Assembly (NCBI GenBank): GCA_030867875.1
Contig: JAOWCC010000655.1
Span: 11,678,269 to 11,742,268 of the forward strand
DNA length: 64,000 nt
Reading direction: 5' to 3'
DNA from: Actinernus sp. WN-2022
Lineage: Eukaryota > Cnidaria > Anthozoa > Actiniaria > Actinernidae
Shown here: positions 1 to 64,000 of the stretch, in pieces
How positions within the stretch are numbered: position 1 is the first letter of the stretch
Layout of the letters: every line of letters starts with the position of its first letter
Position numbers and translations under genes: made by a program
Notes under the pieces: generated by a model
The model's input: only the letters and a program-made list of their open reading frames with translations
Database searches by the model: none
Told to the model about the DNA's origin: nothing

Positions 1-344
1 CAAATTTGAGATATTTCCCCACGTGCAATATTCTTCAAAATTAAATCCTAGTTAATTTGATCAAATATAAATTAAAACTTATCGAATGAAAATGTATTTT
101 TCGATGGGTTTCTATTGAATTTAAGAGTATCAACCAATGAAATTACAAGAAAGAAGAATAGGAAATTAGCACCTTTCTACATTCCTTGCCGTTGGACTGC
201 CTAGTTCTTAGCTGGACTATTACTTAAGCTACCTGCATGACCAAACAGGTTTTAATGTTAACGATTTCTTTTGTGAAAATTAAGAAAGTTGAGTCTACAT
301 AATAATCAGCCTATATAGTCTCAGGCAGTTTGGCTGTTTTGTCA

Positions 345-433
345 GGGTTTAAATGGGATCTCTGTGGTTTGTGATGTCATGGCCATGCATGCTGGCTCAG
401 CAGGAGTACAAACCACAGGGATTCCATTAACCC
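345..433. repeat. Small foldback (MITE-like)
   Basis: A GGGTTTAAATGGGATCTCTG arm at the left is matched in reverse by an arm ending in GGATTCCATTAACCC at the right, with about 35 bases between the arms. It codes for nothing and lies upstream of the BEN exon. The rest of 1-1143 shows no gene that can be supported and is probably intron. Confidence 0.5.
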
Positions 434-1143
434 AATCACAAAATAGTAATTATAATAAAAAATGGTGCATGTTAGCCTCCATGTTTTAATGGGCCTCAAA
501 CCGACCAATCATATTAGCTAACAAAATTACTTCGCCAATATATCAAAAGGTTGACTGTACCACGTACAAGGGACCAATTACTAGTGCCCTTTTCAGGCCT
601 TTTTTTCTTCGAAATTTCGATTAAAGATACTAATTAAAGGTGAGTACACAGCAGCTTCATTTTTTTTTAATGAAAATGGCACTCAATGCTCCCTAAATGT
701 GGCACAGTCAGCCCTTCTATTATATATTATAATAAACTACACATGCACATGCATGTACATCAATTTTATGTAATACATATATAGAGTTCAAACTTGGAAG
801 GTATATCCTGCATTCATGTATATTCACCTTATTCTAATTGTACAAATTGTAGTCTCATGTGGAAAGCAGTTATAAGGATCACTTGTAAATGCATGTTTTT
901 TTTAACTTCGGACAGGAAATTAAACAGCTAATTTGAGGCTGCATGACTATTTAAATTATTTATATTATTTACAGTGCCCTCAGATGATATAATTGAGGTC
1001 TAATCTGTATACATGTGCATGTTGCCAGGAAAAAATCTTCATCAGTTTTGTTGGATGAATTAATTAGTAATTTATATGCACAGACTTACATTGTAAATCA
1101 ATATATTTTGACTTGTCAATTTATATTCTAATTAAATTTGCAG

Positions 1144-1342
1144 ATGGTTGAACTGTCCCCTGGTACAAGTGTATTTCTGTATGGTCATCTAATGGAAAAG
1201 GCTATGAGAAAAAATACAGCTATTGCTACAGTTCTTTTTTTATTGAGCTGTTTTTATAAAAGCGAGGAGTTGACCGGCTCCAACTTGACAGGCAAAAATG
1301 GGAAAAACAAGTTGGATGAAGGCGTCATCAACAGCATTATTG
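1144..1342 (+). CDS. BEN-domain protein, penultimate coding exon
   Basis: This is an internal exon of 66 codons plus one base. It lies between a TTTGCAG acceptor and a GTAAGT donor and ends in phase 1. The peptide has the pattern of the C-terminal half of a BEN domain: a helix, then ELTGSNLTGKNGKNKLD, then VINSIIG. BEN domains bind DNA or act as adaptors in chromatin repression, so a nuclear role is expected. The frame continues exactly into the exon at 8068. The first codon is an ATG, but because it follows an acceptor it is probably internal, with earlier exons upstream of the window. The domain call rests on motif recognition and not on a search. Confidence 0.6.
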
Positions 1343-1446
1343 GTAAGTGTATGTGTGTATATTTATATACTTCAAATCCTTAGCATTATATATATATAAT
1401 GTATAATATATATATATATATACATGTATATACATACATACATATA

Positions 1447-3398
1447 CAGCTGCATGCAAAAATTCTGACTCCCCCATGAAAATTTTATACTTATATCGAT
1501 TGCATCATGGGTAATCCAAAAATGTGCTTTTCAGACATTTTTTTAACAAAAAATATATCAGGTAGGAAAGAAAAATGTATGAGTAAAATATTGTTAGATC
1601 ATATGGGCCCATCAGTCGAAGAAAGCAAGTGTTATTTTCAGTTTTAGTAACGTAAGTACTAATTTATTCCATGCATTTGCCACCAGGGGGGGCACTCAGA
1701 AGATTTTTGGGTAGGGGTGTGCCGCGGAGACCTCAAAACCCTGACCCTATCCCATACCTAAAACTGCCGTTTACCATATCCTATCCCAGACTTGAAGCAA
1801 AAAACATCTATACCCTATCCCAGACTTGAAGCAAAACATATATACCCTATCCCAGATCCCGAACAGTTTTAAATTAAAATTTCACTACAAAAGCCGTTGT
1901 TTTGTTTTAATATATGGTGTTTTAAGCTGTGGTGTGGTCTATAGAGCGCTAAGTATGGCGAGAACGACATTAGTATATCAAAATCCATACCCTTTCCCAG
2001 ACCTCGACAGCTCAAAAACCATACCCTATCCCGTGGCACGTACCCGTATAGGCCATATAAGGGAGTAACCCCACCCCCGGGTTTACCATTGGGTCCTGTT
2101 GACCAAATGCTACTATATATGACTTTCAAGGAACTCACTGTATAATCTTAACATTACTTTCTCCACGTCGCACTAGCTAGGTTTAAACTATTTCCCTATA
2201 AGACGAGGCTGAAGTATTCACTAAATTGATCTCAAACCTTGGAGCCTAAGTTTAAGTTTACTATCAATGTGATTTTATCTTATATGGTAAGTTCGACCAC
2301 GTTTGCAATTGCTGCCGCTGCAAATTTCCCTTTCGATTGAAATAAATAAAATGCTGCTTTATAAAAATTTAACATCAAACCTAACCATATAATACTGAAG
2401 TTAATTTTAAAGCAATTTCGGCTCGAGATATCGTGCAAATACGCCGATGCAAGCGGATTACTCACGGACTTCTACTGCTGTCACATCTTTTGATTTATTG
2501 TCCGCCTGACACATTTTCAAAATTTTGGGCATGAATACTAATCGTGACACTGCTCCTTTAAACACTTCAAAGCCATTACAATATTAAAATTAAATTAAAA
2601 TACGCAGCTAAAATATTTTTTGTCATTTTGAAGTGTGCAATTTAATTAAAGAATTAAAATTTCACTTGGAGCACATTTGTTTTCTTTTGCGTGTTTTGGG
2701 AATTAATTATTTCACATATAAAGTATTGATCAAACATATTTTATTTTATTCAGAATTGAATGTAGCCTGCACGCAGCCATCTCGCATCGGGAACCACAAT
2801 CAAAACGTGGCCCCCGAGAGAGACGTCTTGAGACGGAAAATTCCATACTGATGACGTCATGCGGCCAGGATCTGGTTGCATTATTTGATTGGATAATTAA
2901 TCAGCTCTTTTGCAGACTTCATAACGGCCAACATATTTTAGCTGCGTTTGGCTTTGAATGTTTGTTTGGCAGAATTGCAAATGTTATCGAACTACCATAA
3001 GATAATAATAATAGAACGAATGTTCACATTGATAGTAAACTTAAACTTATAGGCTCCAAAGTTTGAGATCAATTTAGTGAATACCTCAGCCTCGTTTAGG
3101 GAAATAGAATAAATAGCTATAGTGTGACGTGGAGAAAGTAAAGTTCAGAATACAGTGAGTTCCTTGAAGTCATAGCAGTGTTTCGGTCGACCGGACCCAG
3201 TGGCAAACCCATGGAATAAATTAGTACAACTAAAACTAAAAATAACACTTGTTTTCTTCAACTGATGGGCAATATTATTTTACTTATACATTTTTCATTC
3301 CTACCTCATATTTTTGGATTACCCATGATGCAATCAACATAAGTATATAATTTTCATGGGGGGAGGGGGGGGGGAATCAGACTTTTTGCACGCGGCTG
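1447..3398. mobile_element. 1.95 kb foldback transposon (long inverted repeats)
   Basis: The arms run 1447-1673 plus about 2079-2290 on the left, and about 2990-3398 reversed on the right. The ends are CAGCTGCATGCAAAAA and its imperfect reverse complement, set in TA/CATA microsatellites. The left arm is broken by a younger insertion at about 1674-2078. The right arm is continuous, which gives the order of events. No transposase is visible. The element sits inside the BEN-gene intron. Short ORFs inside it (for example 2633-2851) have no recognisable features. Confidence 0.7.
1674..2078. mobile_element. Nested insertion with CCCTATCCC repeats
   Basis: About 400 bp interrupts the left arm of the surrounding foldback at a point where the right arm has only CCATGGGTTTGCC. 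It begins with a G-run followed by GCACTCAGAAG and ends with ACCCCACCCCC. The interior contains several degenerate copies of ATACCCTATCCCAGAC. It has no coding capacity, and the exact ends are uncertain by a few bases. Confidence 0.5.
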
Positions 3399-3458
3399 TA
3401 TACATACATTGTATTTGTATATACATAAATACATAGATCTACATATACCTACATTATC

Positions 3459-3494
<36 letters not shown>

Positions 3495-4504
3495 GACTGT
3501 TAACACAAAAGGAGGACTCACGTCTAACACCCCTCTGATAAGAAAACCCGTTCAAGACTGGAAAAAAAACGAGAAAAGCCGGGAGACCAAAAACTGCGTG
3601 CATGCCAGCCAAGTATGGTGGGTAGTAGTAGCCTTTTTGTGATAACGACGCTCATGAATGATGTGCGCAGTTTTACCTATAGTTCGGGTTGCATTCCCAG
3701 GAGGCAGTGCAGAACGTTGCACTGATATCGTCGGACCAATCGTCGTTTCAGACTGAACTGAAATGCAAAGTAGGATCATTACATGAACCGGCACTTCTTA
3801 AACGATTTAGCATTATTTAAGCATCGTAAAGAGCGATAAAACTCGCGAGCGCCTATAGGCTTTTAATAAAGAGAGAAAATACTGACGTATCGACATCGTA
3901 ACGACTGAGAATTCATGAGCGCATATGGCTTTTAATAAAGAGAGAAAATTCAGAAATATCGACAACAGTTTTCTATCAATTGATGTGCGCAGTTTTACCT
4001 ATAGTACGGGTTGCATTCCCAGGAGGCAGTGCAGAACGTCGGACCAATCGCCGTTTCAGACTGAACTGAAATGCAAAGTAGGATCATTACATGAGCCGGC
4101 ACTTCTAAACGATTTAGCATTATTTAAGCATCGTAAAGAGCGATAAAACTCGCGAGCGCCTATATGCTTTTAATACATTCTCGTTCCCAGTGCCTCCTCA
4201 ACTAACTCAAAAAATCAGAGGCTCTGGTAAGACACGGAACAGGCTCTAATTTGATTGGCTAGCCAAATCGGCTGCGCGATGAAGAAAAAAATGAGCAGGT
4301 GCTGCGCACAGAGCTTTTCTTCCGGTTCATTTAGTATATATGTAATGTATGGTGGCAAAAGCCGAAAGTTAATTAAAATCTCCCTTCGATCGACTATAAC
4401 CCAATAATGTTTGATATTACGCCAAAAAAGGCAACAGAAAGGCTTTTCGATCGAAATACATGCATTTGCTGCAACGCCGTAATATCGGATAAGAATCACC
4501 CAGT

Positions 4505-6392
4505 TTCAAGTTTTCAAGTTTTTTTATTTTCACACTGTTTACATGATATATAATAGGTACAAATAATTAATTACAGATATTAAAAAAGACATATAACATA
4601 ATACAGAAATATACAAAATAGGTGTGCAGAGACCAAAGTAGCAGAAATGCTTTCGAGTTGGTCATCGCCTATGTTACTAGTAAGGACGATTGAGACACGT
4701 ATTATGTGAAAGAAGGAAAAAAAAGACAGAAGGATAAAAGGAAAGAACTGGATCCATTAAAATTGATTATGACTACTAGATAATAATCAATAAAATGAGT
4801 AACTAGTATATATAGATATTGATAAGTAAACAAGTATAATTATAATGGTATTATAGCTATACATTCATTAAATTCATTAAATACGTATGAAAATATGTAA
4901 GGTGTTTTATTTGTTTACGATTAGATTTGGTCATTCAAAAGAAACTTTTTGTATTTTTGTTTGAAAGCATGGTATGGAAGGTCTTTAAGTTCTGTTGGTA
5001 TAGATTCCCAGAGTTTGGGTGCGGAGGACCTAAACGTATGAATCCCATAATTTGTTCTCACTTTGGGTTTGTAGAAAAAAAAATTGGCAGCATATCTGGT
5101 ATTGTAGGAATTAATTTCGGATATTGGTGTAAGGATATCGGAGAATACGGCTGGAATACTATTTTTATTTTTTTGAATTTTATGTGTAAAAAGTAACATT
5201 TTATATTTATGAATATTTTCAAATTTTAGGATTTCAAGAAGGCTATAATAGGGGCTAGCGTTTTCCCTACTATGAGCAAAGAATATATTTCGTATACATT
5301 TATTTTGTTTGGTATATATTTTGGTTAATCTTGTTTTATAGGTAGAACCCCCAACTCAATAAACCATAGTTCAAATATGGATATATAAGGGTACAATATA
5401 ATTGTTTTAGCATATGGAGATCAAGATAGTATCTTAGTTTATTGATGATTCCAATATTTTTGGCAAGTTTATTATTGATATGTTGAATCTGAGTATCCCA
5501 TTTTATATGTTCATCAATGTAAATACCTAAATATTTCATATAGCTTTTACGTTCAATATTGTTAATGTTGATATTTACTTTTTTCCTAGACGAAGTTATA
5601 ACCATATAATTAGTCTTCTTAAAATTAATAGACAACTTATTAGTAACACAATAATTTAAAACTAAATTCAGTTCATCATTCATTACGGTTTCAAGTTCTT
5701 TAACATTATCGCTAGCAAAAAAGATATTAGTATCGTCAGCAAATATCCTGAAAGAAAGCTTAGCAGAAGAATTTGGTAGATCATTGATATATAATAGGAA
5801 TAATAGGGGTCCTAATGTTGATCATGAGGTATCCCACAAATGACTGTTTCCATACTTGATTCGACTTCGTAAATTTTTACATATTGATTACGATTTTTTA
5901 GATAGTTTTCAAACCATTTAAGTGGGATTCCACGAATTCCATAGGCATATAATTTGGAAAGTAAAATTTTGTGGTTAACGGTGCCGAATGCCTTGGAGAA
6001 GTCAAGAGAGAGACCACAAGTAATTTGTTTTTTGTCAATTGCAAGGTTTAAGTTTTCAGTAATATCTAAAATAGCTTGTTCGGTGGAAAATCCTTTCCTA
6101 AACCCAAATTGATATTTATATAAAATATCATGTTTCTCTAAAAAAGATTGAAGCTGGTTGTATATTAATCGTTCAAAGACTTTGCTAAATGCTGACAATG
6201 TTGAGATTGGTCTATAATTGCCAGTGTCAGTAACTTCACCACTCTTGTATATGGGGGTAACTCTGGATATTTTAAAGACATCTGGCACTATACCAGTTGC
6301 AATAGATTGATTGTAGATAAGTGTAAAAGGTTTTGAGAATGGTTCACAGGCAATTTTAATTAGTCTATTTGGGATATCAAGTGAGGCTTTAT
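4505..6392 (-). mobile_element. CR1/L2-like LINE, 5' truncated
   Basis: On the minus strand 6288-5812 encodes reverse-transcriptase fingers and palm (SRVTPIYKSG, NYRPIS, LDFSKAFGTVNHKILLSKL). A frame break near 5815 separates this from the catalytic FADD box at about 5731-5743. Then come the thumb at 5683-5336 (KYLGIYIDEHIKWD) and the C-terminal segment at 5199-4921 ending FLLNDQI. The 3' UTR follows to a tail of TTGAAACTTG-type repeats at about 4505. The UTR matches the LINE tail at 49950-50115, so both belong to one family. The element is dead because of frameshifts and loss of the 5' half. Confidence 0.75.
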
Positions 6393-6394
6393 TT

Positions 6395-6550
6395 TAAACA
6401 GCGACCTAAGGAAAAGTTTGGGTTGTTATCTAAGCCATCCATTCATTTTCTGGGAAGAATCCTACCCTACAAAAATATGCTGTCCGTGCAAACGCTCTCT
6501 TGAAACTGCCGAAAAATTCCGTGAGATGGTTCAGCAATCACTCAAACGGT
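6395..6550 (+). pseudogene. Unrecognised ORF end, cysteine-rich (transposon fragment)
   Basis: An open plus-strand frame of about 51 residues ends with TAA near 6550. It contains a CxCCPCKRS cysteine cluster followed by a charged helix. It starts right at the 5' junction of the inserted LINE, so the LINE probably cut the gene. It overlaps the end of the minus-strand helicase fragment by about 13 bases, which suggests the parent transposon had convergent genes. No family can be named. Confidence 0.3.
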
Positions 6551-6732
6551 AAACTTTGGTAAATTAACGATTTACCATAACCGGTCGGAAGGACACATAA
6601 ACAGTCCTTCTTATCGATACTAATTACCCGAATAGCTTCCAATTGTTTAGTTTTTAAAGAAAACTGTATTTTAAGCTTTGCAAGGGCGAACTGGATAGCT
6701 CCCATGAAGTCCGCCATTGCTTTAGTTAGCAA
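6538..6732 (-). pseudogene. RecQ-like helicase, N-terminal fragment
   Basis: This 64-residue fragment contains QLEAIRVISIDKKDCLCVLPTGYGKSLIYQ. That reads as the Q-motif region plus a Walker A box (LPTGYGKS) of a RecQ-type superfamily II DNA helicase. Only motif 0/I is present; motifs II-VI are absent because the frame ends after LPFE. It lies inside the 60-bp inverted-repeat element, so it is more likely transposon cargo than a host helicase gene. Confidence 0.55.
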
Positions 6733-7159
6733 ATCAACGAGAATGTCAGCAAATCGGAAATGAGTTCTAAGAGCATGCGCAGTTTCAATGTCCTAGAATC
6801 TAGGACATCCGGTTTCGTGTCTTACCAGAGCCTCTGATTTTTTCAGTTAGTTGAGGAGGCACTGGGAACGAGAATGCTTTTAATAAAGAGAGAAAATACT
6901 GACGTATCGACATCGTAATGACTGAGAATTCATGAGCGCATATGGCTTTTAATAAAGAGAGAACATTCAGAAATATCGACAACAGTTTTCTATCATGAGG
7001 ACTGTTAACACAAAAGGAGGACTCACGTCTAACACCCCTCTGATAAGAAAACCCGTTAAAGACTGAAAAAAAAAAGAGAAAAGCCGGGAGACCAAAAACT
7101 GCGTGCATGCCAGCCAAGTATGGTGGGTAGTAGTAGCCTTTTTGTGATAACGACGCTCA

Positions 7160-8067
7160 TATATATATTATAGGAAAATCACATGCCTGACGAGGTAATT
7201 TGTGATTTCCCTTGAATCGCATAGTCCAATGAATTACTTGAAGATTTAATACTTTTGTTATTATTTTGCTAAGTTATAAATAGCATGCGTAGTCTAAAGT
7301 GGTGATTCCACTCTGAATCACCACTCCGTCTCAGCCAATCAGCGTCTGATTTCGAAAATGCACCGTGCAATTCAGCTTTGGCTATGCGATTCATACAGCG
7401 AATTGCAAAAATTATGACGTCTCCAGACATATCAAGATATCGGGTGCATTGTGGGAACGATTTCCCGTTACTGACCCACACAGAGACCGACACGACAATG
7501 GCTACATACTGTTAATGTACATGTAAGGGCCGGGTTTTGGATGCTGTAACTTTTTTTCTGGCACTAAACATCTTTTAAATGCCATATATATTTGAGCATC
7601 ATCCGGCAATAATCTCCGCATGAGTTATGAGCGCGTAGATGAAATAATGATTGTTGCGGTTTGTGACTAGCACGCTGCATGGCCAAAGCTGAGAGTACTA
7701 GACAAAACTACATGTAAATAAAGCTGTGGTTTCCCGCTTTACCATCCGAGAAGGTTCAAATGTTATTTGTGAAAATAAAGTTTGTTTCTTAAGCTTTTAT
7801 TAGCTATGAAAACGTTGACACTACAAACGAAATAAATTAGCATATTATCGAAAAAATGAGCTTGATGTGATAATTACAAAACCTGTTATAACAATCTAAT
7901 ATCAAACCTCCAATCAATCATGATTTGCAAAATTCACATTAAATGACTTCATTTTTGCATTGCAAAGTTCAATCCAGAAAAGGTGGATTTTCGTTGATTT
8001 TAATATAATGTGCATGCATGGCAACATTATATAATTATCACTGATTTAATTTGTTATTATCTTTCAG
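7160..8067. other. Intron sequence, no gene seen
   Basis: This is the 3' part of the BEN-gene intron. A short GTGGTGATT/AATCACCAC hairpin lies near 7297-7322. No coding frame can be supported. Confidence 0.5.
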
Positions 8068-8180
8068 CATATACCATGAATTCGTACCCAGTTACCAAGG
8101 AGAGTGCCCTAAAGACCTGCATAAGGAACAAAATCACTGCCATTGAAGCCACCCGCAAGCAGAAGGGCAAGAATGAGTGA
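8068..8180 (+). CDS. BEN-domain protein, terminal coding exon
   Basis: The acceptor is TTATCTTTCAG. The exon begins in phase 1, so the G left by the exon ending at 1342 completes a GCA codon. The peptide continues AYTMNSYPVTKESALKTCIR and ends KGKNE before TGA at 8178-8180. It has the C-terminal helix of a BEN domain and a short basic tail. The exact phase match with the exon at 1144-1342 across a 6.7 kb intron is the main support for both exons. The region from 8181 to 9034 is probably 3' UTR and flank; no clear AATAAA signal was identified. Confidence 0.6.
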
Positions 8181-9038
8181 ACTTATACATGCACTCAGTA
8201 GTTGTTGCATTTCAATTTTAAGACAAACATGCAGTTACTTTTCATGACTACGCTCTGCAAATTCAATTCCTTTTTTCTGCTGTTGCTGCACATTTAAGCT
8301 GTTAATTAATTTACATCTAAATTCCTCCGTGATTTTCACAAACCTCAGATGTCATACATCCAGGACATGAGTGGCATATTTTCCATATCTTAATTACTCC
8401 AGCAAGTGAAATATTGATAAAGGTATTCATTTATATAGGGCAAATTATATAGGAACATATTCAAATGCACTTCACAAGGTTATTTTTCTGATACAGACTG
8501 CTATTGTGGCACAATGTGCTGCCGTGCAGTTTACAATCATGAGTGATTGTTAATTAGTACCTCAGAACTCCAGGCTGTTGTGTCAGGAGACAATCCCCAA
8601 TCTCCATGGTAAAACACTAATATATTATTTTACTGTGTAATATCTCATCACCATGCATAGCTGTGACAATGGCAAAATATAAATTTAATGGACTGCATAA
8701 AGAAGATATATTATTAATCAATATTTATATTATTTTACTCAAAATGCAGTGTACGTAATGCACATGCTCATGCAGTTTTCTTACTAAAACTCACATATTA
8801 AATGGTATAACATATAATATATATTACTTCATTTAATTGTTTAAGCTGGATTATATCCATATATACATGTAGACCTTAATGCTGCAGATCACAAACATGA
8901 TATTTCAAACTGTAATTAAATGCAAATAATTTATGGATTAATTCATTGTAAATATATATTAATTGTGCATGATTGGAGTGACATTAAATATACCATATTA
9001 ATTGAAGTTGTGTCCTGTAAATTAATAATATACTTTAA

Positions 9039-9766
9039 AGGGATACCCGAGTGAAAAACACATTGGGGCTCAAAAGAATCTTCAACATGTTCTTTGTTCA
9101 GAAAATGTATTAAAATTTGATCAAACGTTTTTAGTATTAAGAACGAGCACCTCAAAGTTGGCCCCGCGAAGACATGGGCGCCGCCATGTTTGTTTGCATT
9201 TACGGAAGTGACGTCACTTCGTCCCACCAGCGTATCGCGGCTACTTGTCTTTGTATGATTTTCACACGCTCGGAATTAAAGTGGATATATTTTCATCGAG
9301 ATTGCAGAGGAATTATTACAGAAACCGGAATTATGATGAAGACGACATTATGAGAAAAGTTCAGAAGACTGGGAGGAGGAAGAAAAGCATTGGGAAGGCG
9401 AGAAATTATCAGACGAACAACAAGGTCTCGTAACTGCCATTTAATAACAGCAAAACAACATGGCTTAAAAGACTCGAGTGACTTCTGAATAAGTATAAGA
9501 ACTACAATGTATGTGAGGTACAGTTAAGGCGTTTATCATCCTAAAAACACCTAATAAGTGAGAGAGTGTGAACGCTGGTGGGACGAAGTGACGTCACTTC
9601 CGTAAATGCAAACAAAGATGGCGGCGCCCATGTCTTCGTGGGGCCAACTTTGAGGTGCTCGTTCTTAATACTAAAAACCTTTGATCAAATTTTAATACAT
9701 TTTCTGATCAAAGAACATGTTGAAGATTCTTTTGAGCCCCAATGTGTTTTTCACTCGGGTATCCCT
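9039..9766. mobile_element. TTAA-flanked foldback element, 728 bp
   Basis: The arms of about 193 bp (9039-9231 and 9574-9766) start AGGGATACCCGAGTGAAAAA and differ at only a few bases. TTAA flanks both ends (9035-9038 and 9767-9770), as expected from a piggyBac-type TTAA target duplication. Each arm carries a GCCGCCAT box and a TGACGTCA palindrome. The central 340 bp has only a short lysine/arginine-rich ORF (9245-9433) with no recognisable domain. It is non-autonomous, and the near-identical arms suggest a young insertion. Confidence 0.7.
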
Positions 9767-10055
9767 TTAAGTATACTTTAAGTATACTTCAAGTACATGT
9801 TTAACCAAAGTATACTTCAAGTATACTTTACAAGTATACTTTAAGTATACTTATCATCCCATCAACTTTGTTTACTTTAGTCCAAAAACACCACTACTTT
9901 AAGTATACTTTCTATCAATTAAGTATACTTCAAGTATACTTTACAATAAGATTTCAAGTACAATTAAAGTATACTTTAATACTACATTAAGTATACTTCA
10001 AGTATATACTTTATGTATGTTTCGAGTATACTTCAAATATACTTCAATTTGATGA
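9767..10055. repeat. Array of the palindrome AAGTATACTT
   Basis: About eleven exact copies, plus several near copies, of the 10-base palindrome AAGTATACTT occur here, separated by irregular spacers. The array starts at the TTAA that closes the neighbouring foldback. It has no fixed period, so it is a motif cluster and not a simple satellite. Confidence 0.75.
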
Positions 10056-10064
10056 GGGATAGAT

Positions 10065-10695
10065 TCGCACTGGGGCATTGACTTGCCTGTGTCTTAAGCT
10101 GCTTATAAATTAGGAAGGGCCTCTAGTATTTTAAGTCGCATATTGTCTTATTTAGTCTTAGTGTACATATAGAGAGTAGCATCGCACTGGGGCATTGAGT
10201 TGCCTGTGTCTTAAGCTGCTTATAAATTAGGAAGGGCCTCTGGTATTTTAAGTCGCATATTGTCTTATTTAGTCTTAGTGTACATATAGAGAGCAGCATC
10301 GCACTGCGGCATTGACTTGCCTGTGTCTTAAGCTGCTTATAAATTAGAAAGGGCCTCTAGTATTTTAAGTCGCATATTGTCTTATTTAGTCTTAGTGTAC
10401 ATATAGAGAGCAGCATCGCACTGGGGCATTGACTTGCCTGTGTCTTAAGCTGCATATAAATTAGAAAGGGCCTCTAGTATTTTAAGTCGCATATTGTCTT
10501 ATTTAGTCTTAGTGTACATATAGAGAGTAGCATCGCACTGGGGCATTGACTTGCCTGTGTCTTAAGCTGCTTATAAATTAGAAAGGGCCTCTAGTATTTT
10601 AAGTCGCATATTGTCTTATTTAGTCTTAGTGTACATATAGAGAGCAGCATCGCACTGGAGCATTGGCTTGCCTGTGTCTTAAGGTGCTTATAAAT
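10065..10695 (+). repeat. 117-bp minisatellite, about 5.4 copies
   Basis: The landmark TCGCAC recurs at 10065, 10182, 10299, 10416, 10533 and 10650, an exact 117-base period. Each unit holds GCATTGACTTGCCTGTGTC and GTCTTATTTAGTCTTAGTG. Copies differ by only a few substitutions. The last is cut after the AAATC at about 10695. No reading frame is conserved through the array. Confidence 0.9.
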
Positions 10696-10784
10696 CCTCA
10701 TACATCGAAAGATAAAATACCCTACAGTATAACAAAAAAAAATATGGTTAAATGCGCAGTTTTTCCTCTGATCCATGTATGATA

Positions 10785-11315
10785 CTGTATTTCCTCGAAC
10801 AAGCTCCCTCCCTTGATTAAGCGCCCACCCCCCCCCCCCCCTACCCCCTCCCCCAAAAATATGTAGATAAACACTGGTTGGTGCATAATGCATCAGTGTC
10901 TCTTACCTCTAATGAAATAGTGTACTGAAAAACGTTGAAAAGTGCAGCAATACAGCTCAGACTGTGCAAAACGTTATTCTTCTGTTTGATTACTTTTATG
11001 TTATCAGCATGGTTGCCACCCATGAGACCAGAAAATAATTTTCACTGACCATAATTAGACTCTTCCACATTCCCTCGTCCAAAACTAAAGTCCTAATCAA
11101 AACCTGTAGCCTCCCCTCGCAGACACTTTGAGGCATGAGCGAGCGGCCGTCGTGGCATCCTAAAAATAAAATTCCCTGACTTTGACAAGAAAACCAGATT
11201 TATAATTCCCTGACCTATGACAACCCTGATCAGTACGATATTTCACAATTGCGCGTCCAATTCCCGTAAGCGCCCATCCAAGATTAAGCTCCCCCTTCGA
11301 GGAAATATTGCATTT
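10785..11315. repeat. Element of the 'GAATAAGCGCCCC' family, copy 1
   Basis: The sequence opens with TACTGTATTTCCTCGAACAAG and a C-rich GATTAAGCGCCC block. It closes with GTAAGCGCCC and GATTAAGCTCCCCC near 11300. The same vocabulary recurs at 17020-17390 (reverse) and 23223-23526. Ends are approximate. The interior ORFs are low complexity. Confidence 0.4.
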
Positions 11316-13315
11316 CTTCCTTGCAATTTCCCCGTGAATGGACACTGTCTTTTTCTTGTCAATAAAAAGTCCTTCAAAGACGTTTGCATATCTTGCCTCG
11401 AATAAATCGGTAAAGATCACGTTTTTCTTAGTTCGCTCAGATCGTCCAATTAGATAGAAAAGAAGATTTATTAGCTGGTTTTAAGGCCCTTTTACGTCCT
11501 TTAGTCTTTTTTTTTTTTTTCTCTGATGACGGAGTCGGGATTAAACTCCGGAAAAACTCAATCACGCTCTGGAAACAAGGCCGTGACTACGGGCTCACTA
11601 AAACTCTTTTTTTTTGCAATACAGTTTTAGGGGGAAATCCGTGGCAAGAGCCAAACTGGAAATTCATTTTAGTAAGGAACTTAGTTAAATCGTGTTGGAT
11701 TGCAAATTGCATTTAATTATAAGACTTTCTTACGTTAAAAATTTCCGACAGAAATGCGGCCTTATTGTATTACATCTTCATACAGTTACGTTTTAATAGC
11801 TAATAGGTTTTAACACTAGAAATATTGCGCAGCGGGGAAGGTTCAACTTATTAGCGCCACCAAGTGGTGACATTTAGGCGATTACCACAGCTCCACTAAA
11901 ACCACATATGCCTGTATTCAGGTTACATTCTCCTTTGTTTTCTCTGAACTGACTCCCTGCCGATTAGGTTCACCAAATGTACCTAATCGGCAGGGAGTCC
12001 ACTTTTTGAGTCGAGCTAAGCTTCTCATAATTACTTATAACTGGAGACAGACATTACGTGTCCTGTGATAGAGGCGCAATCGCGAGCCGTAAGTACGGAG
12101 CTGAACTAAGAAATCTATCTATAATATTATTCGTAATGGAAAGGTTGCCGGAAGTAAGGTTCCAATCGAGACCTAACCGGGACCTAACCAAACTAGTGAC
12201 TGTGTTGGCTCCCACACAGACTTGGATGTATTGGCTACAAAACATGCATCCGGTAAAGAATAACGCACAAAAACATATTGCTCTTGGGCAATTTCTAGAG
12301 AATCTGAATTGCCACACCCATCATCCAAATAGACTACGATCTTGACACCGTTAAATTTCCGAATCGATCCATGGATCAGGTAGCTTCGGAAGTTTTACAG
12401 CGAGTTCACACTTCATCAAATGTTAAATCAACAAGCCAATTAAACACAAGAATTCGCGGGAATTGAAATGATTTGTATTACGTATTACCTTGGTTTATAT
12501 TCCTACATACAGTACTGCGTTGCTAGTTTTACTAAACGATCTGGTTAGTCTGCTAGCTATCATGGCAAAAACTAGAAAACATAACGAAACGAAAAGTGTT
12601 GTCAAGCCATGTAAGACAAAAGAGCAGCCTGAGATATCACGGACAAGTAGAAGGCGAAAGCGACGACAAAGCCAAAGAGAAATTGCAGCGAACCAGCACG
12701 AACTCCGGCTGTAGATGTGGTCATAGGGCATCCAAAGGACTGGTTTATCCATAAGGCAGCGCGCTGAAACAACATTTCTAATGAAAACTCGAAGAGCGAT
12801 GAACGATAGCAGTACTGCCCAGTCTGCTAACATGTGAAAACTAAAGATATGCATACATGTATGCATTGAGATTGGGCTTTTGGATGTCCCGCTTGTAAGT
12901 TTCCCGCAAAAATCTACAGCGAGCTTGCCGCTCATAAAGGGATTATCACGTCTAAACTATCAGATTTACTTTACTTCGAAATACGGTTTTCCAAATATCT
13001 CGCGAAGTTTTCATTTTTTTGAATTATTTTTTCAGGATAAATAAAGTACAATTATAAACTTCACAATGAATGAATTTTTGGGGGGAGAAAACAGTTCGCG
13101 CAAGTCTACGGTAACATTAACAGTGCTAATTTTAATAATATTTTCCAAATAAATTCATTTTTATGTAAGCCAGCGGATGTTAGTTATTTTTCAGTGGCTG
13201 CTTGGGAAAGTTTCACACCAAGATAATTAGTATTGCTGGATGATAGTAATTTATAATTCAACAAACTTTTTCATTTCTTGTTTGAAACTCATCGTTCTAC
13301 TCGAAATAATAACTA
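11316..13315. other. Intergenic or intron DNA, one perfect hairpin
   Basis: No gene can be supported. A 50-codon arginine/lysine-rich frame beginning ATGGCAAAAACTAG (12561) has no recognisable features. Overlapping frames at 12054-12345 and 12495-12935 look like chance ORFs. Confidence 0.4.
11951..11999. repeat. Perfect 19-bp stem hairpin
   Basis: GACTCCCTGCCGATTAGGT (11951-11969) is exactly reverse-complemented at 11981-11999 around an 11-base loop. It is too short for a foldback transposon arm with an interior, and shows no U-rich termination context. Confidence 0.8.
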
Positions 13316-13412
13316 CTTATTAACCGAGCGTGAGGTCTGAAAGGCGAGGTCTGTACAGAAAAACCAAGGTCTGATATTTCTCTGTACAGACCGAGGAAGC
13401 GAGGTTAATAAG
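13316..13412. repeat. Short foldback with GTCTGTACAGA core, copy 1
   Basis: The ends CTTATTAACC and GGTTAATAAG are inverted. Between them are GAGCGTGAGGTCTG, a TCTGTACAGA palindrome and its partner. A related, shorter copy is at 50645-50728. No coding content. Confidence 0.55.
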
Positions 13413-14766
13413 GTGTTTATTATATGGCATTTTTTTGTATTTTTAGATGATCTTTTTTCACTTCCGCTTAACGGTTGATATTACTTCCGGAAAGCGCGCG
13501 CGTGAACTCAATTTCCCGCTCTTTTCAATTTCTCGGAAAAAGAACCAAAAATCAAATTCAACCAAAACTCAATTTTAATGCATCAGTTTACTTGATTTTT
13601 CTTTTACAAATTCAAGGCAGGTGGTGTGGGCGCTACGATCGCAAAGCACGTTGGTCCATTTCACAAAATCGGCTCATTTCGCACAAGCTGCCGTCGAGCG
13701 AACACCTCTGAGAGAGCTGTTTGAATCGGTTCGATCGGCGAAGAGCGTTTTGTTCGGGTATTAAAAAGAAAGTTGTTCCCTCACTGGGGTGAATTACCTC
13801 CTACAGTTTATCAAAAATTGTGTGAAAAGCGCCACAGAGCAATTCAAAGAGAAAAAAGCGACAGTCTCCAGCTCCACGAAACGTCATTATGAATGAGAGT
13901 TGAATACTTTTGCCAGCTTTTAACAGGTGAGTTTAGTTTTTTCCTTCGCCCTTTTACTTGCATAAATCAAGGCTCAAAATATTGAGTCGAAGCTTGCAAT
14001 TAGTTCGGTGTACATGTAGTACTTCTTGAAGTGGTACTAAATTAATAGGAGCGTTCATTTTGTCAGCCTTTGTTTATATTGTTTATAAATTTATTATAAA
14101 CTTTTATATTTCGAAAGATAAGCCAACACTTCATCTTTGACAAGGAGATGAGACCCAGTTAATGCTCAGACTTCCCCTCCTAACTGATTTGATATTTCAA
14201 GGATAATCACACAAGTTTCTATTTCATCGGTACATAAGCAGTGTACAATGTCAATGGTTTCTGATGAGCCTACCCTTTATATTAAACATTTGGCTTTTGT
14301 TTCTTTTGATACAGGAACAGAAGAGTGACATTCCAGCTGCTTGTGCATAATTATATAGATGGGATACTAAACCAGCATATAATTCTACCGAGACAAATAA
14401 TTATTACAGAATATATAATTATATAGCCCGTGTAGCAGTGCAAGGGAGGGAGAGGGGGACAGTGGAGTTCCTTGTGCTGGCTAAGAACAAGATTCACATT
14501 AGCTGGTGTCGGGAGGGAGAGGGGCAGTTGCCCCCACCCCCCTCTGCCCAGTTTCAGAAGAGAGAGACAAACATACATGTACATACATAGTTTTTATTTA
14601 AACACGGAGTCTCTTCATGTTACATGCTCTCCAAGGGAGCCATGTATAAAGGTAAAAATTACGATAATGAGTAAAAATATAAAAGCTAAAACTAAGATAT
14701 TAAAATGTTCTAATTGCCAATTAATATAATCATTAAATTTATTTACAGTTGACCTAATTACCTCTT

Positions 14767-15590
14767 AAAATTGTATAGGTCTGGCTAGTTTTTGGCTGCA
14801 GCTGGTAAGATATCCCAGAGAACGGCCCCCTGATACTGAAAGCTGTGTTTACCAGCTTCAGTCTGTGGATGTTTTATGAAAATATTATGTGCTGAATTTC
14901 TTAAACTATGGGAGATAGTGTACAGTGTTTGAATTTGCAAATAATTTATGCAAATAGTCTGGTGAAGTCCCATTTAATGTTTTAAACATTAAAGTTGCAA
15001 GTTGTTTGCATCTTCCGTTCTCAACATTGTCCCATTTAAGCTCATCCAGTAGCCCACGGCAGATGACGGTTCATCATAATTAGAAAAGGTAATCACTCTG
15101 GCAGCTCTATTTTGGAGCTTTTGAAGGTGATCCAATAGCCCTTTACCACATGAGGTTCCCCATACTACACTACAGTAATCGAGATATGGTAGTACGAGGG
15201 AATTGTACATAGTATTTAAAGTTTCAAATGGTACAAGGCTTCTAACTCGTTTTAAAGCTCCAATCCCTCCTAAAATTTTCTTAGAAATGTTATCCACCTG
15301 TTGTTTCCATGTTAGGGACTCATCATTATCTAACTCCAAGATATTTGTAAGTTTGTTCTCTCTAAGGGTTTGTGATCAACTTTGATTATGAAATTATGTT
15401 CAAGGTGTCTTATTTTATGCCGACTTGCAACTTAGTATCATAAACTTAGTTTTTACTATATTTAAACTAAGTTTATTTGCCTTTAACCATATGTGCACCT
15501 TATTCAAGTCATGGTTCATTTGTTGCTCTAGAACATTTGGGTCTGCATCAGCTACTGTAAGGCTGGTATCATCAGCATACAAAAATTAAG
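14767..15590 (-). mobile_element. CR1/Jockey-type LINE fragment (minus)
   Basis: The minus strand starts abruptly at the reverse-transcriptase catalytic box (LYADDTSLTVADADPN, about 15535-15590). It continues through NIVKTKFMIL, a frame break, the thumb at 15339-14989 (ALKRVRSLVPFETLNTMYNS, LPYLDYCSVVWG, LQNRAARVITF) and the C-terminal domain at 14973-14785 (GAVLWDILP). The 5' truncation coincides with the start of the plus-strand LINE next to it. Dead. Confidence 0.7.
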
Positions 15591-16402
15591 TACCTTTAAT
15601 AACCCTCCGTCACTAACAATTGATGGGGCTCCCATAAAACAGGTATCGAATACAAAATCTCTCGGTGTTCATATCGATGAGAATCTGTCCTGGAACATAC
15701 ACATTGACAAGTTGTGTAAGAAAATTGCCTCTGGCATCAGTGCCCTCAAGCGCATTGCACCATTTGTCCCCCGCAAGACACTGCAGTCTATTTTCAATTC
15801 ACTGGTGCAACCACATTTTGATTACTGTAGTGTTGTGTGGGGAAGTTGCAATAAAACTCTTGCTAACAAACTCCAAAAATTACAAAACCGTGCGGCTCGG
15901 GTTTTAACCTTTTCCAGCTATGATGCTAATGCTGATTATCTCTTTGAAATACTTGGCTGGAAAAAACTTGAAACTCAACGCCAAATTCATAAAGCTGTTA
16001 TGGTCTATACATCGTTTAATGGACTCGCCCCTGACTATCTTCGTTCGAAATTTGTTGACCGCAGCAGCGTTACGAATTATTCTCTAAGAGACACTGAGAG
16101 CAAACTTGCTATTCCTCTGCCCCGCACCAACTTTCTCAAAAATAGCTTTGGCTATAGTGGTGCGGTCCTATGGAATAGCCTTCCGATTGAGTTGCGGCAA
16201 GCCAGAACTCTAAGTAGATTTCGCTCTGGTTGCAGCAGCTTCTTTTCTTATCTTAGCTTAACTTAATTTTAAATTAGCACACGGCACTCATGGAAAGCAG
16301 GTTTTTATTTGAGCTAATTTTAATTGTAATTTTATATTGTAAACTTTTTACAAAACCCTGATGAGCGTACCGTGTATAAATAAAGATTACTTACTTACTT
16401 AC
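15591..16402 (+). mobile_element. CR1/Jockey-type LINE 3' end (plus)
   Basis: The open frame runs from about 15594 to the stop at 16264-16266. It starts after the catalytic box with LTIDGAPIKQ and SLGVHIDENLSWN, then ALKRIAPFVPRKTLQSIFNS, HFDYCSVVWG, LQNRAARVLTF and GAVLWNSLP, ending YLSLT. These are the thumb and C-terminal domain of a CR1/Jockey reverse transcriptase. A short 3' UTR ends with a (TTAC)n tail at about 16384-16402. The copy is intact in frame but strongly 5' truncated. Confidence 0.75.
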
Positions 16403-17019
16403 TATACATTCTTACTTCTGAGAATAGATCACAAGAGGGGAGATCATTAATATAAGTACTTATGAAGAGAAGACAGAAGTCGTCAATGAAAATGTCTCAG
16501 AATTCATCTTCCCCCCCCCCCCCCCCCCAGTTTTCCCCAATTTCAAGGGCCTCCCTATGCCCCAGCATTTAAGCATTAATTAGCTTTTCTATAATTCAGG
16601 TTGATTTGTCCTATGAAATAATTACGGTACATACATTGTATATGTATTTTTTTTTGCCATTTATATTAAATTAGATAATTTAAATATTTCCACATGACTG
16701 TAATGTAGGTGCACAGAATCAAATAATGCACTTATCAGCAGCTTCCCCCAGGAGTAGACCCCAGGATGATCAAGAGGATTGCCAAAAGGGTGGAACAAAC
16801 TTCATGATTTTCCCCAGGGGTGGGGAAATGTTATTAGTCAAAGTCTCCTGGGTCCCATTTTCCTTAAACAGAAAATCCCTCTTATGTGAGATTATGATCT
16901 TACAAATTCCCCCTCGCTTATCTTGGAACTTCAAACAAAGTCAAGCATTTTCCCCTACCCAGGGGCAAAAGTTACATTCAATCCCCTTTTATTCCCCAAC
17001 TTATCCCCCTGATCGGCCT

Positions 17020-17390
17020 GGGAGGGCTTATTAGAGAGGGGGGGCTTATGTCAATGAAAGAGCCAATGTTCAGTAGAGACCAGTGTAAAATTCCCTTTTA
17101 TTCTCCACAAGGAACTGGGACACAAGGCAGGAAAACTAAAACATATGACATTAACCGTCAAGGAGCGAAAGTTCAAGAATAAAATATTGTTTAAATAGTA
17201 TGGTACCTTCATAAGGTTTAATTACATTCAAGAATGGAGTAACGCAACTACTGCAGTAATACTGACTTTTATTTTGGAGGGGGGGGGGGGGGGGGGCTTA
17301 ATTAATTTTGTCTTCAAAAAGGGGGGCTTATTAGAAGAGAGGGGCTTAAAAGAGAGGGGGGGGGGGGCTAAATAGAGGATTTACGGTAAG
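17020..17390 (-). repeat. 'GAATAAGCGCCCC' family, copy 2 (reverse), with G-runs
   Basis: Several GGGGGGCTTATTAG-type motifs occur and the block ends at AATAGAGGATTTACGGTA, the reverse of TACCGTAAA seen at 23225. It contains a G-run of about 19 bases at 17279-17297. The preceding C/T-rich frame at 16726-17034 is low complexity and not called as a gene. Confidence 0.45.
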
Positions 17391-18559
17391 TGCATAAGAA
17401 AGGTATTTTGAAAATAAATTATTTGCTTAAAAAAGTTGTGAATAGCTCTTGCTTTCCTCTCATTTGTTGCACTAGCCGACCTCAAGATTTTTGAGCTGGC
17501 TTTCCAGGGGTATCTCATGTAGCACCACCGTGACCTCTCTTGCTGGGCTGGTAATTATTCCGTCATCTGTTAAAATAATTAAATGAATAAAAATTGATGT
17601 AATAGCTGACATGTAGTGACAGTTGAATAACAGTACAATGCCACTTTGCTCAGTATAATTCCTTTTCTCAAATTTTCATACAAACCTAAACTGAACCCCC
17701 GAAATTAAAAATTAAAATCTTTTTCCAACCCAAAATCATTCATAGAACGAGTCTAAATACACCTGAATTATAATGAAGAATTTAGCTAAGTTTTGAAGTA
17801 TCTTTTTAAGTGGCACTGCAGCGGTGTTGTATTATGCAGTTTAGCCTAATCGCCAAAATTTTCCCAAATTCAAGTCAAAAATTCAGATCGAAGATAGGTG
17901 GCGCTTAGAGGCGCTTTTATACAGTTTTAATCATACACATTTGGGGAATGATTTCCCAACTTTAGAGGAAGATTCGTCGATGGATTTTGTCAAAGTTTCC
18001 AAGTCTCTAATGCGTGCTTTTAAGAATCTCATTCACATTGAGAAGTAATAATTTCCACCGTAAAATATAGGGCTAAAAGTACTATAAACACCACCAAAAT
18101 GACTCGATGATCAAGATAAATCGATAAACCGATACTTCTAATTTCTATTCATGTTAAAATATGTGACGAAACGTAGAAGAAAAACTCATGACCAGCGTTT
18201 GACTTACCGCCAAAATGACACTTTCACAGTTGATTCGCCGCCATCTTGAAAACTTGACTTTTTGGAAAAAATAATGCTTTGCGATCGTAGCGCCCACACC
18301 ACCAGAATTCAAGGATAACAAAGAACAAAGCTTTATAGCATACTTAGTAACAGACTGGGCAAAGTTCTAGGACATTGAACATCATTATTTTGGCAAATCA
18401 TTTGCAATCAAACCTTAAATATTTCGGGGAAATACAGCAAAAACTCAACGAGTTTTACATCAATTTTACACGACTTGGAAAAGTTCTCTAAGTCTAAAGT
18501 CCGGCATCTGTCAGTGCCATGGAAAAGTCACTGTGCATGGAGATATTCCACTAGGATTT

Positions 18560-19939
18560 CTAGTCTTCCTCATCGCTCTCGATGACATAACGACGGCGTT
18601 TTCTCTTATTGTCTTGGATAAAATTTACTGGCCCGTGGAATATCTGAAAATTACAGCCAACTACGCTTTGCACGCCATTGAAGAACGAAGACTGATCCGA
18701 GGTGACCGAATTGTTGGCTCCCACTCTGGTTTCGGATCTAGCAAATGATGACTGATTCAAAGCGGACATTTGGTGCACATCTGGGCTTCTATTGATGTTT
18801 TGAACTCTACTCAGGGCGAGCGACATTTGCCTTTGATGTTTTTCGCTGGCCGATTTATAGGACTGTAAGCTTTCGGTGCTTTTGTGGCCACTCAGCTGTG
18901 CAACGAAATTCTCCGGGATCTCGGCATCTAGTAATCTCGAGATTGAGGTTTTACGGACCGAGTGATTGCTGACTTTTGCTCCAGCTCCCTGTTGAAGCCC
19001 AGCATTCTTCGCCACTGTGGATAGGAACTTTCCGATCTGATTTTTGCCTAGGGGAGTTTTCATGTACCAGATTTCATCTGTTGCCGCTCGGTTGTGCTTG
19101 ATGGCCAGAAAAAAAGGCGCCTGTGGTGCATTCATTTCTACAGGACGGTGACTTTTGAAGGTTTTGTAGAAGCTGACAGGGCACCGCTGGTTGTTGGTCG
19201 CATAAACCTTTGGCTGGAAGGCTCTCTGGTGGCCTTGTTCCTGTCCAGTTCTTGTCTTTGTCCCTCTTTCTGCTAACCAAACAAGCACTTCTCCGCCATC
19301 GGGTGTTTTCTGTAATTCCACGTCGCCCCAGCAAAGTTTACGACTTTCGTCTCTTGCTCGGAAGCCAAAATGCATAGAAAGAAACCACCAAATGGTTCTT
19401 TGCAGGACTTCTGGACCTTTGTCACCAAATTCTCCGGAGTTAAACAATTTATCTTCTTCCTCGTCAGTTAGTGCGCGGGTGGCTTGTGGCTTGTTTCCTT
19501 TGCCGTTGTTTACGAGGGATTTGCGTTTGGCCGCGAGGACCTTCCTTGACTGTGCGAACTCCTTGTCTTTAAGCACGTTTCCTGGATATTTGTTCTCTTC
19601 CAAGTGCCTCTGGATGCTCCGCTGGAAGCTGCTGAGGGTGTTCGGCTCGTACTCGGTGTCGTCTCTTTTACGAACATTAATAAAGAACTTGCAAAGCAAT
19701 TTGTCAAGTGCCGGTGAAGGTAGGCTCTCAATTTCTGTTTCACCTTTATCAATACTCTGTAGGTACTTCTGTAGTATGTTAAGGTCGGACCTTGTTTTTT
19801 TGACAGTGTTATTGGCTTTCTGGTTAGTTAAAAAGGCCTCTATTTCTTCTTGGCTGCTTTGAAGCCGTTCTCCCTCTACTTGTTGTTGTTGTTCACAAAA
19901 GTTGCAGTTTCCTCGCTTACTTCGCCAGGATAATAAAAT
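18560..19939 (-). CDS. Crypton-like tyrosine recombinase (DUF3504-type)
   Basis: The open frame of about 459 codons has no ATG near its start. Numbering from the TTG codon at 19699, a full tyrosine-recombinase active site is readable. It has the box I arginine in FRARDESRKLCWGD (114/116), K148 in RGTKTRTG, H246-x-x-R249 in NHSVRKT, H272 in LSGHKS and the nucleophile Y281 in QSYKS. Such domains come from Crypton transposases and also occur in domesticated vertebrate genes of the KIAA1958/ZMYM/QRICH1 group. The C-terminus is basic (KRKRRRY), then acidic. An ATG at 19968 begins MSEDEHSESEFYY in another frame and meets TAG after 30 codons; one indel or a missed intron would link them. It is expected to cut and rejoin DNA in the nucleus; whether it is transposon or host gene is open. 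Confidence 0.7.
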   Translation of the reverse strand: MLLSWRSKRGNCNFCEQQQQVEGERLQSSQEEIEAFLTNQKANNTVKKTRSDLNILQKYLQSIDKGETEIESLPSPALDKLLCKFFINVRKRDDTEYEPNTLSSFQRSIQRHLEENKYPGNVLKDKEFAQSRKVLAAKRKSLVNNGKGNKPQATRALTDEEEDKLFNSGEFGDKGPEVLQRTIWWFLSMHFGFRARDESRKLCWGDVELQKTPDGGEVLVWLAERGTKTRTGQEQGHQRAFQPKVYATNNQRCPVSFYKTFKSHRPVEMNAPQAPFFLAIKHNRAATDEIWYMKTPLGKNQIGKFLSTVAKNAGLQQGAGAKVSNHSVRKTSISRLLDAEIPENFVAQLSGHKSTESLQSYKSASEKHQRQMSLALSRVQNINRSPDVHQMSALNQSSFARSETRVGANNSVTSDQSSFFNGVQSVVGCNFQIFHGPVNFIQDNKRKRRRYVIESDEED

Positions 19940-20138
19940 TCACTTTCAGAATGTTCGTCTTCACTCATTTTAGAGCTCCTCTGTCGGCCTTGTGTTTCTT
20001 GTATTCGGTGTTGAATTAAAAATGCGTAATATTTGTTTTTCTTTATATTGCGAACCGGCGTTTTCTCGATGTATCAACACAAATTTGAAACTGGCGCCGG
20101 TAGGACATTATTTGCAGTCTTACATCAAGTACTATGCC

Positions 20139-20194
20139 GGTCCGAATACGCAAAAAGACGGACCGTGGTCCGAATACGCAAAAAGACGGACCGC
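20139..20194. repeat. 28-bp GGTCCG...CGGACC motif, two tandem copies
   Basis: GGTCCGAATACGCAAAAAGA followed by CGGACCGT occurs twice with a 28-base period. Each copy is bounded by inverted GGTCCG/CGGACC. Otherwise 19970-20960 shows no gene; a CGTCTTGCC/GGCAAGACG hairpin lies near 20461-20482. Confidence 0.6.
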
Positions 20195-20971
20195 GCGTCG
20201 ACCAATCAGAATGCTGGAAAACGCTAAGCCATATAATAATACCAATTAACAGTTCAGAGATGGACCGTTAGACAGTTATGCACTAGACAAACGAAGTTTG
20301 TTTCTCACTACCAAAAAACATGAAAATTGTGTCTCTACCAAATTATTATTTTTGGTGAACGTGTCCGCACTTAAGACAAACGAAATATCGGCAAAACTAC
20401 AAACGCCAATGACAATGAATATTCGCGGTGAAATGAAACGTAATTAGTGGCACAAAATATCGTCTTGCCCTGAGGCAAGACGACGGCGCGTTTGAAGTTT
20501 GGTAGTGTTTGACAAAATATTGTCCCGATCAAAACCAGCGTACGCACTTGTGAAATGGATTCTACGACTAATAATTTGGTAAAATTTACAAAAAATCGAC
20601 TAGTGCGTACGGGCCCATATTCATGACTTCCAGCGATGTTGCTGGTATTCTTTCTAAATGGGTAGAATTAATGACAATTGTCGAACTGATGGACAACCTG
20701 TCTTGCGTCTGTTCCCTCCTCGGGGTCTAGCCACTCAGAAAAAAAATGTCTTGATTAAATTGAATACTAAATAAGTTACTGCTCTTTAGCCTTCCTTTTT
20801 CTTTTAATTTTAGTATTCAATTGTAGGATCATCTAATCGCAGTTTGACTTTTGTCACAGGGTGTTTCTTAAAAGGTAATGGCTGTATGCAATGTTGTTTA
20901 CTGAACTTTTGTTCATTGTTTTAGGAGCTTAACACACTTTTTCTAAAACAATCTACTACAGGTATAAGAAA

Positions 20972-22001
20972 ATGGCAAATAACCGGCTTAATGGGAAGAA
21001 TCTACAGACTGAGATGGAGTCGAAAGAGCAGGAACAACCAGATATTCAAAGGTCGAGAAAGAAAACAGAAAGCGCGAATCGAAATAACCAACCATCATCT
21101 CAAAACCTTCAGTATTTAGGGGGTTCTGTTCAAGGTGAAGATTCTTCTGTTGATGTAAAACATAAAAACAGAAGCAACGATGAAGCACCAGGTGGCTTGC
21201 CAGAAGTTGATTACGATAATGAGGATCAGAGTGAAGAATCGGCTCTCACACCACAAGAACAAGATTGTGAAGTTGAACAGCACTATGAAATTCCTATCGA
21301 TAATGAAAAAGCCAAACAAGAAACCCTCTCTAGTTCTGTGCAAATCTGCGAGGAGTATGGCGGCAATACAGAGGCAAGTCAGAGGACAATGTCAATGAGA
21401 CGTGATGGCTCAGTCGTGGAATTAAACGCTAGTAAAAAGGCTGGAAATTCTAGGGAGGACTCCAATTGTCTTCAAAACAAGGAGGCACTTGTTGACAGTG
21501 AAAGAGATGAAAGAACGGCAACGGAAAAGCAAGAGGCCATCGAAGCTTTGCAGATGCAGCAGTGCGTGAAGGCTGCTGGTAACACAGAATGTACTGGCAA
21601 TGTGCTGCCAAAAGTCAATATTGAATTAATACATGTGAACACAGTTACTACAGACACTGACAATGATGGAGGCACAAGGCCACAACCGGGGCTTGCCATT
21701 TCCGAGTCCCTGTCTACTAATAACACTGCGACACCTACAGAGGAACAGGAAGAACCGATTTATGAAGAAATTCCTGGGCCAAGCTCATCCAACTGGCAGA
21801 ATAATGCTGATGCCTCTGAACCTGAGTATTTAACCATTCTTCCTTCTCCTGCTGAGTGTTCGTCTGAAGGTGAACAAGGTGGACATCCCTGTTGGACTAG
21901 GAAATTCTTCCTAGGATCAGTTCTCTCTGGTGTCTGTGTCCTGGGAATTGTTATCGTACTGTCTGTACTACTGACCAGGAAGAATGATCATACACCACCA
22001 C
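20972..22001 (+). CDS. Single-pass membrane protein exon with phosphotyrosine-type motifs
   Basis: The exon encodes 343 residues from an ATG with a good AAAATGG context just after a CTACAG acceptor-like site. It ends in phase 1 at a GTAAGT donor (22002). There is no signal peptide. Residues 1-304 are acidic and disordered. A transmembrane helix lies at 312-334 (FFLGSVLSGVCVLGIVIVLS), followed by TRKNDHTPP. Tyrosines sit in YEIP (Y105), EPIYEEI (Y264, the known optimal Src-family SH2 motif) and PEYLTI (Y286, ITIM-like). This fits a type II membrane receptor with a cytosolic N-terminal signalling tail; the outside part must lie in later exons. No named family is recognised. The protein as read through the donor adds 13 unsupported residues. 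Confidence 0.65.
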
Positions 22002-22244
22002 GTAAGTCAACTTTTAAACTATTTGACAGTAAAACTTATTAAATATAACCGAATACTATGATGATTGTTTTTACTATATTAACAATTGTAATAATTACAA
22101 TACCAAAATAACCCGTCATATCATATTGTGCTGAAGTTCAATACAAACATAGTGCCGGCAGCGTGCGTTGAAAAGAACAGGATTACATGTACTCTACGAT
22201 AGGCACCATTTATTAAATGGGTTAACGGCCCACTATCATTTCCG

Positions 22245-22596
22245 CCTCACTGGTTAGCTCAGTTGGTAGAGCACGGTCTAGAGTGCGTGAGGTCGGAGGT
22301 TCGAACCCGGCCGTGTCCTTGGGCAGGGACGCTTATAAGCCGTTGGCCTTGTCTCCTTCTACTTCTAATCAGTATTTGAATGGGACGCGAAAGAACCTGT
22401 TGTACTACTCGAAAAAGATAAGGTACAACAGCCTGGCCATTGCACTAACCACACACTCAACATTGTAAACTGCGTGACAGCCATGGGCGCCGTAATAGCA
22501 GTCCGAAATATTCACTGACGGGATATGTCAGTAAAATGTAAAGTACCATGAGACTGTGGTATATGGTGCTATATAAATATGGCCTATTATTATTAT
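22245..22596 (+). mobile_element. tRNA-derived SINE
   Basis: The head contains RNA polymerase III box A (TTAGCTCAGTTGG, 22254-22266) and box B (GGTTCGAACCC, 22298-22308), spaced as in a tRNA. The stems do not form a full tRNA. A body of about 250 bp follows, ending TGGTGCTATATAAATATGGC and a (TTA)n tail at about 22585-22596. This layout is typical of a SINE mobilised by a LINE. Confidence 0.8.
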
Positions 22597-23034
22597 GAGA
22601 CGCGCATGCGTCAAATTTTCATAGTTGATATGCAAAACTGATGCAAACAGAGCACGTGTCTCAAATAATGTACTTTTCTGGTGAAAGAAATGCAAAACTC
22701 ATATCTGACTCATTCAAGATTAAACTGCTTTAAATGGATTTTTAATCCCTTTTATTATCCCAATCACACAGTCCCTTGACAAATGTTCGGTTATTTATTT
22801 GTCAATAGCTGGTCAATAGAGGTAATATAACTTTCGTTGAGCTTGCAGCTGTGTACAGTGTTAATAATTTAGAGAATTTCCATATGTGTCATTAAACAAA
22901 AACCAATCTAAATATTTGTTTAAACTAGAACTGGTGTCAGAGCAGTACATGTACGATAACTCTGTAGTTTCATTCAGTTTGTAAATGTTCTTTTTTAAAT
23001 TTCTCCGTCTTTCGTATGTATACAACAGACTTCA

Positions 23035-23102
23035 ATTTAGCACGGAGCCTCGTATTGAAACCTTTGTGCGTGACAAGTAAAGCATATCGCGGAAGTGGGC
23101 TA
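23035..23102 (+). repeat. Arm of the GCATATCGCGGAA repeat family
   Basis: The segment from TTTAGCACGGAGCCTCGTAT to AGTGGGCTATTA matches the right arm of the foldback at 50831-51008. Only one arm is present here, so it is a partial copy. Confidence 0.5.
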
Positions 23103-23222
23103 TTAGGTTATATGTTGAAATGTTTGGGGAACATGCTTAGTGCTTACAAAACCGATCTACATAACTTAGCATATAAACTATACTCGAGGTTTCTAACAAA
23201 AGTGAAGTGCTGCAAGCAGTAG

Positions 23223-23526
23223 AGTACCGTAAAGATTCGATTAAGCGCCCTCCTTCAAATAAGCACCTCTCGAATAAGCGCCCCCCTTCCACTGCGTTTT
23301 CTGAAATAAGTGCCCCCATCTCTCGATATAAGAAATGCGTGTTATCGGTACAAAGTCAACTTTTATTTATCACATTCGGACACATTACATGTTACAATTC
23401 TTGTTAGGATCTTAATAAAAGTTATGTTTTTTTATTGACTCGGATTGCAGCGTTTTTTCAAAAAATGAAATAAGCGCCCCCTCCCGAATAAGCGCCCCCT
23501 CTCGAATAAGCCGGTATTTTGGTACT
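23223..23526. mobile_element. 'GAATAAGCGCCCC' family, copy 3 (304 bp)
   Basis: The ends AGTACC and GGTACT are inverted, and TACCGTAAAG faces CCGGTATTTTGGTA. Both ends carry clusters of GAATAAGCGCCCCC. It is probably a non-autonomous DNA transposon; it is the best-bounded of the three copies in the window. Confidence 0.6.
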
Positions 23527-24021
23527 CCTAAGTGTCACGTGGGTAAATAAGCCATTTACATTTACTGTGACGCTATAGTGGCTGTCTCCCAATTCATTAA
23601 TATTTTTTCCCTGACACAGTCACAAATAATGTACATGATTGCTACAGTCTCTGTAAAGTACTCACTTGCTACATAATTATTTCCTTCCCAACTTATGTGA
23701 AATCTTGCTCTAAACAATAGACCTCTTCCAAACTATTTCCCGGTCTTTCCAAAATATTTTATTTGACTCACATTTCACTCCTAAATTGCTATTCCTTAAA
23801 TGGGTTAATCCTTCTCTCTGCAAAATAGCCAAGAAAGCAAGCCTCACAGAAGACGCTTTTCCAGATTCGTAAAATTTGACACTTTTGTTAGTGGTTCAAA
23901 CTGACAAAACACAAGTTCAATATAAAAGTGCTGTTTTATTAGCAAAGAAAATTCAACTTTTACAAAAATGCACTTCTTCATGTAATCTCCGGCTGATATT
24001 TTTACCAACCATAAGAAGAAT

Positions 24022-24448
24022 TTTAAGCTATGCCGTGGATCTCAAATCTCGAAATTTTTTTAGATTCGTGTGACTCGATATATTACAAATTGACCATTTT
24101 AAACTATACCGTGAACCTTAAATCTCTAAATTTTGAGATTCGGGTGAGTCAATCTCTTACAAATTGACCATTTTAAGCTATACCGTGGATCTCAAATCTC
24201 AATTTTTATTTAGATTCAGGTGACTCGATATGTTACTAATTGACCATTTTAAGCTATACCGTGAACCTTAAATCTCTAAATTTTGAGATTCGGGTGAGTC
24301 AATCTCTTACAAATTGACCATTTTAAGCTATACCGTGGATCTCAAATCTCAAAACGTTTGAGATTCGGGTGACTCGATATGTTACAAATTGACCATTTTA
24401 AGCTATACGGTGGATCTCAAATCTCACATTTTTGAGATTCGGGTGACT
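24022..24448 (+). repeat. 75-bp satellite array, about six units
   Basis: GATTCGGGTGACTC recurs at about 24063, 24137, 24213, 24287, 24362 and 24436, a period of 74-76 bases. Units contain TTGACCATTTTAAGCTATAC, then GTGGATCTCAAATCTC. The reverse complement of the same array is at 48950-49402. Confidence 0.85.
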
Positions 24449-24650
24449 CCAGTGGCGTAGGGAAGGGAGCGGGGGGGTGAGGGGGGTAGTAGACCGCACC
24501 ATCTGCTCAGTCCCAGAAGAGAGATTGACAGAAGTTATCAATGAAAATGTCCCAGGATTCATTACTTTGCCCTCCCCTTGAATGAAAATTTTCCAGAATT
24601 CATCATTTTGCCCCGCCCCCTAATTTTTAGGACCTCCCTACGCACCTGGG
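24449..24650. mobile_element. Small G/C-run element inside the satellite
   Basis: AGTGGCGTAGGGAAGG on the left and CCTCCCTACGCAC on the right are inverted. Between them are GGGGG and CCCC runs and a CAGAAGAGAGATTGACAGAAG segment related to sequence at about 16470. The satellite-like GGGTGACTC resumes right after it, so it interrupts a unit. Confidence 0.5.
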
Positions 24651-25216
24651 TGACTCAATCTGTTACAGATTGACACTTTTAAGGTAAGCCTATCGATCTT
24701 GAAGCTTTTTTTTTACATTCGGGTGACTACTTAGAAAGTGATAATTCTAGCTGTTACGGCGGATTACTTGAAATCCGCTCAATATTTTTGAGATTCTTTA
24801 GCTAAACAAATTAACCGTTTTAAGCTGCACCTGTGAACTTCAAATTTTCTGTGTAAGACGGTGATTATTTTACATGGACTGCAGCGTAAATGACTATTCG
24901 AAAGCTTTGCATGTCAGCTTGCTTTCATATTCTCCTACTTCTCTGCTTTACATATAATAATACAGCAACAATTCAAGCTTTCTGAAAAGAGAATATATAC
25001 GTTAATAATAGGCATTTAATCAAAAGAAAGACGACAGAAACTGCGGTATGCACGTCAACTGTACATATACTCAAGATTCCGTGGGTTATCAATTCTGTAG
25101 TGTTCTTCTTGTACCATACACTGAGGTAACGAAAGCATTGACGTGAAACACCTCCCTACCCTATGCAATTACGTGTATGTGATTTGCCTGGACAATATAC
25201 ATTTCCGATGATTAAA

Positions 25217-25812
25217 GCACAGGCCGCCCAAGTTCTGATTATTGTATATTGAAGCAGTGAATTACAAGGTTGTATGGGAGTTCTTCCGATAACTCGGAAT
25301 AATAACGTAAATTTAGTTACAGATCTTCTGTAATACAAAGTAAATAAAGGAAGAAGGCTTAGAGTGATTTTACTTGACCGGTGAAACAGAAATTATTAGT
25401 TAGTGTGTAATACCAAGACAAACACAAAAGAGAACAAAAGAGTGTAATAGTGTGTAATACACTAGAATCTATTTCACGGGTAAGTAAAATCACTCTACTT
25501 GAAGTTGTTTTGTCTTCCTATTTGTGTTCAGTTCGCTATACAACGGTGTTTTTATGGAAGTCTTGAGGCATAAGCCCTCTAATCTAGTTAGAGGGGTGAA
25601 TCGCTTAATTATGACTCAAGGCTTCCATAAAACACCGGTTCTAGCGAACTAAACACAAATAGGACGACAAAACAACTTCAAGAAGCATTCTTCCTTTATT
25701 TGCCTTGTATTACAGAAGATCTCTAACTAAATTACGTTATTATTCCGAGTTATCGGACGAACTCCCATACAAACCTTATAGCTCACTGCTTCGATATACA
25801 ATAGTCTGTGCT
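25217..25812. mobile_element. About 600-bp palindromic foldback
   Basis: The left arm (25217-25360 and 25496-25583) is the reverse complement of the right arm (about 25600-25812). Landmarks are GATTATTGTATATTGAAGCA facing TGCTTCGATATACAATAGTC, and TTTTGTCTTCCTATTTGTGT facing ACACAAATAGGACGACAAAA. The left arm is split by a 134-bp element (25362-25495) absent from the right arm. No coding content. Confidence 0.75.
25362..25495. mobile_element. 134-bp MITE with TA target duplication
   Basis: The ends GAGTGATTTTACTTG and AAGTAAAATCACTC are inverted and flanked by TA on both sides (25360-25361 and 25496-25497). The uninterrupted right arm of the host foldback shows the empty site. TA duplication points to a Tc1/mariner-type transposase. 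Confidence 0.75.
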
Positions 25813-25907
25813 TCAACGGTACAAGCGGTTCCTTTCATATGAGCATAAACGAGAACACGCCGGTTTAGTTAATTTACTGTATTTCCATTCTTTCACCGTG
25901 AACCTTA

Positions 25908-25982
25908 AAAACGCAGACTAGTAAAACGCGGACTATTAAAACGCGGACTAGTGAAACGCGAACTAGTAAAACGCGGACTAGT
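25908..25982 (+). repeat. 15-bp direct repeat, five units
   Basis: AAAACGCGGACTAGT and close variants are repeated five times without spacers, about 0.6 kb left of the viral-type gene cluster. The shape is iteron-like, but no replication function is shown. Confidence 0.8.
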
Positions 25983-26104
25983 AAATGGACTTAAAATAAA
26001 GCAATAATTCACGCATTATCCTAATAATGCTAATGTTTCTCTTTATTTAAGTAAATGTTTTGCCGGGTTGATCATCCTTGATTGTAAATGAGGCTCTCCC
26101 AGGG

Positions 26105-26290
26105 GTTTCGGGGAACAAGGCAACATGCCAAAAAATCCGTTGGGAACAGAAAACAAACTAAAAATATATTGGGGAACAAGGGAACATGAATAGAGGTTTT
26201 AGGGAACAAGGGAACAATTTCCATTTTTCTAAATGGAATAAATTGACTGTTTCCCTGGAAAAATGTTTGGGAACAAGGGAACAAAAGGTA
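26105..26290. repeat. GGGAACAAGGGAACA repeat cluster
   Basis: Several copies of GGGGAACAAGGGAACATG and variants are scattered over about 190 bp, just left of the viral-type cluster. They produce chance ORFs on both strands (for example 26158-26520), which are not called. Confidence 0.6.
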
Positions 26291-26584
26291 ATTTTCGTTG
26301 CTGGTATCGTGCAATTAGTGAAAACCTTACCGACGTTGGTTTGGACCCTAGAGGTTAAAACCCCAATCCGGTTCAGCAGAAATCTCTGTGCACTACTGGG
26401 TGTCAAAGGTAATGAACATGGTATAGATGATATGACAATCCCAGTGTGTTTTGTGCACGGTAGCGGTTGAAAAAAGCTAACAGACATATAACAAAGAAGG
26501 TCCCTGAGTTTCCTAACCATTCCACTCTATTAACTATGTATTTATCAATGTTTAACGTCAGAATGAGGCTAATCCTGATATTAA

Positions 26585-28087
26585 AGATATCAACTATATG
26601 TATATATTATACTTGCGATAGCTTCAATATGTCTTATATGGCAAGAGTTCAAGAAGAAATATCCACACGCTGACTACTCTAAATTTAGAACTCAATCCTC
26701 CGAGTTCAATGGGGAGAGCAATTCGTACGTCATATTCGTAGACAAAGGTCAAGAACGTATAGGCATAGCATATGGTTTATCGGGCTACGAGAACAAGGCC
26801 GGCGTACAAAAACGCATTGATGCAGCATTAGGTGTGGAAGAACCCCAAGAATTCCCACCACCCTTCAGAAGAACTGATTTTAAGTATCCAGTTCCAGCTG
26901 TTCCCTGGGGGAGCACCGCCAAAGACATAGACCCTATCATACGAACTTTGAAGATCTACGTAGCAAAGGATCAGTACTTCATATTGAAACCGCGAGATAT
27001 CTTTAAAGAGCTGGGCTTTGATTTTCCTACCGACACCATCGACGACGAAGACAAAGACAAACAAGCACAAGAATGGTTAGATGCTCTACCGATGAGGCAT
27101 TGGCAACAACAGCTATGCTTTGCCATTTGGTGCGCGACTGCAGGCTGTGGAGTGTCATTCGATGATCATCTTTCAGATGACGCACCAATCATTGACAACA
27201 TTCGTAGCTTTTATCGCTTTCATGTATACTTCACAACCAGGAGAGTACTGTATGAATTGGAAATCAAACTTCCAGACGACTCTATGTTTAATAAGAACAA
27301 TAACACTCCATGGAATGTAGTTGCATATAACATGCTCAGGAAAGAGTTCGGAGTCGATAAAGTTAACTTCGCCTTACGCCGAGCAAGCGATACTGATAAG
27401 ACGTGGGGGTTCGACACCAATGGGCCACTTGATATTCCGGTGCGGTTCTATCGCAATGATATGGCGAAGAAGCAGCACAATTGGTTCGTTCCACAGAAGG
27501 GAAAGGGATTGACAAAGGCTGGGCTAGCCAGAATCAACTTGTCTATAATGGCTTACGTGTATTGTGTCCTAGAACCCCAGGCTACCAACCGCCTCCCAAT
27601 CGTAAGGAAGGCAGCCACAGCCATCAACGTTCAAAATGCCTGCGGTGAAAAGTTGAAAGCTATCATCCGTGAATCGAATCTCCATAGTCTATTGAGATAT
27701 CAAGATGCTCTTCAGAAAACGAAGGTTCGTCTCGACCTAGCGGTTGCCAAGTGGTGTCTGTTAATACCTAGTCGTATGATTATCAACACTGAGATTATAA
27801 ATGGTTATAACAATAAGCTGCAAATTGCAAGTGCGTCAGGCATCTACTTCGGAATAAACTATCATATCAACCTCGATAAAGTAACCCCCTCTATGGAAGG
27901 ACCCCTCTCGAAGAAACAATTACCACACAGTGCAAAGCAACAAGTTCCATCTTCCACACGTAGCAAAAAAGCCCCCCATAGTACCACTGCAGTAGAGAAC
28001 TCACCAAAACCTACTCCACAACACGAGATGAATCTAGCAGTGGTTTCTATTACTGCAGCTGGAACCGCATGGTTGTTGTTTCGCTAA
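26585..28087 (+). CDS. Viral-type ORF A, large protein with N- and C-terminal hydrophobic segments
   Basis: The open frame covers 500 codons from just after a stop at 26582 to TAA at 28085-28087. There is no ATG before 26834. A hydrophobic helix (YVYIILAIASICLIW) lies near the start of the open frame, so the true start is probably upstream in another frame (an ATG-led frame at 26548-26563 is one base off). The middle is a folded, aromatic-rich domain (ALPMRHWQQQLCFAIWCATA, YRFHVYFTTRRVLYEL). A proline/serine/lysine linker follows, then a C-terminal hydrophobic end (VVSITAAGTAWLLFR). Its stop overlaps that of ORF B on the other strand. The function is unknown; a virion membrane or minor structural protein is a guess from position. 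Confidence 0.6.
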   Translation, partial: RYQLYVYIILAIASICLIWQEFKKKYPHADYSKFRTQSSEFNGESNSYVIFVDKGQERIGIAYGLSGYENKAGVQKRIDAALGVEEPQEFPPPFRRTDFKYPVPAVPWGSTAKDIDPIIRTLKIYVAKDQYFILKPRDIFKELGFDFPTDTIDDEDKDKQAQEWLDALPMRHWQQQLCFAIWCATAGCGVSFDDHLSDDAPIIDNIRSFYRFHVYFTTRRVLYELEIKLPDDSMFNKNNNTPWNVVAYNMLRKEFGVDKVNFALRRASDTDKTWGFDTNGPLDIPVRFYRNDMAKKQHNWFVPQKGKGLTKAGLARINLSIMAYVYCVLEPQATNRLPIVRKAATAINVQNACGEKLKAIIRESNLHSLLRYQDALQKTKVRLDLAVAKWCLLIPSRMIINTEIINGYNNKLQIASASGIYFGINYHINLDKVTPSMEGPLSKKQLPHSAKQQVPSSTRSKKAPHSTTAVENSPKPTPQHEMNLAVVSITAAGTAWLLFR

Positions 28088-29199
28088 CGTTGTTTGTATT
28101 GCTCTATTACGAACACAACTACAGCCACGATTAATAACCAAGCATTATTTGCTAGGAATCCCACGACGTCACCAGCCATACTAAATATGAAGCCTGCAAT
28201 TGGTCCAATCATCGTAGGTAGAATCTTCCCCAGCTTTTTTCCTATTGCTTTTAACGCTTTGGCAACATCTTTGGCAGCATCTTTTGCAATGTCAGCCAAG
28301 CCCTTTGGCAGAGCGGGAATGACCTTCGACAGATTGGAAACTATTACACCAATCACGGTACCCACTACAGCCAGTACGCTAGTTATACCAACCCCGTACT
28401 TCTTGAAAATCGCTTTGACCCTATCGCGAAGGGGCATACGTTCTTGTAGGGCTTCTTCTCTGCTTTCTAGTAATTCTATTTTGTTACGGATGGTGGTTAT
28501 CTCGTTCTTAGCTGCTTCTTTCTGAGGCTCGGTCGATGTAGGGGCATTGAGTATACCTTCTTCTAGCTTGAGATGCTCATCAAATTTTTGCTTAGCCAGG
28601 ATGACTTCCTGTACTACCTCTTCGTTCGTAGGCCCTAGAGCTCTTTTGAGGTCCTTACCCATCCTTTTATATCTACCACCCTTCATAGTGGTTAAAGGGA
28701 TAGGTTTCTCTTCGCTTTCGAACGCGTAGAGGTAGGTTCTACCTTCGGAGATGGTTGCTATCTCAAGTACGCCCCGAATCCCTACATCCTCATAGTATTC
28801 CCAGACGGTCTCGAACATCATCTGTTTTGCACCTTCTGACAAGTCTTGTCTGAAGAGTACATTTCGAGAACTAAATTTTGGAGGAACTTTCGAAGCGAGG
28901 ATTTTTTCCAAGAGGACATCATTCGAATCTTTCGAAGCGAGGATTTCCTCTAAAATGTCATCGTCATTCGAAAACGAGGTTTCCTGAGTCTTTGGCCCAG
29001 CACCTTTTTTGTTATAGTCATGTAGGGTTTTCATTTGGATATGCTCATCTGGATTCGTACTTGAGACATCTGGGAAAATTGAGCTCCATTCATCCATGTC
29101 AAGAGTATCATCATCCGCATAGTCATAGTCTTCACCTGCTTCACCTGCTTCAGCTCCACCAGGACTTTCCTCAGTTGGGTCAACCTCGACATCACCCAT
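28084..29199 (-). CDS. Viral-type ORF B, acidic/coiled-coil/membrane protein
   Basis: The chosen start is ATG at 29199 (MGDVEVDPTEE), giving 371 residues; the frame is open further upstream, but that part overlaps the capsid gene. The N-terminus is very acidic (YDYADDDTLDMDEW). A coiled coil lies around 205-265. Near 269-290 is a hydrophobic segment (VLAVVGTVIGVIVSNL), then an alanine/lysine-rich amphipathic stretch (291-329), then a hydrophobic C-terminus (330-366) ending EQYKQR. It runs convergent with ORF A (stops overlap by 3-4 bases) and divergent from the capsid gene, 34 bases apart. It is probably a virion-membrane or membrane-remodelling protein; that is inference only. Confidence 0.6.
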   Translation of the reverse strand: MGDVEVDPTEESPGGAEAGEAGEDYDYADDDTLDMDEWSSIFPDVSSTNPDEHIQMKTLHDYNKKGAGPKTQETSFSNDDDILEEILASKDSNDVLLEKILASKVPPKFSSRNVLFRQDLSEGAKQMMFETVWEYYEDVGIRGVLEIATISEGRTYLYAFESEEKPIPLTTMKGGRYKRMGKDLKRALGPTNEEVVQEVILAKQKFDEHLKLEEGILNAPTSTEPQKEAAKNEITTIRNKIELLESREEALQERMPLRDRVKAIFKKYGVGITSVLAVVGTVIGVIVSNLSKVIPALPKGLADIAKDAAKDVAKALKAIGKKLGKILPTMIGPIAGFIFSMAGDVVGFLANNAWLLIVAVVVFVIEQYKQR

Positions 29200-29233
29200 A
29201 TTGAACTTAACTATATATCTTGCTATATTCAAT
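29200..29233. promoter_or_regulatory. 34-bp divergent start region
   Basis: This gap separates the ATG of ORF B (minus, 29199) from the chosen ATG of the capsid gene (plus, 29234). It contains a TATATAT run at 29212-29218. It probably serves both directions as 5' UTR or core promoter, although the element's transcription start sites are unknown. Confidence 0.35.
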
Positions 29234-30467
29234 ATGATATCGTCGAAGCTAGTTCCCGAACGAGCACGAAGATACCCTCGAGCACTAAAAGTTCCACGAA
29301 CCCTATATAGGAAAACTTTCACCCCATCATCTGCCAACCCAGGAGAGACACTATGTGGAAGTACCAACACTAGGAGAAAACATCGTACTAGTACCTGGTA
29401 GCTTAGCACTATTGGGTGACATTGCATTGTCTGGTGGACATGCCAACAATCGTGTTGTAGCCAATGTCGGACGCTGCTTGGTAGTACATCGAGTTTGCAA
29501 AATGGGTGCTGAAATAGTAGAAGACACTGCTCGGTCAGATCTCCTACAGACATATTCCGATATATACCTATCTACAAAGGAGAGAGAAGCTAGAACACAA
29601 CAAGGTATCCAATCAGATAATACAAACAAGCTACGCTCAAAGGCTGGTGATGCAAGCACTTCGGATACTGGAGAAAACGCGCTCCTAGTTGCATATGGTT
29701 CTAAATATAGAATTCCGTTGGATGTTGATATTATGACACAACATGGAGTTCTGTATCCCCACGCCCTACAAGACACTATTTTATTCGAGTTGACTTTAGC
29801 ACCCGCTGTTGACATAGTGGTTGGATCAGACTCCACAAAGATAGGTACGTACAAGCTTAACAACATACAGTTAGAATATGAAGCAATCAAAAATGAAACT
29901 CTAGCTAGGCAAGCACTTAACGCATACGAAACAGGTACTGCTTTCCTATACAACCACGCTGTTCACTTCAAGACCGTACCTATCGCCAAGGCATCAGATA
30001 CTTTGATATCTCAGAACATCAATGTTCCACGACGATCCTTTGCTGGGCTACTTCTACTATTCGTGGATCCACATACCGCCGGTACGCGGGATAGCGAAGC
30101 ATTCTCAAATCCTGGTATTTCGAAGATAGAGGTAGATGTCAACGGGGTTCCAAACAGATTCTTTCCAGGAGGTATGCTACCACCAGATTTCTGGGAGGCT
30201 GCAAAAGGATGGTTTGCCACATCGACTACTTCTATGACTCCTACCAAATTTCACAACAACAGATTCGCCATTCTAGTTGATTGTCGCACAGCAAAAGATT
30301 CCGCTGTTCATGGTGATGGTATGGCTCAAACAGGTGGTGGAAAAGACATCGACATTCGTATACATAGGCCCGCAAACGGTAGTGGAAACGTAAACATGCA
30401 TATCTACGTCCTTGCAGATGCTCAGCTCACGATATTGAACGGAGCACTACAGAATATAACATACTAA
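29234..30467 (+). CDS. Probable double jelly-roll major capsid protein (frameshifted)
   Basis: The main frame is open from 29289 to TAA (30465-30467) and gives about 370 residues from the GTG at 29355, with no ATG before residue 50. A second frame starts with ATG at 29234 and is clearly protein-like until about 29345-29355, where it must shift by one base to join the main frame. The main part is beta-rich (VLVPGSLALLGDIALSGGHA; FLYNHAVHFK; RFAILVDCR; NMHIYVLADAQLTIL), as expected of a capsid fold. It lies immediately before the packaging ATPase, the usual bamfordvirus order. At roughly 410 residues it is short for this class. The capsid assignment rests on family impression and context, not a search. 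Confidence 0.55.
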
Positions 30468-31087
30468 TGGATTCCCTGGTAGAACACATCCCATTCAACG
30501 CACTCATAGTAGGTCCAACAAACTGCGGAAAAACGGCATTTCTCATAGAGCAGCTTCGTGGAGCATTTCGTGGTAAGTTTGCCTATATAGTATTAGTATG
30601 CCCCACGTATGCCCATAACAAAACCTATCGCGGATTTGCCAATCGAGATCCACACTTCTATATCGTATCTCCACCACAGGATACTATCAATGCCGCATTG
30701 CATGTTTGTGCAACCTTTTGGGCTGGAACCAATACCCTACTGATTCTCGATGATTGTGCCGCCTCAAAAGACGTAAAAAGAAGAACCGACAAGCTCGTGG
30801 ATTTGGCATTCTCTGCTCGCCATATCGGTATTTCAGTTTGGGTGCTCTCCCAACAATTAACAAGCATATGCAAACCTTTCCGCGAAAACGTAGCTGTTGT
30901 AGTTGCCTTTCACACCGCGTCGGCTATAGATGGAAAAAGGCTATTCGAGGACTATGGAGGCTCACAAGAAGGCGGTGAGTTACAAGCAGTGCTCCGGTCC
31001 CACAAGTTCGCTCGCATATGCTTTTGTTTACGACATCCTTTTGCAGTAGTGTTAGAGCTACCCGCACCTACATCATATCATGGATGA
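30467..31087 (+). CDS. Genome-packaging ATPase (A32/FtsK-HerA type)
   Basis: 206 residues. Walker A is GPTNCGKT at 16-23, Walker B is LLILDD at 91-96, and a downstream VLSQQ at 127-131 fits the glutamine motif of FtsK-HerA packaging ATPases. The ATG overlaps the capsid stop (TAATG) and the end overlaps the next gene by 8 bases, so the genes are translationally packed without introns. In Polinton-like viruses, virophages and NCLDVs this enzyme drives DNA into capsids. The frame is intact although its neighbours are damaged. This is the best-supported gene of the cluster. Confidence 0.75.
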   Translation: MDSLVEHIPFNALIVGPTNCGKTAFLIEQLRGAFRGKFAYIVLVCPTYAHNKTYRGFANRDPHFYIVSPPQDTINAALHVCATFWAGTNTLLILDDCAASKDVKRRTDKLVDLAFSARHIGISVWVLSQQLTSICKPFRENVAVVVAFHTASAIDGKRLFEDYGGSQEGGELQAVLRSHKFARICFCLRHPFAVVLELPAPTSYHG

Positions 31088-31652
31088 TAACGAAATACTT
31101 GAGCTACTAGGTGAGGATGTAACAGGCCCACCACCCAAAACAGAGGACGCGTGTTCATCTACAATAGACAACCGGGAAACACTTTCCATTTTGGCTGCAA
31201 CAGATACCACAAAAGAATATCTAGGAAAAAAATTATCTCTAGGAGATATTTCTAGACTACCTGAAAAAGAAGTAGATAGATTGTATAGAAGATATCAGGC
31301 CGTGCTAGCTCAGCAAATAACAGGAAGCTTAGTCGATGGTGTGATGCGTCTAGCTACCCGATTAGTTGCTTACCTAGTCCCTATAGATTCTCAAGAAGCA
31401 CTTCTGCAAGACCTACAAGAAGACCATCTAGTCCGTAACGAGATAAGTGCGGCGACTGGCTTGTTATCACTTAAAGCAGGTCGCTTTGTAGCGTTAGCTA
31501 GCGTCTTGTTCCACGTATCTGGTCACATAGTTATTCCTGTTACCTCTGCTACGACACCTATTGAACCTTCACATACACCTACTATATCGAAGCAAGATGG
31601 AGGAACAAACGGATCGGATAACTGCAGATCCTCCGAAGACTTCACCGACTGA
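31080..31652 (+). CDS. Viral-type ORF, 190 aa, unknown
   Basis: ATG at 31080 overlaps the ATPase stop. The N-terminal third is acidic (DDNEILELLGEDV). A charged helical region follows (KKLSLGDISRLPEKEVDRLY), then two moderately hydrophobic stretches (DGVMRLATRLVAYLV and RFVALASVLFHVSGHIV). The C-terminal tail is threonine/serine-rich. It overlaps the start of the next gene by about 56 bases. Gene position suggests a morphogenesis or minor virion protein; no domain is recognised. Confidence 0.5.
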   Translation: MDDNEILELLGEDVTGPPPKTEDACSSTIDNRETLSILAATDTTKEYLGKKLSLGDISRLPEKEVDRLYRRYQAVLAQQITGSLVDGVMRLATRLVAYLVPIDSQEALLQDLQEDHLVRNEISAATGLLSLKAGRFVALASVLFHVSGHIVIPVTSATTPIEPSHTPTISKQDGGTNGSDNCRSSEDFTD

Positions 31653-31964
31653 GAAAAAAGAAAAAATCAAAAGCGTGTTGCTGCTGGAAAAGCATTGGCG
31701 ATAAGCAACAAACTTGCCAGGGAGGCTCAAAAGCGGGAGTTGGAGAGTGAAAAAGAATCGTCGAAAGAAACCGACGTTGGAGGAAGCTGGCCAAAAAGTG
31801 TGTCTACCAACACTACTCTAACAGCTATTGGCGTAGGTGCTGCATTGGTAGGGGCGTACTATCAATATAGAAGATACAGAGACGATACCTCTAAGGATAT
31901 TAGTACGATACGACCCGCTAGTCCAGTAGAGACTACGAAGGTAGCATTGCCGGATATGGAGTAG
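31597..31964 (+). pseudogene. Viral-type small membrane protein, frameshifted in an A-run
   Basis: ATG at 31597 opens MEEQTDRITADPPKTSPTEK, which then runs out of frame at TAA near 31700. The adjacent frame, open from 31653, reads RKNQKRVAAGKALAISNKLA and continues to TAG at 31962-31964. A one-base indel within the A-rich tract at about 31653-31667 explains both. The product would have a basic helical N-terminal half and one transmembrane helix (TLTAIGVGAALVGAYYQYRR) near the C-terminus. Sequencing error, decay or programmed slippage in the A-run are all possible. Confidence 0.5.
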
Positions 31965-32014
31965 GGTGGTACGCCATTTGAAGACTAGAACCATAGGTTA
32001 TATGTCATAGTAGG

Positions 32015-32236
32015 ATGGTAGAGAACAAATTGATGAAAGCGGTAACTGATGCTGCTATAGTTACTGGGCTTGCTACAGGCATAGGTTGGATTGCAAGAAA
32101 GGCCATTAAGGAACCTATGCTCAACGACCCTTCTGCTTCTATAGTGAATTACGTGAAGTGGACGGCCGTGTTAGCTGGTAGCATAGCTGCAAAGCAATAT
32201 CTCGAGGACAAAAAATACATACCAGCTGATTTGTAG
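32015..32236 (+). CDS. Viral-type small protein with two hydrophobic helices
   Basis: 73 residues from ATG at 32015 to TAG. Hydrophobic segments are AIVTGLATGIGWIARKA and YVKWTAVLAGSIAAKQYL, joined by a short polar loop, with a charged C-terminus (EDKKYIPADL). It follows 50 bases after the preceding gene and ends 8 bases before the next ATG. It could be a small virion-membrane or holin-like protein; function not known. Confidence 0.45.
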   Translation: MVENKLMKAVTDAAIVTGLATGIGWIARKAIKEPMLNDPSASIVNYVKWTAVLAGSIAAKQYLEDKKYIPADL

Positions 32237-32244
32237 TACGTATA

Positions 32245-32676
32245 ATGGCATTGGTAGGATTAGGAATGCTCGTTGCCTGAGCTATTTTGAATGCATCGGC
32301 ATTCATTGGTGGGAACATACTCGCTAAGATGCTTTCTGGAAAAGATAGCGAAAGAATTGCTATAGAAAGAGAGAGACACGATAAGGCAGTAGAGAAGGCC
32401 CGGGCAGCCTTAGTTGCTTTCCAGGAGAACCGCGAAATGTTGGCCGACTGGTATCGCAAACGGGCAAATAGGAAGTATGAGGATTCTAAAGGTTTCAGCG
32501 AAGACGACAAGGCTTTTGCGCTATTTGAAGCAGCACACGAGAAAATGCACGAACCCCGTTTATCCGTCTACTATCGACCCTCAAGTGATCAGAAGATGGG
32601 TGAGTTGGTCTACGTCGGAGGGGTACGCTTATTGCTGGCTATGCTGCTAGTCGCTGGCTATAGCTATGCTTTTTAA
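32245..32676 (+). pseudogene. Viral-type ORF with in-frame TGA at codon 12
   Basis: ATG at 32245 begins MALVGLGMLVA and is stopped by TGA at 32278-32280. The same frame then continues AILNASAFIGGNILAKML without a break to TAA at 32674-32676, 144 codons in all. The segments either side of the stop together form a plausible hydrophobic N-terminus. A charged coiled coil (RIAIERERHDKAVEKARAA) and a C-terminal hydrophobic helix follow. The single stop suggests decay by point mutation; readthrough cannot be excluded. Confidence 0.5.
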
Positions 32677-32694
32677 AAACGTTTTTGTTTGGTG

Positions 32695-32787
32695 AGGTTA
32701 CTAGGCGATTACTAGGTTATTACTGGCAATTACTTACTAGGTTACTACTAGATTACTAGGTACTTGATTACTAGGTACTTGATTACT
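32695..32787. repeat. TTACTAGG-rich tandem tract
   Basis: Irregular repeats of ATTACTAGGT and GTACTTGATTACTAG fill the space between the last viral-type gene and the next transposon. The motif ACTAGTAA occurs in the 15-bp repeats left of the cluster (25908-25982), in opposite orientation, so a common terminal sequence is possible but not shown. Confidence 0.5.
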
Positions 32788-33180
32788 AGAACACGTTCCA
32801 GAAAAGGTCACAATATTCCAAATTGTAAATTATGGTATAATGTTGAGAGTTTACAATAACTTTGACATAATATTGGATTTTTCTGGTACATTCCTACGGT
32901 ACGACCCAAATATCTCTGAATGTTTTTTTCGCCAGTACGTATTCACTTATCAAATTTAAATTGTGTCATCGACACTATAAGATATGCTTCACAATCATCT
33001 GATAAATTCATCAGTTTCTTACCAAAGTAAGATATTCGGTGGATTATATTTCGGTTCAGTCCTAGCATTGTACCACTAGGAACTTTTTAAAGTATTATTT
33101 TTGTGAATCACTAAACTTCAAACCACATGTTTTTAAATCACAGTATTCTCCAACTCGGTTTATCAGACTTATATACCTGC

Positions 33181-33447
33181 GTGTTTGGTAATTACCAAAC
33201 TCAGCCCTGCGTGTTCAGTATTTACCAGACTCAGTCCTGTGTGTTCGGTAATTACCAGACTAGGTCCTGTGTGTTTGGTAATTACCAGACTCAGTCCTGT
33301 GTGTTCGGTAATTACCAAACTCAGCCCTGCGTGTTCAGTATTTACCAGACTCAGTCCTGTGTGTTTGGTAATTACCAGACTCAGTCCTGCGTGTTTGGTA
33401 ATTACCAGACTCAGTCCTGCGTGTTTTCGGTAATTACCAAACTCAGA
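33181..33447 (+). repeat. 30-bp minisatellite, nine units (left array)
   Basis: GTGTTCGGTAATTACCAGAC followed by TCAGTCCTGT is repeated about nine times. Units 1-2 and 5-6 share the same variants, so some expansion was by pairs. Because 30 is divisible by three, both strands stay open and give false repeat-protein ORFs. Confidence 0.9.
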
Positions 33448-35384
33448 CTTGTGACAAAGTTTTGACTGTATACGAACAATCACTTTGCTAATTATAACGC
33501 TACTTCAAATTTCTGTTGCACTCACAACATGACTTGGATTCAGACATTTCTGCTGCACTCACAGGAAGACCAAATTGATGCATTGATATTTGATATATTA
33601 GGTGAGGGGATGAAAACTGAAAAAATAGTCTGAAAATTACCATAGACAACGCAGGCTTTCGTTAAGTTTTATCAATATTAATTTTCAGGAGACATAATCC
33701 GATATCCTAGGCTATGGTTAGGAGGGAAAGTTTTAACAGTCCTAACCTACAACTGAACCCAGAGGTGCTAGCAGAAATTAAGTATCTCCGTCTTGGTTTA
33801 CTACTAAGACAGAGAGAGACCTCCCCGGAGACCCCTCCCTGTCTTGGCTAGCAGGGAAATTTAAGCTGCTCTACAAGTAAATCAAATGTCATGAAATGCT
33901 AGCTAACATTCGACTCATGATTCAACATTTTTCACGAAGAAAGTACGTGAAAAGCAGGCAAACAATCGCATCGAGAAACGTCAGGATTTAGTTGAATATT
34001 TAAAAACAAAATTTCACTCCAGTCTTGTACCTTGAGTTATATATATATATATATTCGGAACTACAATATACTACGTACTTTATATTGGTCATAAACAATC
34101 ATGATCGGTACTCGAAATATATCGTCAGACTTCAGTTGCTTTTGCTTGCTTTCTTGTAGATAACCGTTGATTATACGAATGAAATGACTCACACCACAGT
34201 TCAGTGACCTTACACCGCGTTACAGTTGAACTAAATTATACCGCTTTCCTCTAAGTAATTTCCAACCTCAAATCTCTGTCATAGCGCAAAAACTACGAAA
34301 ACTTACCTTCAATGTGTGTATGCAATCTGACGAATCCTATGAAGACCAAGGTTTATAAGAAGCAAATGGCGATCAGAAAATGCCGCCATGAACCTGAAGT
34401 TATATTCACGTTAGATCTGTCTTTTGTTAGTATTCAAATTTTGCGCGCTTTCAATAACACTAGTCCGTAATCCGATTGGTTAAAGTTGACAGTTCGCATC
34501 AGCGGATATTAAATTTCGGCTGTGAGGTGTTTTCACATCTACATGTGACGTTCTGGAGCCATCGGGCAAACTGTGGATATTCAAATTGTATTCAAGAAGG
34601 CAACCTATGCTTCTAAACCTCCCCGGACCCTGTACAACCGAAAGCAATATTTATCAGATGGCCAGAGAACAATAATGCGAAACAGTATTCCAGGGAATGA
34701 TGTTTCTGTGGACTTAGAGCGTGACTCTCCTGCTGATCTCCCAGCCGTCTACGTGACTCCCCCATGCATTGCCCAGCCGCCGATCCGACTTCGTCTTTAA
34801 CACGCCGCTTTACAACTAAAGGTTTAAACATGGCCAGAGAACAATAACGCGAAAACGTATTCCTGGGAATGATGTTTCTGTCGGGTCTTAGAGCGTGACA
34901 CCCCTTCGTCTTTAATACGCCGCTTTACAACTAGAGGTACACGCTTACTAAAGCCAACAGACAGAACAGATGTTTGATCATGTTTCTACGACAAATTCTA
35001 CCGGTAAATCACGTATCAGTGAGATATTGTGAAGATTCCTGCGATATGTTTTATTGAGTGTCAGCGCCAACTGTCAAAGTTAATTCGAAGGAACATTATT
35101 ACTGAACAACCAAAACAATAACCGCGAGTGTAACCGTACAGTCCCATGAGTTACAAGATCATGTATTACAAGACTGAGCGAGAAGTTGATTCATCAAGAG
35201 TAAAGGAAAACCTTTCGGAGTCCAACCTTTCTTCATAATTCATATACCACAGACCACAGAGATTACAAACGTCCAGCAATTTTACTGCTTTCATTCACAA
35301 GCTTCAACAACTTTTCGACCACTTAAATCAATAATTCGCCATTACCTCATTGCAAATTGTTTGGTACTTTACCAAAACACAGGT

Positions 35385-35777
35385 CCGAGTTTGATAATTA
35401 CCGAACACACAGGTCTGAGTCTGGTAATTACCGAACACACAGCTCTGAGTCTAGTAATTACCGAACACGCAGGACTGAGGTCTGAGTCTGGTAATCAGGA
35501 GTACCGAACACGCAGGTCTGAGTTTGGTAATTACCGAACACACAGGACTGAGTTTCGTAATTACCGAACACACAGATCTGAGTCTGGTAATTACCGAACA
35601 CACAGCTCTGAGTCTGGTAATTACCGAACACGCAGGACTGAGGTCTGAGTCTGGTAATTACCGAACACACAGGACTGAGGTCTGAGTCTGGTAATTACCG
35701 AACACACAGGACTGAGGTCTGAGTCTGGTAATTACCGAACACACAGCTCTGAGTCTGGTAATTACCGAACACGCAGG
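35385..35777 (-). repeat. 30-bp minisatellite, about 13 units (right array, inverted)
   Basis: The same unit as at 33181-33447 but on the other strand (CCGAACACACAGGACTGAGT then CTGGTAATTA), with some units extended by a GACTGAGGT insertion. It mirrors the left array within the surrounding element. Confidence 0.9.
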
Positions 35778-36024
35778 GAAAGAAGGATGATGGTGGAATA
35801 ATAGATGAAAATCTGAGGAAAGCAAAAAAAATATGTTACATGCCACTTGATTCCATTGTAGTATTACTAGTAGTGAAGGATAGAAGTAAACGTCGTTGGA
35901 AAGCACAAAATACTACTGAATTTAATCTATGTGTGTAAAAAGTTGGCTGTTTTAAAACCATTTGTCCGAAATATTTAAACTTTGGAATATCGCACTCTAT
36001 TTTGGAACGTGTTCTAGGTACTTG

Positions 36025-38045
36025 CTGCCATAGCAGCGCCGGAGTAAAAAAAGACACGGACTGCATTTTAAGACTCCGGCCGCTGCCATAGCAACGCCGG
36101 AGTAATAAAGGTTATAAATTGGCTTGAAAATGCAGCTTTCGAAACTGTTCGAAACAGCAACTAGGATTCGGCGTGCTGTCTAGAAATGATCACGCTGTTT
36201 GATCCATTCTGATTAGACGGAGATTAGTGTGTTCCACCAAACACCTTGTGCGCATTATTTCATTCAGCGTATTTTCGAACACGCAAGAATAACTTCATGG
36301 TAAAATTTCCGATGATGGGCTTGACGTTTTGGGCAGTTAAATTACGACATATATATTTTGTGTGTACACAAAGTGCGGAAATGAATCTGGGTTTTGCAAA
36401 GACATGGATCGCAATAACAGATCAGTTTTTCAGCTGATCGGTTTTTCAACCTAAATCAACATTCATTTTAGAGAATGCTTGAAAATCAAACCTGAAGTCT
36501 ATATCGCCACGTATATTTTAATTTCCCGAAATGTCATGCTACACTTTGTAATACTATTATCACCAAGGCGGAACAAATCTCTGAGAAGTTTAGTTTTCTC
36601 TGCCTAAACTAAAGACGTCGCAGTTGAGTTGCTTTCGAAAATGTTTTGTTATTATGCTTGATCGAACGCCATTGATCGAATTCTTTTTCAATTCATTTAT
36701 TTTCTATACAATACATATATACATACAGACATAAAATAAAGAAAATGCCACTATATTGATCGAATGACGCTGGCTTTCTATGGGGACAGGCGTGTTGTCT
36801 TTAGAAGAATAACACTAAAATACAATGAAATTATGTGGTTGACATGGAGTTTAATTACGTCACGTTTATGGTTTTAAGTATCCCACATGGAAGAAGCGGG
36901 TTTGAGAAATGAAGAGAACATGTTTAATTTCAGGTGAAAAGATTTAAAAAAAAAATTAACGACTAGTTTTCGAATTACAGCTTTCTCAGCAAATACGTTA
37001 CTATTTGGGTAAAATGGGAATATTTGTGACATTACTTATGATTCCATAAAAAGCAAATGGAATGAGATTTTCATGGGAAGTAGTACAATGTCACAGGTAC
37101 GGAATATGCTAAAAACATCGCTTGAATCAGTCCGGAATATACATTTCTCGACGACTAAATGGGAAGTAAGGCGAATTGTTATTTATTTTAACGAAAATAT
37201 TCAACCCTTTTTTTTCGAAAACGCTCTCATAAATTTTTTTTTAACTTTGCAGTCTTGAAGGCCTACATTTAGACTACAAGGAACACTAGGTCGTTTTAAA
37301 AGTTTAGGTTTAGATTTCGAGAAAATGATATGTAAAATACATGACGTCAACGCTCTGTTGCTATGGTAACACCGATGTCAAACAAACCTACATTTTTGAA
37401 AAGTTTATTCTATTTCTAGTAAATGGGTGAAGTGGCTTGTCTGACCGAGCTCTGACAGCCGTTCAAAGTGGGTATGGTGCGTCCCTGGAAAATCCAGGCG
37501 AGCCACCTTAATTCCTGCAATGAAATTGGTCATCAATTTAAAGGGCTTGTAATCCACCCTAATACCACCAATTCGAATCTAATGCAGAATCATTCGTAGA
37601 AATCGAATCCGAGGGTTATTTTGTCTAATTCAAATGATAACGGTAAAAATCCGTGATTTTTGGCTCACTTCCAGTAAAATCTCGGATCTTACTGTGACGA
37701 AACAAAATGGACACATGGGCGTGAAGAGTTCAGGCAAAGGGAGGAGTAGTACAGTGTAATGCATTGAAGTGAGGTGCTACATTTAGGAACTTCCAGTTCT
37801 GTGTGTTCCACTTGTGACATCACATATCATAGATTTTTTTATCTATTCCGTGCTTATTTCGACAGCAAATCTATTGTTTTGTTGTCATCAAACCGCATGA
37901 ACTTCGGGAATAGGTAAAAAAAAGGACCAATTTAGTGTTTTGCATGCCCTATAATTAAATTCAAAAAGAACTAATAGAGTTTTAGCTTCCCATACCTCAG
38001 CAACAAGTGTCCCCTCGGCCTATGTGTTGTTTTCCTTCCTCTTAG
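36025..38045. other. Non-coding DNA before the Kazal-vWA exons
   Basis: A short duplicated GCTGCCATAGCAACGCCGGAGT motif occurs at 36025-36110. No gene is supported. If the gene begins upstream, this is intron. Confidence 0.4.
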
Positions 38046-38261
38046 ATGTATGTTACGGATTTGAATGTGAAAACAAGCGCCCGTACTCCATGTGTAAAGC
38101 GGTTAACGGCAAGCCCACGTGTGTGTGCAACAAAAAGTGTCCACGGATCAGAAACCCAGTATGTGGGTCAGATAACAAGAAATACAGCAACGAGTGCGTG
38201 ATGAGAAGATTCGCTTGCGTGAAAAATAAAAAAGTCACAGTAAAGACGAATGGAAAGTGTG
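38046..38261 (+). CDS. Kazal-domain exon, module 1
   Basis: A symmetric phase 1-1 exon of 216 bases between CCTCTTAG and GTAAGC. The peptide has the cysteine spacing of a follistatin/Kazal unit: VCYGFECEN, SMCKAV, PTCVCNKKCP, then PVCGSDNKKYSNECVMRRFA and TNGKCG. Kazal folds inhibit serine proteases or serve as structural modules in extracellular proteins. The reactive-site region (P1 around RIRNPVCG) is basic. It is followed by the two vWA exons at 38582 and 41067. Confidence 0.8.
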
Positions 38262-38581
38262 GTAAGCATGTGGTCACAGTCATTTTCTTGCACTCGGGTT
38301 CGGTAAAAACAAGGCCCCTTTCAATCATGGTCTCTTATAGAAACAGAAAGGAGAATTACAAACGTTACAACCCTCCTCGAAAGTGTTTCCATACCCTTTC
38401 CCTCTTTCTATTCCCGATATTTTCCAACGAGAGGTGTAACATTTTTCACTAGCGAATTGATTAGATAGGGATTTGGAACGGTTCCGTTTTCGTTCAGTTT
38501 TGAAAAACAAGTTCCGGCGTGATCGTCTTTTTTTTTAAATCAAATAATCGCATTTTAACCTCCCCACTTTCCTTGCTGCAG

Positions 38582-38928
38582 TCTTCAAGTGCACAGCAGT
38601 GGCGGACCTTGGTTTCCTCATTGACTCATCCGGTAGTATCAGCAGCAGGAACTGGGCTTTAATGAAGAGATTCGTTAACGAAATCATCAAAGCATTCCCT
38701 GTTGGTCCCCAGCAGACACACGTCGCAGCCGTGTCCTACAGCACAGGTGCCAAGGTAGAATTCCTCTTCAACACTTTACGTGGCTCCGCCGTCAGTAAGG
38801 AAAGATATGGATCATTAATAAAAAGAATGCGACACCAGAGGGGCTATACATTCATTGACAAGGCTTTGGTACTGGCAAACACGCAGCTTTTTGTTACTAA
38901 AAATGGAATGAGACCAAACATTAAGAAG
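38582..38928 (+). CDS. von Willebrand A domain, first-half exon, module 1
   Basis: 347 bases, acceptor CTTGCTGCAG, donor GTAAGAAT, phases 1-0. The peptide contains the MIDAS start DSSGSIS and the conserved threonine in RGYTFIDKAL, and ends PNIKK. The metal-binding aspartate ITDG comes from the next exon (41067). vWA domains bind collagen and other matrix ligands through a divalent cation. All MIDAS residues are present across the two exons, so the domain should be functional. Confidence 0.85.
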
Positions 38929-41066
38929 GTAAGAATTAGGACTTTGTAGTGATTGGTATGCTATAATAACATACCTATTTGATACGTTCCTCGGCTAAAA
39001 CGTTCTTAGTATACACCACACAAGTCTATAGTGTTTTTCGCGTGCTCTGATTGGCTACTCAAACTCGGAATATCCTGCGCTACTATTCACTGTTTTCAAA
39101 TTCATTTTATGGCTTTTTAAACTAATTTAAGGCTGGCTATTTCACTTGTGTGGTATTACAAACACAATTATTCCCCTTAGTGTTGGGTATTTTCCACTAG
39201 TGCTGGGTATTTTCCTCGCTACGAACTTCGGGGAATAATTACTCGGACCGCGTAGGGTCTTAAAATGCGCTCTGTCTCTTTCTATTTTTATTGTCTACAG
39301 AAAAAAGATTAAATATTGGCGCTGACCATGTGCGTCGGAGACGCTTTGATCGAGCGATAAACCAGTAGGCATGCACATTGATGTTATTGAATTATTTCAC
39401 TGTTTACAGCACATAAAATGATCAAATAATAACTTGAATTACAAGAGAGGGAATGTGAAATTAGCACCACGCAAGACTTCGAGACGCTATCAGTTCCTTT
39501 TAACTACTTTCTAACCTTGTGATTCTTGTAAAGGAACTGTTATTGACCAAAAAAGCATTAATATTTAAAGCACATTCCAACAGTGACGATATTCGAACCC
39601 TGATGTGCCTAAACATATCTAATGTAAAGGTATCGAAATACAATCTCGGGTTAGATTTATTGAGGCACGTTCAGATAACGGAGGTCAAAGCTATTAGACA
39701 AGTTGAGAGGAGTTGGCTGATAACCAATTAAATTGAATTACAGGAGAGATCGATTTCGCCCAAAAATAAATAATCAGGCTCATATTTCTTCTCTCGTATG
39801 TAAAGGTTGATCAACTAAAATCACAGGCTTTCCCAGATTTCACGTATCTACAATTAAACGTTCATGTTTGCACTTCGTGGCACTGTCGGTAAAGTAAGTT
39901 AGCCATAAGGATGATCTGTAAAATATCGCCGTAGACAGACTGCTCTTTTTATGCACAACTACAGAGGGTTAAGTACACAATGGTAATACGCATGAATACA
40001 TTGTGTGGTCTTTGCATTTGAACGCTGTCACGAGTAGCAAGAATGTCACAGGCGAATAGACCAGTTATGTACTATGGTTTTGTCACGCAAACAGTTCAGA
40101 ATAATATAAGGTGAAACTTGATAGCCGGAAAAGAGTTATTTCGTCTTTGGCATGGAAGGACAATGAGAACTTGAGCCAGATAATTTTCTTCCCAGCTCTG
40201 GGCTAAATTTACTGTTGTACAAATACATTGGTGCACCGTACAGCTTTAGAGTATGACTTATTCCGTCAATATGTTTTTATTTTTGATTGAGATGATTTAA
40301 CAACTGGCAATACTAGTTAACCTTTGAATCACGCTTATCTCATGGTCACGAGTCGCTGTTTGGCTGAGTTTTACGTCTTCATCCGGAGGCATCTCTTATT
40401 TTGGGCAGCCTGTGGCAGAAGAGAAGAAAAGGGGTTCCTCTACGTATAATTCTCCACAGGGAGATCTTTAGAGTGGCAGAGCCGAGAGAGCACCTTCGGA
40501 GGAGTCTATTTTGTTGTTGTTCGAGTTCATTTGGGTTGCTTTGGTAGGTTTGATTGTTTCGCTACCGGATTCGCTGGCAAGGTCGACATTTCCGGCTCCA
40601 AAATATTTTAATATTGATCGAGACTTTTTCGCTGCTCTGCAGTGATGTTTCGGTTTGTAGGGTCGTGGGGAGCACAAGTTTATAATATCACTAACCAATC
40701 CAATAATCCTCGCTTCGCCTATCATTCTCTCTTGACAAACTACGCTACACCCCGTAAGTAATATTTTTACCTCAAATCCTGTACTATACATAGTCTGTTA
40801 GCCCGACTCCGAATGAAACCATCTACATAGAAGTTATTATTAATAAATGCAAATAGTTTCAACAAACAAGGATTCATCTTTCTAAAAATGTCAAAGTTGC
40901 AGCTTCGATCGAGCGGTAAACCAGTAGGCATGGGTAGGGTGTCTACTGGACTTCCATACGGTCCAGGTTAAGGCTGCGTGCAGCTTCTTCTTGTTAATAA
41001 TTGTGGCCTATACCTCACTGTTACTGTGACACCTCAATGATAAACTGTTGTTTCTTTGAACCGTAG

Positions 41067-41310
41067 GTTGCTCTGGTGATTACTGATGGTATGCAGACGA
41101 GACACCGTGGTAGAATTACACCTCTGAGCCAAGCATCTCAGTACCTGAAGGACAAAGGTGTCCATGTGTTCAGTATGGGAATCGGAACAAATATAGCCCA
41201 GGAAGAACTAACAGCAGTTGCCACGGACAGCCAGAGTATATTCAGAGCATCCTCGTTTAAGTTGATTATGGGCAAGGTTAAAGAAATCGTTAAAACACTT
41301 TGCAAGCCTG
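41067..41310 (+). CDS. von Willebrand A domain, second-half exon, module 1
   Basis: 244 bases, acceptor GAACCGTAG, donor GTAAGTTA, phases 0-1. It starts VALVITDGMQT (third MIDAS element), then LKDKGVHVFSMGIGTNIAQE and ends KTLCKP. The preceding 2.1 kb intron holds unclassified sequence that is partly shared with the second module's intron. A minus-strand frame at 40468-40791 in that intron has no recognisable feature. Confidence 0.85.
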
Positions 41311-41814
41311 GTAAGTTATTCACAGCATTTCTATCGTGTGGTTCCACATGAAAATTTGCTATATATATAGAGGAGATAGCAACTCACTTTTCAGTGTTTT
41401 ATTTAAAGAGAAAATGCCAGTTTCGGACTTTTCTGGCCTTTCTATCTCATAATTTCTTTGCTTGAGAACTATCCCATAATGTCTTTGATTGAGATGTCGA
41501 GATTTTCTAGCAAGTAAGACAGAAAGGCATTTTCGCGTATTTCAGTTCAAAATAAATGTATAGGGAGAACACGTTCTTTTGCTGTGTAGCGCATTGTAAT
41601 CCATAAAAATCAAGAGAAATGGCGCCACTTTAGAGTTTAGGTTACACAAGTTGAGGCACGTTAACACGTTAGAAACGAAGACCCTTTTGTGTTTATAACA
41701 TACCTGATAATTTACAGCATTTTTAAAAGGGTACCATCTAGGCAATTCGGTGATTCACTTTGTTCCTTGTCCCAATAAATATCCCAACTAACTCGATTCT
41801 ATTGTTGTCACTAG

Positions 41815-42024
41815 ATCCTTGTACAAACCACAAGTGTAGTAAACCATTTGCAGTCTGCAGAGTAAAGAACGATCAACCAACGTGTACGTGTCCCACTGGC
41901 TGCCGTAAAAACCCTGATCCAGTGTGTGGGTCAGATGGAAAGACATATGACAACGAGTGTCTTATGAAACAAGCAGCTTGCAAAAATAACACGAATATAG
42001 CAGTTGCAAAGAAAGGACAATGTG
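41815..42024 (+). CDS. Kazal-domain exon, module 2
   Basis: 210 bases, phases 1-1, acceptor TTGTCACTAG, donor GTAAGC. The peptide has DPCTNHKCSKPFAVCRV, PTCTCPTGCRKNPDPVCGSD, GKTYDNECLMKQAACKNN and KKGQCG, a canonical Kazal/follistatin pattern. It is much more different from module 1's Kazal exon than the vWA exons are from each other. Confidence 0.85.
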
Positions 42025-42225
42025 GTAAGCCTTATGTGGATTTCATCCATTCCATTCATGTGAGGGGCAGACCTTGCTTGACTAACGAATTGATTAGATT
42101 CGGATTTGGAACGGTTCAATTTGATTTTGATAATGACTTCAAACGTTTAAGCGTGATCGTATGTGTTGTAATCTTTAAATCGAATGGCGGATCGCAATTT
42201 AACCTCCCCATTTTCCTTGCTGCAG

Positions 42226-42572
42226 TTTTCAAGTGCACAGCAGTGGCGGATCTTGGTTTCCTCATTGACTCATCCGGTAGTATCAGCCGCAGGAATTGGG
42301 CTTTAATGAAGAAATTCGTAAACGAAATCATCAAAGCGTTCCCTGTTGGTCCCCAGCAGACACACGTCGCAGCCGTGTCCTTCAGCACATGTGCCAAGGT
42401 ACAATTCCTCTTCAACACTTTACGTGGCTCCGCCGTCAGTAAGGAAAGGTATGGATCATTAGTAAATGGAATGCGACACCAGAGGGGATATACGTTCATT
42501 GACAAGGCTTTGGTACTGGCAAACACGCAGCTTTTTGTTACTAAAAATGGAATGAGACCAAACATTAAGAAG
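42226..42572 (+). CDS. von Willebrand A domain, first-half exon, module 2
   Basis: 347 bases, identical in length and phases to 38582-38928, with about 17 base differences. MIDAS DSSGSIS and RGYTFID are kept. Changes include an extra cysteine (STCAKVQ instead of STGAKVE). Flanking intron bases are also nearly identical, showing segmental duplication. Confidence 0.85.
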
Positions 42573-44430
42573 GTAAGAATTATGACTTTGTAGTGATTGA
42601 TCTGCTATAATAACATACCTATTTGATACGTTCCTCGGTTAAAAATGTCTTAGTATACATATGAAACTTATCCCATACATGCGAGAACATATGCTCTTGC
42701 TAGCGTCCAGGCCAGTGCGGACAGCTTATTTCCTGATTCCGCATGTGTAATGTAGTCGTTGAAAGAAATAAAGAAGACGACTGTCAACACAGAAGTCAAA
42801 CGTGAATCCAAAACCCCTATCCAATATAAAATGTATCGACGAGATTTCGTCGAATTCGTCACCAATAATGAGGAAAAAGGCAAAAAGGATAATAAACTTT
42901 ACGATGAGGGAACGCGTAAAAATACATGCGGCGTACAGTGAACAGCGTATCTATGTATGATAAGTGGACACCATTCGGTGATGAAACTATATATCGCCCG
43001 CTCTTATTATAAGTATTCGCATTGAAACACCTTAGTGTTCCTTCAACGTTTCCCTGACAAAACGGTCAGTCTTATTTTTGGGGGATTATATCGAGAAGTT
43101 AAGAGAAATTTATATTCTGAGACGAAAGCGGGACGATCCAGCTGTTGCGGATAGAGGTTTGTGTTGAACACGATATGTTCGAGGGAGGACTCACAACGAC
43201 AGCAAAATATTTTACAGAAAGAAACAGACTGACTATCAGCAGTTCAAAAAACTAACGTAAATATAACTCCTATAAATTCGACTCATAACACCAGTGTTTG
43301 CTTATGAATGTTTGCTTATTATTAGTGTCACGAAATGTGTCCGTGCTATAGCTGTGTGCCGAGGACAAGGGAATTACTCTAATCAAAATCTCAGACATCC
43401 ATCTTAGGACTGGTTACTTTTAAACAAAGATAGAATAGTTTGAATTAGACTGCCGGGTATCTAGTATTTTGAAAACCGTTCCCGGCTGCCAGTTATCTAG
43501 CCACATTGTAAAATAAACTTGTGCTTAATCACTCCAATATTAGTAACACTGTACTTACTTGTTAATTTCGTGCATAAAAGATGGCATTCAGCGCCTTGTG
43601 AGCCAGCATTTCCAGTATTTTGCTCCCCAAACGCTTCGAAGACAGGAAAAGCGATAAGAACAAGTATTGCAAGAAGATGCAAGATTTTCGTTGTCATTTA
43701 GACCGCGCTTATTCGTTGCGAATGTGGGCAAACCATACATCAAAACGCGAGAAATTCAACAGACCAATTGAATTCGGTTGTAGGTTTTTGATTGGTTCTT
43801 TTACCAGCCTTTTATAGCCCAGTCTTCCCTGTCATATGCCCAGAAATAGAGGAACGCCTTGTATATTTTGATTCAACCGGTCGAAAACAATTGACCGCGG
43901 AAAATAAGCGACTATGGGATATAAACTATTAAAACTACAGAGCGAAAAGACATTATTGTTTTGTATTCCGTTCGTAGATTTTGTTTTTGTTTTTTTTATT
44001 TACGAGGCGTAAAATTAAAATTTGCAAGAAAATTCCGTAATTTTGACTAACAGTTGAGTGAACTCCCGGAGGGGGCGTGAGCGTGATTCACGTCTAGTGA
44101 CCTTTTGTTAAACGGAAGTTTGATATGCACACGATTGGCTACTCAAACTCGGAATATCCTGCACTACTAGTAATCCACTGTTTTCGGTATCGCGAGCGAA
44201 GCATTCACTTATTGGCTTTTTAAACTAATTTAAGGCTGGCTATTTCACTTGTGTGGTATTACTAACATAATTATTCCCCTCAGTGTCGGTATTTACCTCG
44301 CTACGAACTTCGGAGAATAACTTAACTAGTTTCGCCTAGACCTCACTGGTGCTGTGCGAATATATTCGTCATATTAAATGCCTGTTACTGTGACACCTCA
44401 ATGATAAACTGTTGTTTCTTTGAACCGTAG

Positions 44431-44674
44431 GTTGCTCTGGTGATTACTGATGGTAAGCAGACGAGACACCGTGGTAGAATTACACCTCTGAGCCAAGCAT
44501 CTCAGTATCTGAAGGACAAAGGTGTCCATGTGTTCGGTATGGGAATCGGAACAAATATAGCCCAGGAAGAACTAACAGCAGTTGCCACGGACAGCCAGAG
44601 TATATTCAGAGCATCCTCGTTTAAGTTGATTATGGGCAAGGTTAAAGAAATCGTAAAAAAACTTTGCAAGCCTG
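44431..44674 (+). CDS. von Willebrand A domain, second-half exon, module 2
   Basis: 244 bases, phases 0-1, differing from 41067-41310 at only a handful of bases (for example ITDGKQT for ITDGMQT, GMGIGT for SMGIGT). It ends KKLCKP at GTAAGT. The downstream intron repeats that after module 1 as far as about 45195, but no third Kazal exon follows where one would be expected. Confidence 0.85.
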
Positions 44675-46543
44675 GTAAGTTATTCACTAATGTGTAAGTA
44701 ATACCGTCCAAAAAGATGAAAACACAATAGTTTATCGTGTTCCAGATGAAAATGTGCTATAAATATATATGAGGCACGTTACTTGATACGAAAGGCGCCT
44801 TAGAAAGGAAGACTCCTTTTCGTGTTAACATGCCTGAAATCTTTTGCGCTTGTTAGCTTTAAGAGGAAGTAACTCACGTTTCAGTGTTTTATTTAAAGAG
44901 GAAATGACAGTTTCAGACCTTTCTGGCCTTTCTATCCCATGCATAATTTCTTTGTTTGATAACTATCCCATAAATGTCTTTGTTTCAGATTTCGGGTCAA
45001 AATAAGTACCTCAACGTTGTCCCAAACTAAACCTATAGGATAGAAGAACACGTTGTTTTGCCGTGTAGCACATTGAAACCATTAAAACCTTGAGAAATGG
45101 CGCCACTTTAAAGTTTAGGTTACACAAGTTGAGGCACGTTAACACGAAAGGGGCTTTAGGAAGGAAGCCCGTTTTGTGTTTATAACATGCCTGATATATC
45201 AGAGAGACAGACAGACGGACAAACTTTAGTTATACACGGTAAAACATGTACATATAAAATAGTGCAGTATTAAAACTGTTTCACATGTTTGCCATGTGGG
45301 AGTCCGATATAGAATATAAATTATCGACGTCCCCTTTTGAAATATTTAAGAGAGTTGGACGCTCTAGATTAAGTTATGGGGAAGATTGTTCCACTTTAAC
45401 AGAAGCTACGTGTTAGGTAGCCAGTTCTTCGTTTAGTTAGTCCTAGTTTGTTTTCAGCGTCTCTTAGATTACACTGATTAGTGTTTCGAGAGGTGAAAGA
45501 AATGCTTTTTTATATACTTCAGGTTGAAGAACCCTCCAATATTATTCTCAAAAAATACACTTTAATATTATTTTATCCATCGCTATACAAACTTCAATCC
45601 TGCCGAACATCTTGTATCTAGATAATATCTTCAGATTTTACGACCACTACTTTACAGACACGTCTCTGTTTTGATAGATTGGGATAATTAATCTACTTAA
45701 GTCGGCTGTGTGTGCCTCGAATAGTAGTTTTAAGCTAATTGTGGGCCGGCAAGTATTTCTATTGTAATGATAGGAAATATCAATAAAAGTTGTTGGTGGT
45801 TTGCAGCCAATCCCAGAGATTCAAATGACAAAGCCGTGATAGTCATGTTGGATGATGACGGCGATGACGTCACGTGAAAACGAAGAATTACCCCCGATGT
45901 TATTAATTTTTATATTATTTATTCCACAGCACGACGTTAGATTAGAACAGGAACAGCGAACTATATATGCTCTAAGAAGCAGCCTTGCTTGCGAACAAAA
46001 CAATAGTCTTAGTTAGAAACATTATGCAGTAGACATAAAAGTGATAATCTTCATAAAAGTAACCTTAACCGGACAAAACCAGTAGAAAGTTCAATGTTGT
46101 AACTACATTTTAAGTCATTGTGTACTGTAACAGTTGCTCGGTTGTACATCTCAATACTCCAAGGGCAGGCTCTCTGAAATGGCTTGCAATATTAGAAAGT
46201 AGAGATTTGATTCTAAATCGATCAGCAGCATTCAGTCGCACTTCAAACAATCCAATATGGCCGCTTAGCGAACGAAGGGTGATAGGACATTTGCATGATG
46301 ACGTCACATACTACAACTACCAGAACTCTTTGCGCGGATTCATTGTTCCTCTTGTTTGGGATTCTCAAAGGAGTCGATAAATTTGAATGAGAAAAGGGTT
46401 TGCCAAGGATTCTGGTAGATGTAGTCAACTGACCCATTCTGCGCATGTCCTATTCATTTGGGAAGACAACTCAATATACATCATAGCTGATACAATACCT
46501 GAAGGGATGCGATTCCCAAGCGTCATAAGTAGATCCAGACATA
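44675..46543. other. Duplicated intron, then unassigned DNA
   Basis: 44675-45195 is a diverged copy of 41311-41706 (shared GGCGCCACTTTA, GTTGAGGCACGTTAACACG, TTGTGTTTATAACAT). From 45200 to 46543 no gene or well-bounded repeat is supported. Confidence 0.45.
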
Positions 46544-46547
46544 TTAA

Positions 46548-47003
46548 AGTGCCTATGAAGCCTATTTTTTTATTTTAGATATCAATTCTACATCAAGTGA
46601 ATAGTAGAATGGCACAATATATCTTGCTTTGAATGCTGTGCCGCTGAGTTAAGGAGGTTTTAATATCCAAAATGCTAATTACATGACGTCAGGGGAGGCA
46701 TCAATTATTATACAATTTTTTTTGTTACAATTAAACAATTTTTTTAAATTATCAGTGTTATACCCATGGTTGAAATTAAATGATGTTAGAAATTTGTTTT
46801 GCTATATCAGTAGAAACGCCCATTCACAACCACTAAGAAGTGATTGCAGATACCTCCCCTGACGTCATGTAATTAGCATTTTGGATATTAAAACCTCCTT
46901 AACTCAGCGGCACAGCATTCAAAGCAAGATATATTGTACCATTCTACTATTCACTTGATGTAGAATTGATATCTAAAATAAAAAAATAAGCTTCATAGGC
47001 ACT
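46548..47003. mobile_element. TTAA-flanked foldback element, 456 bp
   Basis: The arms of about 153 bp (46548-46701 and 46850-47003) start AGTGCCTATGAAG and differ at about three bases. TTAA lies outside both ends (46544-46547 and 47004-47007). Each arm ends near TGACGTCAGGGGAGG. It has no coding content and looks recent. Confidence 0.7.
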
Positions 47004-47055
47004 TTAAGAAGCAGCCATGGTTAACTCGTGAGGACTCGACTGATAAATAAATAAC

Positions 47056-47358
47056 ATGAACCACGGAGTGAGACATATTTGTCTAGCAGCCTTAGCACTA
47101 CTTTATTCATTTTTATTCATATTTCAACATATGAGACAATGTTTACTTTCCTTGTGCACGCTATATGTCATACTAAGGAATCCGGTAGTGAACCATGCAC
47201 AAGTATTTAAGCTTCCATTATCAAACTCTGCAAAAGGAAACCAGGCTATCTTACGAGCATTTATCAGTAGTGGATTTGAAAATTTAAAAAATAAGCAACT
47301 GCAGAGCCTCCAAGAAAATGACGCTCAGCTAACATTAACAAGTCAAGTAGTAAAATAA
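47056..47358 (+). CDS. Small unrecognised ORF with N-terminal hydrophobic helix
   Basis: 100 residues from ATG at 47056. A hydrophobic N-terminal segment (LAALALLYSFLFIFQH) may be a signal or membrane anchor. A polar C-terminal half follows (AILRAFISSGFENLKNKQLQ). It stands just right of the TTAA element and is followed on the same strand by two more open frames (47391-47585 and 47695-47940). It could be part of a second viral-type remnant; weak support. Confidence 0.3.
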   Translation: MNHGVRHICLAALALLYSFLFIFQHMRQCLLSLCTLYVILRNPVVNHAQVFKLPLSNSAKGNQAILRAFISSGFENLKNKQLQSLQENDAQLTLTSQVVK

Positions 47359-47613
47359 GGAATTGCGAATAAAATGTTAGATATATTGTTTTGTTTGTAT
47401 TTTATTTATTAGTCTCAATCGATGGCTCCTTCTTCGTGTACGCGAACACAGATGACGTAAAACAAAGAAGACAACTCAAAAGAAATACAAAGAATCCTAA
47501 CCCAGAATACAAACATTCTGGTACACGAATAAGGAGCCCAATCGATCAAGTTCATCGTAGCAAGCTGGACCTGTTCACCTGCTGATAATCACTAGAAAAA
47601 AGAATTTCCATAG

Positions 47614-47940
47614 TATGGAGAAACTATGGGACAATAGTCCAGTTTCGTATTCGAAAATTACCGTTGAATACAAGGACTACAGACGCATGTACGCATGGTG
47701 ATCTTATTTGTCACCACCACATCGGCTGACCATACGGTCTACTTCGATCAACCTATTTGTATCCACAACATTTCGCTAGTTGAGGTCACTTTTGAGAACA
47801 GTTGGTTGAACCTAGAAAAGATGGCTTCGTTCTGGTGGGATACCGGAGGTGTGGGTTTTCCACATAGTATTGCTGCTGGACACCATGATGTGACAAGCAT
47901 TCAAGTATATTTAAACCCCGCAATCGAAAATACAAGCTGA
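47614..47940 (+). pseudogene. Possible second viral-type structural gene remnant
   Basis: A short frame from ATG at 47614 (MEKLWDNSPVSYSK) stops at 47698. Then a frame from 47695 reads SADHTVYFDQPICIHNISLV, EVTFENSWLNLEKMASFWWD and ends IENTS at TGA. The beta-strand-like pattern with a FENSWLN core resembles small capsid-associated proteins of Polinton-like elements as I remember them; that is an impression only. No intron signals separate the frames, so it looks like decayed intronless DNA. Confidence 0.3.
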
Positions 47941-48949
47941 ACAAATCAGTGATGGTGCATGACTTCACGTGTTCAAACAGTCGATAGAATATTAGTATAA
48001 TCTCCGACAGTTCCGGCTAAGCGGTAGTCGTATAAATTACAGTGACGAGCAAGAGTGTGACCTCCGTGTGTTTCGCATACTTTCGTCGCGACATCCATTC
48101 AAGTGACTCAACAGACTCAAGTACGAGAACAGCCTGTCAAATAATCAAACAAAACCACAAACGACTGTGAAAGAGGGACAGTGCGAGAAGTCTATTGATA
48201 TATTGAAGACTTTCGTCTAATTCAGTTCGGGCATGAGCTTATGTTTGAGGAGAGAAGAAAACCGCAGAACTTAGAGAAAAACTCTAACGTCGGGCAGGGA
48301 GGTTGTTTCACGTCAATGCTTCCGAAGATTCCATCATAAATCGGAAATTTGGAAGAAATCGCCTTATCCTTGCTGCATATCATGCCAGTACCTGAAATGT
48401 CACTGTCAAAATAGCCAGCCATATTATTATTAAGTTTCTGTGAACAAACGCATAAAGTACTGGTGTAGCACATGTAGCTATGTAAATACATTTTTTTTAC
48501 TCTTATATGTACAATGACTATAGTTAATAAACATCGAAAAAACTTACAGGGTGCCTTTTCTTGTTTCACAGTTAGCTTGTTTCGATTAATATTAAACGAA
48601 TTTTAGCAAAGCTTTACCTAAATTTTCTACACACAATATTGTCATTTACAGAGCTTGGTCTTCCTGTGCCGTGTTATTCTAGAAAACACATGTCTTCGTG
48701 AAATCGCAAACTAATGAAATGAGAACTCTTGGAATATTGTATGAATGTAGTTGACGAGTACTGTAGTTTCTGTCGTCTTTCTTTTAACTAAATGCCTATT
48801 ATTAATGTATAAAGTGCATAAAAGTGAATGTTATCTTTTCAGAAAGCTTGAATTGTTCCTGTAAATCAGAGCAGGAGGAGGAAGAGAATGCAAAAGCAAG
48901 CTCAGACATGCACAAAGTTTTAGAAGCGTTTACCGGCGATGCACTGCGG
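47941..48949. other. Unassigned DNA
   Basis: A minus-strand frame at 48222-48569 (115 codons) has no recognisable domain. Nothing else is supported. Confidence 0.3.
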
Positions 48950-49402
48950 ATTTGAGGTTCACGGAATAGCTTAAAATGGTCAATTTGTAAAAGATTGACT
49001 CACCGGAATCTCAATTTTTTTGAGATTTGAGATCACGGTATAGCTTAAAATGGTCAATTTCTAAAAAAATCGAGTCACCCGAATCTCGAAATGACGGTTA
49101 AGCTTAAAATGGTCAATTTGTAAGAGATTGAGTCACCCGAATCTCAAAATGTTTGAGATTTGAGATCCCCGGTAAAGCTTAAAATGATCTATTTGTAAGA
49201 GATTGAGTCACCCGAATCTCCAAAAAATTCAGATTTGAGATCCACGGTATAGCTTAAAATGGCCAATTTGTAAGAGATTAAGTCACCCGAATCTCAAAAT
49301 TGTTCGAGATTTGACATGCACGGTATAGCTTAAATAAGGTTAATTTCTAAGAGATTGACTCACACGAATCTCAAAAAATTTAAGATTTGAGGTTCACGGT
49401 AT
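48950..49402 (-). repeat. 75-bp satellite array, inverted partner of 24022-24448
   Basis: About six units of the reverse-complement sequence: GTATAGCTTAAAATGGTCAA, then TTGTAAGAGATTGAGTCACC, then CGAATCTCAAAA. Spacing is about 70-78 bases. Units are more diverged than in the 24 kb array. Confidence 0.8.
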
Positions 49403-49629
49403 AGCTCGCATGAAAATCCCTTACGATAAGGTAACAGGAATAAAATACCATTTTCGTAACAATTTATCCAGTCTTTCTTTATTTGTGATATATGATTTAA
49501 GGGCTAAAGTGAAAGTGTTAGTTTGGTAGCATTTTTAAAACAACCATAAAGCCACGTTGTAGAAGGAGTTGAATTTAAAAACACCTAATTGGCATTTTTA
49601 TATTTGAAGAAATTAAGGTTTTTTAAGTA

Positions 49630-50115
49630 TCTGGGAATCAATACCCCTTACTATTAAAACCTTGCCCAAAACCAGCTTTAAGAAGCAGTACACACAGTTT
49701 TTACTAGATAAACAGTCATAATATTGAAATGTTGCCTTATATATGCAAGACAAATTATATACAAATCAGCTACTTATATTGACATTTTTATTCTCTTTTT
49801 TTTTCTAAGATAAGATCAAACAATAATGTAATGTCCTTCAAAATCTATACATAACTACATGAATTTATTTAAAATGTCACTTCATACTATTCTTTATTAT
49901 TATTTATTAGCTATGTCTATAATTTCTCTCCTCATTTAGTTTTATCAATGTAGTGGCCAACTCGAAAGCCATTGCTACTTTGGCCACTACGCACATTTTT
50001 TCTAAACATACCTATTCTTTTATTTTCACTTATATATATATGTATATTTATATGTTAATGTAAGATAAGGACCGATAATCATGTGCAAATAAATGAATCT
50101 TGAATCTTGTAAAAA
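49630..50115 (+). mobile_element. LINE 3' end, same family as 4505-6392
   Basis: The last codons of an ORF (FKKQYTQFLLDKQS then stop, about 49675-49722) precede a 3' UTR with CCAACTCGAAAGCC and CTACTTTGGCCACTA. The tail is AATGAATCTTGAATCTTG at about 50090-50110. The minus-strand LINE at 4.5-6.4 kb has the same C-terminus and UTR. Strongly 5' truncated. Confidence 0.65.
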
Positions 50116-50482
50116 AAAGTAACACAATAAAATGGCAGATTTGAAAATAGAAAAATAGGTAGATTTTCACGAATCTAAGAAAGTGTCGTTTTCGTGAAAC
50201 TGTACAAATGTACATAAAACGATTAATCAGTTGAAAATATCAATTTTCCAGTGACAAAAATGAAACCTTCCAAGTATCTTTAAAACAAGCCATTTGGCCC
50301 GTATTGCGTCTTAAAGATGCCAGCGAAACAACGTTTTTTGCAGTTTCGATTGCGAATTATTATTTTGGAAAAATCGGGAAATACTTTTTGGAAGAGGTTA
50401 GTACCAATGTGAATTGATTTTGCAAAATCCTTTGACTAACATCACGACAAAAAGCACAAATATACGTGGATGAATATTAACA

Positions 50483-50640
50483 AGTAATCATATGGCTTTC
50501 TTTTTCCCGTGCAATTCTGGATTAATTTGAACTGGTGAGATTTTTCGAAGAGCTCAAATTGTATTCGCAATTTTGATACTCTGAGAAGATTTCACTAATT
50601 CAAATTAATCCAGAATTGCACTCGACTCCATATGATTACT
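50483..50640. repeat. 158-bp foldback
   Basis: AGTAATCATATGG and GTGCAATTCTGGATTAATTT on the left face their reverse complements on the right (AAATTAATCCAGAATTGCAC, CCATATGATTACT). The loop contains a smaller AAATTGTATTCGCAATTTTG hairpin. Confidence 0.7.
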
Positions 50641-50644
50641 AACT

Positions 50645-50728
50645 GCTTATTAACCGAGCGTGAGGTCTGTACAGAGAAATATCAGACCGCGGTTTTTCTG
50701 TACAGACAGAGGCTTTGCGAGGTTCATT
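50645..50728. repeat. Short foldback with GTCTGTACAGA core, copy 2
   Basis: Starts CTTATTAACCGAGCGTGAGG as at 13316 and has two GTCTGTACAGA-type blocks, but lacks the matching right terminus. It directly abuts the start of the gypsy reverse-transcriptase remnant. Confidence 0.5.
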
Positions 50729-53245
50729 TTCTCGGAAAGCGGGATATCCCCTGACCCAGCTAAAGTTCGCGCGGTGATGCATCTTTCGGTGTGTCCATCT
50801 CTTGTAGAAGTACGAAGTCTTCTCGGGATGACAAATAGCCCACTTCCGCAATATGCTTTACTTGTGACGCACAAATGTTACAAAACGAGGCCCCGTGCTA
50901 AATTAAATTTATTCTTTTCTCTGTGAAAATAATAAATTTAATTTAGTACGGGGCCTCGCATTGAAACCTTTGTGCGTGACAAGTAAAGCATATCGCGGAA
51001 TTGGGCTATTACACTGCGAGATTTTTCGAGAACTACTACGAAACAATCACGCAACCACTTTGAGAGCTCACGAAGAGGGGCGTAGCATTTTCATGGTTAA
51101 TTAGCCGAACAAGACCAAGTGATGAAGAAGTTATGTGAGGCATTAGCGAGTCATGCCATACTTCGACCCAGAAAAAAGGAAATATTGACTGATGTCAGCC
51201 CAGCTAGACTCGTTGCAGTGCTGACAAAAAAGATATCCGACAGCAAAGATCGACTAGTTGTCGCCTACGCCAGCCTACCTTAACAGAGGTGGAAGAACGT
51301 TACTCTCAAACAGAGAGAGAGGCCCTAGCCATTGTTTGTGTCTGCGAACATTTTCACCTATACGTGTACGGAAAGCCATTTTCAGTACATACTGACCACA
51401 AGCTCCTAGTCATGATTTATGGCAATCCGGCTTGAAAACCCCCAGCACCTTTGGAACGATGGTCGCTGCGACTCCAACCATATGACGTTACCATCGTGTA
51501 GCGCCCAGGTGCTGACAATCCAGTCTACCTACTGTCACGCCATCCGCCGATGACTGCGAGGCCGAACAGCCGCGAAGAGGAAGTGCCGGAGGAGAATGTT
51601 TTAAAACTATATTGCCACAACCGCCACGCCAAAAACAATGATGACATCAAGCAAGCCACAAGCACCAACCCCACACTACAAGCAGTTATCGAGGCAGTGC
51701 GCACAAACCGTTGTCTTTAAGCAGCCGAAGGTGAGGTCGTATGCCGAGCAGAAATTTCTCAATTTCAGAAGGGGAAATAGGAAATGTGTGTAGATGACAA
51801 TCTAGTCTTCAGGGGTTGTAAACACGTGATAACGGAAAAGCTGAGGTATCACGTGATCAGGATTGCATACGAAGGCCATTCAGGATGAGTAAGACTAAAG
51901 TGCTCATAGGAGAGAGAGTTTGGTTCCCAAGCTCGAGAAAATGGTGGAAGAGCGAATAGAAGCCTTTCTTGCATGCCAAGCAACAACTCAAATAAGTCAG
52001 AGTGAGCCACTTAAGATGTCCGAGTTACCCAGCGCCCCATGGACGCAGCTAAGCATATATTTTGCTGAGCTCCCTACAGGTGACTATCTCCTGGTAGTCA
52101 TATATGAGTTTTCTCGCTTCCCGATTGTTGAATAATTAAGTCAAAATCCAGTCGAACTGTGATACCGTGTCTGGATAAGATATTCTCAGAACATGGTGTG
52201 CCGAAGAAGTTGAGAAGTGACAATGGACCAGCCTTCAATAGGCAATATTTCCACTCATTCGCCAACTACTTAGGGTCACACACAGAAAGATAACTCCTTA
52301 TGGCCGATGGCAAATGGAGAGGCTGAGAGATTCATGAAGTCCATCAAGAAATCTGTGAAGGCAGCTCTGGTTGAAGGTACATTTTGGAGACAAGTAGGGT
52401 GCCGGTTTTTGAGGAACTACAGCGCGTTTCCCCTTGCTTCAACGAAGATACCAGCTGCTACTGTCATATACGGATTGCCAGTGAAGACCCGCCTACCGGA
52501 AAACACTCCTACCATCCAAGATGAGCAAATGCGAATCAACGATGCTTACGCGAAAGCTAAGATGATTAGCTATGTAGTTAGCAAGGCCTTTGTATAAAGC
52601 CTTCTCAAATAACTGAAGGTACGTGACACAGTGTTGCTCAAGAATGACAGGTCGAGAACAAATGTAGAAATGTTGTTTTTGATCCTGTACTCTGCGAGGT
52701 AACCGCTACGAAAGGTTCTATGGTAACCGCTCAGCCAAGAGATAAAACAGTTACCCGAAATTCTTCATTGTTGAAGCCCAGGTCAACCATAATAAAGAAG
52801 CTTACATCTAATACCCCCAACCAAGGCCCGAAGACAAAGCCGAGCGGCATGTCAAATCTCAAAAAAGCATGAAGAGTCACCCAAGGAAAAGTCGCTATCC
52901 GAAAAGGGATATCAGACTCCCTAAGCATTTCAAAGACTTTGTCTTGAGCATATAAGTTTGACGTAACTTTAGTCTAAAAACACTGAGTACTAGGCGACAT
53001 CAACTCTTTATTAGCTATTGTTTCACCTATTATCACAATACATTGATTATTGTTTTATCTATTTTCAATCCACAAAGGGAGGGATGTAAAGTCTTCAAGT
53101 TTATAATTACCTCAGTATATTAATTCCTGTAATACCGGTATGTCTAGACCTTATCTTGTCAACTATGTGGGTGTCATGTAGATCACTTTCTAGTCAGTCA
53201 GTAAGCGAGCACTAAATGGATACATACGATTCTACACCATCTAAC
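50729..53245 (+). mobile_element. Dead Ty3/gypsy retrotransposon (pol 3' part and LTR)
   Basis: The pol relics are in order. The RT thumb (ESGISPDPAKVRAVMHL, EVRSLLGMT, 50731-50835) is followed, after an insertion, by RNase H (SQTEREALAIVCVCEHFHLY, SVHTDHKLLV, 51310-51420; LERWSLRLQPYDVTIV). Integrase fragments follow to NGEAERFMKSIKKSV (52310-52360). Several stops and shifts are present. At 53074-53084 an AAAGGGAGGGA polypurine tract precedes TGTAAAGTC, a likely 3' LTR start at 53085. The 5' part is missing. Confidence 0.65.
50831..51008. mobile_element. 178-bp foldback inserted in gypsy RT
   Basis: AATAGCCCACTTCCGCAATA on the left faces AAGCATATCGCGGAATTGGGCTATT on the right (ends inverted). 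The middle has inverted GGCCCCGTGCTAAATT/AATTTAGTACGGGGCC. The gypsy pol frame reads up to GMTN before it and resumes with RDFSRTTT-like sequence after it. Related to the single arm at 23035-23102. Confidence 0.65.
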
Positions 53246-53486
53246 ACGATTTCCCGTTCCCCTTGTAACGCCAACAGGGTGACATTTCATGTCCTTCCGA
53301 AAATTAAATAAATTGTCGGCTCACAGTTTCTTTCGTAATTCACAATCTTGTAGTTTCTTACAGCAAATACCTGAGTCGTTATCCTTTTTTTTTGTCATTC
53401 TTATATCTGTTTTTACTCAATTGTTTAATGTTGTTGCCATCGTTAATAAGAAAGAGAAAACTGATTGTTTTCTGATTTTATCTTAG

Positions 53487-53729
53487 TACGTGGTAAGTGG
53501 CCAGGAGGGAAGTACGGTCTACCTAAAGCCAAGACTGGATGCCCTGCTGGTACCACCTTCACCTGGAAGACAGGTTGGCGAAGCCAACACACAGAAAAAA
53601 CCAAACTAACTGAAGATCACACTTTGAAATTTAATCTTGCCACCATCGTCGGAAGGAATAGCATAACAAGATACTTCTGTATGAAGACAAACGTGACTGG
53701 TGACAGTGAAAGACCACTTTGGCCAAAGG
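53487..53729 (+). CDS. ApeC (apextrin C-terminal) domain exon
   Basis: 243 bases, phases 1-1, acceptor TTATCTTAG, donor GTATGT. The peptide WPGGKYGLPKAKTGCPAGTT followed by TWKTGWRSQHTE and RYFCMKT matches the first part of an ApeC domain. These domains occur in apextrin and related secreted or membrane proteins of cnidarians, amphioxus and echinoderms, some of which bind bacterial peptidoglycan. A full ApeC is about 200 residues; the second part is not found in 53.7-58.8 kb, which is filled by transposons. The phase fits the preceding vWA exon, so it may belong to the same gene; it could also be an orphan exon. Confidence 0.65.
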
Positions 53730-54117
53730 GTATGTAGTAACATTGAACCAGAAAACAATACGCATTATTTACCTTATTTTACAGAGGGAGTTGACGGTGT
53801 AGGGGATATTTTAAACATATAAACTCTCATGATATTGAAATACATGCAGAAATAGAGCCAGTAATGAAATTAACAGGTACTGTAAGGAGCAGCTGACACA
53901 ACACATAATTTTAGCGTTACAAGTCGTTAGAATTCTAAATAATTTATTTCAAATGATCAACAGTATTAGTAATGTGTCAATTTCAAGTCCTTTTTGACTC
54001 ACCGATCATGCGCAGCATGAACTTTGAGTTATTAGGGAGTACTAAGTTTTCGGTTAGTACTGGATGTAATATCTCACGTAATGGGTAATGGTTAGCCAAA
54101 CGGTTAACTTAACTTAA

Positions 54118-55661
54118 AGGGGCCGTCTCACCCACAGTGCTTAGCGTGCTTTTGTTATTGTTTATATCCGGGACTTTGACCCCTTGTTCACGGCGGGAAC
54201 CTCACGAACTAAGCGTATTCTTTATGTTGGTATTAAAAACATGTAATTTTGATTTGAACATGGATGACCTTGATGAAACTAATAGTACCTTACAAGTTGA
54301 ATGTGAAGTCAACAAAGTGTTATACAGCAATACTTGGCTGTACTATAACATTTACCGCTCATCCGTCGCTGCTATAAACAGAGAACACTCTCTCCGGGTA
54401 ATACTAATAATTATGAAAGCGAGAGGTTTCTCTGGGGTTTCTCTCCTCGGTTATATTTTTACTTGCATGCAGACAGAGAGAGAGAGAGATCTGCTAGCAG
54501 GCAATCTCGTTGCTGGCAGTAGCAGAGAACCAGTTCAAGATAGAACAGTGAACGAATTACAGCTCGTTTCAATGGGAAATTATTATCACGGCGGCTCTGT
54601 TGTCAAATTTCGTGCGAGTATAAACTTTGATCACCGGTGAATCCGAAAATCTCGGCAAAATCACTGTGTGAAAGCCCTTCGAAACTAGAGAGAGAGACCT
54701 GTTTCCACAAGGTAAACGCCGAAGCCCTCAAAATGATTTCAGGAAATTGCTCAATTCTTTTCGGGTCGACCAAGCGGAGTTTCGCTGCCTATAATATTTT
54801 GTTGACTATAATATTTACCGCTCACCCGTCGCTTCCGAACCCTGTCATCAGTACTATAAACAGAGAATACTAATAATTATGAAAAGGTTTCTCCCCTCGG
54901 TTTTATTTTTCCCTGCAGAGAGAGAGATAATCTGCTAGCAGGCAATCTCGTTGCTGGTGTGAGAGAACCAGTCCAAGAGAGAACAGTGAACGAATAACAG
55001 TTCGCTTGAATAGGAAATTATTATCATGCAGTCTCGGCGGCTTTGTTTGTCAAACTTCAAATGATCAACCCGGTGAATCCGAAAATCTCGGCAAAATCAC
55101 TGTCTAAAAGCCCGAATTCCGCCCTTCGAAACCAGAGAGAGACCTGTTTCCACAAGTTAAACGCCAAAGCCCTTAAAATGATTTTAGGAAACTGTTCTTC
55201 AAGTGGAGTTTTGTTGCAGATAATGTAGTCATGTAAGCCAGCCACGGTGTTCGGCAAAAACCCAAATCGGCTCCAACTTAAGCGCTAATATATATTTACA
55301 TATAAAGATTAATGGTCAGAATAGCTTCTCCGTGTTGAAGGTGGAAATCGTGGACACAAACGGACAATTATTTCCTTTCGTTGAGGACGAACGAGACTGG
55401 CATCCATCAGAGGACTACGGCCACCTGAAATAAAACTAAAATTTGCATGACCAAATAAATTAAAACACTTAAATAAGAGGCTCAATAGGAAGCGCAAAAA
55501 AAAAGGTTCAACCTAGTATGATTTTTTTTACGATAGCTGGAAGGATGGCAGAGATGTAGAGAAGATTAAAACCACTACCATAAAACTCTGGATTTCGATG
55601 GCATCGGAAATAGCCGCTATGCTATGTGAGCGCGCTAAGCACTGTGGGTGAGACGGCCCCT
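54118..55661. mobile_element. TTAA-flanked element, 1.54 kb, 33-bp TIRs
   Basis: The left AGGGGCCGTCTCACCCACAG and the right reverse complement define TIRs of about 33 bp (54118-54150 and 55629-55661). TTAA flanks both ends (54114-54117 and 55662-55665). The interior is an internal tandem duplication (about 54350-54780 against 54800-55200, sharing AATCCGAAAATCTCGGCAAA and GACCTGTTTCCACAAG). The ORF at 54137-54640 begins inside the TIR and has no recognisable domain. Confidence 0.7.
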
Positions 55662-56081
55662 TTAACGTTACTAAATCCTACGCTAGGGCCTTTTCATGTT
55701 GTCTTATATGCAGTACAGACATTTCGCATTGTTGTAACGGAGTGAAAGTTTCCGCCTTGCATTGCGATACGTATGTCTAATTTCATGGACCAGAAGCGAA
55801 TGTTCTGGGTTTATAGCACAGGTAGACCAAAATACAATTTAGCGCCAGTGGGTCCGTGTTACTCGATACTTACTAAATAAATACAAATCGATGGTAGTAA
55901 CGACTGTATATAGACGAAAGGAACTATACGTACGTGCTGTCCATGTGGAAGAGTGCCGTGTGTTGGAAGGTATATAAGCTTGGCTGAACTATTGTAATTG
56001 TGTGAGAGAAGTATAAAACAGGATAAAAGACGGGTAACATAAAAGAGTGTGCCCGCCGAAGAAGAGTACGGTAGATATTAA

Positions 56082-58443
56082 AGAGAATAATATGACTTGT
56101 GAGTGTTAGCCAAATGCATTTTATCAATAAGGTTCCAAAACAAATGACTGGCTATTTTCTGAGGGTACACAAATACATTTATGATGTAATAATGACGTAT
56201 ACAGAAAATGAATCCGAAAATGGATTATATGGGCGTGAGAACTCCGACAATGGCGGGAAGTTGATTTTTGTTTTTTTGGTCTGAGTAGATTTAACTAGCA
56301 ATTTAAATTCGGAAATATTTCTGGAGTGTTGACAGACAAACTGTGCTATTCCCAAGACGACGACCGCTTGGCACGGGTGCTTTTTCGAATCCTTTACCGA
56401 AGAATCCCTCGCACCATGAGACTTAAGAATCCGGTTTTGGATTAACCCATCTGACTATCAATTTGACGGATTCAAAATCCGATTTGAGTACTAGTAAAGA
56501 AATGCAAAATCCAATTTTTCTTTCAAGAATCCAATTTCTGATTCCCGCAAAGAAACGAACCCTTATTCTTAAGGGCGTATAACCTAATTTGCTACGGTTA
56601 CGGCAAAAGAGTTGCCACGACAACGGAATTTAGAACATTACGTTAGATTTAGTGCTAACCAAAAGGTATGCACAAAGATCCCGCGGTGTCTCGTCTGACC
56701 TCCAAAGTCACTTACTTCAGTGACATTATCCTGAGTTCGTGAAGAGGCACATAATAATAATAATAATATGTTTTAGGAGCACTTAACGCAAGTCTCAGTG
56801 CTCTTACAATATGTATAAAATAAAAATGAAATAAATATAAAATAAATATTTTACAGTAGAAAAATCATCTATACATGTGTTAATATATACAATAAAATTA
56901 CAATCCTGTGTAAAACGCCATGGAGCGCTTTAAACGTAATGAGTAATATTTTAAAAATAATCCTATTCTTTACACATGCACCTATTCTTAACACATGCAC
57001 CTTAGTTTCGTTATAGGTTGATCGCGTTATAAGAGTTTGTGTGGGTTTCTCCTCACTGAAAAATTTCAGAAAAATAAAAGAAGGTTTTCCAATAAACGTG
57101 ATAGTCGGGATTCAATATTCTCAACCGTGCGTCAGCCAAGGGTTATCTTTGATTATATGTAGACGATAAGGAAACAAGTTTTATAATTTTCAAAACGTTG
57201 GCCGATACTTAGGGTTGTTGTAGGTTTGTTGTGCTCTGTACTCTGCGCCAGTAATTACGGTGATTACGCCAGAGCTCAATATGGCCTTTTAATAACAACG
57301 GAAACTCGAGCGGGAGAGTTTCGTGTTTACAATTCCAAGATGGAGGACGCTCTGGGTCCCGACTCGAGAGCGCATGCTCAATGGCAAGCGACCGCGTACA
57401 ACTACACTACTGGAGTGGCCACTTTTCTTTCCTGTCTCCTTATCTAAGTAAATAACATTAACCGAATAACGACTATTCCAGTGTACTGAACAGCTAATGT
57501 ATCAGTAACATAATATAATTGGGGTGGGGGCAATACAAATGATCGTAAAAATGGCGGGTTTTATTTAATACAGTAGATAAAGACTGAGTGGCCGATCTTT
57601 ATCCGATTTACAAACACGTGCTGAAAGCGAGAGTTTGTAAATCGGATAAAGATCGGACCCGACTTCTTTACTTATCAAATATCTAGATGTAGAGAGGCAT
57701 GTTTTCAGTTATTTTGGCGATACCACTTATTTTGGCCGAGAAAATCGAAGCCAAAGTTTATGTAAATCAGGACGAAATCTGTATCAGATTTAAAGATCAC
57801 TTATCGGCCGGTGATTTCCTTTGATTTTGTTTCATGAATTATTAATGAGCTTGATAAATATTTTTAGAAGTTTTTGACCTAGAAGAATGAATTTCGGTAG
57901 GTGTGTAAAGGAGTGGAAACAAAACATAGGCTGATAAGTTAAGCTAATATAGCCATCATAATGACGTCACAATGACGTCATATATCCTTTTCTAATAGGT
58001 TTCTTACAAATTTTTAATACCTCTAAAAACGTTTTATTATATCTTTTTTAAATCTCTTGTTTATGAGAATGAAATAATCGAAAATCCGTTCTCGATCGGT
58101 TGAAGTAAACGAAAGTTAATAAAGTTTGAATTTTGGTAATTGGCGGGAAATATATAGCATAAAACCATTTATGAAAATGTCGCTTGTTTTTACTTTTACA
58201 GTTCGAAATACTGGTGCATCATATTTTGCACAATAATAGAGCTCTTTAGTAATAACATCGTGTTCTTTTTAGAATTTTGATGTTTTTAGTATAACAGCTT
58301 AGAATTGAAGCCTCATTTTTTGTAAACGTCATTATGACGTCATAAATATATTTGTGTACCCTCAGAAAATAGCCAGTTCATTGCTTTTGGAATCTTATTG
58401 ATGATATGCATTTGGCTAACACTAACAAGTCATAGTATTCTCT
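56082..58443. mobile_element. TTAA-flanked element, 2.36 kb, about 118-bp TIRs
   Basis: AGAGAATAATATGACTTGT at the left is matched in reverse at the right end; the arms (56082-56200 and 58325-58443) are about 90% identical. TTAA stands outside both ends (56078-56081 and 58444-58447). No transposase is seen. The interior includes a perfect hairpin (57592-57656), a GA-rich (TAA)n spot near 56750, and a short frame at 57226-57447 without known features. Confidence 0.65.
57592..57656. repeat. Perfect 24-bp stem hairpin
   Basis: The 24 bases from CCGATCTTTATCCGATTTAC at 57592 are exactly reverse-complemented at 57633-57656 around a 17-base loop. It lies inside the 2.36 kb TTAA element. Confidence 0.8.
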
Positions 58444-58922
58444 TTAATAATACTTTTATAGTCGGCAACCTGATTTAAGCTTGAAGTATGAAGTCACTAA
58501 TAATGACGTCATAAAAATAGTGAATCGTCCATAACTTTGAATATATTTATCGTAGAAAGTTCAAATTTTCATCAAATGAATATATTTCATAAAGGCATTC
58601 TGATGATGTTATGTTTTTGAAACGTGTTTTAAAGGTTAATTTTCACCAAGGCATCTCTTATGACGTTAGAACAACGTCAGAATACAGAAACAGTTGTCCC
58701 TAAAAGTGTAGTCTTACTTTGTTACCAACCTGCCAACATTTCGTCAAATTTAGAGTAGAAGTAAGGAAATGGCGTTACTTTTACGTTTTCTGTCACACTC
58801 AACCCCGCCGTTTTTTTACGGTTATTCGTGCCCGGCGTGAAACGTGTTTATTAGTCATAGTCCCGTATATAGGGTATATTATAGACTGCGGATTGCTTCT
58901 AGTCCGCTACTGAGGCTTTAGT

Positions 58923-59309
58923 TCAGAAATCAGTGTAGTAGTCCTTTAAGTGTTGTGGGGTGAGGCGCTGTCTTGTCGAACGTCTGAGCTGAGTACTGCT
59001 ACCATCGTCTTCGGGACAGTCGTCGGGAACTGCTGCATTTCCATGGTCACATTGAGTGAAAGAACTTGGTGTGGGTTGGTCAGCGTCATTGAAGGGCCCA
59101 ACATCATGTAGAGCGGGAACTTCTGACGTTGGTGGTGCGGATATCTCTTGTGGGATAGAGGGGGACGGTGGAAACGAAGGCGTTGAACGCGCGTGGTCCT
59201 GCAGAGTGGGCAGCTTATCATCGGAAAAGTCGCCCGTGTCGTCTTGAATTGAGTTTGTGGCATCGTTTCCGCAGGTGGTGGGTACTTTGTAACAATCGCA
59301 CATTTTCAA
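58923..59309 (-). CDS. Gypsy pol polyprotein C-terminal tail
   Basis: 128 residues, acidic and proline/serine-rich, ending STQLRRSTRQRLTPQHLKDY and a stop. Such an RRSTR.R...P.....DY end is common at the C-terminus of Ty3/gypsy and BEL integrases. It is separated from the rest of pol by the LINE at 59695-60960. Confidence 0.55.
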   Translation of the reverse strand: MKMCDCYKVPTTCGNDATNSIQDDTGDFSDDKLPTLQDHARSTPSFPPSPSIPQEISAPPTSEVPALHDVGPFNDADQPTPSSFTQCDHGNAAVPDDCPEDDGSSTQLRRSTRQRLTPQHLKDYYTDF

Positions 59310-59694
59310 GCGAGACGAGAAGTTTCGTAGTTGTGAGCCAACAAATTTGCGGAGACGACAATATATCGGTTACGACTTCGCGACTTATTATGGTCAGAGT
59401 GAAGGTATACCAAATCTCCTACTGTGATCGACATCGCGTTGGCTAGCTTGCCTTGGGGGGTTTTCGATTTCTCACTATGAGGATGGTTTTTCTGCCGTCG
59501 TTCATGTTGCTTGAGTATTTAGTTCTTGGTAAGAAAGTGGTATCTGATTGCTAGTAAATTGGTCTCTCTGAGTCGATTTTTCTCTGGCTGATACACCACG
59601 CGATCGGATTCTAGAGTTCAGGAAAGCGGTGGCTATCGATAGGGTTTTCAAAGAGACCGATCCTCCTTGGGGATCTTGCTTGAGAAGCTCATCT

Positions 59695-60960
59695 TTATTA
59701 TTTATTATTATTATTACAATGATATTTATTGAGGGAACCGCACTCATCGATGTGATGATTTTCAGGAGGGCCCTCAAATAAAAAATAAATAAAATATACA
59801 AGAATATATAATACATATATATGAAACTATTGACAAAAAGAAAAGATAAAATACGTAGAAGCTAAAAACCAAAAGTCCATATCTAAAAACTATATACAAT
59901 TAAAAATGTTCGCCTTCAATTGATTCTTAAATACAATGGGATTGTCAAGTTCTCTAATGTTATTCTTTGTAAACCATGAAATAACGTTGAGCAGGTCACG
60001 ATCCAGCTTGAATTGTAGATCCTGGGGCGCATCTGCTTCACAGTATATTATTGTATCGTCGGCATAGAGTGTGACATCGGTGTGTTCGAGACATTTAGGC
60101 AGATCATTCACATAGACGATAAAGAGAAGAGGGCCAAGTATGGATCGCTGGGGTACTCCGACCGTGACTGGTAGTGACGGTGAAGTGCATTTCCCAACAG
60201 CGGTTACTTGGGAGCGCTGATTAAGGTATGAGCAAAACCAATCAAGGGAGGATCCAGTGACTCCAAGACTTCGAAGTTTGCGTTGTAATATGACATGATC
60301 GACGGTGTCGAATGCTTTAGTGAGGTCTAAGAATACGCACCCAGTAACTTTGCCCTTATCCATGTTCTCTAAGATTTGATCAGTAAAATTAGCCAGAGCC
60401 ATAGTTGTAGAAAGTTTTGGTCTAAAACTAAATTGCTTGGAGCAAAGGAGCCCATTCTCTATCAGATGACGATATAACTGTTCGTGCACAGCTCGCTCCA
60501 GTATCTTGCTTATCGTAGGCAACACAGAAATCGGGCGATAATTACTTGGATCTGCCCTATCACCTGCTTTAAAAAGAGCCACCACTTTTGCACACTTCCA
60601 AAGAGATGGAAACTTCGCTGCATTTATAGACAGATTTAACAGTTTGGTAATAACAGGTGTAGTTACCGGAAGTGAATCCTTCAGCAATCTGGCACTTATC
60701 CGGTCGAGTCCAATGGCCTTATTGGTCTTCAGTTTCTGAAGCTGACCCAGAACAAAACTTTCTTCGATATTACCCATGCAGAAGGCTGGACACAAACATA
60801 ACGGGTCATCGGAACTATTTGCCGTTACAAAACGGGAAGCAAGGTGACGTCCAATGCTGGTAAAGAATTTGTTGAGACAGTTAGCGATATCTGCTGGCTT
60901 GGTAACTAGGACACCATCTTGCATCATTGCCGAGGGACCAGAGCCATCGCTTCTAACTCT
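59695..60960 (-). mobile_element. CR1/Jockey-type LINE inserted in the gypsy element
   Basis: An uninterrupted 345-codon frame (60927-59890) carries the RT domain: KTNKAIGLDRISARLLKDS, NYRPISVLPTISKILERAVH, FLDLTKAFDTVDHVILQRKL, VGVPQRSILGPLLFIVYVND and the catalytic YADDT. After ISWFTKNN it jumps to a C-terminal end (RELDNPIVFKNQLKANIF), so the thumb region is deleted. The 3' UTR ends in an (ATT)n tail at about 59695-59718. It is younger than the gypsy element it interrupts. Confidence 0.8.
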
Positions 60961-61099
60961 TGTACTGCTTTTTCAGCAACGGGGGATTTTTATTTGGGTT
61001 TTTCTCCCTTCCTATTTCTAGAGAGATACGGTGATGTTGCAGTAGTTTGCCGTGTACTAGTGCCTTAAACGCCGGTTCTGGGTCAGTTCGTATCACGGC

Positions 61100-61730
61100 G
61101 ATGGGTCCATCGAGAGGGCATAACTCGACGCATAACCGGATGAGAGCGTCGCGTATGATGACGTTCGTCGTCTATCAGTGTTGTTGTGGTGTACGAAGTT
61201 ACGGTCTCTCTTAGCACTAGGATTAGTTGGCGGGAATATTTTATTACATCACAGGTGAATGAGACTCGAACTACAGCTGGCGGGTCAGAAGTGGACTGTT
61301 CGACGATGGTATGAGGTGTGTGACGGAGGGCTGTGCAAGCATGGCAACCATCTGTGATGCCATCGATAGCTTTGTCTAGGTCTAGAGCGTAGAAATAGCG
61401 GCTCCTTACTTTCTTGAGTTGGTTACTGGAAGGCTGACTGACCTGTAAGTGTAGATCAGTGTACAGTTCATCGAGAACTTGGCGTGGGACAATAATGCAT
61501 TCACGTTTGGCGGTCAGCGGTTTGTCTCACTTTACAATTAGGAGGCCGTCCTTAGCAATTGTCGCAACGTTTAAGTAATACGATGGTAGACTTGCATGGA
61601 GTTTGCCTTGAGACGAAATCCACCCTAGGATAGTGGTGGTTTGGGCGTTAATGACGGTCTCACTCGCTGATAGACGCAAGTTAGAGTTCTGAAAAGCCTT
61701 TAAAACTAAGGACCAGTTGTGCAATGGCTC
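61100..61730 (-). pseudogene. Gypsy RT connection, RNase H and integrase zinc-finger remnants
   Basis: 61724-61527 reads NWSLVLKAFQNSNLRLSASE and TTTILGWISSQGKLHASLP, the RT thumb/connection. Further left, an interrupted frame at about 61490-61180 reads PRQVLDELYTDLHLQ, YFYALDLDKAIDGITDGCHA and CTALRHTPHT, which looks like the H2C2 zinc-binding end of integrase. Stops interrupt it before the LINE. Confidence 0.5.
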
Positions 61731-61739
61731 GTCTGGACT

Positions 61740-62600
61740 GTTGCCCCCTCAATATAAATCATCGGCAATCTTGACGACTACGCCTGACTGTAGTAAGTCA
61801 CCAAGGACGCGGCACCTGACCGAGCGTATACACGGACTCCGCGAAATGGGGTTGCTACCCCACAGTAATTCATGGACACGCGTTGGTTAGAGGTATCTGG
61901 TAAAATGCGCTCGTTAGATCAGTAGCAATAATGTGCTTCCATTTGGCGATCTGGCGGAATGTGCTGTCTACGTCGGGCATCAAAGTGGGCTGAGGTTTGG
62001 AATATCGGCCTACGTCAGCGAAGGCGGTAACGAGGCGAAAGCCGCCGCTAGCTTTCTTGACCAAGAATGATGGGTTAAGGTACTCTACTGACACATCGAT
62101 GTCCTCAGGACGTTTGAAGACTACAGGTTTCCCTAACTCGTCCAACTTTGGTTGAAGCTCGACGAGTTTGTCGCGGGAGTACAGAGGTAGGCGACCCTTA
62201 CGCTGTGGTGGTTCTACTGGGCCCATATTCACCTTGGCTTCGAATGGACCTACGGCCCAATTGTATCCTGTGATGTTGGGGTCGAAGACACCATCGTATT
62301 GGACTAGGAGTCTACGGAACTTCATCTGGGTCTCCGTGGGGAGTAGGTTGTCAGGGTCGAGATTTACGTTATCAGAGTTCTTACTGAATTGCGTGGAAGC
62401 TGCGCGTATCTTGTGAAGAGAGAGTGTACATGTGGTCTGGTGTTAGAGGCTGCTCAGCTATGTCTGGTGTGAAGACTCGGTCTAAATGGCAAAAATGTTC
62501 ATTACGTTTGAGATATCGTGGACCTTCTGACAGGTTTGGGATGCGCAACTTTCCTCCAACACTGAATACAACTCCGGGTTCTGACCACATTTGTGTAGGT
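61740..62600 (-). pseudogene. Gypsy reverse transcriptase
   Basis: The frame at 62325-61870 encodes [40 protein letters not shown] and [14 protein letters not shown], the fingers and first palm motif. The catalytic VKIADDLY is at about 61750-61775 in another frame. Upstream, 62590-62381 ([32 protein letters not shown]) is the spacer between protease and RT. At least two frame changes separate the parts. Confidence 0.7.
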
Positions 62601-63139
62601 TTGCACGCGTGCGAACACTGTGAGAATCGGTACGCGGCTCAAGTGCATACTCAAGTGAGTCCGTTGGGGCGTCTCAGGGAGGTCGATCTCTAAGAAATCT
62701 CCAGGCCAAATGGTTGTCGGAGAAGGAGGAGGGGGCACGTAGTACAAATGCACGGCAGACGACATTCTCGGTCTGACCCTTTTCGGTAGACCCATCTCCC
62801 TCTACGATGTAAACGTAGAACTGAAGGAAATTACTGAGATCCCTGAAGTAATTTTAGCTTCTGCTAACTCTGTTCGAGTGAAATAGTCAGTCAGGGTCGA
62901 GCTCATGAAGGAAAAACTGAGCGGTGACAAAGCAACTTTATAGAGGCCGTCGTCATGAATAAATCCCACACTATAGAGACTAAAGGTAAAAACAATGAAC
63001 TTCGCAAAGTTTATACAACATATCTTAGATATCGACAAAGTTACGAGCTCACAAAGTTCGATTGACATGTTTTAGTATTCATTTTAATCCATGCGGAAAA
63101 GGGAGCAGAATTCAAATTTCAGTAAGATGGCGGCATACG

Positions 63140-63850
63140 CTTATTTTCTTTCGTGTCTCGCTCCGCTCACAACGAACTCGCTTCTCTCGCACTCTCTCCT
63201 CAAAGCGCCTGTTCTGCAGGCTACTTGGCGGGCGTTTGTCTCCATGAAGGGTGTGCCGCCCAGGCCGTCAACATCGAGATTTTCTACTACTAAGCTCTCG
63301 AAATGGAAAACTTGACCGCCGCGGCTGAAGATGAGGCGCGTTTCACCTATAATATTAAGAGGGGAGGATCCGTCTGGTTGGTGTGCTGTCTTTGAACTGG
63401 TGTGGATCTCTGCGTCGAATATTTTGACAGCAGAAAGGCGAATTATGTTACAAGTGGCACCGCTGTCTTTGATTACGCGTGCGCGGTGGAAATGATAGAA
63501 AGTATATATATACGGCGATTGGCGTACTACATGTACCCTTCGCGTCGCGTGACTTGGAGGTGGATCGTCAGGCTCGACAGGGGTTGGTGTGTCGTCATAG
63601 GATGCTCCCATGTAATTTTGTCGGCTTCGTCAGCGAGAACAGAGACAATTTGTCTCGCCTTTAACGTAAATTTGCGATCTTGTTCAGGAAGAAATTTGCA
63701 TTCGCTTAGATAATGGTTGTTGCTAATGCGGCCGGTTTGTTTGCACAGCGGGCATTCTCTGTTGCGAAGGTTGGGTTTAGGCACATCCCTAGGCGGCCTT
63801 TGGCAGGGTAGTGGTCTGTTTGAGGCGAATGTAGCAGCAGAGCGCATGAT
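63140..63850 (-). pseudogene. Gypsy gag zinc knuckle and aspartic protease
   Basis: 63847-63527 contains CPLCKQTGRISNNHYLSECK (CX2C...H...C nucleic-acid-binding knuckle). The overlapping frame 63611-63141 has the protease active site DSGAT in RARVIKDSGATCNIIRLSAV, and later ENLDVDGLGGTPFMETN (flap/second domain). The two frames overlap by about 85 bases, so gag and protease are joined by a frameshift, either natural or from decay. Confidence 0.65.
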
Positions 63851-64000
63851 TTTAGAATTATTGGCGGCGCGAATTTCGTCTAATAAGGAGCTTAGTACCT
63901 GGGATATTTCCGGTTTAATACCATAGAGGACAAATTAATCCATAATTTCAACTTGAAATTTAACGTGTAATTTGTAATTTCACATGTGAAATTTCAAACG

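Follow-up and report, generated by a model that had tools for sequence, protein, structure and literature searches.

A truncated, decayed and mosaic block of virion genes of probable Polinton/Maverick origin in Actinernus sp. WN-2022

Described Polintons, Mavericks and related viruses

Adintoviruses are animal-linked viruses with PolB and an integrase, and by that general description they can be likened to the elements reported here. A legend in PMC11071308 mentions an adintovirus of the coral Stylophora. The vertebrate Mavericks, as described in the parts of Barreat and Katzourakis 2021 (PMC8097293) used for this comparison, are about 16 kb in length and carry PolB, an rve integrase, a packaging ATPase and a double jelly-roll capsid protein, as well as inverted repeats and a (AGT)2//(ACT)2 end motif, all of which are shared by the elements described here. 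In the same parts of that account the ATPase and PolB form one module, and the capsid genes, integrase and protease form the other. The elements of Actinernus differ in that the capsid gene lies directly before the ATPase gene, the target duplications are 5 bp rather than 6 bp, no protease was recognised, the termini are palindromic, and one lineage carries extra F-box/ankyrin genes and TFIIB-like genes, the latter as weak matches. The Polinton-like viruses, in the sections of Yutin 2015 (PMC4642659) drawn upon here, share the capsid protein and ATPase core and the lack of a recognised protease, but nearly all of them (with one exception) are devoid of a retroviral-type integrase, which the relatives of the present locus do possess. 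Mavirus-type virophages share PolB and rve (PMC4642659, same sections) and, in the part of PMC8547959 consulted, target duplications of 5-6 bp.

Gene content of the virion block

The window, by which we mean the whole 64,000-nucleotide stretch analysed, contains at 26585-32676 a virion-gene block consisting of an A32-type ATPase, a double jelly-roll capsid protein and small proteins. The block corresponds to genes g7-g13, the middle third, of the 15-frame plan found in related copies elsewhere in the genome (of which A, B, C790 and C1706 are referred to below), and the compact intronless frames of the original prediction were borne out as open frames. The following features were assigned:

26225..26431, forward strand: g6 fragment 1 (candidate minor capsid protein); 38% over 78 aa, E 2e-11, with the copy A query
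26585..28087, forward strand: g7, an open frame of 500 codons; remnant of a protein of 571 aa in copy A
28084..29199, reverse strand: g8, about 371 aa, C-terminus hydrophobic; 47% to copy A, 62% to C1706
29198..29353, forward strand, frame 1: major capsid gene, N-terminal piece; 73% over 52 aa to the copy A capsid protein
29343..30467 (frame 29343-30464), forward strand, different frame: remainder of the broken major capsid gene
30467..31087, forward strand: A32-type packaging ATPase; Pfam Pox_A32, E 3e-11
31080..31652, forward strand: g11, 190 aa; 74% to copy A, 81% to C790
31653..31964, forward strand: g12, a 103-codon open frame without a starting ATG; 52% to copy A, 87% to C790
32015..32236, forward strand: open frame of 73 aa between g12 and g13, taken from the ORF list alone
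32248..32676, forward strand: g13, with an in-frame TGA at 32278-32280 (a stop within the alignment); 43% to copy A
47692..47928, forward strand: g6 fragment 2, separate; 70% over 80 aa, E 2e-33, with the copy A query

The packaging ATPase was correctly anticipated, its Walker A (GPTNCGKT), Walker B (LLILDD) and VLSQQ motifs being read at residues 16-23, 91-96 and 126-130, respectively, and a terminase match was obtained against PHROGs (4.7e-9). The dN/dS of this gene was 0.05 between the window and copy A, which indicates purifying selection and hence constraint before decay, and 0.13 between the window and C790. Since seven window genes match copy A in the same order and the ATPase has been under purifying selection, the block is not a chance assemblage. 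The double jelly-roll capsid gene that had been proposed directly before the ATPase is supported by the predicted fold of that frame, and Pfam Capsid_N matches 6 of 25 members of the capsid family, the copy A protein not being among them. The assignment of all of 28084-30467 to the capsid held for the ATPase-adjacent part, the interval being in reality two genes, g8 and a capsid gene split over two frames. For g8 no Pfam family exceeded the cut-off, and its PHROGs matches were weak and tape-measure-like. Nothing relevant was retrieved from the PDB by sequence with PolB, the ATPase or the capsid profile as query.

At the edges of the block, the open frame at 26585-28087 is present as proposed, but it does not open with an ATG, and copy A homology is seen only from 26645 onward; likewise the frame of the last gene is present but interrupted by the TGA. 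On the right the element can be followed as far as this g13, where the DNA match to C1706 stops at window position 32679. The suggestion that 26585-28087 might be a jelly-roll penton was not upheld by a fold model that is mostly helical, although its poor quality (pLDDT 44) makes this weak evidence. The g6 protein is a mere candidate for the minor (single jelly-roll) capsid protein; it gave no notable sequence match in Pfam or the PDB, and its fragment at 26225-26431 is oriented opposite to g6 in the relatives. A cysteine maturation protease, which nearly all Polintons carry, was recognised in none of copy A's 15 frames (Pfam, E<=0.5), a search that a divergent one could escape.

Relatives, lost arms and the nature of the window copy

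Searching the genome with the ATPase gave 4554 first-look candidates, of which 150 were scored, and the 149 scored places besides the window were 87-96% identical. Full-length relatives are about 15.8-16.0 kb in size, with a viral/organellar-type PolB, a retroviral-type integrase (which matches the HIV integrase core at 0.0023), inverted repeats and 5-bp target duplications. Copies A and B, 88% relatives of the window copy that belong to a different subfamily, are 15,764 and 15,765 bp long with inverted repeats of 334-335 bp that are 99.1% alike; copy A encodes PolB (Pfam DNA_pol_B_2, 1.1e-11) and the integrase (Pfam rve, 2e-10), and copy B has the same genes. C1706, with an ATPase 94% identical to that of the window, has termini at both ends, the target duplication tttcg and an integrase (Pfam rve, 2.3e-8) whose rve is 84.5% identical to that of copy A; its PolB is in pieces, one of which matches weakly (0.0052, below the cut-off), and Endonuclease_7 was detected at 3.8e-5. 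The order g7-g13 is identical in the window, A and B and partly present in C790 and C1706. The outcome that had been named in advance as refuting the original prediction, other copies in which the cluster is embedded in a larger PolB- and integrase-bearing element, did occur. One exact terminal 18-mer has 1124 matches in the 1.39-Gb genome, about 4 per element, which corresponds to roughly 280 element-equivalents with that terminal sequence. The relatives were amplified recently. In an IMG/VR pattern search 32, 32, 3 and 4 stretches matched capsid, g7, integrase and PolB, respectively, none being confirmed as relatives.

As had been predicted, no PolB or integrase of Polinton type was found in the 64-kb window with copy A proteins as queries at E<=1e-3; a relaxed search gave best values of 1.0 (integrase) and 4.0 (PolB), and pieces of C1706 gave a best E of 0.025. 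The window copy lacks both arms, on the left the accessory genes and most of the gene for the candidate minor capsid protein, on the right PolB and the integrase; it also lacks both terminal repeats, the A-type termini having no match in the window. The block is also mosaic, as window and C790 are 96% identical in the ATPase and 92-94% in the capsid but just 33-44% in the g7 protein. While C790 g7 is 73% identical to that of copy A (59.5% in the last part), window g7 is 36% identical to both copy A and C1706 and is no nearer to the C790 version than to proteins found elsewhere in public data (best 36-37% among 120 listed of 275 homologues).

We conclude, with a probability of roughly 93%, that the window copy represents a Polinton/Maverick, an integrating virus-like element, in truncated, decayed and mosaic form. 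Its A32/FtsK-type ATPase and double jelly-roll capsid are those of this class, and it is because the relatives carry a retroviral-type integrase, which nearly all Polinton-like viruses lack, that Polinton/Maverick is preferred to the Polinton-like virus of the original prediction, in which the virion half was rightly recognised. The complete element would have had a linear genome, replicated by its own PolB and loaded by the ATPase into a capsid of double jelly-roll protein, and its integrase would have inserted it at host DNA cuts staggered by 5 bp. Recombination between elements may have replaced g7, and to some extent g8, by a distantly related version before decay, both arms probably being lost later through deletion or rearrangement.

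The original prediction had left two options, truncation or a lineage integrating by another route. A distinct lineage that lacked PolB and an rve-type integrase from the outset, being either a Polinton-like virus with a tyrosine recombinase or a satellite dependent on the enzymes of other elements, would explain the lack of the relatives' enzymes in the window and in the 9.9 kb around C790. It appears very improbable, however, as both enzymes occur, together with termini and target duplications, in copies with 88-94% identical ATPases, and the window has a broken capsid gene, a broken g13 and no match to A-type termini; another integration route is rejected since the relatives carry rve and target duplications. 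C790, the nearest copy read, showed no integrase or PolB in 9.9 kb (extending ~2.6 kb past g12), and the parent of the window's own lineage may thus itself have been truncated. Domestication, in which the host would have retained the block for its own use, is consistent with the open frames of the ATPase, g8 and g11 and with the ATPase dN/dS of 0.13, but selection on a replicating lineage accounts for the low ratio, and the split capsid gene, the g13 stop, the lost g7 start and the 4554 first-look candidates make domestication more improbable still. A truncated Polinton/Maverick makes the window feature an ordinary viral fossil for which no new mechanism is needed. The wider family is of greater importance, with hundreds of copies, clear 5-bp target duplications and virion genes that recombine between distant lineages.

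Termini of the relatives

The (AGT)2//(ACT)2 motif marks the outer ends of the 20 listed elements, 10 of which have 346-bp termini at both ends. Target duplications are exactly 5 bp in 19 of these 20 and absent in one, and are also 5 bp in A, B and C1706. The termini are near-palindromes of 134-316 bp that fold into single hairpins (dG -115.2, -55.9 and -113.9; z -28.6, -18.5 and -22.2), and such hairpins occur in two lineages that differ in polymerase and whose terminal sequences are unrelated. In one lineage pair the polymerase and matching termini were exchanged together and the capsid, ATPase and integrase genes stayed. Among the matches listed in a search of the published literature, titles and abstract starts mentioned neither palindromic or hairpin Polinton termini nor a TFIIB gene in a Polinton, and the words 'hairpin' and 'palindrom' are absent from the vertebrate Maverick paper (PMC8097293).

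Judging by its Pfam family and the end motif, the relatives' PolB may be protein-primed. We tentatively propose, as a possibility we would not yet favour, a Polinton lineage with a linear genome whose self-folding hairpin ends are kept as structure and not as sequence, in which priming by protein would occur at the (AGT)2 end, and the palindrome, in the form of a cruciform or fold-back, would be used to repair or resolve the ends or to correct one arm by the other, perhaps by means of polymerase-fused nuclease domains (Endonuclease VII-like in one lineage), with polymerase and matching termini exchanged jointly. Hairpins in lineages with unrelated terminal sequences connect protein-primed Polintons with hairpin-ended DNA viruses in a way that can be tested.

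Parvoviruses and poxviruses have hairpin-ended genomes with terminal palindromes able to fold. An AAV-like rolling hairpin, in which palindromes are replicated with the ends inverted in each round, agrees with the folding of the termini as single hairpins, but we regard it as unlikely to a high degree, given (AGT)2 ends that fit protein priming and, in further distinction from parvoviruses and poxviruses, integrase-type target duplications and termini lying the same way round in 24 of 25 cases. This uniformity excludes an AAV-like 50:50 flip-flop as the rule and leaves room for rare inversions. By class, the common orientation was found in 5/5 termini of 134 bp, where the call depends on slight differences relative to copy A (0.489 to 0.442 and 0.491 to 0.365), in 16/16 of 233 bp and in 3/4 of 228 bp; the lone exception, the right terminus of C280, bears more resemblance to arm-to-arm conversion.

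The window copy and its full-length relatives

The window feature is a truncated Polinton fossil with mosaic virion genes and is ordinary in kind; added interest comes from by-products of the analysis, namely hairpin-forming termini, 5-bp duplications, a TFIIB-like gene and paired polymerase and termini differences in two lineages. The intronless frames at 26585-32676 are present as originally predicted, and the ATPase (30467-31087) contains the motifs named for it and matches Pfam Pox_A32 at 3e-11. The ATPase-adjacent gene is indeed a capsid gene, but the extent assigned to it, 28084-30467, covers two genes:

28084-29199, minus strand: separate gene (g8)
29198-30467: capsid gene, over two frames (29198-29353 and 29343-30464)

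The capsid gene is broken, as its span occupies two frames; the last gene of the cluster has an in-frame TGA at 32278-32280, and the frame at 26585-28087 (g7) lacks its start.

The original prediction saw neither PolB nor integrase within several kb on each side, and left the choice between truncation and another integration route. A search of the 1.39-Gb assembly with the ATPase gave 4554 first-look candidates; scoring covered 150 of them, namely the window copy and another 149 that are 87-96% identical to it. An internal stop was counted in 20 of the 150, and 32 were indistinguishable in score, frame length and span, which points to recent amplification. Two of these 32, copies A (on C888) and B (on C813), each read in two stretches, are full-length at 15,764 and 15,765 bp, with inverted repeats of 334-335 bp that are 99.1% alike. 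Copy A has 15 frames, which include g5-g8, capsid, ATPase and g11-g13, together with:

L031:1479-2153, next to the left terminus: F-box/ankyrin protein (Ank_2 1.5e-16, F-box 7.6e-7)
L031:2883-3872: g3, TFIIB-like, zinc-ribbon-like start and TFIIB repeats (weak matches)
Integrase (rve 2e-10)
PolB (DNA_pol_B_2 1.1e-11)

Two of the frames, g4 and g5, lie on opposite strands and overlap, so that one may not be a gene.

In the window, g7-g13 of copy A were matched in the same order, plus two fragments of g6, a candidate minor capsid gene. The remaining frames of copy A had no match in the window at E<=1e-3, integrase and PolB pieces of a further copy, C1706, found nothing there (best E 0.025), and the A-type termini of the relatives were unmatched. 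The closer relative C790 is degraded and showed no integrase or PolB within the 9.9 kb examined, which counts mildly against certainty of the truncation reading. The g6 fragments (47692-47928 and 26225-26431) lie separately, 21 kb apart, and on copy A their BLAST alignments meet end to end at L031:4948/4949; either rearrangement or two different insertions would account for the split. Outside the cluster, tandem arrays of a 30-bp unit (33176-33446 and 35359-35777) are mutually inverted, about 2 kb apart.

Mosaic virion genes and two polymerase lineages

Between the window and C790, identity is 96% for the ATPase, 92-94% for the capsid, 87% for g12 and 81% for g11, but 47-55% for g8 and 33-44% for g7. 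The g7 of C790 is 73% identical to that of copy A (59.5% in its last part), while window g7 is 36% identical to both A and C1706, and its best matches in the 120 listed proteins of outside origin reach 36-37%. Such uneven identities are hard to obtain from one tree; judged from these comparisons, a recombinant g7, with part of g8, could give them. The dN/dS values of window versus A (ATPase 0.05, capsid 0.16, g11 0.20, g8 0.35; g7 being unusable owing to saturated dS) mirror the replicating lineage and not a host function.

C1706, likewise examined over 9.9 kb, has an ATPase 94% identical to that of the window and an integrase 84.5% identical to that of A. With an insertion counted in, its element measures 15,984 bp (82954240-82970223); it is bounded by a terminus on either side and by the target duplication tttcg. 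Its PolB pieces (L077:3911-6093) match DNA_pol_B_2 weakly (0.0052), hold an Endonuclease_7 domain (3.8e-5) and are unlike the PolB of A, despite 84-88% identity in integrase and ATPase; the two lineages differ in polymerase and termini together. Endonuclease insertions in Polinton polymerases are already known, according to PMC11071308.

The insertion inside C1706 (L077:972-3342) has inverted repeats of about 600 bp (93.6%) and reverse-transcriptase and GIY-YIG domains, and is presumably Penelope-like.

Hairpin-forming termini and target duplications

Exact matches of the terminal 18-mer number 568 in forward and 556 in reverse orientation across the genome (control 0 and 0); the motif, being present twice per terminus as a rule, would correspond to approximately 281 element-equivalents. 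The 100 places listed yield 24 pairs of ends, leaving 5 places unpaired. The target duplication was exactly 5 bp in 19 of 20 checked pairs, with none in the other, and is also 5 bp in A and B. Vertebrate Mavericks have a 6-bp duplication, yet share the (AGT)2//(ACT)2 ends with the present elements (PMC8097293); for mavirus and Mavericks, PMC8547959 gives 5-6 bp.

Near-palindromic termini of 134-316 bp (L031:1133-1365, L077:6128-6424, L036:241-556 and L078:31-164) occur in both lineages, with mutually dissimilar terminal sequences. The three that were folded each gave one hairpin: the terminal 233 bp of copy A (single strand of 234 nt) at -115.2 kcal/mol (z -28.6), the 134-bp class at -55.9 (z -18.5) and the C1706 right terminus (297 bp) at -113.9 (z -22.2). 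The C1706 arms are 35-56% identical to A-type arms, about chance except for the first bases, and its terminal 17-mer has 45+39 genome occurrences (control 0).

Outer-inner motif spacing was equal at both ends within 1 bp in all 23 listed pairs with both inner copies seen (one of the 24 lacked an inner copy and was left out), falling into classes of 115-116 (4 pairs), 210-211 (4) and 214-215 (15). Shuffling gave a mean agreement of 11.2, and 0 of 100,000 shuffles reached 23; given the relatedness of the elements, the real weight lies in the class changing at both ends each time. Arms within one palindrome are 92-98% alike in A-type classes. Comparing the 233 with the 134 class over the first 55 arm bases gives 78-87%, which means that the arms changed together there; the 89-98% between the 233 and 228 classes is uninformative on this point. 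In C1706 the outer arms of opposite ends are 95% alike, but the arms within a palindrome only 79-82%, so this copy shows no trace of recent arm-to-arm correction.

Of 25 termini, drawn from 13 elements, 24 share one orientation (16/16, 3/4 and 5/5 by class, the last, for the shortest class, resting on small differences); the exception, C280 right, looks partly converted. This argues against AAV-type rolling-hairpin replication and for end-primed replication, and the terminal hairpin may serve at a different step.

A TFIIB-like, probably accessory gene

The TFIIB-like gene was absent from the 9.9 kb of C1706, which includes the left end of the element, and so seems to be accessory. In copy A, g3 matched TFIIB models of three libraries, all weakly and under curated cut-offs (NCBIfam 3.8e-5, Pfam 0.0047, human TFIIB in PDB 0.015), and has three relatives in a large protein set, at 36-39%.
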